Below are positions 1-42,958 of a stretch of DNA of 42,958 nucleotides, one piece after another. Each line of letters starts with the position of its first letter. The stretch's first letter is position 1. Source of the stretch: Sphingomonas bacterium (GTDB lineage: Bacteria > Pseudomonadota > Alphaproteobacteria > Sphingomonadales > Sphingomonadaceae). The position numbers were made by a program, and so were the translations under genes. The notes beneath the pieces are model-generated. The model saw only the letters and a list, made by a program, of their open reading frames with translations, was not told the DNA's origin and searched no databases. The stretch is from the NCBI RefSeq assembly GCF_028292925.1, contig NZ_JAQGLK010000062.1, positions 1-42,958 on the forward strand, in the 5' to 3' direction.

Positions 1-2
1 CG

Positions 3-317
3 TTCGCCGCCGGCCGCCGCCCGGCGGCGCGGATGCTGGTGGTGCTCGCCGCGCTTTTGATCCTGGCGAGCGGCGCCATCGGGCTGTTCCATGCCGGCGT
101 CGAATATGGCTGGTGGACGGGGCTGACCCGGTGCAGCGCGCTGGCCGCCGGCGGCTCCGGCGCGGACATCCTGCGCGAGATCATGGCGACACCGATGATC
201 CGCTGCGACGCGGCACAGTGGAGCCTGTTCGGTATCTCGCTCGCCGGGTTCAACGCGATCTTGTCGGCCGCACTGGGATCGGCGATCCTCCTGCTATGCC
301 CCAGGTCCACGCGATGA
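3..317 (+). CDS. dsbB: Disulfide bond formation protein B (DsbB family), 5' end outside window
   Basis: DsbB is an inner-membrane protein that reoxidises DsbA and passes the electrons to quinone. The reading frame is already open at the left edge, so the N-terminal part with the first periplasmic CXXC loop lies outside. What is visible is a hydrophobic helix, then GLFHAGVEYGWW, a periplasmic loop with one cysteine in TRCS and another in MIRCDAAQW, and a last helix (SLFGISLAGFNAILS). These are the second cysteine pair and final helix typical of short DsbB proteins. An internal ATG at 33 would give only 94 residues and is unlikely to be the start. The stop overlaps the coq7 start in an ATGA at 314-317, suggesting translational coupling. 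Two DsbA-like genes lie at 9.6-11.2 kb. Confidence 0.85.
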   Translation, partial: FAAGRRPAARMLVVLAALLILASGAIGLFHAGVEYGWWTGLTRCSALAAGGSGADILREIMATPMIRCDAAQWSLFGISLAGFNAILSAALGSAILLLCPRSTR

Positions 318-886
318 CTCCGACCGCGCAGACGAGGCGGACGACCGCCCGGCCGATCGCCGACGGGCGCCGGCCCGCGCCCGACGTGGCCGCGATGATC
401 CGCGTCGATCAGGCCGGGGAATATGGCGCCACCCGCATCTATGCCGGCCAGCTCGCGGTGATGGGGGATCGCATCGCCGCCGCCACCCTGATCGCCGGCA
501 TGGCCGCGCAGGAGGCGGAGCATCGCGCCCGCTTCGATGCGCTGCTCGCCGAACGCGGCATCCGGCCGACCTTGCTCCAGCCGTTCTGGAACGTTGCCGG
601 CTTCGCGCTCGGCGCGGCGACCGCGCTGATCGGCCCGGAGGCGGCGATGGCCTGCACCGCCGCCGTCGAGACCGAGATCGACAGGCATTATGCCGACCAG
701 CTCGTCGAACTGGGCGATGCCGAGCCCGAACTGGCCGAGACGATCGCCCGCTTCCAGGCCGAGGAGATGGAGCATCACGATACCGCTATGCTCCACGGTG
801 CCGAGCGTGCACCTGCCTACGCGCTGCTCAGCGGCGTGATTCGGCTGGGTTGCCGGGTGGCGATCGCGGTATCGAAACGAATCTGA
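314..886 (+). CDS. coq7: 2-polyprenyl-3-methyl-6-methoxy-1,4-benzoquinol hydroxylase (COQ7 family, di-iron)
   Basis: COQ7 hydroxylates demethoxyubiquinol in the penultimate step of ubiquinone synthesis, using a di-iron centre at the inner membrane. The 190-residue protein shows the ferritin-like pattern: GEYGA (Glu36), EAEH (Glu67/His70), a central glutamate-rich ETEIDRHY segment and a second EMEH motif (Glu151/His154). The length fits bacterial COQ7. I chose the ATG at 314 because it overlaps the dsbB stop as ATGA; an ATG at 296 would add six residues. The frame is open much further upstream, but that part is the shadow of dsbB. A ubiquinone gene beside a quinone-reducing disulfide system is a logical pairing, though the co-regulation is inferred. 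Confidence 0.93.
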   Translation: MTPTAQTRRTTARPIADGRRPAPDVAAMIRVDQAGEYGATRIYAGQLAVMGDRIAAATLIAGMAAQEAEHRARFDALLAERGIRPTLLQPFWNVAGFALGAATALIGPEAAMACTAAVETEIDRHYADQLVELGDAEPELAETIARFQAEEMEHHDTAMLHGAERAPAYALLSGVIRLGCRVAIAVSKRI

Positions 887-928
887 TCGCCCGCTCGTTC
901 TGGGCCGGAATGCGAGGAGTTCTTGTAC

Positions 929-1330
929 ATGAAGCGTATCGGCCATGCCGTTCTGGGCGCAGCTTCTTTGGTGGCGGCAGCCTGGGTCGTCGCGCCGTCC
1001 CGGCCGGCCGAGGCGCAATCCCGCACCATCCCGACCTACACCGTCTTCGGCAACGATCCCTGCCCGCGCGACTATATCTGCGTGCGGCTTTCGGAAAGTG
1101 ATCGCTATCGCATCCCGAAGGAACTGCGCGGCGAGACCGGCATCGCCGCGGCGGAGCGTTGGGGGGATCGGGTCCAGGCGCTCGAATATGCCGGTGCATC
1201 CGGGATCAACAGCTGCTCGCCGGTCGGATCGGGCGGCACCAGCGGCTGCTTCCGTCAGCTGACCCAACAGGCCCGTGCCGAACAGCGCGCCCGCGGCGAG
1301 GAACCGGCGATACCGCTCGATCTTCCCTGA
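929..1330 (+). CDS. Small secreted protein with four cysteines, paralogue 1 (unknown function)
   Basis: I do not recognise a named family. The 133-residue product starts with a typical Sec signal peptide: basic MKR, a hydrophobic core, and a likely cleavage after AEA (about residue 30). The mature part contains FGNDPCPR, ICVR, an acidic-basic stretch SESDRYRIPKELRG, then NSCSPVGSGG and GCF. It has exactly four cysteines, which suggests two disulfides in the periplasm. The next gene shares every one of these motifs, so the two are tandem paralogues. An AGGAG at 915-919 sits nine bases before ATG 929, which makes this start better than the TTG at 923. Proximity to dsbB makes it a plausible Dsb substrate; that is inference. 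Confidence 0.75.
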   Translation: MKRIGHAVLGAASLVAAAWVVAPSRPAEAQSRTIPTYTVFGNDPCPRDYICVRLSESDRYRIPKELRGETGIAAAERWGDRVQALEYAGASGINSCSPVGSGGTSGCFRQLTQQARAEQRARGEEPAIPLDLP

Positions 1331-1399
1331 CGTTTCGTTCAGCCGCCGGCAATTGCACGGCGTCCATCCTCCGGCACGCCCACAGCCAAGGTATTCCCC

Positions 1400-1810
1400 G
1401 TGCCGCCCCGCCTGCTGATCGCTGCCGTCTCCGGTCTCCTGCTCTCCGCCCCCGGCCTCGCACAGGATGCGCCGGCCGCCGCGCCGAAGGAGCGCATGTC
1501 CACGTTGATCGTTTTCGGCAACGATCCCTGCCCGCGCAGCACGAGCGACGAGATCGTCGTCTGCGCGCGGATGCCGGAAAGCGAGCGATACCGGGTGCCG
1601 AAACGCTTCCGCGGCAAGCGCGAGGATGCCCCGGCCCCGGATACCTGGGCCAACCGCGTCAGCACGCTCGAGACGGTCAGCCGTATCGGCACGCCGAACA
1701 GCTGCTCTCCGGTCGGCTCCGGCGGGCAGACCGGCTGCTATTCGCAGTTCCTGCGCCAGTCGCGCGACGAACGTCGCCAGGCCGAGGCCGAGGCCGCCGC
1801 GATCCCCTGA
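1400..1810 (+). CDS. Small secreted protein with four cysteines, paralogue 2 (unknown function)
   Basis: This 136-residue protein begins with GTG and a signal peptide (PPRLLIAAVSGLLLSAPGLAQ, cleavage likely after GLA). It aligns with the preceding gene along nearly its whole mature length: VFGNDPCPR, VVCAR, PESERYRVPKRFRG, a conserved tryptophan, RVSTLE, NSCSPVGSGG and GCYSQ. The four cysteines are conserved in position. Paralogue 2 has a few extra residues between Cys1 and Cys2 and a charged, glutamate/arginine-rich C-terminus. The 69-base gap between the pair shows no terminator, so co-transcription is likely. Function is unknown; a structural or inhibitor-like periplasmic role would fit a small disulfide-rich fold, but nothing in the sequence proves it. 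Confidence 0.72.
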   Translation: MPPRLLIAAVSGLLLSAPGLAQDAPAAAPKERMSTLIVFGNDPCPRSTSDEIVVCARMPESERYRVPKRFRGKREDAPAPDTWANRVSTLETVSRIGTPNSCSPVGSGGQTGCYSQFLRQSRDERRQAEAEAAAIP

Positions 1811-1921
1811 CGATGCGCGGCGCGGCGGAGGCACCGAAGCTGTCGCCATCGCCGGCCGCCCGTCTTTCGCCGCGGCCGGGAATGTGGTGAAACGGGCGAT
1901 GATCTTCGCCCGGCTCCCCGC

Positions 1922-3337
1922 ATGACATCCCCGGCGGCGGCATCCCCCGCCGATCGCTCCACTGCGGACGATCGCGCCTTCTTCGGCCATCCACGGGGGC
2001 TCGGCTATCTCGCTTTCTGCGAGGCGTGGGAGCGTTTCTCCTATTACGGCATGCAGACCTTGCTGGTGCTCTACATGGTCAACCGGCTGCTGCTGCCGGG
2101 CCATGTCGAGAACGTCGCCGGCTTCGCCCCGGTGCGGCGGATCCTGGAAAGCGCCTACGGCCCGCTTGCCCCCCAGCCGCTCGCCTCCGCGATCTTCGGG
2201 CTATATGCCGGCGGGGTCTATCTCACCCCGATCCTGGGTGGCTGGATCGCCGATCGGGTGCTTGGCCGCACCCGCACCATCACGCTGGGCGCGGTGCTGA
2301 TGACGGCGGGCCATTTCCTGATGGCGTTCGACGTCTCGTTCCTGATCGCCCTTCTGTTCCTGCTGGTCGGGGTGGGCTGCTTCAAGGGCAATATCGCCAG
2401 CCAGGTCGGCGAACTCTATGCCCCGTCCGATCTGCGACGCGCGGACGCCTTCCAGATTTTCCTGCTGGGCGTGCAGATCGCGGTGATCGTCTCGCCCCTG
2501 GTCTGTGGCACGCTGGGTCAGCAGGTGGCGTGGCACTGGGGTTTCGGTGCGGCGGGCATGGGCATGGTGATCGGCCTGCTCGTCTACCTGTCGGGGCGGC
2601 GCTATCTGCCGCCCGATCGCGTCCGCGTGCCGGGCATCCCCCGCCAGCGCCGCCGCCTCGCCACGGGTGAGGGCAAGACGATCGCCGTCCTGATCGCGCT
2701 GCTGCCGGTGCTGACGCTCGGCGTGGTCGGCAACCAGCAGATCTTCAACGCCTATCTGATCTGGGGCGATGCCAATTACGATCTCGTCTTTTTCGGCCGA
2801 TCCATGCCGGTCACCTGGCTCGTCTCGCTCGATGCGTTCGTCAGCACGGTCACGATGGCCGGCGCGCTCGGCTTCTGGCGCTGGTGGTCGCGCCGCCATG
2901 CCGAACCGGACGAGATCACCAAGATCCTGATCGGCACGATCATCTGCGCCCTCGCTCCGCTCGCGCTGGCCCTCGCCTCGTGGCAGCAGGCGGCGACCGG
3001 GCAGAAGGTCGGCCTCGGCTGGGGCATCGCCTTCCATGTCCTGAACGATATCGGCTTTGCCAACGTCCTCCCGGTCGGCCTCGCCCTCTATGCCCGCGCC
3101 GCGCCGCGTGCCGTGTCGGCATCGATGATCGGCGTCTATTATCTGCACCTGTTCGCCGCCAACATGTTCGTCGGGTGGCTCGGCGGGCTGCTCGGCACGA
3201 TGCCGGCGGGGCGGTTCTGGATGCTGCACTTCGCGATCATCGTCGGCTCGGCGGTGCTGCTCTTCATGTTCCGCGCGCTGTTTCGGCGCCGCCTGGCACC
3301 GTCTCAGGAAGCGGAGCCCGCCCCCGCTTTGGCCTGA
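1922..3337 (+). CDS. POT-family proton-dependent oligopeptide transporter (MFS)
   Basis: The product is a 471-residue multi-helix inner-membrane protein. The first helix carries the POT signature AFCEAWERFSYYGMQ (the ExxERFxYY proton-coupling motif). Further helices carry FGLYAGGVYLTPILGGWIAD, GRTRTITLGAV, and a late YYLHLFAANMFVGWLGG segment. These features support H+-driven import of di- and tripeptides or related compounds; the substrate cannot be read from sequence. The ATG at 1922 has no clear Shine-Dalgarno. A hairpin with arms CGGGCGA and TCGCCCG (1893-1912) lies directly before it and may mask or replace the ribosome site. The gene stands alone: the preceding pair ends at 1810 and the radical SAM gene begins about 60 bases downstream. 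Confidence 0.9.
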   Translation: MTSPAAASPADRSTADDRAFFGHPRGLGYLAFCEAWERFSYYGMQTLLVLYMVNRLLLPGHVENVAGFAPVRRILESAYGPLAPQPLASAIFGLYAGGVYLTPILGGWIADRVLGRTRTITLGAVLMTAGHFLMAFDVSFLIALLFLLVGVGCFKGNIASQVGELYAPSDLRRADAFQIFLLGVQIAVIVSPLVCGTLGQQVAWHWGFGAAGMGMVIGLLVYLSGRRYLPPDRVRVPGIPRQRRRLATGEGKTIAVLIALLPVLTLGVVGNQQIFNAYLIWGDANYDLVFFGRSMPVTWLVSLDAFVSTVTMAGALGFWRWWSRRHAEPDEITKILIGTIICALAPLALALASWQQAATGQKVGLGWGIAFHVLNDIGFANVLPVGLALYARAAPRAVSASMIGVYYLHLFAANMFVGWLGGLLGTMPAGRFWMLHFAIIVGSAVLLFMFRALFRRRLAPSQEAEPAPALA

Positions 3338-3380
3338 TCCGGCCGATCCGGTGCGCGGGTGATTGCGCCGCGGGCACCGC

Positions 3381-3395
3381 GAACATATATGGAAC
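3381..3395 (+). promoter_or_regulatory. Putative LexA (SOS) box GAAC-N7-GAAC
   Basis: The 15 bases GAACATATATGGAAC form a perfect GAAC-N7-GAAC direct repeat. Alphaproteobacterial LexA is known to bind this element (read on the other strand as GTTC-N7-GTTC). It ends two bases before the preferred start codon of a DNA-repair radical SAM gene, so repressor binding would block transcription or initiation there. Binding itself is inferred. Confidence 0.6.
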
Positions 3396-3397
3396 GG

Positions 3398-4645
3398 ATG
3401 GCCCGGCTCGATACGCGCGAAAAGCTTGCGATCCTGGCGGACGCGGCCAAATACGATGCTTCCTGCGCATCGTCCGGCACGGCCAGCCGCAGTTCCGCAG
3501 GCAAGGCGTCGGGTATCGGATCGACGGAGGGGATGGGCATCTGCCATGCCTAAGCGCCGGATGGCCGCTGCATCTCGCTGCTCAAGATCCTGCTGACCAA
3601 CAGCTGCATCTTCGACTGCCATTACTGCATCAACCGCAAAAGCTCGAACGTCCGGCGCGCCCGCTTCTCCGCGGATGAGGTCGTCCAACTCACGCTCGCT
3701 TTCTACCGGCGCAATTATATCGAGGGGCTGTTCCTCTCCTCCGGCATCATCCGCTCCTCCAACTACACGATGGAGCAGATCGTCGAGGTCGCCCGGTCGC
3801 TGCGCGAGGATCACGAATTTCGCGGCTACATCCACCTCAAGACGATCCCCGATGCCGATCCCGAACTGCTGCGCCAGGCCGGGCTCTATGCCGATCGCCT
3901 GTCGATCAACGTCGAGTTGCCGACTGATGGCGGCCTCGCCCGGCTTGCTCCCGAAAAGTCGGCGCCGCGCATCCGCGGGGCGATGAGCGGGCTCAAGACG
4001 GCGATCGATGACGGCAAGGATGCGAAGAAACGCTACCGCTCCGCGCCGAACTTCGCGCCGGCCGGGCAGTCGACGCAGATGATCGTCGGTGCCGATAGCG
4101 CCAATGATGGCGAGATCGTCGCTACCGCCAGCAAGCTCTACGATCGGTACGATCTGCGCCGGGTCTATTATTCCGCGTTCAGCCCGATCCCCGATGCCAG
4201 TGCGATTCTGCCGCTCCAGCGCCCGCCCTTGATGCGCGAGCATCGGCTCTACCAGGCCGACTGGCTGATGCGTTTCTACGGCTTTGCCCCGCGGGAGGTG
4301 GCACAGGCGACGGACGCTGCGGGTATGCTGCCGCTCGATATCGATCCCAAGCTTGCCTGGGCGCTCAGGTTTCGCGGCCGCTTCCCGGTCGACGTCAACC
4401 ATGCTCCCAAGGAGGATCTGCTCCGGGTGCCCGGTCTCGGCGTGAAGGCGGTAGGCTCGATCCTGAATGCCCGCCGCTGGCGCAAGCTGCGGCTGGAGGA
4501 TGTCGGCCGGCTGACCGTTTCGATCGCCAAGGTCCGCCCGTTCATCGCCGCGAGCGATTGGGTGCCGGGCGCCCTCACCGATCGTGCGGACCTGAAGGAA
4601 CGGCTTGCGCCCAGGCGCGACCAGCTCGAACTCTTCGCGGCCTGA
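3398..4645 (+). pseudogene. SplB-like radical SAM DNA modification/repair protein, interrupted by in-frame TAA at 3551-3553
   Basis: The frame encodes a SplB-like radical SAM protein of the type always seen beside UdgX and DUF4130 proteins. The first 51 codons give KLAILADAAKYDASCASSG and GICHA. Codon 52 is TAA, where homologues have an aromatic residue (GICH-A-Y/F). Directly after it the same frame continues undisturbed with APDGRCISLLKILLTN, the 4Fe-4S motif CIFDCHYC (codons 70, 74, 77), the long conserved block RRNYIEGLFLSSGIIRSS, and a C-terminal helix-hairpin-helix (VPGLGVKAVGSIL). One substitution (TAC or TAT to TAA) explains the break; no frameshift is needed. The next in-frame ATG (3770) lies beyond the cluster motif, so reinitiation would give an inactive piece. 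Starts at 3389 or GTG 3359 are alternatives. Recent nonsense mutation, sequencing error and readthrough are all possible. Confidence 0.85.
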
Positions 4646-4724
4646 ACTTTCCTACTCGCGGAGCCTCTGCGACACTCCGGCCGTTATCCACCCGGATCTT
4701 CCTGCAACGAACAGCATCGAAGCC

Positions 4725-4776
4725 GAACTTCCGAACTTCCGAACACCCTTCCTCCGCACGAACTTAGCGAACTTCC
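4725..4776 (+). repeat. Cluster of GAACTTCC-type direct repeats upstream of udgX
   Basis: The 140-base spacer between the radical SAM gene and udgX carries GAACTTCC at 4725 and 4733, a degenerate GAACACCC at 4741, GAACTTAG at 4760 and GAACTTCC again at 4769. Another GAAC lies at 4709. The first three copies have an exact 8-base period; the last two are 9 bases apart. None of the GAAC pairs has the 11-base spacing of the SOS box at 3381. The array ends about ten bases before the udgX start, so it overlaps the likely promoter or ribosome-binding region. Confidence 0.6.
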
Positions 4777-4785
4777 AGGGGTTAC

Positions 4786-6180
4786 ATGGCCGTTGTAACG
4801 CTCGCCGCCGAGGACGATTTCGATGGCTGGCGGGCCGCCGCGCGCCGCCTTTCGCTCGCCGGTGTGCCGGCCGCCGATATCGTCTGGCAGGTCGGCGATA
4901 CGCCGGTCGATCTGTTCGGCGGCGGGGCGGAGCCGGCCGCTGCTGCGCCGGGGGCGATCTTCTCGGTGCCCCGCGCCTTCCTGTCCCTTGCCGAAACCGC
5001 GATCTGCCACCGCGATCCGCAACGCTTTGCCCTGCTCTACACCCTGCTCGACCGGCTCCGCACCCAGCCGGGTTCGATCGACGACGAGGCCGATCCGCTC
5101 GTCCGCCGCATTGCCGGGATGGCCAAAGCGGTGCGCCGCGACATCCACAAGATGCGCGCCTTCCTCCGCTTCCGCGAGATCGGGGAGGGCGACGAACGCC
5201 GCTTCGTCGCCTGGTTCGAGCCGGAACAGCATATCGTCCGCGCCAATGCCGGCTTTTTCGTCCGCCGCTTCGCCACGATGCGCTGGTCGATCCTCACCCC
5301 CGAACTGTCGGTTCACTGGGATGGCGAGACGCTGACGGAGGCCCCCGGCGCGACGAAGGCCGACGCGCCGGACGGCGATCCGCTCGAGCAGACCTGGGCC
5401 ACATATTACGTCTCCATCTTCAATCCGGCCCGCGTCAAGATTGGTGCGATGCTGAAGGAGATGCCCAGGAAGTACTGGAAGAACATGCCGGAAACGGCGT
5501 TGGTGCCCGGCCTGATCGCCGGAGCGCAGGCACGGGAGGCCGGGATGATCGCGAATGCCAGGGCGGAGATCGGCGGCAACAGCCAGGCCGCGTGGGAGGC
5601 GCTGCGGGAGGAGGCGAAGGGCTGCACACGCTGCCACCTCTACAAGCCCGCGACGCAGACGGTGTTCGGCGAGGGGCCGGTCGATGCGCGGCTGATGCTC
5701 GTCGGCGAACAGGCCGGGGATCAGGAGGATCTGGCCGGCCGCCCGTTCGTCGGCCCCGCCGGGCAGCTGCTCGATCGCGCGCTGGCCGAGGCCGGGATCG
5801 ATCGCAGCGCCGCCTACGTCACCAACGCCGTCAAGCATTTCAAGTTCGAACAACGCGGCAAGCGGCGCATCCATGCCAAGCCCGACGGTGGCGAGATCCA
5901 GGCGTGCCACTGGTGGATCGATCAGGAACGCATGCTGATCCGCCCGCCCGTCACCGTCGCGCTCGGCGCCACCGCGGCGCGGGCGATGCTCGGCAAGATC
6001 GTCACCATCTCGCGCACCCGCGGCCAGCAGCACACATTGGCGGACGGCGGCGAATGCTGGGTGACCGTGCACCCCAGCTATCTGCTGCGCATCGACGATC
6101 GCGCCAGGGCTGACGACGAATACCGCCAGTTCGTCGAGGATCTGCGCAACGCCGGCCAGCGCGCGCTGGCGGCGGCATGA
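4786..6180 (+). CDS. udgX: DUF4130-UdgX fusion: uracil-DNA cross-linking repair protein
   Basis: The 464-residue protein joins two families usually seen as neighbours. Residues 1 to about 265 match the DUF4130 (TIGR03915) partner of radical SAM repair proteins, with FLRFREIGEGDERRFVAWFEPEQHI and MPRKYWKNMPET. From about residue 280 it is a family-4-like uracil-DNA glycosylase domain: cysteines in KGCTRCHLY for an Fe-S cluster, GEQAGDQEDLAGRPFVGPAGQ, and the UdgX hallmark loop GKRRIH, whose histidine (His363 here) is known in Mycobacterium UdgX to bond covalently to uracil in DNA. The C-terminal VTVHPSYLLR motif is also present. The start at 4786 follows the GAACTTCC array. The stop TGA directly abuts the smc stop on the other strand (TGATCA, 6178-6183). 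Confidence 0.93.
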   Translation: MAVVTLAAEDDFDGWRAAARRLSLAGVPAADIVWQVGDTPVDLFGGGAEPAAAAPGAIFSVPRAFLSLAETAICHRDPQRFALLYTLLDRLRTQPGSIDDEADPLVRRIAGMAKAVRRDIHKMRAFLRFREIGEGDERRFVAWFEPEQHIVRANAGFFVRRFATMRWSILTPELSVHWDGETLTEAPGATKADAPDGDPLEQTWATYYVSIFNPARVKIGAMLKEMPRKYWKNMPETALVPGLIAGAQAREAGMIANARAEIGGNSQAAWEALREEAKGCTRCHLYKPATQTVFGEGPVDARLMLVGEQAGDQEDLAGRPFVGPAGQLLDRALAEAGIDRSAAYVTNAVKHFKFEQRGKRRIHAKPDGGEIQACHWWIDQERMLIRPPVTVALGATAARAMLGKIVTISRTRGQQHTLADGGECWVTVHPSYLLRIDDRARADDEYRQFVEDLRNAGQRALAAA

Positions 6181-9100
6181 TCAAGCGGCGGCCAGCAGCG
6201 TCTCGGCCCCGCCCAGATCGACGGAGACGAGCCGGCTCACCCCGCGCTCGATCATCGTCACGCCGAACAGGCGATGCATCCGGCTCATCGTCACCGCATT
6301 GTGGGTGACCACCAGATAGCGCGTATCCGTCTCGGTGCTCATCTGCGCCAGCAGGTCGCAAAAGCGTTCGATATTGGCATCGTCCAGCGGCGCATCGACC
6401 TCGTCGAGCACGCAGATCGGGGCGGGATTGGTGAGGAACAGCCCGAAGATCAGCGCCACCGCCGTCAGCGCCTGCTCCCCCCCGGAAAGCAGGGTCAGCG
6501 CCGCCAGCTTCTTGCCCGGCGGCTGCGCCATGATCTCCAAGCCCGCCTCCAGCGGATCGTCCGAATCGATCAGCGCCAGCCGCGCCTGCCCGCCTTCGAA
6601 CAAGGTGGTGAACAGCCGGCGGAAATGTCCGTCCACCGCCTCGAACGCGGCCAGCAGCCGCGCCCGCCCTTCGCGGTTCAGGCTGCCGATCGATCCACGC
6701 AGGCGGTGGATCGCCTCGGCCAGCTCCGCGCGCTCCGCCAGCGATGTCGCCCGCTCCGTCTCCAGCTCGGCCAGTTCGGCCTCCGCGACGAGGTTCACCG
6801 GGCCGATGCGCTCACGATCGGCGGTGAGCCGGTCGAGCCGGGTCGACTCGCCGGCGGCATCGCTCACCTCGCTGCCGACGAACCCGATCCGCTCAGGCAG
6901 CAGCGGCGCGGGACAGGCGAACCGCTCGCCGGACAAGCGGCTCGCCTCGATCCGCCGATTCTCCTGCGCCTCGCGCCGCGCCGCTGCGCCCGCACGCTGC
7001 TCCCGCGCCGCGCTCAACGCCTCGATCGTCGCGGCCAGCACCGTATCGGCTTCCCGCAGCGTGGCATCGGCGCGCTCTTCCGCCTGCCGTGCCTCGATCG
7101 CCTCGGCCGCGAGCCGCTGGCTGTCGCGGGCGAGGCCGGCGACGCGGATCTCCAGCGCCTCGGGCCGGCCGCAAAGGCTCGCCTGCTCGTCCGCCACCTG
7201 CCCGGCGCGCTCGTCCATCTCGGCGATACGGCGCCCGGCATCGCCGGCACGCGATCGCCAGCCGCGTGCCTCGCTCCGCGCCGAGTCGAGCCGCCGGCGA
7301 TCCGACTCGATCGCGCGCAGGTTCGCCTCCGCCTCGGCGCGCCGATCGGCGACCGCCCGCCGAGACGCGTCGGCCGCCTGGCGCAGCCCCTCGACCAGCC
7401 TTCGCGTCGCGTGCCCGTCGGGCAGGGCAGCGCGCGCGGCCGCGGCGCTTTCCACCGCACGGACGGCATCCTGGCGGTCCGCCTCGGCGCGGGCGGCGCG
7501 CTCGTCGATCTGCGCGCGCTGCGCCCCCAGCCTGTCCAGCGCGGCCGACGCCGCATCGGCATCGCGCCCGGCCCGCCGGACACGCTCCTCGGCCACCGTG
7601 CGCGCAGCACGTGACCGCTCGATCGTGGTGCGCGTCGCGGCAAGCGTCGCGGCCGCCTCAGCCACCCCGGCCTGCGCCGTCTCGACTGCAGCCCGCGCCA
7701 GCGGCAGGGCGGCGCGCAGTTCATCGAGGCGGTTGATCCGGACGAGCCGGACCGCAGCCAATGCCCCGACATCTTCCGCGACGAAGCCATCCCAACGCCG
7801 CAGGCGGCCGTCCCGGCTCACCAGCCGCTGCCCGACCGCGAGCACTATCGTGCCGTCATCGCGATCCACTACGGCGACCTGCGCGAGCCGACGGGCAAGT
7901 GCTGCCGGCGCGGTGACATGGGCGGCCAGCATCGCGGTTCCGGGCGGCAGGGCCGGGTCGCGGTCTGCGGCCGCGCCGCTCCAGCGGCGGGCACCGCTCC
8001 CCCCGATCTCCGCATCGAGGTCGTCGCCCAGGGCGGCCCCGAGCGCCCGTTCATATCCGGGTGCGGCGCGAACCTGGGCCAGCGCCCGGCTGTCGGTGGC
8101 ACCGTTGCGCTTGCCGCTGTCCAGCGCGCGGGTGAGCGTAAGCGCCTCGGCATCGATCGCCGCCAGCGCCGCACGGGCGGCACTGCCCTCGCTTTCCCGG
8201 ATGTCCCGCATCGCCGCCGCGGCTTCCCGCGCCGATTCGGCTTCCTCGGCGGATCGAGTGGCGGCGGCCTGTTCGGCCTCGGCAGCCTGGCGCGCGGCAA
8301 GCGCCGCGTCACGCGCGGCGTTCAGCGCGTCCGGCTGGGGCAGGCTGCGCCGGTCCCGCTCGACGCGGTCAACCTCCGCAACCGCACGATCGAGCCTCTG
8401 CCGCGCGGCGGACACGGCGGCATCGGCAATGCGGATTTCGGCGAGTTCGGTCGCCTCCGCCGCCATTGCCTGCGCAAGCGCGAGTTCGCCGTCGCGGGCG
8501 GTCCGATCCGCCTCCGCCAGTGCCGCGGCGCGGATCGCGCGTTCGGCGGTCGCTGCGGCGATCGCGGCAGAGAGTTCCTGCTCCTCCTGCGCCAATCGGG
8601 CGATCGCAGCGGCGGCATCGATCGCCAGCGCATCCTCCCGCCCGCGATCCCGGACGAGGGTCTCGGCGGCTTTGGCGAGCTCTACGAGCCGGCGGTTTAC
8701 TGCTGCGTGCTCGGCCTGCGCCGCTGCCAAGGCATGCCCCGCCGCCCCGGCGGCATTGCGGGTGGATTCGGCGGCGCCACGACGCGCAGTCAGGTCACGC
8801 GCCGCCACATGCTGGGCGGTCGAGGCGCTTTTCTGCGCCTCCGCTGCCTGTTCGACTGCGTGCTCCGCCGCCATGGCCTCGGCCCGCGCGCGATCCGCGG
8901 CCTCCGCTGCGTCGCGCCAACGGGCGAAGATCAGCCGCGCCTCTGCCTGGCGGATCTCGGCGGAGAGCAGGCGGTATCGCTCAGCCGCCCGCGCCTGCCG
9001 GCGCAGCGAGGCGATCCGCTGGTCCATGTCCGCGACGAGCTCGTCCAGCCGCGCCAGGTTGGCGTCGGTCGCGCGGAGTTTCTGCTCGGCATCCTTGCGG

Positions 9101-9597
9101 CGGACGTGGAGCCCGGCGATGCCCGCCGCCTCCTCCAGCATCTGGCGCCGCTCCTGCGGCCGCGCCGCGATCACCGCGCCGATCCGCCCCTGGCTGACGA
9201 GCGCCGGCGAATGTGCCCCTGTCGCGGCATCTGCGAAGAGCAACGCGACATCCTTGGCGCGGGCATCGCGCCCGTCGATCCGGTAGGCGGATCCCGCCCC
9301 GCGCTCGATCCGCCGGATCACCTCGATCTCGGCACCGTCGCGCTCCGCCAGAATGGACACTTCGGCGAAGTCGCGCGCGGGGCGGGACGCGGTGCCGGCG
9401 AAGATCACGTCTTCCATGCCCGCGCCCCGCAGCGACCGGGCGGAGCCCTCGCCCATCGCCCAGCGCATCGCCTCCAGCAGGTTCGATTTGCCGCAACCGT
9501 TCGGGCCCACCACGCCCGTCAGCCCCGGCTCGATGCGCAGCTCCGCCGGCTCTACGAAGCTTTTGAAGCCGGAAAGCTTGAGCCGCTTGATCCGCAA
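6181..9597 (-). CDS. smc: Chromosome segregation/condensation ATPase SMC
   Basis: SMC dimers organise and segregate the chromosome together with ScpA and ScpB. This 1138-residue protein begins MRIKRLKLSGFKSFVEPAEL with Walker A GPNGCGKSN (about residues 31-39). Two long alanine/arginine/glutamate-rich coiled coils flank a hinge around residues 500-620. The C-terminal head has the signature LLSGGEQALTAVAL, Walker B ICVLDEVDAPLDDAN and the H-loop VVTHNAVTMSRM. Length and order are standard. The start codon is TTG at 9597, supported by the conserved N-terminus and a G-rich stretch just upstream. It is the last gene of a minus-strand cluster with DUF721 and two dsbA-like genes, 25 bases after the latter. 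Confidence 0.96.
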   Translation of the reverse strand: MRIKRLKLSGFKSFVEPAELRIEPGLTGVVGPNGCGKSNLLEAMRWAMGEGSARSLRGAGMEDVIFAGTASRPARDFAEVSILAERDGAEIEVIRRIERGAGSAYRIDGRDARAKDVALLFADAATGAHSPALVSQGRIGAVIAARPQERRQMLEEAAGIAGLHVRRKDAEQKLRATDANLARLDELVADMDQRIASLRRQARAAERYRLLSAEIRQAEARLIFARWRDAAEAADRARAEAMAAEHAVEQAAEAQKSASTAQHVAARDLTARRGAAESTRNAAGAAGHALAAAQAEHAAVNRRLVELAKAAETLVRDRGREDALAIDAAAAIARLAQEEQELSAAIAAATAERAIRAAALAEADRTARDGELALAQAMAAEATELAEIRIADAAVSAARQRLDRAVAEVDRVERDRRSLPQPDALNAARDAALAARQAAEAEQAAATRSAEEAESAREAAAAMRDIRESEGSAARAALAAIDAEALTLTRALDSGKRNGATDSRALAQVRAAPGYERALGAALGDDLDAEIGGSGARRWSGAAADRDPALPPGTAMLAAHVTAPAALARRLAQVAVVDRDDGTIVLAVGQRLVSRDGRLRRWDGFVAEDVGALAAVRLVRINRLDELRAALPLARAAVETAQAGVAEAAATLAATRTTIERSRAARTVAEERVRRAGRDADAASAALDRLGAQRAQIDERAARAEADRQDAVRAVESAAAARAALPDGHATRRLVEGLRQAADASRRAVADRRAEAEANLRAIESDRRRLDSARSEARGWRSRAGDAGRRIAEMDERAGQVADEQASLCGRPEALEIRVAGLARDSQRLAAEAIEARQAEERADATLREADTVLAATIEALSAAREQRAGAAARREAQENRRIEASRLSGERFACPAPLLPERIGFVGSEVSDAAGESTRLDRLTADRERIGPVNLVAEAELAELETERATSLAERAELAEAIHRLRGSIGSLNREGRARLLAAFEAVDGHFRRLFTTLFEGGQARLALIDSDDPLEAGLEIMAQPPGKKLAALTLLSGGEQALTAVALIFGLFLTNPAPICVLDEVDAPLDDANIERFCDLLAQMSTETDTRYLVVTHNAVTMSRMHRLFGVTMIERGVSRLVSVDLGGAETLLAAA

Positions 9598-9622
9598 GGG
9601 CGCCCCCAGACGCCGGCTGGCG

Positions 9623-10369
9623 TCAGGCGCCGGCCGCCTTCAGCTTCGGCTCCAGCGACGCCCAGTCAAACGTGTCTTTGGCGTTGGTGCCGTTGATCAG
9701 GAAGGTCGGCGTGCCGGTCACGCCATCCCGATCCGTGCCGATCGCGCGCAGCGCAACCAGCTTGTCGATCGCCGCCTTGTCGGTCAGGCAGGCCTCGGCC
9801 TTGGCGGCGGGAAGCCCGCGCGCGCCGAAGAACTGGTCCAACCCGCCAGCCTTCGCCAGCGCCAGGAACTGCTGCGTCTCCGGAAGCGCCTGGATCCGCT
9901 GGATCTCGGCTTGCGCCAGGCCCTGATACTTCATCGACCAGTTCGGTTGATCGGCGTAGAGCTGCTCGGCAAGCTTGAAGAACGGGCCTGGGCCCTGGCA
10001 CCCCGCGAGCAACGATGGCGCAACGTCCATCGCGTTCAGCAGGAACGGCCTGAATTCCCAGCTCAGCGTGCCCTTCTGGACATAGGCCTGCAGCTTCTCG
10101 CTCGCCTCACCCTCGAACGCGGCGCAGTGCGGGCAGGTGAAGGAGGCATATTCGACCAGCTTCACCGCCGCATCGGGGTTGCCCATGCGGAATCCGCCGT
10201 CGGCCGTCACCGATACGGTTTCGGTCCAATTCTGCCCCCCCGCCGCGGGCGCCGCCGATGCCTCTGCCGCCACCGTGTTGGCAGGGGCAGCCGCATCTTC
10301 ATTCTGTTTGCCGCACGCCGCCAGCGACATGGCCAGCGCCGCGATCGAGATAATTCTCACCGTCTTCAT
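9623..10369 (-). CDS. DsbA-like thiol:disulfide oxidoreductase, CPHC active site, probable lipoprotein
   Basis: The 248-residue protein has a signal peptide ending in a lipobox (LAAC, Cys19), so it is probably anchored to a membrane and faces the periplasm. A low-complexity alanine-rich linker leads into a thioredoxin-fold DsbA-like domain: FRMGNPDAAVKLVEYASFTC with the active site CPHC at residues 79-82, the inserted helical region, and GVTGTPTFLING with the cis-proline. The ATG at 10369 gives a proper signal peptide; the frame stays open about 18 codons further without adding conserved sequence. It lies 69 bases downstream of a paralogue with CTHC and 25 bases upstream of smc. It could act as an oxidase with the DsbB encoded at the left edge, or as a copper or cytochrome-maturation thiol protein; direction of activity cannot be told from sequence. 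Confidence 0.9.
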   Translation of the reverse strand: MKTVRIISIAALAMSLAACGKQNEDAAAPANTVAAEASAAPAAGGQNWTETVSVTADGGFRMGNPDAAVKLVEYASFTCPHCAAFEGEASEKLQAYVQKGTLSWEFRPFLLNAMDVAPSLLAGCQGPGPFFKLAEQLYADQPNWSMKYQGLAQAEIQRIQALPETQQFLALAKAGGLDQFFGARGLPAAKAEACLTDKAAIDKLVALRAIGTDRDGVTGTPTFLINGTNAKDTFDWASLEPKLKAAGA

Positions 10370-10438
10370 ACCACCGCCCGCTCGTGACTGTTTACTTGAA
10401 CCGCTATGCCGTGCCCGCGGCACAGCGTCAAAATCGGT

Positions 10439-11173
10439 CTACCGCAGCGCATCCTTCAGCTTCGGCTCAAGCGACGCCCAGCTACTTGCTCCGGCCACCA
10501 GCGTTCCGTTGAGCAGGAAAGCGGGCGTACCCGGGATCTGACGGGCGCTCCACGCTTCCTGGGCCATGGCGACCAGCCGGTCCTGCTCCGTCTTGTTGGT
10601 CAGGCAGGCATTGGCCCGCGCCGCCGATACGCCTCGCGCAGCCATGATCCGATCGAGCCCCGCACCGTGAGCAAACGCGGCGAGCGCCTGATTGAGCGGC
10701 AGCTTGCCCGCCGCGCCCTTGTCCGCCTCCTGAAACGTCACCGCGTTGCGAACCCAATTGTCCTGCGCCGCCATCAGCGCCTCCACGTTGCCGAAGAACG
10801 GCTTCGCCCCGCCGCACCGCGCCAGCAGCGTGGCCGCAACGTCCAGGCTGTCGCGGATCGCGTGCCGGACCTCGATGCTGACCAGCCCCTTGCGAACATA
10901 ATTGTCGGTCAGCGGCCGCAGCGATTCGCCGGTGAAGTGCGCACAGTGCGTGCACGTCATCGACAGATATTCGACGATACGGACCTTCGCGAGTGGGTTG
11001 CCAAGGACGTAGGAGCCCTGCGGCGTCATCGTCACCGTCCGCGCCCAGTCGCGCGGCTGGGATGCGGGCCGCGCGGCGGAAGGCTTTGCCGCCGGGTTCA
11101 CCGCCGCGGCGGACGGCGCATTGCCGAACAATGCCGCGGCGAACAGCGCCAGCACCACGCCCCGCTTGCTCAT
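10439..11173 (-). CDS. DsbA-like thiol:disulfide oxidoreductase, CTHC active site
   Basis: The 244-residue protein carries a cleavable signal peptide (MSKRGVVLALFAAALFGNAPSAAA) without a lipobox. The thioredoxin-like domain reads VLGNPLAKVRIVEYLSMTC with active site CTHC at residues 74-77, and RQIPGTPAFLLNG holds the cis-proline. Two further cysteines (in LLARCGG and NACLTNK) also occur in the downstream paralogue. The dipeptide between the cysteines differs (TH here, PH in the neighbour), which in Dsb proteins shifts redox potential, so the two may have different partners. The start ATG overlaps the DUF721 stop as ATGA (11170-11173), indicating coupled translation. Confidence 0.88.
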   Translation of the reverse strand: MSKRGVVLALFAAALFGNAPSAAAVNPAAKPSAARPASQPRDWARTVTMTPQGSYVLGNPLAKVRIVEYLSMTCTHCAHFTGESLRPLTDNYVRKGLVSIEVRHAIRDSLDVAATLLARCGGAKPFFGNVEALMAAQDNWVRNAVTFQEADKGAAGKLPLNQALAAFAHGAGLDRIMAARGVSAARANACLTNKTEQDRLVAMAQEAWSARQIPGTPAFLLNGTLVAGASSWASLEPKLKDALR

Positions 11174-11721
11174 CGAACCCTGCCCTTCACTTCCAGCTTG
11201 AGGATCGGTGGCGCTTCCGCCGCGGCCAGCGCGCCCGCCAGCCCTTCGAGGCACGCGCGCAGTTCGGGATCGGCGATGGCGCGCAGGCTGTCACCCAGCT
11301 CCACCGGGGCCGGGCGAGGGGCCGGCGTAGTCCGGCGCGGCGCCACGCGGGCGATCGCACCCTGGCGGATCGTCACGCGGGCAACCGCTGGATAACCGAA
11401 GAAGCGATTGACCCGCTCGACGATCGCCGGGGCGACATGCTGCAGCATCGGCGCGTGCGCGCCATCCACCATCAGCGTCAGCACCCCCTCCGCGCGCTTG
11501 CCCGCGGGGAAGCGGATCGATTCCGGCGCGGAAACCTCGGCATAGCGGGCGCCGACGATCTCCGGCCAGCGGGTGACGACCGAGGATTGGACGAAGCCGA
11601 ACCGGCGGAACGCAGCGCCGCCCGCGCTTGGCACGATATCGCAGAGCTGCCGCGCGGCGCCGCCGCGTGGCCGTTCCGACGCGGCTGGCTTTCTGGCCGG
11701 GGGCGACTTCCGTTCCGTCAT
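11170..11721 (-). CDS. DUF721 domain protein (DciA-like)
   Basis: The 183-residue protein contains the DUF721 pattern: a basic, disordered N-terminus, then VTRWPEIVGARYAEVSAPESIRF, a strand-rich section VLTLMVDGAHAPMLQHVAP, and IVERVNRFFGYPAVARVTIRQG. The DUF721 superfamily includes DciA, a helicase-loading factor in bacteria without DnaC; alphaproteobacterial members such as this one are more divergent, so a replication role is possible but not shown. ATG 11721 gives MTERKSPPARKP; ATG 11733 is an alternative. It is divergent from mutY with only 25 bases between the start codons, so the promoters must overlap the coding regions. Confidence 0.85.
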   Translation of the reverse strand: MTERKSPPARKPAASERPRGGAARQLCDIVPSAGGAAFRRFGFVQSSVVTRWPEIVGARYAEVSAPESIRFPAGKRAEGVLTLMVDGAHAPMLQHVAPAIVERVNRFFGYPAVARVTIRQGAIARVAPRRTTPAPRPAPVELGDSLRAIADPELRACLEGLAGALAAAEAPPILKLEVKGRVR

Positions 11722-11746
11722 CGCCCGCTCCATGCCATAGCGGCGC

Positions 11747-12811
11747 ATGCCCGTCGATGCCGCAACTGCCCTGCTCGCCTGGTACGACGTCCATGCCCGC
11801 CGCCTGCCGTGGCGCGCGGCGCCGGGTGCCGTGCCCACCGATCCATACCGCGTCTGGCTGTCGGAGATCATGCTCCAGCAGACCAGCGTCGCCGCCGTCC
11901 GGGGCTATTTCGATCGCTTCACGCAGGCATGGCCGACGATCGCCGATCTGGCCGCCGCAGACGAATCCGCGGTGATGGCCGCGTGGGCGGGCCTTGGTTA
12001 CTATGCCCGCGCACGCAACCTGATCGCGTGCGCGCGGGCGGTGGTCGCGGCAGGCGAATTTCCGGACGACGAGGGCGGCTTACGCAAGTTGCCGGGGATC
12101 GGCGATTATACCGCCGCCGCCATCGCCGCGATCGCGTTCGGGCGGCGCGCGGTGGTGGTCGATGCCAATGTCGAGCGTGTCGTCACGCGGCTGTTCGCGG
12201 TCGACACACCGCTCCCCGCCGCCCGCCCCAAGATTCGCGCGCTGACGGACACGATCACGCCCGATCACCGTGCCGGCGATTTTGCGCAGGCGATGATGGA
12301 TCTCGGGGCAACGATATGCACGCCGCGCAAACCCGCCTGCGCGATCTGCCCGGTACGGGAACATTGCGCCGCGGTCCGCACCGGCTCCCCGGAGAGCTTC
12401 CCCGTCAAACTGCCGAAGAAGCCAAGGCCGGTACGATACGGCACCGCGTTCTGGGCGACACGGGATGGCAGCTCGTGGTTGCAGCGCAGGCCGGCGCGGG
12501 GGCTGCTCGGCGGGATGCGCGCCTTGGCGACGGGCCCGTGGTGTGCCCAGGATCCGGAGCTGGAGGGCGCGCCGTTTGCGGCGGACTGGCGCCCGATCGG
12601 CCACGTGCGCCACGTCTTCACCCACTTCGCGCTAGAGCTTGCCGTCGTGGCGGCGGACGCGCCGGCCCATGTTCAGGGCGGCGAATGGTGGCCGGTGGAG
12701 CGGATCGCGGAGGCCGGATTGCCGACCCTGTTCGCCAAAGCGGCCATGCTCGGCTGCGCGGCACCATCGGCCGGCCCGGCGATGATCGACACAGCGGGCT
12801 GCGGGGCGTAG
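11747..12811 (+). CDS. mutY: A/G-specific adenine DNA glycosylase MutY
   Basis: MutY removes adenine mispaired with 8-oxoguanine. The 354-residue protein starts with LLAWYDVHARRLPWR and SEIMLQQT (with the catalytic glutamate), then GLGYYARARNL, the helix-hairpin-helix KLPGIGDYTAAAI and VDANVERV with the catalytic aspartate. Four cysteines at residues 191, 198, 201 and 207 (C-x6-C-x2-C-x5-C) bind the 4Fe-4S cluster. The C-terminal part resembles the NUDIX-like 8-oxoG recognition domain (HVFTHFALEL). A CATAGC hexamer at 11736-11741 lies five bases before the ATG, with no Shine-Dalgarno, which suggests a leaderless or very short leader transcript. NudC follows 34 bases downstream. Confidence 0.96.
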   Translation: MPVDAATALLAWYDVHARRLPWRAAPGAVPTDPYRVWLSEIMLQQTSVAAVRGYFDRFTQAWPTIADLAAADESAVMAAWAGLGYYARARNLIACARAVVAAGEFPDDEGGLRKLPGIGDYTAAAIAAIAFGRRAVVVDANVERVVTRLFAVDTPLPAARPKIRALTDTITPDHRAGDFAQAMMDLGATICTPRKPACAICPVREHCAAVRTGSPESFPVKLPKKPRPVRYGTAFWATRDGSSWLQRRPARGLLGGMRALATGPWCAQDPELEGAPFAADWRPIGHVRHVFTHFALELAVVAADAPAHVQGGEWWPVERIAEAGLPTLFAKAAMLGCAAPSAGPAMIDTAGCGA

Positions 12812-12845
12812 CCGGATCTCGGTTCCGTCACGAGAGATCCCCGTC

Positions 12846-13718
12846 ATGTCCGATTTCCCGCCCGGCTTCACCGGATCCCCGCTGGTCCGGATGGATCACG
12901 AGCGCGATTCGCCCGAGACAACCGCGATGGCGCTGGCAGATCCGCAGGCGCGTCAGCTGCGGCTTGCCGGGCTCGATCCGGTACTGGGGCCGAATTCCCG
13001 GCTCGTCTGGGATCCGATCGATCGGGTGGCGGAGGAGCAGTTCGCATTGCTCGGTCTGATCGACGGCGCACCGCGCTTCGTCGCCCTTGTCCCCACCGCG
13101 GACGCGAATCGCCGCTCGCCCGGCTTGCTCCAGATGCTCGCCGACATGCCTGCCGGCGACGGAGCGACCTACGCCGTGGCGCGGAGTCTGGTCGATTGGC
13201 ATGCCCGCAACGCATTCTGCGCGCGCTGCGGCAACCCCACCAAGCCGATCCGCGCCGGCTGGGCACGCCGCTGCACCGTTGAGCAGCGCGATCATTTCCC
13301 CCGCACTGATCCGGTCGTCATCATGCTCGCCGAGCATGCCGGCCGCGTGCTGATCGGCCGCCAGCCCGGCTTTCCACCCGGGCGCTATTCGGCGCTGGCC
13401 GGCTTCGTCGAGGTTGGCGAATCGATCGAGGAGGCGGTTGCCCGCGAACTGTTCGAGGAGGCCGGCGTGCGCTCGACGGCGGTGCGCTACGTTGCCAGCC
13501 AGCCCTGGCCCTTCCCGTCCTCGCTGATGATCGCCTGCATCGCCGATGTGGCTGACGATGCGATCACCCTCGATACCCAGGAACTGGAAGACGCCATCTG
13601 GGTGACGCGCGAGGAAGTCGCGGCGGGGATGTCCGGCGCGGCAGGCGCCCGCTTTCTGCCGCCCCCAGCCTATGCAGTGGCCCACACCCTGTTCCAGCGC
13701 TGGCTTGCCGGGGATTGA
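12846..13718 (+). CDS. nudC: NAD(H) diphosphatase / RNA decapping hydrolase NudC (Nudix)
   Basis: NudC cleaves NADH and removes NAD caps from RNA. The 290-residue protein has the family's N-terminal domain, a zinc-ribbon region, and the Nudix box GFVEVGESIEEAVARELFEE at about residues 185-204, followed by the NudC-specific SQPWPFPSSLM. The zinc region is unusual: the first pair CARC is present, but the second reads RRCTVEQRDHFPR, where relatives have C-x-x-C before GAEHFPR. One ligand cysteine is thus replaced by glutamate. All catalytic residues remain, so activity is likely. The gene follows mutY closely on the same strand, and both are nucleotide- or DNA-quality genes. Confidence 0.94.
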   Translation: MSDFPPGFTGSPLVRMDHERDSPETTAMALADPQARQLRLAGLDPVLGPNSRLVWDPIDRVAEEQFALLGLIDGAPRFVALVPTADANRRSPGLLQMLADMPAGDGATYAVARSLVDWHARNAFCARCGNPTKPIRAGWARRCTVEQRDHFPRTDPVVIMLAEHAGRVLIGRQPGFPPGRYSALAGFVEVGESIEEAVARELFEEAGVRSTAVRYVASQPWPFPSSLMIACIADVADDAITLDTQELEDAIWVTREEVAAGMSGAAGARFLPPPAYAVAHTLFQRWLAGD

Positions 13719-13766
13719 GCGCGCGGCGCTCTTTCCTTGTCGGAAGTCGGTTTCTATAGCAGCGGC

Positions 13767-14429
13767 ATGGTTCGCTTTTCGTTCTGCTCGGTCGATCTCG
13801 TCGCATTGCCGCAGGGGGCGCTCTATTGGCCCGCCCGCCGCGCTTTGCTCGTGGCCGACCTGCACTTCGAGAAAGCGAGCTGGTTCGCGCGGTTCGGCCA
13901 GATGCTGCCGCCCTACGACTCGATCGCTACGCTGTCCGATCTCACCTCGCTTGTAGCCGCCACCGGAGCGGAAGAGGTCTGGTGCCTGGGCGACAGCTTC
14001 CACGATGCGCGGGGCTGCGAACGCCTGCCGCAACAGGCGCGCGAGATGCTGCGCGCGCTCACGGGCACGACCCGGTGGACGTGGATCACCGGCAATCACG
14101 ATGCCGGGATGACCGATCATTGCGGCGGTGCGCTGGTAGAGGAAGCGGAGGTCGATGGGTTGGTGCTGCGGCACGAGGCGGACCCGCGGGACCGGCGCCC
14201 CGAACTATCCGGCCACTACCATCCGAAGCTGCGGCTGACCGTCCGCGGGCGCAACGTTGCCCGGCGCTGTTTCGTGGCGGGGCCGAGCAAGCTCATCCTG
14301 CCGGCATTCGGGGCGCTGACCGGCGGGCTCGATGCCGGCCATCCCGAGATCGCGCGGGCGATCGGCGGGCGGGCGGAGGCACTCATCCCCGTCGCCGATC
14401 GGCTGCTCCGCTTCCCGATCGCCGCCTGA
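13767..14429 (+). CDS. pdeM: Ligase-associated DNA damage response endonuclease PdeM
   Basis: The protein is a calcineurin-like metallophosphoesterase of 220 residues. The metal motifs appear in order: LLVADLHFEKAS, VWCLGDSFHD, WITGNHDAG and SGHYHPK. This motif spacing and small size match PdeM, which usually travels with an ATP-dependent DNA ligase, an Lhr-like helicase and an MBL-fold exonuclease. Those three are in this window at 34.6, 20.9-23.2 and 23.6 kb. I chose ATG 13767; an upstream TTG at 13737 adds ten residues that do not look conserved. A TATAGC hexamer (13755-13760) six bases before the ATG suggests leaderless initiation. Its in vivo substrate is unknown. Confidence 0.9.
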   Translation: MVRFSFCSVDLVALPQGALYWPARRALLVADLHFEKASWFARFGQMLPPYDSIATLSDLTSLVAATGAEEVWCLGDSFHDARGCERLPQQAREMLRALTGTTRWTWITGNHDAGMTDHCGGALVEEAEVDGLVLRHEADPRDRRPELSGHYHPKLRLTVRGRNVARRCFVAGPSKLILPAFGALTGGLDAGHPEIARAIGGRAEALIPVADRLLRFPIAA

Positions 14430-14456
14430 CGCGGCGGGATCGAGGGCAAACAAAGG

Positions 14457-15161
14457 TCAGCCCCGGCCGACCAGTACCGGCTTGGGGCTGTACTGCGCCG
14501 GGAACAGCGCCTTGAGCGCCTCGACCTTCGGCAGGTCGTTCGCGACGATGTAGGGATTGTCGGGCTTCAGGGTCAGAAAGTCCTGATGATAGCCTTCGGC
14601 GACATAGAACGCGGGCAGCGGCTCGATCCTGGTCACGATGGGCCGGTTCCATGCACGCGCCTTGCCGAGCTGCGCGATGTAGCTCGCCGCGACGGCCCTC
14701 TGTTGCGGGTTCATCGGGAAGATCGCGGAACGATACTGGCTGCCATGATCCGGGCCCTGATAGTTCAGCGTCGTGGGATCGGCGACAACCGAGAAGAATA
14801 TCTGCAACAGCTTGCCGTAGCTGATGACCCTGGGGTCGTACACGACCTTCACCGCCTCGGCGTGGCCGGTATCGCCGCCGCCGACCAGTTCGTAGCGCGC
14901 CGTCTGCCTCGATCCGCCGGCATAGCCGGACACGGCGCTTTTCACGCCCTTGACGTGGGCATAGACGCCCTGGACCCCCCAGAAACAGCCGCCGGCGAAT
15001 ATCGCGGTCTCCAGCTTCGGCGTGGCCGGCACATCGACGATCGGCGCAGGGATGCGCACCGCGGCGTCCGCCGCGAATGCCGCCGTCGGCACCTGGGTGG
15101 CCAGGCCGGTCGCCAGCAGCATGGTGGCCCCGGCCATGAGGATGGTACGAACCTTGGTCAT
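14457..15161 (-). CDS. msrA: Peptide-methionine (S)-S-oxide reductase MsrA, exported form
   Basis: MsrA reduces methionine-S-sulfoxide in oxidised proteins. The 234-residue protein has a Sec signal peptide (cleavage around AFA-AD, residue 30), so it acts in the periplasm. The catalytic motif AGGCFWGVQGVY contains Cys59, followed by GYAGG, GHAEAV and YQGPDHGSQYRSAIF, all typical. There is no cysteine in the C-terminal part, so it lacks the usual resolving cysteine and would need an outside thiol for recycling; the window's DsbA-like proteins or a membrane DsbD-type donor are candidates (inference). GGAGGAG precedes ATG 15161 by about seven bases. Confidence 0.94.
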   Translation of the reverse strand: MTKVRTILMAGATMLLATGLATQVPTAAFAADAAVRIPAPIVDVPATPKLETAIFAGGCFWGVQGVYAHVKGVKSAVSGYAGGSRQTARYELVGGGDTGHAEAVKVVYDPRVISYGKLLQIFFSVVADPTTLNYQGPDHGSQYRSAIFPMNPQQRAVAASYIAQLGKARAWNRPIVTRIEPLPAFYVAEGYHQDFLTLKPDNPYIVANDLPKVEALKALFPAQYSPKPVLVGRG

Positions 15162-15245
15162 ATCGGGCTCCTCCAGGTGGGCACACGTCCCCCCTACGCC
15201 CTCAAGATGGGCGTGGAACCGGCAATCTTCAACCGTCGGAGCGGC

Positions 15246-18267
<3,022 letters not shown>

Positions 18268-18374
18268 CGCCGTCCCCGATGCGCGAGGGGCGCGGCTTGC
18301 GCAACGCCGGACAGCCCGCGCACGGCCGCCGCGGCGGCTTGCATCGCGCGGGTGCGCGCGTCATCGCGGCGCTC

Positions 18375-19070
18375 ATGCTCCAGCCCGCCCTGCCGCCGCT
18401 CCGCGCCGTGATCATCCCGGTCACGGCCTTCCAGCAAAACTGCACCCTGCTGTGGTGCACGGAAACGATGCGCGGCGCGTTCGTCGATCCCGGCGGCGAT
18501 CTGCCGCGGCTGAAGGCAGCCGCGCAGCAGCACGGGGTCTCGATCGAGAAGCTGATCCTCACCCACGGCCACATCGATCATTGCGGGCAGGCGGGGATCC
18601 TTGCGGCCGAGCTCGGCATCCCGATCGAGGGGCCGCACGAGGCGGATCGCTACTGGATCGATCGGCTGGCGGATCGCGCCGCGAGCTTCGGAATGACTGG
18701 CACTCCCTTCGAACCGGATCGCTGGCTGAACGACGGCGACACCGTGACGGTGGGCAAGCTGGTGTTCGACGTGCTGCATTGCCCCGGCCATACGCCGGGC
18801 CACGTCGTCTTTCACCATGCCCCGTCGAAGTTCGCGCTGGTCGGTGACGTGCTGTTCCAGGGGGCCATCGGCCGCACCGATTTCCCACTCGGCAGTCACG
18901 ACGATCTGATCGCGTCGATCACCACCAGGCTGTGGCCGCTCGGCGGGGATACCGCCTTCGTGCCGGGACACGGGCCGATGTCCAGTTTTTCCCGCGAACG
19001 CGCCACCAACCCCTTCGTCGGCGATTCGGTCATCGCCGCATCCCCGCCGCACCGCTCCGGGGCTGGCTAG
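18375..19070 (+). CDS. Metallo-beta-lactamase-fold hydrolase, glyoxalase II-like
   Basis: The 231-residue protein has the MBL metal motifs in order: THGHIDHCGQ, HCPGHTPGHVVF, GDVLFQGAIGRTDFPLG and PGHGP. The glyoxalase II-like arrangement, including FVDPGGDLPRL, matches the YcbL-type group, which hydrolyses hydroxyacyl-glutathione or related thioesters poorly defined in vivo. The frame is open far upstream, but that part is the shadow of pabB; ATG 18375 begins the recognisable domain. The stop shares a CTAG palindrome with the pheA stop on the other strand (19067-19070). Confidence 0.88.
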   Translation: MLQPALPPLRAVIIPVTAFQQNCTLLWCTETMRGAFVDPGGDLPRLKAAAQQHGVSIEKLILTHGHIDHCGQAGILAAELGIPIEGPHEADRYWIDRLADRAASFGMTGTPFEPDRWLNDGDTVTVGKLVFDVLHCPGHTPGHVVFHHAPSKFALVGDVLFQGAIGRTDFPLGSHDDLIASITTRLWPLGGDTAFVPGHGPMSSFSRERATNPFVGDSVIAASPPHRSGAG

Positions 19071-19969
19071 GGCCGCGCCCGCGCCTGTCGGTAGGTGCCG
19101 AGCACGCGCACCCATTTGGTATGAAACCGCAGCTCCTCCAGCGATCGGGCGAGCGCGGGGTCCTCGGGGTGGCCGACGACGTCGCAGAAGAACTCCGTCG
19201 CCGAAAAGCTGGCGCCCCGCTGATAGCTTTCCAGCTTGGTCATGTTGACGCCGTTGGTCGCAAACCCGCCAAGCGCCTTGTAGAGCGCGGCGGGCACGTT
19301 CTTCACCTCGAACACGAACGTCGTCATGAACGGTCCCTGCCCCGCCTCGGGCCTGGCGAGTGGCTCACTTGAGCGCGCCAGCACGACGAATCGGGTGGTG
19401 TTGTCGTCCGAATCCTCAAGCCCCTCGGCCAGCACCCTCAGCCCGTAAAGATCCGCGGCGAGCCGAGGCGAGATCGCGGCGACGTCATTCTGCCCCAGTT
19501 CGGCCACTGCAGCGGCCGCGCCGGCAGTATCCGCGTTCGCCACGGGCTTGATCCCGCGGGCGCGCAGCCAGTGGCGGCACTGCCCCAATGCCTGCGGATG
19601 GCTCATCGCCTCGCGGATCGCCGCGTCGGGATCGAGCCCGAGCAGGCAGTAGCGGATCGGCAGGAAATGCTCGCCGGTGATCGTCAGCCCCGATTCGGGC
19701 AGCAGGAAGTGAATGTCCGCCACCCGGCCGTGCAGCGAATTTTCGATCGGGATCATCGCGCGATCGGCGCGGCCATCCGCCACCGCCTCCAGCGCATCCT
19801 CGAAGCTGAAGCAGGGCAGCGGCAGGCAGTGCGGAAACGCCTCCATCGCGGCGATATGGGAGTTGCATCCGGGCGCGCCCTGAAAGGCTACGGCGCGGTC
19901 CGGCGCCGCGGCAGCCGCGGCGGCCATCTCGGCGACGCGCGCGCGGGCGGGGGCGGGATAGCTTTCCAT
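19067..19969 (-). CDS. pheA: Prephenate dehydratase PheA with C-terminal ACT domain
   Basis: The 300-residue enzyme converts prephenate to phenylpyruvate in phenylalanine synthesis. Residues about 25-205 form the catalytic domain: FQGAPGCNSHIAAMEAF, MIPIENSLHGRVADIH, SHPQALGQC and the DDNTTRFVVL motif essential for activity. The C-terminal ACT domain (FVFEVKNVPAALYKALGGFA and TKLESYQ) is the phenylalanine feedback site. It is monofunctional, without a chorismate mutase domain. ATG 19969 begins MESYPAP; the frame upstream is not conserved. It is divergent from cytochrome c, with facing promoters in the 122-base gap. Confidence 0.95.
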   Translation of the reverse strand: MESYPAPARARVAEMAAAAAAAPDRAVAFQGAPGCNSHIAAMEAFPHCLPLPCFSFEDALEAVADGRADRAMIPIENSLHGRVADIHFLLPESGLTITGEHFLPIRYCLLGLDPDAAIREAMSHPQALGQCRHWLRARGIKPVANADTAGAAAAVAELGQNDVAAISPRLAADLYGLRVLAEGLEDSDDNTTRFVVLARSSEPLARPEAGQGPFMTTFVFEVKNVPAALYKALGGFATNGVNMTKLESYQRGASFSATEFFCDVVGHPEDPALARSLEELRFHTKWVRVLGTYRQARARP

Positions 19970-19980
19970 GTCCGGCCGGC

Positions 19981-20009
19981 GGCTTAGTCGGCGCGGTGCA
20001 GTGCGGCAA
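19981..20009 (-). promoter_or_regulatory. Predicted pheA promoter
   Basis: On the minus strand TTGCCG (20009-20004) and TAAGCC (19986-19981) are 17 bases apart, about 12 bases before ATG 19969. The -35 is good and the -10 weak. The -35 box lies seven bases from the -35 of the opposite promoter. Confidence 0.35.
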
Positions 20010-20016
20010 GCGCCGC

Positions 20017-20045
20017 TTGCGGTCAGCATCCAGCGAATCTAAAGG
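20017..20045 (+). promoter_or_regulatory. Predicted cytochrome c gene promoter
   Basis: TTGCGG (20017-20022) and TAAAGG (20040-20045) are 17 bases apart. They leave a leader of about 40 bases before GTG 20092, which contains an AGGAGG ribosome-binding site at 20080-20085. Confidence 0.4.
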
Positions 20046-20091
20046 AAGCGCGCTCTTTGCGCCGGTAGGTAGCGCGACCAGGAGGATTCGA

Positions 20092-20847
20092 GTGGACGAT
20101 CGGGCGAATACGGTTGCCGGCTGGGCACTCGCGGGGATGATTGCCGCGCTTGGCCTGTCGATCGTCAGCGGCGAATATTTCCATACCGAGCGGCCCGAAA
20201 AGATGGGCTACATCGTCGAGGGTGTCGAGGAGGAGGGCGCGGCAGACGCCGGCGCTCCGGCACAGCCGATCGAAACCTTCCTGGCCACCGCCGATCCTTC
20301 CAAGGGCGAGCAGGTCTTCAAGAAGTGCGCGGCGTGCCACAATGCCGAAAAGGGCGGTGCGAACGCGCTCGGCCCGAACCTGTGGGGCGTTCTCGGCGAG
20401 CCGGTCGGCAAGGGCCATGGCTTCCCCTTCTCCGATGCGCTCGCCGCCAAGGGTGGCGCCTGGAACTGGCAGAACCTCAACGAATGGCTGGAAAGCCCGA
20501 AGAAGTTCGCGCCGGGCACCAAGATGACGTTCGCCGGCCTGTCCAAGCCCGAGGATCGCGCCAACGTGATGGCGTTCCTGAATGCGCGCAGCGATGCGCC
20601 GCAGCCGCTGCCGGCCGCGCCCGCAGCCGGTGCGGCAGCCGCGATGCCGGGGACGACCGGCCCGGCCGCCGCCAACGACGAAGCCAAGAATCCTGACGAG
20701 CAGGCCGCCGAGGCGGTGAGTGCCGGCGCGCAGAAGGCGAAGGACCAGCCGGTCCAGACCGAAGCGCAGGCCGCCGTGCAGCCCAAGGGCAACATCCGCG
20801 ACATGGCGGCCCCGGCGGTGAACGGCACGTCGCAGCAGCAGAGATAG
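20092..20847 (+). CDS. Membrane-anchored class I cytochrome c with extended C-terminal tail
   Basis: The 251-residue protein has one N-terminal membrane helix (TVAGWALAGMIAALGLSIVSG) that works as an uncleaved anchor, placing the haem domain in the periplasm. The domain shows VFKKCAACHNAEKGG with the CXXCH haem site, LGPNLWGV, and TKMTFAGL with the axial methionine, as in cytochrome c552/CycM-type electron carriers feeding terminal oxidases. After about residue 165 comes an alanine/proline/glutamine-rich tail of roughly 85 residues with no recognisable fold, longer than in most relatives. The GTG start is chosen because AGGAGG lies six bases upstream; the open frame before it is not conserved. 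Confidence 0.92.
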   Translation: MDDRANTVAGWALAGMIAALGLSIVSGEYFHTERPEKMGYIVEGVEEEGAADAGAPAQPIETFLATADPSKGEQVFKKCAACHNAEKGGANALGPNLWGVLGEPVGKGHGFPFSDALAAKGGAWNWQNLNEWLESPKKFAPGTKMTFAGLSKPEDRANVMAFLNARSDAPQPLPAAPAAGAAAAMPGTTGPAAANDEAKNPDEQAAEAVSAGAQKAKDQPVQTEAQAAVQPKGNIRDMAAPAVNGTSQQQR

Positions 20848-20853
20848 GGCTTG

Positions 20854-20881
20854 CGCCGGGGTGCGGCACGGCACCCCGGCG
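20854..20881. terminator. Bidirectional terminator-like hairpin between cytochrome c and helicase genes
   Basis: Perfect 11-base arms (CGCCGGGGTGC and GCACCCCGGCG) enclose a six-base loop, GGCACG. It fills the 38-base gap between two convergent stop codons, so it can serve both. There is no strong T-run on either side. Confidence 0.6.
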
Positions 20882-20885
20882 ATCC

Positions 20886-23225
20886 TCAATCGATCCGCAT
20901 CGCCTCCGCGGCGAGCGACTCGGCCTCGATCAGCAGCGCATCGTCAGCCAGGCCGTGGCTGACTCTCTCACGCCCGATCAGCGTCAGCACCGGCACCGCC
21001 AGCGGTGACACCCGCTCCAGATCGACGTGCACCATCGTGCCGACGGCGCGTTCGATCAGGCTGCTGAGCCGGCCGACATCGGTCATCCGCGCCCGCGCAT
21101 CCTCCCAGGCCGCACGCAGCAACAGGTGATCGGGTTCGTAGCGACGCAGCACGTCGTAGATCAGGTCGGTCGAGAAGGTGACCTGCCTGCCGGTCTTGCG
21201 CTTGCCGGGATGCTGCCGCTCCACCAGCCCGCCGATCACCGCCACTTCGCGGAACGCACGCTTCAGCAGGTGCGAACTCTGCACCCAGTCGACGAACTCG
21301 TCCTCCAATATATCCGCCGAGAACAAGGCTGCAGGATCGGTGACCTTTTTGAGCGAATATGTGGCGAGCGCATAATCGTTGGAGACGAAGCCGAGCGGTT
21401 GCAGCCCCTGCGTTTCCAGCCGCCGGGTGAGCAGCATGCCGAGGGACTGGTGCGCGTTCCACCCCTCGAAGCTGTAGGCGACCATGTAGTTGCGCCCCTC
21501 GCGCGGGAACGTCTCGACCAGCAGCTGCCCCGGCGCCGGCACCACCGATCGCGCCGCCTGCACCTCCAGCCACTCGCGAACGTCGTTCGGAAAACGCCGC
21601 CACTCGCTGCGATCGTAGAGGAAGGCACGGACCCGGTCGGCCAGGCTGGTCGATAGCGGCATCCGCGCGCCGCCATAGGTCGGGACCCGAGCCGGCCTGG
21701 ACGATGCGCGGACGATCAGGTCCTCCGCATCGATCTTTTCCACCTCGCAGGAAATGCCGGCGAAGAAAAAGGTGTCGCCGCCCCGCAGCGTCGCCGCAAA
21801 CGCCTCCTCGACCTTGCCGAGCGAGCGGCCATTGCGGAACCGCACCGTCAGCATCGTCGCCTCGACGATGATCCCCGCGTTCAGCCGGTGCTGGGCGACG
21901 AAGCGGGGGTGGCTGACGCGCCACAACCCGTCCGCATCGCGGGTCAGCCGCTTGAAACGATCATAGGCGCGCAGCGAATAGCCGCCCGATTCGATGAACA
22001 GCAGCACCCGATCGAATACGTCGTCCGCCAGTGCCGCATAGGGCGCGGCGGTCCGCACCTCCGCCAGCAGGGCTCCCTGGTCGAAGGGCCCGGCGCAGGC
22101 GACCGCCATGATATGCTGGGCCAGCACGTCCAGGGCGCCATCGCGAAAAATGTCCGGATCGAGTTCACCGGCATCGACTGCATCGAGCGCCGCACGCGCC
22201 TCCAGATATTCGAATCGGTTGCCCGGAACGATCACCGCCTCGGATGCCTCGTCCAGCCGGTGGTTCGCGCGGCCGATTCGCTGCAACAGCCGCGACGATC
22301 CCTTGGGTGCGCCCATCTGGATGACGAGATCGACATCGCCCCAATCCACCCCCAGATCCAGGCTTGCCGTCGCGACGAGCGCGCGCAGCCGGCCGTCCGC
22401 CATGGCCTGTTCCACCTTGCGGCGCGCTTCGCGGCTGAGCGATCCGTGATGGATGCCGATCGGCAGGCCCTGCGGATTGTCCTTCCACAGATCCTGGAAG
22501 ATCAGTTCGGCAAGGCTGCGCGTATTGCAGAAAACGAGCGTGGTGCGGTGCGTCTCGATCTCCGCCATCACCTGCTTGGCGGCGTAGCGGCCGGAATGGC
22601 CGGACCAGGGGATGCGATCCTCGGGCAGCAGGATGGCGATGTTCGCCGCCGCCCCCGGATCGCCCTGGACCAGCGCGACCGAGCCGATGTCGCCGTCGGG
22701 CGATAGCCAGCCGCGATACGCGTCCGGATCGGCGACGGTCGCCGATAGTGCGACGCGCCGCAGCCCCGGCGCCAGTGCCTGCAACCGGGACAGGCAGAGC
22801 GCGAGCAGATCACCGCGCTTGCCGGTAGCGAAGGCATGGACCTCGTCGATCACGATCGTGCGCAGATCGGCGAACAGCCGCGCGCTTTCGGGATAGGAGA
22901 CAAGCAGGCTGAGCGACTCGGGTGTCGTCAGCAGCATCTGCGGCGGCCGGGTCCGCTGCCGCGCCTTTCGGTCGGAGGGCGTATCGCCGGTCCGCGTCTC
23001 GACGCGGATGTCGAGTTCCATCTCCTCGATCGGCGCGATCAGGTTGCGCTGGACGTCCACCGCCAGCGCCTTGAGCGGCGATACGTACAGCGTGTGGAGC
23101 GTATCGACCGGCCGATCGATGAGTTCGACCAGGCTGGGCAGGAACCCGGCAAGCGTCTTGCCCGCGCCTGTCGGCGCGACCAAAAGCGCGTGCCGCCCGG
23201 CCCGCGCCGCATCGAGCATCGCCAA
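20886..23225 (-). CDS. Ligase-associated DNA damage response DEXH-box helicase (Lhr-like)
   Basis: This large superfamily 2 helicase (779 residues from the TTG at 23225) has Walker A APTGAGKT, TPESLSLL, DEVH in IDEVHAFATGKRGD, SATV, GIHHGSLSREARRKVEQ and RIGRANHRLDEASEA. It ends with the long winged-helix and Lhr-type C-terminal domains. It belongs to the ligase-associated damage-response set, with the exonuclease gene 375 bases away. The N-terminus is odd: conserved-looking sequence LPEPLGRWFAAKGWSPRRHQ, with the Q-motif-like end, is encoded in frame upstream to about 23285. No ATG, GTG or TTG precedes it within that stretch, so initiation may use CTG at 23285 or the N-terminus is trimmed. 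Confidence 0.92.
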   Translation of the reverse strand: MAMLDAARAGRHALLVAPTGAGKTLAGFLPSLVELIDRPVDTLHTLYVSPLKALAVDVQRNLIAPIEEMELDIRVETRTGDTPSDRKARQRTRPPQMLLTTPESLSLLVSYPESARLFADLRTIVIDEVHAFATGKRGDLLALCLSRLQALAPGLRRVALSATVADPDAYRGWLSPDGDIGSVALVQGDPGAAANIAILLPEDRIPWSGHSGRYAAKQVMAEIETHRTTLVFCNTRSLAELIFQDLWKDNPQGLPIGIHHGSLSREARRKVEQAMADGRLRALVATASLDLGVDWGDVDLVIQMGAPKGSSRLLQRIGRANHRLDEASEAVIVPGNRFEYLEARAALDAVDAGELDPDIFRDGALDVLAQHIMAVACAGPFDQGALLAEVRTAAPYAALADDVFDRVLLFIESGGYSLRAYDRFKRLTRDADGLWRVSHPRFVAQHRLNAGIIVEATMLTVRFRNGRSLGKVEEAFAATLRGGDTFFFAGISCEVEKIDAEDLIVRASSRPARVPTYGGARMPLSTSLADRVRAFLYDRSEWRRFPNDVREWLEVQAARSVVPAPGQLLVETFPREGRNYMVAYSFEGWNAHQSLGMLLTRRLETQGLQPLGFVSNDYALATYSLKKVTDPAALFSADILEDEFVDWVQSSHLLKRAFREVAVIGGLVERQHPGKRKTGRQVTFSTDLIYDVLRRYEPDHLLLRAAWEDARARMTDVGRLSSLIERAVGTMVHVDLERVSPLAVPVLTLIGRERVSHGLADDALLIEAESLAAEAMRID

Positions 23226-23289
23226 TTGGTGCCGCCTGGGGCTCCACCCCTTGGCCGCGAACCAGCGGCCGAGGGGTTCCGGCAGAAGA

Positions 23290-23496
23290 TCAGACGTCGC
23301 GGCGCTCCGCCCTGGCCGCGTCGCCGGCCTTATCCTCGCGATCGATCGTCTTGTAGAGCTCGTGCGTTGCCGCCTCGGTGCGCTGCTTGGCGCCCTTCGA
23401 CCGGCGGTTGCTCAGTACAGCCCAGAGCAGGACCACGCCGAGCAGGATCGGGCCGAGGATCGTCAAAAGCCCCCACATGCTTGAACCGTCTACCAT
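23290..23496 (-). CDS. Small single-pass membrane protein between the helicase and exonuclease genes
   Basis: The 68-residue product has one hydrophobic segment (MWGLLTILGPILLGVVLLWAVL) followed by a basic, then highly charged tail rich in Glu, Arg, Asp and Lys (cytoplasmic by the positive-inside rule). The start at 23496 has GGAG seven bases upstream; ATG 23478 is an alternative. The stop lies within the in-frame extension of the downstream helicase, so the two genes are tightly linked and perhaps translationally coupled. It is divergent from the exonuclease gene at 23600. I recognise no named family; such short TM plus charged-tail proteins are frequent in sphingomonads. Confidence 0.7.
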   Translation of the reverse strand: MVDGSSMWGLLTILGPILLGVVLLWAVLSNRRSKGAKQRTEAATHELYKTIDREDKAGDAARAERRDV

Positions 23497-23599
23497 GCCG
23501 CTTCTCCGATTCATCGCGTCGCACCGATCAACGATCCATGCCCGCGCAAGTATCCGCCGATGATGGACGGGGCGCGGGCAGCACCCCATATCGGCTGAT

Positions 23600-24598
23600 A
23601 TGGCGCGCCTTGGAAACTGGATCGATCCCCATCCCGAGGGGATCTACGTGCCCGCCGCGGATGCCTGGATCGACCCGTCCGAACCCAAGCCCCGCGCGCT
23701 GGTCACCCATGGCCATGCCGATCACGCCCGCGGCGGCCACGGCGCGGTGCTCGCCACGCCCGAGACGCTGGCGATCATGGAATGCCGCTATGGCGGGCAG
23801 AAGGGCCAGCCGATCGCCTATGGCGAATCGATCCGGCTCGGTGATGTCGACGTGTCGTTCGTCCCCGCCGGCCATGTGCTCGGATCCGCTCAAATCGTGC
23901 TGGAGCACAAGGGTGAGCGGGTCGTCGTCTCCGGCGATTACAAGCGCCGGCCGGATCCCACCTGCGCACCGTTCCAGCCGGTGCCCTGCGACATCTTCGT
24001 CACCGAGGCGACATTCGGGCTGCCCGTGTTCCGCCACCCCGATACCGGTGCGGAAATCGACCGGCTGCTCGAGGCGCTGCATGCCAATCCGGAACGCTGC
24101 GTGCTCGTCGGCGCCTATGCACTCGGCAAGGCGCAGCGGGTCATCATGGAACTGCGCGGGCGGGGCCACGACGCCCCGATCTTTCTCCACGGCGCGCTGC
24201 AGCGCCTATGCGATCTGTACCTGGAACACGGCGTGCCGCTGGGCGAACTGCGTGCAGCGACGGGGCTGAAGGCGGCGGAAATGCGCGGCGGCATCGTCGT
24301 CGCGCCGCCGTCCGCGCTCAACGATCGCTGGTCGCGCCGCCTGCCGGATCCGATCACCGCGATGGCATCGGGCTGGATGCGGGTGCGGCAGCGCGCCCGC
24401 CAGAAGAATGTCGAGCTGCCGCTGATCATCTCCGATCATGCGGACTGGGACGAGCTGACCGCCACCCTGATCGAGCTCGCACCAACGGAGGTGTGGGTCA
24501 CGCACGGGCGTGAGGACGCCCTCGTCCACTGGTGCATGACCCGCCAGATCAAGGCCCGCGCGCTCGATCTCCTCGGCTTCGAGGACGAGGACGATTGA
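23600..24598 (+). CDS. Ligase-associated DNA damage response exonuclease (MBL/beta-CASP fold)
   Basis: The 332-residue protein is an mRNA-3'-end-processing-factor-like nuclease, related to SNM1 and CPSF73. Motifs: VTHGHADHARGGHG (metal ligands), PAGHVLGSAQIVLEH, VVSGDYKRRPDPT, VTEATFGLP, and near the C-terminus LPLIISDHADWDEL and VWVTHGRED. It is known from context to accompany an ATP-dependent DNA ligase, an Lhr-like helicase and PdeM. The start ATG follows the divergent 68-residue protein gene by about 100 bases. Its stop codon lies inside a hairpin shared with the convergent phosphohexomutase stop. Confidence 0.93.
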   Translation: MARLGNWIDPHPEGIYVPAADAWIDPSEPKPRALVTHGHADHARGGHGAVLATPETLAIMECRYGGQKGQPIAYGESIRLGDVDVSFVPAGHVLGSAQIVLEHKGERVVVSGDYKRRPDPTCAPFQPVPCDIFVTEATFGLPVFRHPDTGAEIDRLLEALHANPERCVLVGAYALGKAQRVIMELRGRGHDAPIFLHGALQRLCDLYLEHGVPLGELRAATGLKAAEMRGGIVVAPPSALNDRWSRRLPDPITAMASGWMRVRQRARQKNVELPLIISDHADWDELTATLIELAPTEVWVTHGREDALVHWCMTRQIKARALDLLGFEDEDD

Positions 24599-24619
24599 GG
24601 CGCGGGCCGCCGCCTCAAT
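24594..24619. terminator. Hairpin containing the stop codons of two convergent genes
   Basis: Arms ATTGAGGCG (24594-24602) and CGCCTCAAT (24611-24619) pair perfectly around CGGGCCGC. The plus-strand TGA (24596-24598) lies in one arm and the minus-strand stop (TCA, 24615-24617) in the other, so termination of both genes and both messages overlap. Confidence 0.5.
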
Positions 24620-25997
24620 GCCCGGCGGACAGCACCGGCTCGACGCCCGATTTCGCCAGCTGATCGTTGATCATCGCCATCAGCCGGTCCAGCCCGGCCT
24701 GGTCCTTCGCTTCCGCGCGGGCGACGAGCACGTCCTGCGTGTTCGATGCGCGCAGCAGCCACCAGCCCTCGGGGGTGTTGACCCGGGCGCCGTCCGTCTT
24801 GTTGACGTCCGCGCCCTCCGTCTCCAGCCGCGCCAGCACTTCCTCGACGACCTTGAACTTGCGGTCCTCGCTCGACTGGAAGCGCATCTCGGGGGTGTTG
24901 ACCATCACCGGCATGGCATCCTTGAGCGCCGTCAGCGATCCGCCAAGCACGCGCACCGCACGGATCAGCCGGATCGCGGCATATTGCGCGTCGTCGAAGC
25001 CGTAATAATCGTGCGCGAAGAAGATGTGGCCGCTCATCTCGCCGGCGAGAGGCGCGTTCGTTTCCTTCATCTTGGTCTTGATCAGGCTGTGGCCGGTCTT
25101 CCACATCAGCGGCGTACCGCCCAGTTCGGCGATCCGGTCGTACAGCATCTGGCTGGCCTTCACGTCGGCGATGATCGTCGCGCCAGGCTCCGCGCGCAGT
25201 ACCGGCTCGGCCAGGATCGAGAGCAACTGGTCGCCCCAGACCACGCGGCCCTGCCCGTCGATGGCACCCAGCCGATCGCCGTCGCCGTCGAACGCCAGGC
25301 CGAAATCGAGGTTCTTCTCGGCGACCAGCCGCTTCAGATCGACGAGGTTCTTTTCCTCCGTCGGATCGGGATGGTGGTTGGGGAAGGTGCCGTCGATATC
25401 GGTGAAGATCGTGTGGTGCTCGCCGGGGAGCAGCTTCACCAGCTTCTCGATGACCTCGCCGGCGGCGCCGTTGCCGGCGTCCCAGCCGATCCGGAACGCG
25501 CCACCCGCATAGCCCTGCATCAGCCGGTCGACATAAAGGTCGATCACGTCCGCGCTGGTGACCTCGCCCGTGCCTTCCTCCCAGTCGCCTTCCTCGGCCA
25601 GCCGGCCGATCGTCTGGATGTCCGCGCCGAAGAAGGGGCGATGCTGCAGTACCATCTTGAAGCCGTTATAGTCGGCCGGGTTGTGGCTGCCGGTGATCTG
25701 GATGCCGCCATCCACCTCCAGCGTCGCTTCGGCATAATAGAGCATCGGCGTCGGCCCCAGGCCGACGCGGACGACATCGACGCCGCTGGCCGTAAGCCCG
25801 CGAATCAGCGCCTGCTCCAGCATGGGAGAGGAAAGGCGGCCGTCATAGCCGACCGCGGCGCGGGTGCCGCCGGAACGGCGCAGCTGCGTCGCGAAACCGC
25901 GGCCGATCGCATAGGCGTCTTCCTCGCCCAGCGTCTTCCCGACGATGCCGCGGATGTCATATTCGCGCAGGCAGGTTGGGTCGAAGCGATGCGTCAT
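24615..25997 (-). CDS. Phosphomannomutase/phosphoglucomutase
   Basis: The enzyme interconverts hexose 1- and 6-phosphates for cell-surface sugar nucleotides. The 460-residue protein starts [16 protein letters not shown], has the catalytic phosphoserine loop [11 protein letters not shown] (Ser104), the metal loop [13 protein letters not shown], and [19 protein letters not shown] for sugar recognition. The C-terminal phosphate loop [16 protein letters not shown] is also complete. Length and domain order match the AlgC/ManB type. It follows the J-domain gene by 29 bases on the same strand, so it probably shares the mipZ operon. Confidence 0.95.
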
Positions 25998-26026
25998 GGA
26001 ACGGCTCCCGAAAGACAGAGATGGGG

Positions 26027-26461
26027 TCAGGACGCGCGAGGCGACCTGCGGCTGAGTTCAGCGATCAGAATATCCCGCGCGCCATTTACACGGCGGGCAA
26101 GTTCGGTCGATCCGCCCGCATCCGGATGGACACGGCCGATAAGCCGGCGGTGCGCGCGTTCGATTGTCGCCCGATCGGCATCCTCCGGCAATTCGAGCAG
26201 CCGGCGCGCTTCCGCCAGCGGAGGTGTATCCGGATCGGCGGATGCCGCCGTCGGCCGTGTCGGCCGGTTGCGCAGCCAGGCCCAGCTCGCGGCGCCGGCG
26301 ATTGCCAGCAGCCCGATCGGTGCCTCGCCGTGCCCGAGCATCCTGACGCCGCAGAGCGCCGCAATTCCCGCCGCGACATCGCCGAAACGCAGCGCCCGCA
26401 GCTGCCCGCTCCGCCACGCCCAGACGCCGACCGCACCGGCGACGATCAGCAGCAGGATCAC
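26027..26461 (-). CDS. Membrane-anchored J-domain protein (DnaJ/TIM14-like)
   Basis: The 144-residue protein has two hydrophobic stretches ([15 protein letters not shown] and [10 protein letters not shown] to [15 protein letters not shown]) and a C-terminal J domain of about 55 residues with [24 protein letters not shown] and the HPD motif in [11 protein letters not shown] domains stimulate Hsp70 ATPase; the TIM14-like layout suggests it recruits DnaK to the membrane. The start is GTG at 26461, which overlaps the mipZ stop as GTGA, so translation is coupled. Its link to a division-site regulator is intriguing but functionally unproven. Confidence 0.85.
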
Positions 26462-27261
26462 TCCGCCGCCACCGCGGGGCGCGCTGTCGGCCAGTCGGGC
26501 AAAGCCAGGCCGGAGACCATTTCGCGCAGCTCCTGCCGGGCGGCGATGTGGGCGATCCCGGCATCGCTGCCGATCGCCTTCAGATCGAGCAGGGTCAGCC
26601 CCTTGGGGAACAGTTCGCGGAACACCACGCGCTCGGAAAGGCCGGGGATGACGCGAAAGCCGACGCGCTTGGATAACTCGCCAAGCGCAGAGGCTACCCG
26701 CTTCATGTTGCGCGCCTCGATGTGCTGGAGCCGGTTGCGCAGCACGATCCAGTCCACCGTCCCACCGTCGGTCTTAGCGCGCACCTTGCGGGCGTCCCAC
26801 ACCAGTTCGGCATAAAAGCTCGGCCGGCGGATCTTGTACGTCTCGGCATCGACCTGCCCGATCAGATCGAGATCGATGAAGCTGTCGTTGATCGGGGTGA
26901 CGAGCGTATCGGCGCGCTCCATCGCGGCGCGGGCGTGGGGATCGTCACGGCCCGGCGTGTCGAGCAAGACGATCTCGGCCTCGCCGCGCAACGCGTCGAT
27001 CCGCTCGCCGATAGTCGCTCCCTTGGTGGGATCGAACGTCTCGTGGCTTGGGCTCGGCAGGTCGATGCCGGTGCGCCGGATCGTCGCGGCGCGGTTCTCC
27101 AGATACCGCGCCAGCGTCCGCTGGCGGGTGTCCATATCGATCGTCGCGACGCGCCGCCCAGCCGAGGCGAGCGCCACGGCAACGTGCACGGCGCTGGTCG
27201 ACTTGCCAGACCCGCCCTTTTCGTTTGCGAATACAATTACATGTGCAGGCTGCGCGGCCAT
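26458..27261 (-). CDS. mipZ: MipZ-type ParA ATPase, division-plane positioning
   Basis: In Caulobacter, MipZ binds ParB near the origins and forms a gradient that inhibits FtsZ away from midcell. The 267-residue protein has the deviant Walker A NEKGGSGKST, then ATIDMDTRQRTLARYLENR, which is characteristic of MipZ, and IVLLDTPGRDDPHARAAM. The central FYAELVWDARKVRA and C-terminal GLSERVVFRELFPKGLTLLDL are also family traits. ATG 27261 begins MAAQPAHVIVFANEKGG. The divergent panC start is 85 bases away. It leads the operon mipZ, J-domain gene, phosphohexomutase. Confidence 0.95.
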   Translation of the reverse strand: MAAQPAHVIVFANEKGGSGKSTSAVHVAVALASAGRRVATIDMDTRQRTLARYLENRAATIRRTGIDLPSPSHETFDPTKGATIGERIDALRGEAEIVLLDTPGRDDPHARAAMERADTLVTPINDSFIDLDLIGQVDAETYKIRRPSFYAELVWDARKVRAKTDGGTVDWIVLRNRLQHIEARNMKRVASALGELSKRVGFRVIPGLSERVVFRELFPKGLTLLDLKAIGSDAGIAHIAARQELREMVSGLALPDWPTARPAVAAE

Positions 27262-27346
27262 CGTCGGTATCGTACCCGTCCCTCTTGATTCCCGTAGCCG
27301 CGCCCCGCAAAGAACGCCCCCCGCGCTTATCGGAGGCCCTTGGCTG

Positions 27347-28192
27347 GTGCAAATTGTTCGTACGATCGCTGCCCTTCGGGACGCGCTCGTGATGTTCCGC
27401 GATGCCCGCGATTCGGTCGCCCTGGTGCCGACCATGGGCGCGCTTCATCCCGGCCACCTGGCGCTGGTGGAGGAGGCGCGGCGGCGTGCGCGGCGGGTGG
27501 TGGTATCGATCTTCGTCAACCCAACCCAGTTCGGACCGAACGAGGATCTCGCCGCCTATCCGCGGCGCGAGGCGACCGACGTGAAGCTGCTCGACGATGG
27601 CGGCTGCGATCTGCTGTGGCTGCCCTCCGTGGAGGAAATGTATCCGGCCGGGGCGGCCACCACGATTACCGTCCGGGGCGTGAGCGAGGGGCTGTGCGGC
27701 GCGGCACGGCCCGGACATTTCGACGGGGTGGCGACGGTGGTGGCCAAGCTCTTCAACCAGGTCCGGCCGGATGCCGCCTTGTTCGGCGAAAAGGATTACC
27801 AGCAGCTCGCCGTCATCCGGCAGATGAACCGCGATCTGGATTTCGGCATCGACGTGATCGGCGTCGCCACCCAGCGTGAGGATGACGGCCTCGCCCGGTC
27901 GTCCCGTAACATCTACCTGAGCGATGCCAATCGCGCCGTCGCCCGCGCCCTGCCCCGCGCGCTTGGGGAGGCGGCGCGCGCGATCCAGGCCGGCGGGGAT
28001 GTCGCCGCCATCCTCGATCATGCGCGCAGCCGGATCGTCGCAGGTGGGTTCGACTCGGTCGAGTATGTCGAACTGCGCGATGCCGCGACGCTTGAGCCGA
28101 TGACCGTTCTCGACCGCGACGCACGGATCCTTGCCGCTGCGCGCCTGGGCGGCACGAGGCTGATCGACAATCTGGCGGTGCCAGCCGCGTAA
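27347..28192 (+). CDS. panC: Pantothenate synthetase PanC
   Basis: PanC joins pantoate and beta-alanine with ATP to give pantothenate, the precursor of coenzyme A. The 281-residue protein shows the nucleotidyl-transferase HIGH-like motif VPTMGALHPGHLALV, FVNPTQFGPNEDLAAYPR, LCGAARPGHFDGVATVV, FGEKDYQQL and the KMSKS-like LARSSRNIYLS. I start at GTG 27347, where GGAGG sits about ten bases upstream and the sequence QIVRTIAALRDAL matches other PanC N-termini; the long open frame upstream is the shadow of mipZ. It is complete and unremarkable. No other pantothenate gene is nearby. Confidence 0.96.
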   Translation: MQIVRTIAALRDALVMFRDARDSVALVPTMGALHPGHLALVEEARRRARRVVVSIFVNPTQFGPNEDLAAYPRREATDVKLLDDGGCDLLWLPSVEEMYPAGAATTITVRGVSEGLCGAARPGHFDGVATVVAKLFNQVRPDAALFGEKDYQQLAVIRQMNRDLDFGIDVIGVATQREDDGLARSSRNIYLSDANRAVARALPRALGEAARAIQAGGDVAAILDHARSRIVAGGFDSVEYVELRDAATLEPMTVLDRDARILAAARLGGTRLIDNLAVPAA

Positions 28193-28292
28193 TCTGCCGG
28201 TTATCGGCGCGGCCTTAACCGGTTCTTGACCCCGCCCTCCGGATTGTCCTCCCCGATGCTTCGCCGAAGCGTCGGAATTGAGGGCAAAAACC

Positions 28293-28589
28293 ATGGCGTC
28301 TGTTCAAAAGAACGCAGGCTTGATCGAGAGCCGTATCGCCAGCGCGGCGGGCGGCGATATCACTGCCTGCCTCGATCTTGGCATCGCATTTTCATCGGGC
28401 AGCGACGGCATCGCTGTCGATCTGATCCAGGCCCACAAATGGTTCAATCTCGCGGCCATCGGCGGCAGCACGCGCGGCCAGGAATGCCGCGCCGAGATCG
28501 CCGGCGAGATGACCGCGCGCGACATCGCCGAGGCGCAGCGCCAGGCGCGCACCTGGCTCTGCGGGTCGGGCCGGGCCACCGCGCATTGA
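28293..28589 (+). CDS. Small Sel1-repeat-like protein
   Basis: The 98-residue cytoplasmic protein has no signal peptide. Its middle, ACLDLGIAFSSGSDGIAVDLIQAHKWFNLAAIGGS, reads as a single Sel1-like repeat (alpha-alpha hairpin with the AHKWFNLAA core), followed by a charged helix EIAGEMTARDIAEAQRQART. Sel1 repeats mediate protein-protein contacts. ATG 28293 has GAGGG about eight bases upstream. A TTAA-N7-TTGA sequence at 28215-28229 resembles a CtrA site. Similar short proteins occur across sphingomonads; the partner is unknown. Confidence 0.75.
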   Translation: MASVQKNAGLIESRIASAAGGDITACLDLGIAFSSGSDGIAVDLIQAHKWFNLAAIGGSTRGQECRAEIAGEMTARDIAEAQRQARTWLCGSGRATAH

Positions 28590-28615
28590 TCGCAGGCGGC
28601 GCCCCCGTCCGCAAC

Positions 28616-29758
28616 CTAGCCGCGCTTGAACGGCGCCATTTCGACGAGCGCCTCGATATCCTGCTCGACCGCGGCGCGTTCGGCCGCGAGATACGTGGCC
28701 ACCGCAGCACGAAAGCCGGGATCGGGGATGAAGTGCGCCGACCAGGTCGCCACCGGCACGTAACCGCGCGCGAGCTTGTGCCCACCCTGCGCACCCGCCT
28801 CGACTCGGGCCAGCCCGCGGGCGATCGCCGCGTCGATCGCCTGATAATAACATAGTTCGAAATGGAGGAACGGCACCTCTTCCGTCGCGCCCCAGTAACG
28901 GCCGTACACCGCATCGCTGCCGATCAGGTTGAGCGCGCCGGCGATCGGCTTGCCGTTGCGCAGCGCCAGGATCAGCAGCACCTTGTCCGCCATCCGCTCG
29001 CCCAGGAGCGAGAAGAACTTGCGGCTGAGATAGGGCCGGCCCCACTTCCGGGCGCCGGTATCCTGGTAGAAGCGCCAGAACGCGTCCCAGTGCGACTCGG
29101 TCAGATCGGCACCGCTCAGGTGCTGCACGGTCAGCCCGTGGAGCGCGGAGGCGCGCTCCTTGCGTATCGCCTTGCGCTTGCGCGAGGCCAGCGCGTCGAG
29201 GAAATCGTCGAACCCGGCATAGCCATCGTTCGACCAGTGGAACTGGCGGTCCGATCGAAGCAGCCATCCGGCCCGCTCGAACAAGGCGCGATCGGCATCG
29301 GCGATGAACGTGGCGTGCGCGGAAGACAGGCCATGCTGCAGCACCAGCGCCTCCGCGGCACCGATCAGCCCGGCGGCATAAGCGGGATCGCGCGTCAGCA
29401 ACCGGGGACCGGGCACCGGCGAGAACGGCACCGCAATCTGAAGCTTGGGATAATAATCCCCCCCGGCGCGCTGCCAGGCATCCGCCCAGGCGTGATCGAA
29501 CACATATTCGCCCTGGCTGTGCGTCTTGGCATAAGCGGGCATGACCGCGGCAAGGCGACCGTCCGGTCCGTCGATCGCGATCGGCACCGGCTGCCAGCCG
29601 CGCGCGGGGGTGGCGCTGCCCGATTCCTCCAGCGCGGCGAGGAAGGCGTGGCTGACGAACGGGTTGTCCCCGCCGGCACAGGCGTCCCACTCGGCAGAGT
29701 CGAAACTGCGCACTCCATCCCCGATGCGCGCGGTCAGCGGCGCAGCGGGGTCGATCAT
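28616..29758 (-). CDS. GNAT-superfamily protein, FemAB/DUF482 type
   Basis: The 380-residue protein matches the DUF482 (peptidoglycan recognition/biosynthesis-like, FemAB-fold GNAT) family: NPFVSHAFLAALEESGSA near the start, the FLDALASRKRKAIRKER segment, FYQDTGARKWGRPYLSRKFF, GALNLIGSDAVYGRYWGA, and FELCYYQAIDAAIARGLARVEAGAQGGHKLARGY. The acceptor substrate of the family is not established. It is the last gene of the DUF3572-HAD-RidA-GDPD operon, its ATG overlapping the upstream stop in ATGA (29755-29758). It converges on the Sel1-like gene with a 26-base gap. Confidence 0.88.
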   Translation of the reverse strand: MIDPAAPLTARIGDGVRSFDSAEWDACAGGDNPFVSHAFLAALEESGSATPARGWQPVPIAIDGPDGRLAAVMPAYAKTHSQGEYVFDHAWADAWQRAGGDYYPKLQIAVPFSPVPGPRLLTRDPAYAAGLIGAAEALVLQHGLSSAHATFIADADRALFERAGWLLRSDRQFHWSNDGYAGFDDFLDALASRKRKAIRKERASALHGLTVQHLSGADLTESHWDAFWRFYQDTGARKWGRPYLSRKFFSLLGERMADKVLLILALRNGKPIAGALNLIGSDAVYGRYWGATEEVPFLHFELCYYQAIDAAIARGLARVEAGAQGGHKLARGYVPVATWSAHFIPDPGFRAAVATYLAAERAAVEQDIEALVEMAPFKRG

Positions 29759-30519
29759 GCCGGCTCCTCGTAGATGATCTGGTCGGCCTGGGCGAAGGCG
29801 GTACGCTCGGCCGCGGCATCGCGGACCGTCCATGCCAGCACCGGCACGCCGCGCGCCCGCGTTGCCGCCGCGAAGCGCGACGGCAGGTCGCGCACGTCAT
29901 ACGCCAGGAAGTCGGGCCGCGCCCGCCACAGGGCGATATGGCGCGCCGCACGCCCGCACAGGCCCCGCCGCCCCTCCTCGGTGACGACCAGACCGCGGGT
30001 GATCCGTTCGGCATGCTCGGCAAACCAGCGGCCGACCCGCGGGTTGAGCGACATCACGGCCACCGCGCCGCGATACCCCTCCAGCACACGGCGCACTGCC
30101 AGGCACAGCGGGGCGACCTGTACGCCGGGCGCCTTCAATTCGATCAGGATGGGCACGCGCCCGGCGACCAGCGCCAGCATCTCGCTCAAGCGGAGCAGCG
30201 TCTCGCCATCGTTCTGCAGCCTGATCCCGGCAAGCGCAGCGGCGGTACGTTCGGCAACCGGGCCGGTCTCCCCGGTCAGGCGATCGAGCGTCTCGTCATG
30301 GAAGACGAACGCTTCGCCGTCGCGGCTGGCGCGAACGTCGCATTCGATGCCGTGGCCGGCGGCGATCGCGGCGGCAAAGGCGGCGCGGCTATTTTCAGCG
30401 ACGTCGGGGCCGTGCAGCCCGCGGTGCGCGAACGGACGAACGGTCAGAAAGGCGACCCGCCGAGTCGCGGGCGCCGGGGCGATCAGCCCGTCAAGCAGTG
30501 CGAATGGCGACGATTGCAT
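29755..30519 (-). CDS. Glycerophosphodiester phosphodiesterase
   Basis: The 254-residue protein is a GDPD TIM barrel: FAHRGLHGPDVAENSRAAF contains the catalytic histidine and the ENS motif, IECDVRASRDGEAFVFHDE holds the metal ligands and second histidine, and LIELKAPG the metal-binding glutamate. There is no signal peptide, so it is cytoplasmic, hydrolysing glycerophosphodiesters to glycerol-3-phosphate and alcohol. Its first 29 bases overlap the end of ridA, an unusually long overlap for this operon, yet the N-terminal segment up to PFAHRG seems needed. Confidence 0.92.
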   Translation of the reverse strand: MQSSPFALLDGLIAPAPATRRVAFLTVRPFAHRGLHGPDVAENSRAAFAAAIAAGHGIECDVRASRDGEAFVFHDETLDRLTGETGPVAERTAAALAGIRLQNDGETLLRLSEMLALVAGRVPILIELKAPGVQVAPLCLAVRRVLEGYRGAVAVMSLNPRVGRWFAEHAERITRGLVVTEEGRRGLCGRAARHIALWRARPDFLAYDVRDLPSRFAAATRARGVPVLAWTVRDAAAERTAFAQADQIIYEEPA

Positions 30520-30958
30520 CGACTTCCACCGCCGCGTTCAGCGGCAGGGCGGGCACGCCCACTGCGCTGCGGGCATGGCGCCCGGCCTCGCCGAACACCT
30601 GCACCATCAACTCGGACGCTCCGTTCGCCACCTTGGGCTGATCGGTGAAGGCCGGATCCGAGGCGACGAAGACGCCCAGCCGGACGATCCGCTCGATCCG
30701 GTCGAGATCCCCGCCGAGCGCCGCCTTCAGCTGCGCCAGCAGCATGATGCCGCAGCGCTCCGCCGCGTGCCGGCCCTGCTCCGCATCGACATCCAGGCCG
30801 AGCCGCCCGGTCACGATCGTTCCGTCCTCCCGGAAAGGTAGCTGGCCGGAAACGTAGAGCATCCCGTTCGCCTCGACCACCGGGACATAGGCGGCGATCG
30901 GCGCTGCCGGGGCAGGCAGCGTTATGGCGAGTTCGGCGAGGCGATCGGCAATAGTCAT
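30491..30958 (-). CDS. RidA family protein (YjgF/UK114), enamine/imine deaminase-like
   Basis: RidA proteins speed hydrolysis of reactive enamine and imine intermediates released by PLP enzymes. The 155-residue protein shows YVPVVEANGMLYVSGQLPFR, RCGIMLLAQLKAALGGDLDRIERIVRL and the C-terminal VGVPALPLNAAVEVDAIVAI. The usual catalytic arginine position in the GVPxLPxxxxVE motif is not filled by arginine here (VGVPALPLNAAVE), so this is more like a non-RidA subgroup (Rid4-7 type) with undefined activity. The start overlaps the HAD stop as ATGA (30955-30958). Confidence 0.88.
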   Translation of the reverse strand: MTIADRLAELAITLPAPAAPIAAYVPVVEANGMLYVSGQLPFREDGTIVTGRLGLDVDAEQGRHAAERCGIMLLAQLKAALGGDLDRIERIVRLGVFVASDPAFTDQPKVANGASELMVQVFGEAGRHARSAVGVPALPLNAAVEVDAIVAIRTA

Positions 30959-31614
30959 GCGGAATCCTTTGCGGGCGCCGGGGCGGGCGTCAAGGCCGTC
31001 GGTGCAGGGCCGTCCCGAAAGCGATCCAGCACCCACGTTTTGGCCTCCGCCCAGCCGTCGATCCGGGCGTGCGCGGTCTCGGCGGGGCGCAGCTTCACCT
31101 GCGGCTCGGCAACCATGTGCAGCCGCCACACGCCCGGCGCATGCTCCGCCACCGAATTGTGGTGGATCGGCAGATCGTCCACGAACACCGCTACCGTAGG
31201 CTGGTATTCGCGCAGCAGGCGGCCGACCGGCACCCCCTTGCCACCCTGGTTGCAGACCACGCGATGGCGGATGCCCAGTGCCTCCAGCTGCGCCACGCGC
31301 CCGGCATGGCAGTGCTGGCCGAGGTTGGTCAGCACGACGATGTCGGCCACCTCCGCAATCTCCTCCAGCGCCTCGCGGGCGTGGGGGGCGATCGTCTGGC
31401 GGTGCATCTCGGTCGCGAAGAATGCGTCGAGCAGCGGCCACATCTCGTCCGGTGCGAGCGGCGGGCCGCCGGCGCGGCGCTTCATCGCGTTCGCAAACTC
31501 GCCGTTGGCCGGCCAGAAGTCGATTGCGTGCGCCTCGTCCAGCCAGTCGCGAAAGTGCGACAGCATGTGCAGCAGCACCTCGTCGCAATCGGTGATGAGC
31601 AGCGGGCGGCTCAT
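30955..31614 (-). CDS. HAD-superfamily hydrolase
   Basis: The 219-residue protein is a HAD-like phosphatase: motif I appears as LLITDCDEVLLHM (DxDxV), motif II as VVLTNLGQ (the T), and motif IV as VAVFVDDLPIHHNS (DD). The lysine of motif III may be the one in NQGGKGVPV. Bulky sequence between motifs I and II forms a cap domain. Substrate unknown. The C-terminal 20 residues are alanine/proline-rich. It is coupled on both sides by 4-base overlaps, with DUF3572 upstream and RidA downstream. Confidence 0.85.
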   Translation of the reverse strand: MSRPLLITDCDEVLLHMLSHFRDWLDEAHAIDFWPANGEFANAMKRRAGGPPLAPDEMWPLLDAFFATEMHRQTIAPHAREALEEIAEVADIVVLTNLGQHCHAGRVAQLEALGIRHRVVCNQGGKGVPVGRLLREYQPTVAVFVDDLPIHHNSVAEHAPGVWRLHMVAEPQVKLRPAETAHARIDGWAEAKTWVLDRFRDGPAPTALTPAPAPAKDSA

Positions 31615-31892
31615 GCCTCGAGCGCCTGGTGCGCGCGGACGAGTAGCTCCGGCTTCACCCCCAGCGCATCGGCGCAGGCGACAAGATCGGGCTCGTACGC
31701 TTCGAGGAAGGCGAGTACCGCGCCGAGCACCGCAGGATCGGCGGCGCGCGCGCGCAGATCGTCAGGCGCCAGCCCGGTGACGGCCAGCAGCCGCTCGGCC
31801 CGTGCGGCGTCGCCAAGCGTCCAGGCGAGCGCGGAGAGGCCGAGGGCGATGGCATCGCCGCCGGATTGGCGGTTTGTGTCGGGGGTCTGCAT
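31611..31892 (-). CDS. DUF3572 family protein
   Basis: The 93-residue protein is all-helical in character and matches the alphaproteobacterial DUF3572 family: AIALGLSALAWTLGDAARAERLLAVTGLAPDDLR and AVLAFLEAYEPDLVACADALG. It has no signal or membrane segment; function unknown. It is the first gene of the minus-strand operon, with its stop inside the start of the HAD gene. It is divergent from divK, with 38 bases between starts, an arrangement seen in other alphaproteobacteria. Confidence 0.88.
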   Translation of the reverse strand: MQTPDTNRQSGGDAIALGLSALAWTLGDAARAERLLAVTGLAPDDLRARAADPAVLGAVLAFLEAYEPDLVACADALGVKPELLVRAHQALEA

Positions 31893-31930
31893 CCCCTACA
31901 TCGTCGCAAAGTGGTTCATGGGGCGGTGGC

Positions 31931-32293
31931 GTGGCGAAGAAAGTTCTGGTTGTCGAGGATAACGAGCTCAACCTGAAACTGTTCTGCGATCTGCTGCGCG
32001 CTCACGACTATGAAACCGTGGCGGTGCGCGACGGACGCGAAGCCGTGGAGCGCGCGCGCGAATTCCGGCCCGACCTGATCATCATGGACATCCAGCTGCC
32101 CCACGTCAGCGGGCTGGATCTGATCGGCCAGATCAAGGGTGACGATGCGCTGCGGGCGATCCCGATCATGGCCGTCACCGCCTATGCCGCCAAGGGCGAC
32201 GAGGAACGGATCCGCGACGCCGGCGCCGAGGGGTACGTTTCCAAACCGATCTCGGTCGGCCGGTTCGTTGCCGCGGTCGAGGCGCTGGTCTGA
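31931..32293 (+). CDS. divK: DivK-type single-domain response regulator
   Basis: The 120-residue protein is a stand-alone receiver domain: KVLVVEDNELNLKLF, phospho-acceptor Asp53 in LIIMDIQLPHVSGL, VTAYAAKGDEERI with the conserved Thr/Ala signalling residue, and GYVSKPIS with the invariant lysine. In Caulobacter, DivK is phosphorylated by DivJ/PleC and controls CtrA through DivL and CckA. The orthology call rests on near-complete domain identity with DivK and on rpmG lying downstream in opposite orientation. The start is GTG 31931; no strong Shine-Dalgarno precedes it. No kinase gene is nearby. Confidence 0.92.
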   Translation: MAKKVLVVEDNELNLKLFCDLLRAHDYETVAVRDGREAVERAREFRPDLIIMDIQLPHVSGLDLIGQIKGDDALRAIPIMAVTAYAAKGDEERIRDAGAEGYVSKPISVGRFVAAVEALV

Positions 32294-32303
32294 TCGCAAT
32301 CCG

Positions 32304-32323
32304 CGCCGCCCGGAAGGGCGGCG
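32304..32323. terminator. Hairpin between convergent divK and rpmG
   Basis: CGCCGCCC and GGGCGGCG pair perfectly around a GGAA tetraloop, ten bases after the divK stop and six bases from the rpmG stop. The stable 8-bp GC stem with tetraloop is terminator-like for both strands, though neither side has a full T-run. Confidence 0.6.
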
Positions 32324-32329
32324 GAGGGA

Positions 32330-32497
32330 TTACTTGATCTTGGCTTCCTTGAACTCGACATGCTTGCGCACGACGGGATCATACTTCCGGAAGGTGAACT
32401 TCTCGGTCTGGGTACGCGGATTCTTCTTCGTGACGTAGAAGAAACCAGTGTCAGCGGTGCTGACGAGCCTGATCTTGACGGTGGTCGGCTTTGCCAT
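32330..32497 (-). CDS. rpmG: 50S ribosomal protein L33
   Basis: The complete 55-residue L33 reads [18 protein letters not shown], then [20 protein letters not shown] and the C-terminal [16 protein letters not shown]. It belongs to the cysteine-free (zinc-independent) L33 type, since the CXXC pairs of zinc-binding L33 are absent. The ATG at 32497 is fixed by the conserved N-terminus. A leader of about 70 bases upstream contains a terminator-like hairpin (32531-32558). Confidence 0.97.
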
Positions 32498-32530
32498 GAC
32501 CCGGAAACCCTCTGGAAAAACGAAGACGCT

Positions 32531-32558
32531 AAAAAGAAAAGCGGCGTCGCCGCCGCTT
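32531..32558 (-). terminator. Terminator/attenuator-like hairpin in the rpmG leader
   Basis: On the minus strand AAGCGGCG, loop GCGA, CGCCGCTT is followed at once by TTCTTTTT: an intrinsic terminator in form. It ends 33 bases before the rpmG start and lies downstream of the predicted rpmG promoter, so it would act as an attenuator unless the promoter is elsewhere. Confidence 0.6.
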
Positions 32559-32572
32559 GCCCGTTGGGGCGC

Positions 32573-32601
32573 TCCATGCGGGGGAGTCGGTGGAAAGTCA
32601 A
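32573..32601 (-). promoter_or_regulatory. Predicted rpmG promoter
   Basis: On the minus strand TTGACT (32601-32596) is 17 bases from CATGGA (32578-32573). The -35 is near-consensus and the -10 only partly matching. Transcription would begin about position 32566, just ahead of the leader hairpin. Confidence 0.45.
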
Positions 32602-32708
32602 GCAATCGACGAGTTGAGGGCGGGCAGTGCGCCCGCAGACGCGGTCCCGTCATTAATCCTCGGCTAAGCCAGCGGGATCTAGATTCATCCGGATCGAGGG
32701 AGTGGCAG

Positions 32709-33056
32709 ATGGTTCCGGCACGTAGCGACCGCGGTGACGTTGGCGACGCAAAGTTGGGCGACGTGAAAAGCGAGCTCTGCGCCCGCATCGACCAGCTCGA
32801 GCGCGATTTCCGCCTGCTCTCGCTCGGTGAGCTCGGCCGCCGTGCCGATGCGGTCCGTCACATCGCCTTCGCCAACGGGCTGTCGCCGGTTGCGGGGCTT
32901 GCCTCGGGCCTGTGCGAGGCACTCGCGTCGGGCGGGCGCGGGGCGACGATCCATCCTTATATCGAGGGGATGCGCGATGCCGTATGCTCCGACCGGCAGG
33001 ACGCCGCCACGGCGAACAGCTTTCTTGCGGCAGTGAGCGTCCGGCTGGCCGGCTGA
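32709..33056 (+). CDS. Conserved hypothetical protein (115 aa)
   Basis: I do not recognise a family. The product is a soluble, mostly helical protein: a charged start [19 protein letters not shown], a helix [32 protein letters not shown], then a glycine/alanine-rich middle ([22 protein letters not shown]) and [32 protein letters not shown]. The helical, alanine-rich style resembles small Hpt-like or regulatory partner proteins of sphingomonads, but no phosphorylatable histidine motif is clear. ATG 32709 has GAGGG about eight bases upstream. The next gene (a cation transporter) starts five bases after its stop, so they likely form an operon. A TTAA-N7-CTAA sequence (32653-32667) sits about 40 bases before the start. 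Confidence 0.7.
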
Positions 33057-33061
33057 CGCCG

Positions 33062-33628
33062 GTGGACGCGATCGTTCCCGCTTTCCTCGCCGCGTTGCTC
33101 GCGGAGTTCGGCGACAAGACCCAGCTTCTCACGGTCCTTCTTGCCGCCCGCTTCGGCCGCCCCGGCCTCGTGCTCGCCGGCGTCGCGGGGGCAGCGATCG
33201 TCAACAGCCTGATCGCAGCCGTCGGCGGCGCCATGCTGATCGGCGTCATCCCGTTCCGCGCGCTCAACCTGCTGCTGGCCCTGGCGCTGATCTTCGCCGG
33301 CGGCGGCGCCCTGCTGCCGCAGAAACAGCCGCACGTCGGCATCTACGATCGGCTCGGCGTGTTCGGCGCCAGCCTCCTCGCCTTCTTCATCCTCGAACTC
33401 GGCGACAAGACGCAGTTTCTCACGTTCGCCTTTGCTGCCCGTTCCCCCACGCCGCTGCTGGCCGGCGTCGGGGCCGCGGCGGGGATCATCGCCGCCAGCC
33501 TCCCCGCGGTCGCGCTCGGCGCGGCTCTGCCCAACGTGGTGCCGCTACGCCGGATCCGGATCGGCGTCGGACTGCTGCTGCTGATCGTGGGCATCGTCGT
33601 CGCGCTTTCGGCGCTTCGACTCTGGTAG
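33062..33628 (+). CDS. GDT1/TMEM165 (UPF0016) family cation transporter
   Basis: The 188-residue membrane protein has six predicted helices and two copies of the family signature: EFGDKTQLLT (residues 15-24) and ELGDKTQFLT (about 110). The acidic-DKTQ motifs form the ion pathway; characterised relatives move Mn2+ or Ca2+ (bacterial MneA exports Mn2+). The substrate is therefore likely Mn2+ here but not proven. GTG 33062 starts the family-like N-terminus, five bases after the upstream hypothetical gene's stop. Dps, an iron-storage stress protein, follows downstream with its own spacer. Confidence 0.9.
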   Translation: MDAIVPAFLAALLAEFGDKTQLLTVLLAARFGRPGLVLAGVAGAAIVNSLIAAVGGAMLIGVIPFRALNLLLALALIFAGGGALLPQKQPHVGIYDRLGVFGASLLAFFILELGDKTQFLTFAFAARSPTPLLAGVGAAAGIIAASLPAVALGAALPNVVPLRRIRIGVGLLLLIVGIVVALSALRLW

Positions 33629-33758
33629 GGGCCACACGGGGGATCACGCTTTCGATCACGCTGATCGGCGTAATTTCATTCACCCCAAGCATCGACGATG
33701 CCACCAATGCGCAGTCCGGTCGTTGGCGGTGTCGAACCATCCACGCAGGAGAACAAGC

Positions 33759-34256
33759 ATGGCGAACACCCAGCCGGAGCTCGACACTCCCACCGATCTA
33801 CCCAGCAACGCGGTCAACAGCGTCGCCGATGCCCTTAACGGCATCCTGGCCGACAGCTTCGCGCTGTACCTGAAGACCAAGAATTTCCACTGGCACGTGT
33901 CCGGCCCGCACTTTCGCGATTACCACCTGATGCTCGACGAGCAGGCGACGGAGATCCTGGGCACCACCGACGACATCGCCGAACGCATCCGCAAGACCGG
34001 CAACACGACGCTGCGATCGATCGGCGATATCGCCCGCCGCCAGCGCATCCGCGACAATGACGCGCCGTTCGTCAGCGCGACGGACATGCTGAACGAACTG
34101 CGCGACGACAATCTCGCGCTGGTCGCAGCGCTGCGCGAGGCCAAGGACATCGTCGACGACGCCAAGGATAACGCGACCAGCGGCATCCTGGACGAATGGA
34201 CCGATCTTGCGGAAAAGCGCGCCTGGTTCCTGTTCGAGTCGAGCCAGAACGGCTGA
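33759..34256 (+). CDS. dps: Dps family DNA-protecting ferritin-like protein
   Basis: Dps oligomers store iron, remove peroxide and coat DNA in stress. The 165-residue protein has a disordered N-terminal tail (MANTQPELDTPTDLPS), then ADSFALYLKTKNFHWHVSGPHF with the ferroxidase histidines, and LMLDEQATEILGTTDDIAERI with the acidic ligands. The C-terminal helix ends in DEWTDLAEKRAWFLFESSQ. AGGAG lies about nine bases before ATG 33759. The 130-base upstream spacer holds a direct repeat GATCACGCT (33642-33650 and 33654-33662) that might bind a regulator. A hairpin follows the stop. Confidence 0.94.
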   Translation: MANTQPELDTPTDLPSNAVNSVADALNGILADSFALYLKTKNFHWHVSGPHFRDYHLMLDEQATEILGTTDDIAERIRKTGNTTLRSIGDIARRQRIRDNDAPFVSATDMLNELRDDNLALVAALREAKDIVDDAKDNATSGILDEWTDLAEKRAWFLFESSQNG

Positions 34257-34264
34257 TCCACATC

Positions 34265-34296
34265 CGATCGGCCGGATACCGCATGCCGGCCGATCG
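34265..34296 (+). terminator. Hairpin after dps
   Basis: CGATCGGCCGG (34265-34275) pairs perfectly over 11 bases with CCGGCCGATCG (34286-34296) around a ten-base loop, beginning eight bases after the dps stop. Only TT follows the stem, so this is terminator-like rather than a full intrinsic terminator. Confidence 0.55.
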
Positions 34297-34351
34297 TTAG
34301 GCCTGTCGGGTTGGCGATGGTGCCGGGCCGGCTATCGAGGGACTAACCGTC

Positions 34352-34525
34352 ATGATGAAGTGGGCACTTATCTTCCTGGTGGTCGGGCTCGTCCTCGGCG
34401 CGATGGGTTTCGGCGGCGTCGGCGGCGCCTTCGTCGGCATTGCCAAGATCCTGTTCTTCATCGCGCTGGCGCTGTTCGTGATCTTCCTGATCCTCGGCAT
34501 CGTCGCCGCAAAGAAGATCAGCTGA
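34352..34525 (+). CDS. DUF1328 small membrane protein (UPF0391/YtjA-like)
   Basis: This 57-residue protein begins [20 protein letters not shown], continues [20 protein letters not shown] and ends [16 protein letters not shown]. The two hydrophobic helices joined by a glycine-rich turn, and the [19 protein letters not shown] start, fit the DUF1328 (UPF0391) family of small inner-membrane proteins, often stress-linked but without known function. The first ATG at 34352 is chosen because GAGGG lies about ten bases upstream. It lies between dps and the DNA ligase on the same strand. Confidence 0.88.
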
Positions 34526-34617
34526 CCGGCGGACGACGGGCGTTTCCGCCTTATCCGCCTGCAGAAACGCGCGTGCCGGTTCCGCCGTCGCGCGCGTTTC
34601 GCGTATAGGCCGGGGCG

Positions 34618-36228
34618 ATGCGTGAGTTTTCCCAGCTGCTCGACGGGCTCGTCTACACCCGATCCCGCAACGCCAAGCTGAAGCTGATCGCGGACTATCT
34701 CGTCCGCACCCCCGATCCCGATCGCGGCTGGGCGATGGCGGCGCTGACCGGCGCGATCGATCTGCGCGCGGTGAAGTCCGCCGCCATCTACGGCATCGCG
34801 CAGGAACGGATCGACCCCGTCCTCCTTGGCATGAGCCGGGATTTCGTCGGCGATCTGGCCGAAACGGTGGCCTTGCTCTGGCCCAAGCGGATCGATCAGC
34901 CCGCCGAGATAGACGACGGCTCGCTGCGCCTGGGCGCCGTGGTCGAGCGATTGCAGACCCTTGGCCGGGCGGAGGGTCCGCCGGCGCTTGCGGAGATGCT
35001 CGATCACCTCGATGCCAGCGGCCGCTACGCGCTGCTGAAGCTTGCCACCGGCGAACTCCGGGTCGGCGTATCGGGCCGGCTGGCCAAGACCGCGCTGGCC
35101 CAGGCGTTCGCGCTCGACGTCGATGCCGTCGAGGAAGTCTGGCACGGCCTCACGCCCCCTTATGCCGCGCTGTTCGCGTGGGGCGAAGGCCGCGGCATCC
35201 AGCCCGATCCGGCGGACACGCCCGTCTTCCGCCCCTTCATGCTCGCTCACCCTCTGGAGGACACGAAGGTGTCGCTCGCCGATTATGCGGCGGAGTGGAA
35301 GTGGGACGGGATACGCATCCAGCTGGTCGGGGTCGGCGGCACCACCAGGTTGTACAGCCGCGCCGGCGACGACATCACCGGCAGCTTCCCCGAAATCGCC
35401 GAGGCGTTCGGCGAGAATGCGGTGCTGGACGGCGAATTGCTCGTCCGCGGCGACGTTCAGGGTGGCGGGCTGGAGGGGGAAGGTGCCGCCAGCTTCAACG
35501 CGCTCCAGCAGCGGCTCGGCCGCAAGACCGTCTCGGCGAAGATGCGCGCCGAATATCCGGCCTTCGTGCGCCTCTACGACATATTGTTCGACGGCGCGCA
35601 GGATCTGCGCGGGCTCGGCTGGAGCGAACGGCGTGCCCGACTGGAGGCGCTGATGCCGCGGCTCGATCCGGAGCGGTTCGACCTTTCCGCACTGATCGCC
35701 GCCGACGATTTCGATCAGCTCGAGGAGATCCGGGCGGGATCGCGCGACGCATCGATCGAGGGGGTCATGCTCAAGCGGCGCGACAGCCCGTATGTCGCCG
35801 GGCGCCGCGTCGGGCTGTGGTACAAGTGGAAGCGCGATCCGCTCGGGGCGGATTGCGTGATGATGTACGCGCAACGCGGGCACGGCAAACGATCGAGCTT
35901 CTACTCGGATTATACGTTCGGCTGCTGGAGCGGCGATCCGGCGGCGGGCGGCGAACTGCTGCCCGTCGGCAAGGCCTATTCCGGCTTCACGGACGAGGAG
36001 CTGAAGTGGCTCGACAGCTTCGTGCGCAACAACACGGTGAAGCGATTCGGCCCGGTGCGCGAAGTCGAAAAGACATTGGTGCTAGAGGTGGCGTTCGATT
36101 CGATCCACGAATCGAAACGCCACAAGTCCGGCATCGCGATGCGCTTCCCCCGCATCTCGCGTATCCGCCGCGACAAGCCCGCCGTTGAGGCGGACCATGT
36201 CGACACGCTCCGCCGGATGATCGGCTGA
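34618..36228 (+). CDS. ATP-dependent DNA ligase, damage-response (ligase-associated) type
   Basis: The 536-residue protein is a LigB/LigC-like ATP-dependent ligase. The N-terminal DNA-binding domain starts MREFSQLLDGLVYTRSRNAK. The nucleotidyl-transferase core has motif I EWKWDGIRIQ with the AMP-binding lysine, RAGDDITGSFPEI, VLDGELLV, EGVMLKRRDSPYVAGRR and WYKWKRDP. The C-terminal OB fold ends VLEVAFDSIHESKRHKSGIAMRFPR. This type is known as the cisplatin-damage-response ligase and usually sits with PdeM, an Lhr-like helicase and an MBL exonuclease; here it is 10-20 kb from them. TATAGG (34604-34609) eight bases before the ATG suggests a leaderless message. Confidence 0.94.
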   Translation: MREFSQLLDGLVYTRSRNAKLKLIADYLVRTPDPDRGWAMAALTGAIDLRAVKSAAIYGIAQERIDPVLLGMSRDFVGDLAETVALLWPKRIDQPAEIDDGSLRLGAVVERLQTLGRAEGPPALAEMLDHLDASGRYALLKLATGELRVGVSGRLAKTALAQAFALDVDAVEEVWHGLTPPYAALFAWGEGRGIQPDPADTPVFRPFMLAHPLEDTKVSLADYAAEWKWDGIRIQLVGVGGTTRLYSRAGDDITGSFPEIAEAFGENAVLDGELLVRGDVQGGGLEGEGAASFNALQQRLGRKTVSAKMRAEYPAFVRLYDILFDGAQDLRGLGWSERRARLEALMPRLDPERFDLSALIAADDFDQLEEIRAGSRDASIEGVMLKRRDSPYVAGRRVGLWYKWKRDPLGADCVMMYAQRGHGKRSSFYSDYTFGCWSGDPAAGGELLPVGKAYSGFTDEELKWLDSFVRNNTVKRFGPVREVEKTLVLEVAFDSIHESKRHKSGIAMRFPRISRIRRDKPAVEADHVDTLRRMIG

Positions 36229-36246
36229 GGCGAGGCGGCGTTGCGG

Positions 36247-38616
36247 CTAGCCGCGCAGCCGTGCCCCCAGCTTTGCCGCCGCCGCCACGATGCGCTGGGC
36301 GATCGCGGCCAGTTCCTCCTCGGTGAAGCTCCTTTCGGCAGGCTGCAGCACCACCTCGATCGCCAGCGACTTCTCGCCTTCGGGTACTCCGGCACCCGTG
36401 AACACGTCGAACAACCGCGCCTGCACGATCGCCGCCTTGTCGGCACCGCGCACCGCACGCACCAGCGCGTCCGATGGCTGATCGGCCGGCACCAGGAAGG
36501 CGAAGTCGCGCGTTACCGCCTGCAGCCCCGGTGGGGCATAGGCTTCGCGCATGTGCCCCGATCCCCGCCGCTGCGGGATGGCATCGAGGAAGATCTCCGC
36601 CGCCACCGCCGGCCCATCCAGATCGAACGTCCGCAGCGTCGCCGGGTGCAGCTCGCCGAACTCGGCCAGCACCGTCTTGGGGCCGAGGCACAGCCGGCCC
36701 GAGCGGCCGGGATGATAGACGGCGGAGGCATCGCTCAACAGCTGCAACCGATCGACCGGCGCCCCCGCGGCACCGAGCAGCGCCAGCACGTCGGCCTTGG
36801 CATCGTAGGCGTCGAACGGTTGCACCCTTCCGCCCCGCCAGTCGCGCATGGTCCGGTCGCCCGCCAGCAGCAGGCCCAGCGTGGGGCGCTCCCCCTCGGC
36901 GCCGTAGCGGCGGCCGATCTCGAACAAGCGCACGCTGGCCGCCCCCCGCATCCGGTTGCGCCGCCCGGCAGAGAGCAGCCCCGGCAGCAGCGACGGCCGC
37001 ATGACCTTGAGATCCTCGCTGATCGGATTGGCCAGCGTCCAGGCGCCGCCACCGAACGGCGCCGCCTCCGCCTCCCCGACGAAGCTCCACGTCACCGCCT
37101 CGTTCAGCCCGCGCGCCGCGGCGGCGCGGCGGACGCGGCGCTCCAGCGCCTGCTCGGGCGTGACGGTCGGCTTGGCGACACCTTCCGCCCGCGGCAAAGC
37201 GACGGAAGGGATGCTGTCGATCCCCTCGATCCGGACGACCTCCTCGACGATATCCGCCGCCCCGTGGACGTCCCGGCGCCAACTCGGCACCGTCACATTC
37301 CAGCTATCGTCGACAGCGAAGCCGAGGCGGGCGAGAATGTCCCGCTGGCGATCCTCGGCGACATCGATCCCGCCGAGCCGCGCCGCCAGGCCCGGATCAT
37401 AGGCGACCGAGCGCGCTGCGGCCGGCGGCGTACCGGCCTCGATCGACTGGGAAGGCGTGCCCCCGCACAGATCGATGACGAGCCCGGTGGCGATCGCCAG
37501 CCCGTCGGCCAGGAATGCGGGATCCACCCCCCGCTCGAACCGGCTGCGCGCATCGGATGTGAGGGCGAGCGTCTGGCCGGTGCGGGCGATCCGCTCCGGC
37601 GTGAAGTAGGCGCATTCGATCAGCACGTCGGTGGTCGTCTCCGACACGCCCGAATGCTCGCCGCCCATGATGCCGCCGATGTCGTGCACCGTCGCATCGT
37701 CGGCGATCACCGTCATGCTGTCGTCCAGCGTGTAGGTGCGGCCGTTCAGCGCGAGCATCGTCTCGCCCGCCTGCGCGCGCCGTGCCGTCAGTCCGCCATG
37801 CAGCTTGGCCACGTCATAGACGTGCAAGGGACGGCCAACGTCGATCATCATGTAGTTGGTGATATCGACCAGCGCGGAGATGCTGCGCTGCCCCACCGCC
37901 TTCAGCCGCGCCGCCAGCCAGTCCGGCGAGGCGCCGTTGGTGACGCCGCGCACCAGCCGCCCGAAGAAGGCGGGGCAGCCCTCCGCATCCTCGATCGCGA
38001 TCGGCACCGGGCAGGGGAAGGCTCCCCCGATCGTCGGAACTTCCAGCGGCTTCAGCGTGCCGAGGCCGGCGGCGGCAAGATCGCGGGCGATGCCGCGCAC
38101 GCCCATGCAATCCTGCCGGTTGGGGGTGATGGCAACGTCGATCGTCGGATCGTCCAGCCCGGCCCACGTGGCGTAGGCGGTGCCCACCGGCGCGTCGGCC
38201 GCCAGCTCGATGATGCCGTCATGATCCTGGCCGAGTTCCAGCTCGCGGAACGAGCACATCATGCCGCGGCTCTCGACGCCGCGGATCGCCGCCACCTTCA
38301 GGGTGATGGCGCTTCCCGGCACATAGGCACCCGGTGGGCCGAACACGCCGACCAGCCCGGCCCGCGCATTCGGCGCGCCGCACACCACCTGCAGCGGATC
38401 GGGCCCGCCGGCGTCGACGGAGAGGACCTGCAGCTTGTCGGCCTGCGGGTGGCGTTCGGCGGTGAGCACGCGGGCGATGACGAACGGCGCCAGCGCGTCG
38501 GCGGGATTCTCGATCCCCTCGACCTCCAGCCCGATTCGCGTCAGCCCCTCGGCGATCGCGGCCACGCCGGCCTGCGTGTCGAGATGGTCCTTGAGCCAGG
38601 ACAAGGTGAACTTCAT
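36247..38616 (-). CDS. pheT: Phenylalanyl-tRNA synthetase beta subunit
   Basis: The 789-residue beta subunit pairs with PheS to charge tRNA-Phe. It starts [14 protein letters not shown], has the tRNA-binding/EMAP-like domain around residues 40-150 ([15 protein letters not shown]), the B3/B4 editing domain with [21 protein letters not shown]5 with [13 protein letters not shown]-like core, the catalytic-like pseudo-domain, and a C-terminal anticodon-binding FDX domain ([10 protein letters not shown]). Complete. ATG 38616 overlaps the pheS stop in ATGA, so the two subunits are translationally coupled. It converges on the DNA ligase gene with an 18-base gap. Confidence 0.97.
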
Positions 38617-39701
38617 GCCCCCACTCCTCCGGAAAGCGTCGGCACGTCCAGCGCGGCGAACCCGTAGTGGCGCAGCCAGCGCAGATCGCCGTCGAAGAAG
38701 GCGCGCAGATCGTCCATGCCGTATTTCAGCATCGCCAGCCGATCGATGCCGCAGCCGAACGCGAAGCCCTGCCATTCCTGCGGATCCAGCCCGCAGGCGG
38801 CGATCCCCGGGGGGTGGACCATGCCGGAGCCGAGGAGTTCCATCCACCCCTCCGGCTCCGCCCCGCCGATCACCCGTCGGCCGGATTTATCGCGGGTATA
38901 GCCGACATCGACCTCGGCCGATGGCTCCGTGAAGGGAAAATAGCTGGGCCGCAGCCGGAGGACGATGTCGTCCCGCTCGAAATAGGCCTTCACGAACGTC
39001 TCCAGGGTCCACTTGAGGTGGCCCATGTGGATGCCCCGATCGATCACCAGCCCTTCGACCTGGTGGAACATCGGCGTGTGGGTGGCATCCGAATCGGAAC
39101 GGTAGGTGCGGCCCGGCGCGATGATGCGGATCGGCGGCTTCTGGCTGGCCATCGTCCGGATCTGCACCGGCGAAGTGTGCGTGCGCAGCAGCATCTTTCG
39201 GCCGGCATCGTCCGTCCGGTCGAAATAGAAAGTGTCGTGCATCGCGCGGGCGGGATGCGTCTCGGGAATGTTGAGCGCGGTGAAGTTGTGCCAATCGTCC
39301 TCGATCTCCGGCCCGGTGGCGACCGCGAAACCCAGATCGGCGAAGATCTCGGCCAGCTCGTCCATCACTTGGGAGACCGGGTGCACGCTGCCCTGCGGCG
39401 CGGATGCGACGGGCAGACCCATATCCAGCCGCTCGGCGGCCAACCGCCCATCGAGCGCCGCGGCCTCGATCGCGGCCTTGCGCTCGGCGATGGCCGCGGT
39501 GACGGCTTCGCGCAAGGCGTGGATCCGCGGCCCCTCGGCCTGGCGCTGGTCGGGCGTCATGCCCCCCAGCGTCTTGAGCAGGCCGGTCACCTGCCCCTGC
39601 TTGCCCAGCGCGCGAACGCGGATTGCCTCGATCGCGGCGGCGTCGGCGGCCCCGGCAATGTCGGCGAGCAGGTCGCTTCGGATGGCGTCTAGATCGGTCA
39701 T
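38613..39701 (-). CDS. pheS: Phenylalanyl-tRNA synthetase alpha subunit
   Basis: The 362-residue alpha subunit carries the class II aminoacylation site. The N-terminal coiled coil (residues 1-85) with [18 protein letters not shown] precedes [19 protein letters not shown], motif 2 [12 protein letters not shown] and [19 protein letters not shown], and motif 3 [14 protein letters not shown]. Complete and typical. It lies 124 bases downstream of rplT with a strong hairpin between, so expression may depend on read-through or on its own promoter. Confidence 0.97.
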
Positions 39702-39763
39702 GTTCTGCGTTCGCGTCCCGCGTCTTGGTCGCCACGGCCTTAGGGGATGGCGGGCAAATGTGA

Positions 39764-39803
39764 AAAGGGGCGCGGATGGCCTGTCTGCCGTCCGCGCCCC
39801 TTT
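39764..39803 (-). terminator. Strong intrinsic terminator or attenuator between rplT and pheS
   Basis: Arms of 17 bases (39764-39780 and 39787-39803) pair with a single G-T wobble around a six-base loop. On the minus strand the stem is followed by TTTT, the form of a rho-independent terminator. It would end the rpmI-rplT message or attenuate entry into pheST. Confidence 0.8.
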
Positions 39804-39825
39804 CGATGGCCAGTTCGGGTCGGCG

Positions 39826-40203
39826 TTACGCCGCTACCCGCGCTCCCTCCGGAAGCGCTGCCTTCACCTGGGCAACGATGGCGCTGAACGTCTCCGCCTC
39901 GTGCATGGCCAGATCCGCCAGAACCTTGCGGTCCAGCTGGATGCCGGCGAGGTTCAGGCCGTGGATGAACACGCCGTAGGTCAGCCCCTCGGTGCGGACG
40001 GCGGCATTGATGCGCTGGATCCAGAGCGCCCGGAACGAACGCTTCTTAACCTTGCGATCACGGTAGGCGTACTGCCCGGCCTTTTCCACCGCCTGGCGGG
40101 CGATGCGGATCGTGTTCTTGCGGCGGCCATAATAGCCCTTGGCCTGATCCAGGATCCGCTTGTGCTTTGCGTGCGTCGTAACGCCGCGCTTGACGCGTGC
40201 CAT
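39826..40203 (-). CDS. rplT: 50S ribosomal protein L20
   Basis: The complete 125-residue L20 has the long basic N-terminal extension [41 protein letters not shown], then [16 protein letters not shown] and the compact C-terminal domain [23 protein letters not shown]. It binds 23S rRNA early in 50S assembly. ATG 40203 is fixed by the conserved start. It follows rpmI by 11 bases. Confidence 0.98.
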
Positions 40204-40214
40204 AGTCTATATCC

Positions 40215-40418
40215 TCAATTCAGGCCGTACGGCGCCCAGAGCTTCACGCGCACCGCATCCGGCGCAGCGAGAACGTCCATGCCGCGGTTCTGGCGGATAT
40301 ACTTGGAATTGTGGCTGATCAGACGGTGGCGCTTGCCGGCGACCCCGTGCTTGACCTTGCCGGTCGCGGTGAGCTTGAAGCGCTTCTTCACACCGCTCTT
40401 CGTCTTGAGCTTGGGCAT
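40215..40418 (-). CDS. rpmI: 50S ribosomal protein L35
   Basis: The complete 67-residue L35 begins [20 protein letters not shown] and continues [20 protein letters not shown]. It has the basic character and length of the family. AGGAGAC just upstream of ATG 40418 is a good ribosome site. A consensus-like promoter is 90-115 bases upstream. infC, often the first gene of this operon, is absent here. Confidence 0.97.
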
Positions 40419-40505
40419 TTTCGTCTCCTGCACTGCGACGTTTTGAGGGATGGCCGCGGCAGCCCACACTGGCCGGGCAATCCTGACAAATCGCGGAAGC
40501 GCGGG

Positions 40506-40534
40506 CCTATAAGTGGGAACGGCCGGCTTGGCAA
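40506..40534 (-). promoter_or_regulatory. Predicted rpmI-rplT promoter
   Basis: On the minus strand TTGCCA (40534-40529) and TATAGG (40511-40506) are exactly 17 bases apart. Initiation near 40499 gives a leader of about 80 bases before rpmI. It is the best promoter match in the window. Confidence 0.65.
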
Positions 40535-40607
40535 CTCCGCCGGCACCTGCCGGGGCGCGCCACGTTCGTTGCGGAACCGATCCGCCGGCGCGCGGTTGAG
40601 CCCGGTT

Positions 40608-42728
40608 ATGGCTGATATCGCGTCGAGCACCCCCCCGGCCCCGCCCTCCCCCGCTCGGACGGGCCGACGCGATCCGGCACGTGGCGCGATCGCCACCGCG
40701 GTTGCGATCCTGTCGACGATCGTCGGGCTGATCCTGCTCGCCTGGCTGATCCTGTTCGTCACCAAGGGCCGCTTCCTGAAGCCGACGTTCGAGAAATATT
40801 CCAGCCGCTTCTCCGAACGGCAGGTACGCGTCGCCGGTGATTTCCAGCTTTATTTTGCACCGTTCAACGTCAAGTTCCTGGCCGAGGGGCTGACGGTTTC
40901 GAACCCCGCCTGGGCGACCCGGCGGAACCTGTTCGAAGCGGCGCTGATCGATACGCGCGTTTCCACATGGTCGCTGCTGTTCGGGAAGAAGTACCGGGTC
41001 GATTGGCTGGAACTCGCCGATAGCCATGCCGATCTGGAATGGGACAAGGCGCACCGCAGCAACACCTGGACGTTCAGCACCGAGGGCGAGCCATTCGAGA
41101 TTCCGGATATTTACCGGGGCCAGGTGAGCGGCACGCAGATCCGCTACCGCGATCCGAAGATGGCGCTGCTCGCCGACATCAAGGTCGACACGATCAAGGC
41201 GCAGGATACCAAATTCGCCAGCGCGATCCGCTTTTCGGGTGGCGGAACGATGCGGCGCGAACCGTTCACCCTGTCCGGCGCGCTGCGTTCGCCCAACGAG
41301 CTGATGGCCGGCGGACGCAACGATTTCGCGCTGCACGCCGCCGCCGCGCGCACCAAGGTGGACGTATCCGGCACGATGCCCGGGCTCACCCAGCTCGAAG
41401 GGTCCGACCTGCTCGTTCGGGTGCGCGGCCAGAACCTGCAGGATGCGTTCGAGCTGTTCGGCCTCGTGACGCCGGATACCCGCGCCTACCAGCTGCGATC
41501 CAAGCTGACGAAGGCGGGCGACGAATGGCGCTTCACCCGCCTCACCGGCAATTACGGCAATAGCGACCTTTCCGGCAGCATGACCGTATCGATGCCGAAC
41601 AACCGCGCCAGGCTGGTTGCGGATCTGCGGTCGCGCCGGGTCGACATCGTCGATATCGCCCCGTTCATCGGCTACGAACCCAATGCGGTGGCGACGAAGG
41701 GGCCAACCGCCGCCGTGGCGCAGACGGGCGGAACGCCGCGCCTGCTGCCGGATGCACCGCTGCGCATCGATGCGATCAAGGCGTTCGACGCTCATGTCGA
41801 TTACAAGGTGGACAATATCCGCCAGCCGTTCGTCCCTATCTCGAACATCGCGCTGACCCTGGATCTCGACCGCAGCCTGCTCAAGCTGTCGCCGCTGACG
41901 TTCGATCTGGCGGATAGCGGCCACCTGGCTGCCGACATCTCGATCAATGCGCGCGTGCCCGCCGTGCTCACGGACTACGATATCCGGCTGTCGCCCACCC
42001 CGCTCAACAAGCTGTTCCACAGCTCGGGCCTGTTCAACTCGGGCACCACCGGCACGATCAAGGCCCGCGTGCAGATGAAGGGCAGGGGTGACACGGTACG
42101 CGATTCGCTTGCCAGTTCGAACGGCCGCATCGCGATCATCCTGCCGCGCGGCACCTTCTGGACGCAGTATATCCAGCTTGCCGAGTTCGATATCGGCCTG
42201 TTCCTGCAAAAGCTGCTGCAGGATCAGCTGAAGAAGCCGATCGAGGTGAATTGCGGGCTGATCGCGTTCACGGTGAAGGACGGCGTTGCGGCGGCCGATC
42301 CGGTGCTGATCGATACGGACAAGAACGTCATGACCGCCAAGGGCGGGTTCAGCTTCAAGGATGAGTCGCTGGACATGGCTTTCCGGGCCGACGGCAAGAA
42401 GATCAGCCTCTTTTCCGGCCAGTCTCCGGTAGGCATCAACGGCTATTTCGCCAAACCCGGCTACCAGATCATCACACCCCAGCTGCTCGCTCGCGGCGGC
42501 GCCGGGCTGGCCCTGGGCGTGGTTGCCAGCCCGCTGGCCGCCATACTCGCCTTCGTCGATGTCGGCGATGCCAAGGATACGGCATGCGGCCCGGTTCTGG
42601 CCGGGGCTACCGCCGCGGCGCAACGGACGTCCAAGGGTGAAAAGCCCAAGGATATCGGCACCCGATCCGAAAACGCGAAGGAAGCATCGGGCAAGCAGGA
42701 AAAGAAGAAGTTCCTCGGCATCTTCTGA
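40608..42728 (+). CDS. AsmA-family envelope protein
   Basis: The 706-residue protein has a proline-rich cytoplasmic start, one transmembrane helix (about residues 27-50, [21 protein letters not shown]) and a long periplasmic beta-rich region. The start of the AsmA domain reads [20 protein letters not shown]; later come [36 protein letters not shown] and, near the C-terminus, [28 protein letters not shown]. AsmA-like proteins help outer-membrane biogenesis and lipid transport. The last 35 residues are lysine/glutamate-rich. ATG 40608 leaves 189 bases to the divergent rpmI. Confidence 0.9.
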
Positions 42729-42755
42729 TCGCGCAGCCTCTCGGCCGGGCAAGTT

Positions 42756-42958
42756 TCAGCCCAGCAGTTCGAGCACCGCGTCAATCAGGGCGGCATCCCC
42801 CGCGGCGACGACATGGCCATCGCTGTCGCCCGTAAGCGGCCCGCCCCGCCAGTCGCACATCCGCCCGCCGGCGCCCTCGACCACCGGTACCAGCGCGGCG
42901 AAGTCGTAGATCTTCAGTCCGGACTCGACGACGATGTCGAGCCAGCCGGTGGCGACGC
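42756..42958 (-). CDS. hisN: Histidinol-phosphatase, inositol-monophosphatase family (C-terminal part)
   Basis: Only the last 66 residues are in the window; the N-terminus with the metal-binding site is beyond the right edge. The visible part reads GWLDIVVESGLKIYDFAALV, then PVVEGAGGRMCDWRGGPL and a terminal DGHVVAAGDAALIDAVLELLG. The YDFAALVPVVEGAGG segment with its aspartate is the conserved last motif of the inositol-monophosphatase fold, and this wording is typical of alphaproteobacterial HisN, which dephosphorylates histidinol phosphate in histidine synthesis. A general inositol monophosphatase cannot be fully excluded. It converges on the AsmA-family gene, with 27 bases between stops. 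Confidence 0.85.
   Translation of the reverse strand, partial: VATGWLDIVVESGLKIYDFAALVPVVEGAGGRMCDWRGGPLTGDSDGHVVAAGDAALIDAVLELLG

Follow-up and report, generated by a model that had tools for sequence, protein, structure and literature searches.

A probable, very recent nonsense inactivation of a radical SAM DNA-repair gene behind an SOS-type box in a Sphingomonas bacterium

Introduction

How is a putative DNA-repair gene of the radical SAM type to be read when one in-frame TAA interrupts a frame that otherwise appears intact? The question is raised by positions 3398-4645 (plus strand) of a 42,958-nucleotide stretch of DNA from a Sphingomonas bacterium (referred to here as the window, by which we mean the whole stretch that was analysed). 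The draft genome to which the window belongs as a single contig measures 2.81 Mb in 224 contigs, is 95.22% complete and holds one match to the radical SAM gene. An earlier note on this DNA had offered three explanations for the TAA, namely a very recent inactivation, a sequencing error or a readthrough event; the first two survive the analysis described below and the third finds no support in it.

Results

An in-frame TAA precedes the cluster motif of an otherwise open radical SAM frame

When the TAA at codon 52 is read through, positions 3398-4645 translate into one protein of 415 residues. The 5' part of the gene (codons 1-51, positions 3398-3550) corresponds to the N-terminal part of TIGR03916, the TAA is present at positions 3551-3553, where the earlier note had placed it, and the rest of the frame (positions 3554-4645) remains open for 363 codons up to a TGA at 4643-4645. 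The read-through protein matched TIGR03916, a family named rSAM_link_UDG and described as a 'putative DNA modification/repair radical SAM protein', over profile positions 2-396 of 415 with a score of 558.9 bits (cut-off 343.5), and the Pfam Radical_SAM domain was matched in the same frame with 33.2 bits against a cut-off of 29.5. The CxxxCxxC cluster motif, CIFDCHYC, occupies codons 70-77 (positions 3605-3628) and is thus preceded by the TAA; the claim that a full radical SAM core together with its cluster motif follows the stop is borne out by these matches. In an alignment of 46 sequences (that of the window together with 45 of 129 relatives), the cysteines of this motif (C70, C74 and C77) were invariant, as were the N-terminal residues Y19, D20, C23, C49 and H50. 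The gene therefore resembles other TIGR03916 members in its near-whole profile match above the curated cut-off, its CxxxCxxC motif and its adjoining DUF4130-UdgX gene, and differs by one in-frame TAA at codon 52; lacking an uninterrupted frame able to give an enzyme, it is, as assembled, a disrupted member of the family.

From the TAA through the end of CIFDCHYC there is no ATG, GTG or TTG in frame. The earlier statement that no start codon exists ahead of the motif is accordingly right for these three codons and wrong for rarer ones, since three CTG and three ATC codons (one of the latter within the motif) lie in frame over the same stretch. The first in-frame ATG past the TAA, at positions 3770-3772, opens a reading frame of 291 amino acids (3770-4645), and a product restarted there would be without the cluster motif.

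Structure searches added little to this picture. A phmmer search of the PDB (E up to 1) returned only a ComEA-related protein (0.55) and HydG (0.72). An AlphaFold2 model built from the 46 sequences had a mean pLDDT of 73, with residues 17-48 below 50, and the best 50 of its 1437 Foldseek matches comprised generic radical SAM folds (LIAS, HydE, MiaB and viperin) among unrelated barrels, with TM-scores to the query of 0.21 to 0.36. No spore photoproduct lyase was present by name among these best 50 of 1437 matches, which is a weak absence for one moderate model, and the fold search neither supports nor excludes a lyase.

Codon 52 is a tyrosine codon in all relatives compared

We located 139 copies of the gene, which were reduced to 130 distinct copies (the window included) after identical sequences had been collapsed; four loci consisting of weak paralogues and a C-terminal piece (L027-L030, the piece being from genome G027) were excluded from the relatives' counts. 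Codon 52 encodes tyrosine in 129 of the 129 distinct relatives (98 TAT and 31 TAC), so that the aromatic residue that the earlier note had supposed at this position is specifically tyrosine. No stop was found within the aligned stretch in any of these relatives, no two of which reach 99% protein identity. The comparison set contains one genome of the same genus, G001, and no strains of the same species; this congener carries an uninterrupted copy with 90% identity and likewise has tyrosine at codon 52. The nearest named relatives of the protein in a genome collection, a search that may omit records of the window's own genome, were from Sphingomonas and related genera, with at most 84% identity.

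Matches to the radical SAM gene were found in 259 of 397 genomes of the family, and 252 of these were strong once seven weak matches (E 1.9e-5 to 6.1e-4), which are probably paralogues, had been taken out; many members of the family thus lack the gene. When we screened the copies of other genomes for stops among the matches listed, five genomes (G108, G227, G299, G330 and G065) appeared to have stops inside the gene. We rejected all five, because each match is stop-free up to residue 413, which identifies the stops as C-terminal ends. In the one-contig genome G027 (locus L139) the radical SAM gene is divided between two frames, with the junction near codon 340, and the DUF4130 partner beside it is open; G027 may thus be a second genome in which a broken radical SAM gene is accompanied by an open partner.

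The interrupted gene retains the marks of constraint

Of the 184 alignment columns on which 97% or more of the other sequences agree, codon 52 is the only one at which the window gene deviates, in agreement with the earlier claim that the rest of the gene is undamaged (114 of the 130 rows, the window included, depart no more often than this). Lowering the threshold to 90% (245 columns) adds one deviation, at residue 287, which G001 shares. Next to the TAA, 36 of the 40 residues before it and 40 of the 40 after it are identical to those of the congener. Past the TAA, comparison with G001 gave a dN of 0.059, a dS of 0.576 and a dN/dS of 0.103 (by NG86), and only 27 of 1449 comparison pairs, chosen for a dS of 0.3-0.8 and no more than 230 differing codons, had a lower ratio. 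Relative rates measured against 127 of the 128 outgroups placed the dN of the window on average 0.003 below that of the congener (sd 0.010), which amounts to no excess on the window branch, and its dS 0.08 above (sd 0.11). The neutral share of the branch was estimated as nil when the lower-5% ratio of the pairs (0.132) was taken as the ratio under selection, and as 9 to 14% when a harsher and arbitrary ratio of 0.06 was used. Measured against the time since the split from G001, an inactivation would thus have to be recent; if it is real, the substitution pattern suggests that it is very young.

The TAA is, in the assembly, a disabling change of the kind that defines a pseudogene, whereas relaxed constraint or further decay was absent by the dN/dS of 0.103 and by the lack of any other departure at columns conserved in at least 97%. 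Neither the window gene nor the copy in the congener G001 showed the decay elsewhere in the gene that the earlier note had named, for sister strains, as the sign of an ordinary pseudogene. An older pseudogene was rejected on the combined basis of dN/dS, relative rates and near-invariant columns. As generally understood, recent bacterial nonsense pseudogenes carry a single disabling change while the rest of the frame is still constrained, as is seen here, and the window gene differs from them only in having an open partner with which it normally co-occurs.

An SOS-type box lies directly upstream

The alphaproteobacterial LexA box has the form GTTC-N7-GTTC. A LexA-type SOS box recognized by its pattern, GAAC-ATATATG-GAAC (GAAC-N7-GAAC), is located at positions 3381-3395 (plus strand), 2 bases before the ATG, and has the same spacing. 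In a search that began 150 bases upstream of the gene and ended 15 bases inside it, with the start of each copy taken from the alignment, we found GAAC-N7-GAAC or GTTC-N7-GTTC near the start in 125 of the 130 copies (window included), and in 101 of the 130 an SOS-type site stood at exactly the distance seen in the window. By the exact pattern, L022, L023, L092, L110 and L141 had no such site, and an equal-length control stretch inside the gene contained the pattern in 0 of 130 copies. In the same 101 copies the box takes up the 17 bases immediately ahead of the ATG, where a ribosome-binding site would be expected. The middle of the box (TATATG, -12 to -7) could, to judge by its position, serve as the -10 element of a leaderless message; a promoter scan of positions 3200-4900 found no sigma-70-type site. 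A second GTTC-N7-GTTC site, at 13770-13784, is within a gene that has a weak, below-cut-off match to metallophosphoesterases (shuffled sequences lead one to expect about 0.6 sites of this type per window).

In alpha- and beta-Proteobacteria, a gene named splB has been proposed to be under SOS control (PMC3323433). Its resemblance to the gene studied here is by description and consists in the SOS-type box just upstream (125 of 130 copies); splB is called a spore photoproduct lyase homologue in that paper, whereas the window gene gave no such match to solved structures by sequence or among the best 50 of the 1437 fold-search matches.

The partner gene is open but carries unusual substitutions

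Downstream of the radical SAM gene by 140 bases begins a gene at positions 4786-6180 (plus strand) in which DUF4130 (TIGR03915, 202.4 bits) is fused to UdgX (TIGR03914, 312.9 bits), both scores being above cut-off. The earlier note had called this udgX partner undamaged, which is correct in that its frame is open but overlooks two substitutions at near-invariant sites, one of them in motif A. Partner sequences were near-complete at 99 of 181 loci, and with one duplicate of the congener dropped there remained 98 distinct relatives. Residue 310 (positions 5713-5715) is alanine in the window and proline in 98 of these 98, so that motif A (5704-5718) reads GEQAG, and residue 375 is histidine in the window and arginine in 96 of 98. 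Checked against the UdgX motifs GEQPG, KRRIH and HPS(S/A)(L/V)(L/V)R, the window thus has GEQAG, an R-loop of KRRIH and a motif B of HPSYLLR, the last being the commonest motif B among the 98 relatives. Compared with UdgX as described in PMC10359453, the partner shares the R-loop KRRIH with its cross-linking histidine and the GEQ of motif A, and differs in having GEQAG for GEQPG, a DUF4130 fusion and the motif B HPSYLLR.

The number of departures is not exceptional, since 15 of the 99 rows (the window included) have at least two at partner columns conserved in at least 97%. The dN/dS of the partner against G001 is 0.19, and its identity to 97 outgroups averages 0.6 points below that of the congener. 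Because G001 has proline at residue 310, the change to alanine (P310A) falls on the same branch as the TAA; going by sequence conservation, P310A may lean slightly, though it is no proof, toward the view that the gene pair has truly lost its function.

Genome lists for the two genes were compared by hand. A strong radical SAM match was present in 252 genomes and a TIGR03915 match (E at most 0.001) in 253, of which 250 were above cut-off; both genes occur in 249 of the 256 genomes that have either, so that an open partner next to a disrupted gene is unusual. Of the seven genomes with a single gene, several of which are drafts, four have only the partner (G070, G179, G320 and G413) and three only the radical SAM gene (G140, G279 and G333). 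Note that co-occurrence is not the same as adjacency; in G006, for example, the two genes are on different contigs. The partner family is also present in Caulobacter vibrioides. An association of DUF4130 with uracil glycosylases and with radical SAM proteins resembling SplB, which may belong to the family studied here, is described in PMC3765255; in the literature searched, no paper turned up that names both UdgX and radical SAM.

Neighbouring genes

Directly upstream of the radical SAM gene, at positions 1922-3337, is a gene for an oligopeptide symporter of the POT/MFS type. G001 has no counterpart of the symporter at that place, where approximately 350 bases separate the flanking matches, and the difference could be either a gain in the window or a loss in G001. 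Farther along, at positions 20886-24598, an Lhr-type helicase gene (minus strand) adjoins a gene of the metallo-beta-lactamase fold (plus strand), a pair that we take to resemble a repair cluster.

Discussion

We consider it probable that the TAA is a real nonsense mutation by which a radical SAM DNA-repair gene under SOS control has been inactivated. According to this explanation, a change that is seen in no compared relative would have disabled the gene very recently. The frequent absence of the gene elsewhere in the family, and its division between two frames in G027, fit such a loss. LexA should, to judge by the box, still control the transcript, and translation should stop after 51 residues, ahead of the cluster-binding motif, so that presumably no active enzyme would be made. 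The rest of the frame would still look selected because there has been too little time for it to drift, as dN/dS and the relative rates suggest, and the DUF4130-UdgX partner may still be made, perhaps in reduced amounts through polarity.

Counting against inactivation are the draft of 224 contigs, the dependence on a single change that has no second, confirming one, and the open partner, all of which could point instead to a consensus or assembly error, or to a mixed sample in which the TAA belongs to a minority allele, with the gene in reality intact and encoding the full 415-residue enzyme. We regard such an error as possible but distinctly less likely. One base is enough to account for the TAA, the completeness of the draft (95.22%) and the near-constant co-occurrence of the two genes are in keeping with an error, and full constraint on the remainder of the gene fits a sequence error equally as well as a recent inactivation. 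The accuracy of the assembly speaks to some extent on the other side: in the window's genome, internal stops were found in 0 of 34 matched stretches of ABC_tran and 0 of 11 of Radical_SAM, the latter a limited control because the gene's own Radical_SAM match begins past the TAA. Moreover, when the window was compared with six contigs of G001, no stop but the TAA at codon 52 had, in our reading by eye, high identity both before and after it (shadow-frame stops with low flanking identity or before a start codon having been set aside by eye), and no second convincing stop emerged in the genes compared. The nearest approach to one, near position 31762 on the minus strand (21 of 40 residues identical before it and 24 of 40 after it), was set aside as a second case, as it seems to precede a start at 31614 and to fall between divergent genes. 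A single consensus error would be compatible with all of these checks; still, real pseudogenes with a single nonsense mutation are common in bacterial genomes.

The other explanations keep the TAA and rescue the enzyme, and we judge each of them to be very improbable. That a near-cognate tRNA inserts a residue at the UAA, giving a little full enzyme under SOS conditions, would be consistent with the constrained frame past the TAA and with the full-length chain that a residue at codon 52 would restore, yet programmed readthrough or reassignment would lead one to expect a conserved stop, and a stop is present in 0 of 129 relatives. All 39 tRNA genes that ARAGORN found in the genome have sense anticodons (the set is incomplete, as it contains no tRNA-Ile, and a stop-reading tRNA could be missing), and TAA terminates another gene of the window (15246-16508). 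UAA recoding is not known to us from this lineage, and a literature search for stop codon readthrough in Sphingomonas found no paper. Recoding was accordingly rejected on the unconserved stop and the lack of a stop-reading tRNA among those found, and nothing supports it beyond the open frame past the TAA. Fainter still is the prospect of a split gene, in which a second start at one of the three CTG or two ATC codons in frame between the TAA and the cluster motif would yield a shortened, cluster-binding enzyme; this stretch has no ATG, GTG or TTG, no aligned relative has a stop there, and the shortened product would lose the conserved N-terminal part with its invariant Y19, D20, C23, C49 and H50. 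We give just as little weight to a species-private arrangement in which a real stop is tolerated through leaky UAA decoding, so that a dose-limited amount of enzyme would be made when LexA allows abundant message.

Inactivation and sequence error are both ordinary events, and none of the present observations requires a new decoding mechanism. If the TAA is an error, the result amounts to a curation note. If, as we think probable, the stop is real, the locus would be a natural loss of the radical SAM repair enzyme in a genome where its usual DUF4130-UdgX partner is still open, and would thus bear on whether either of the two proteins works alone.
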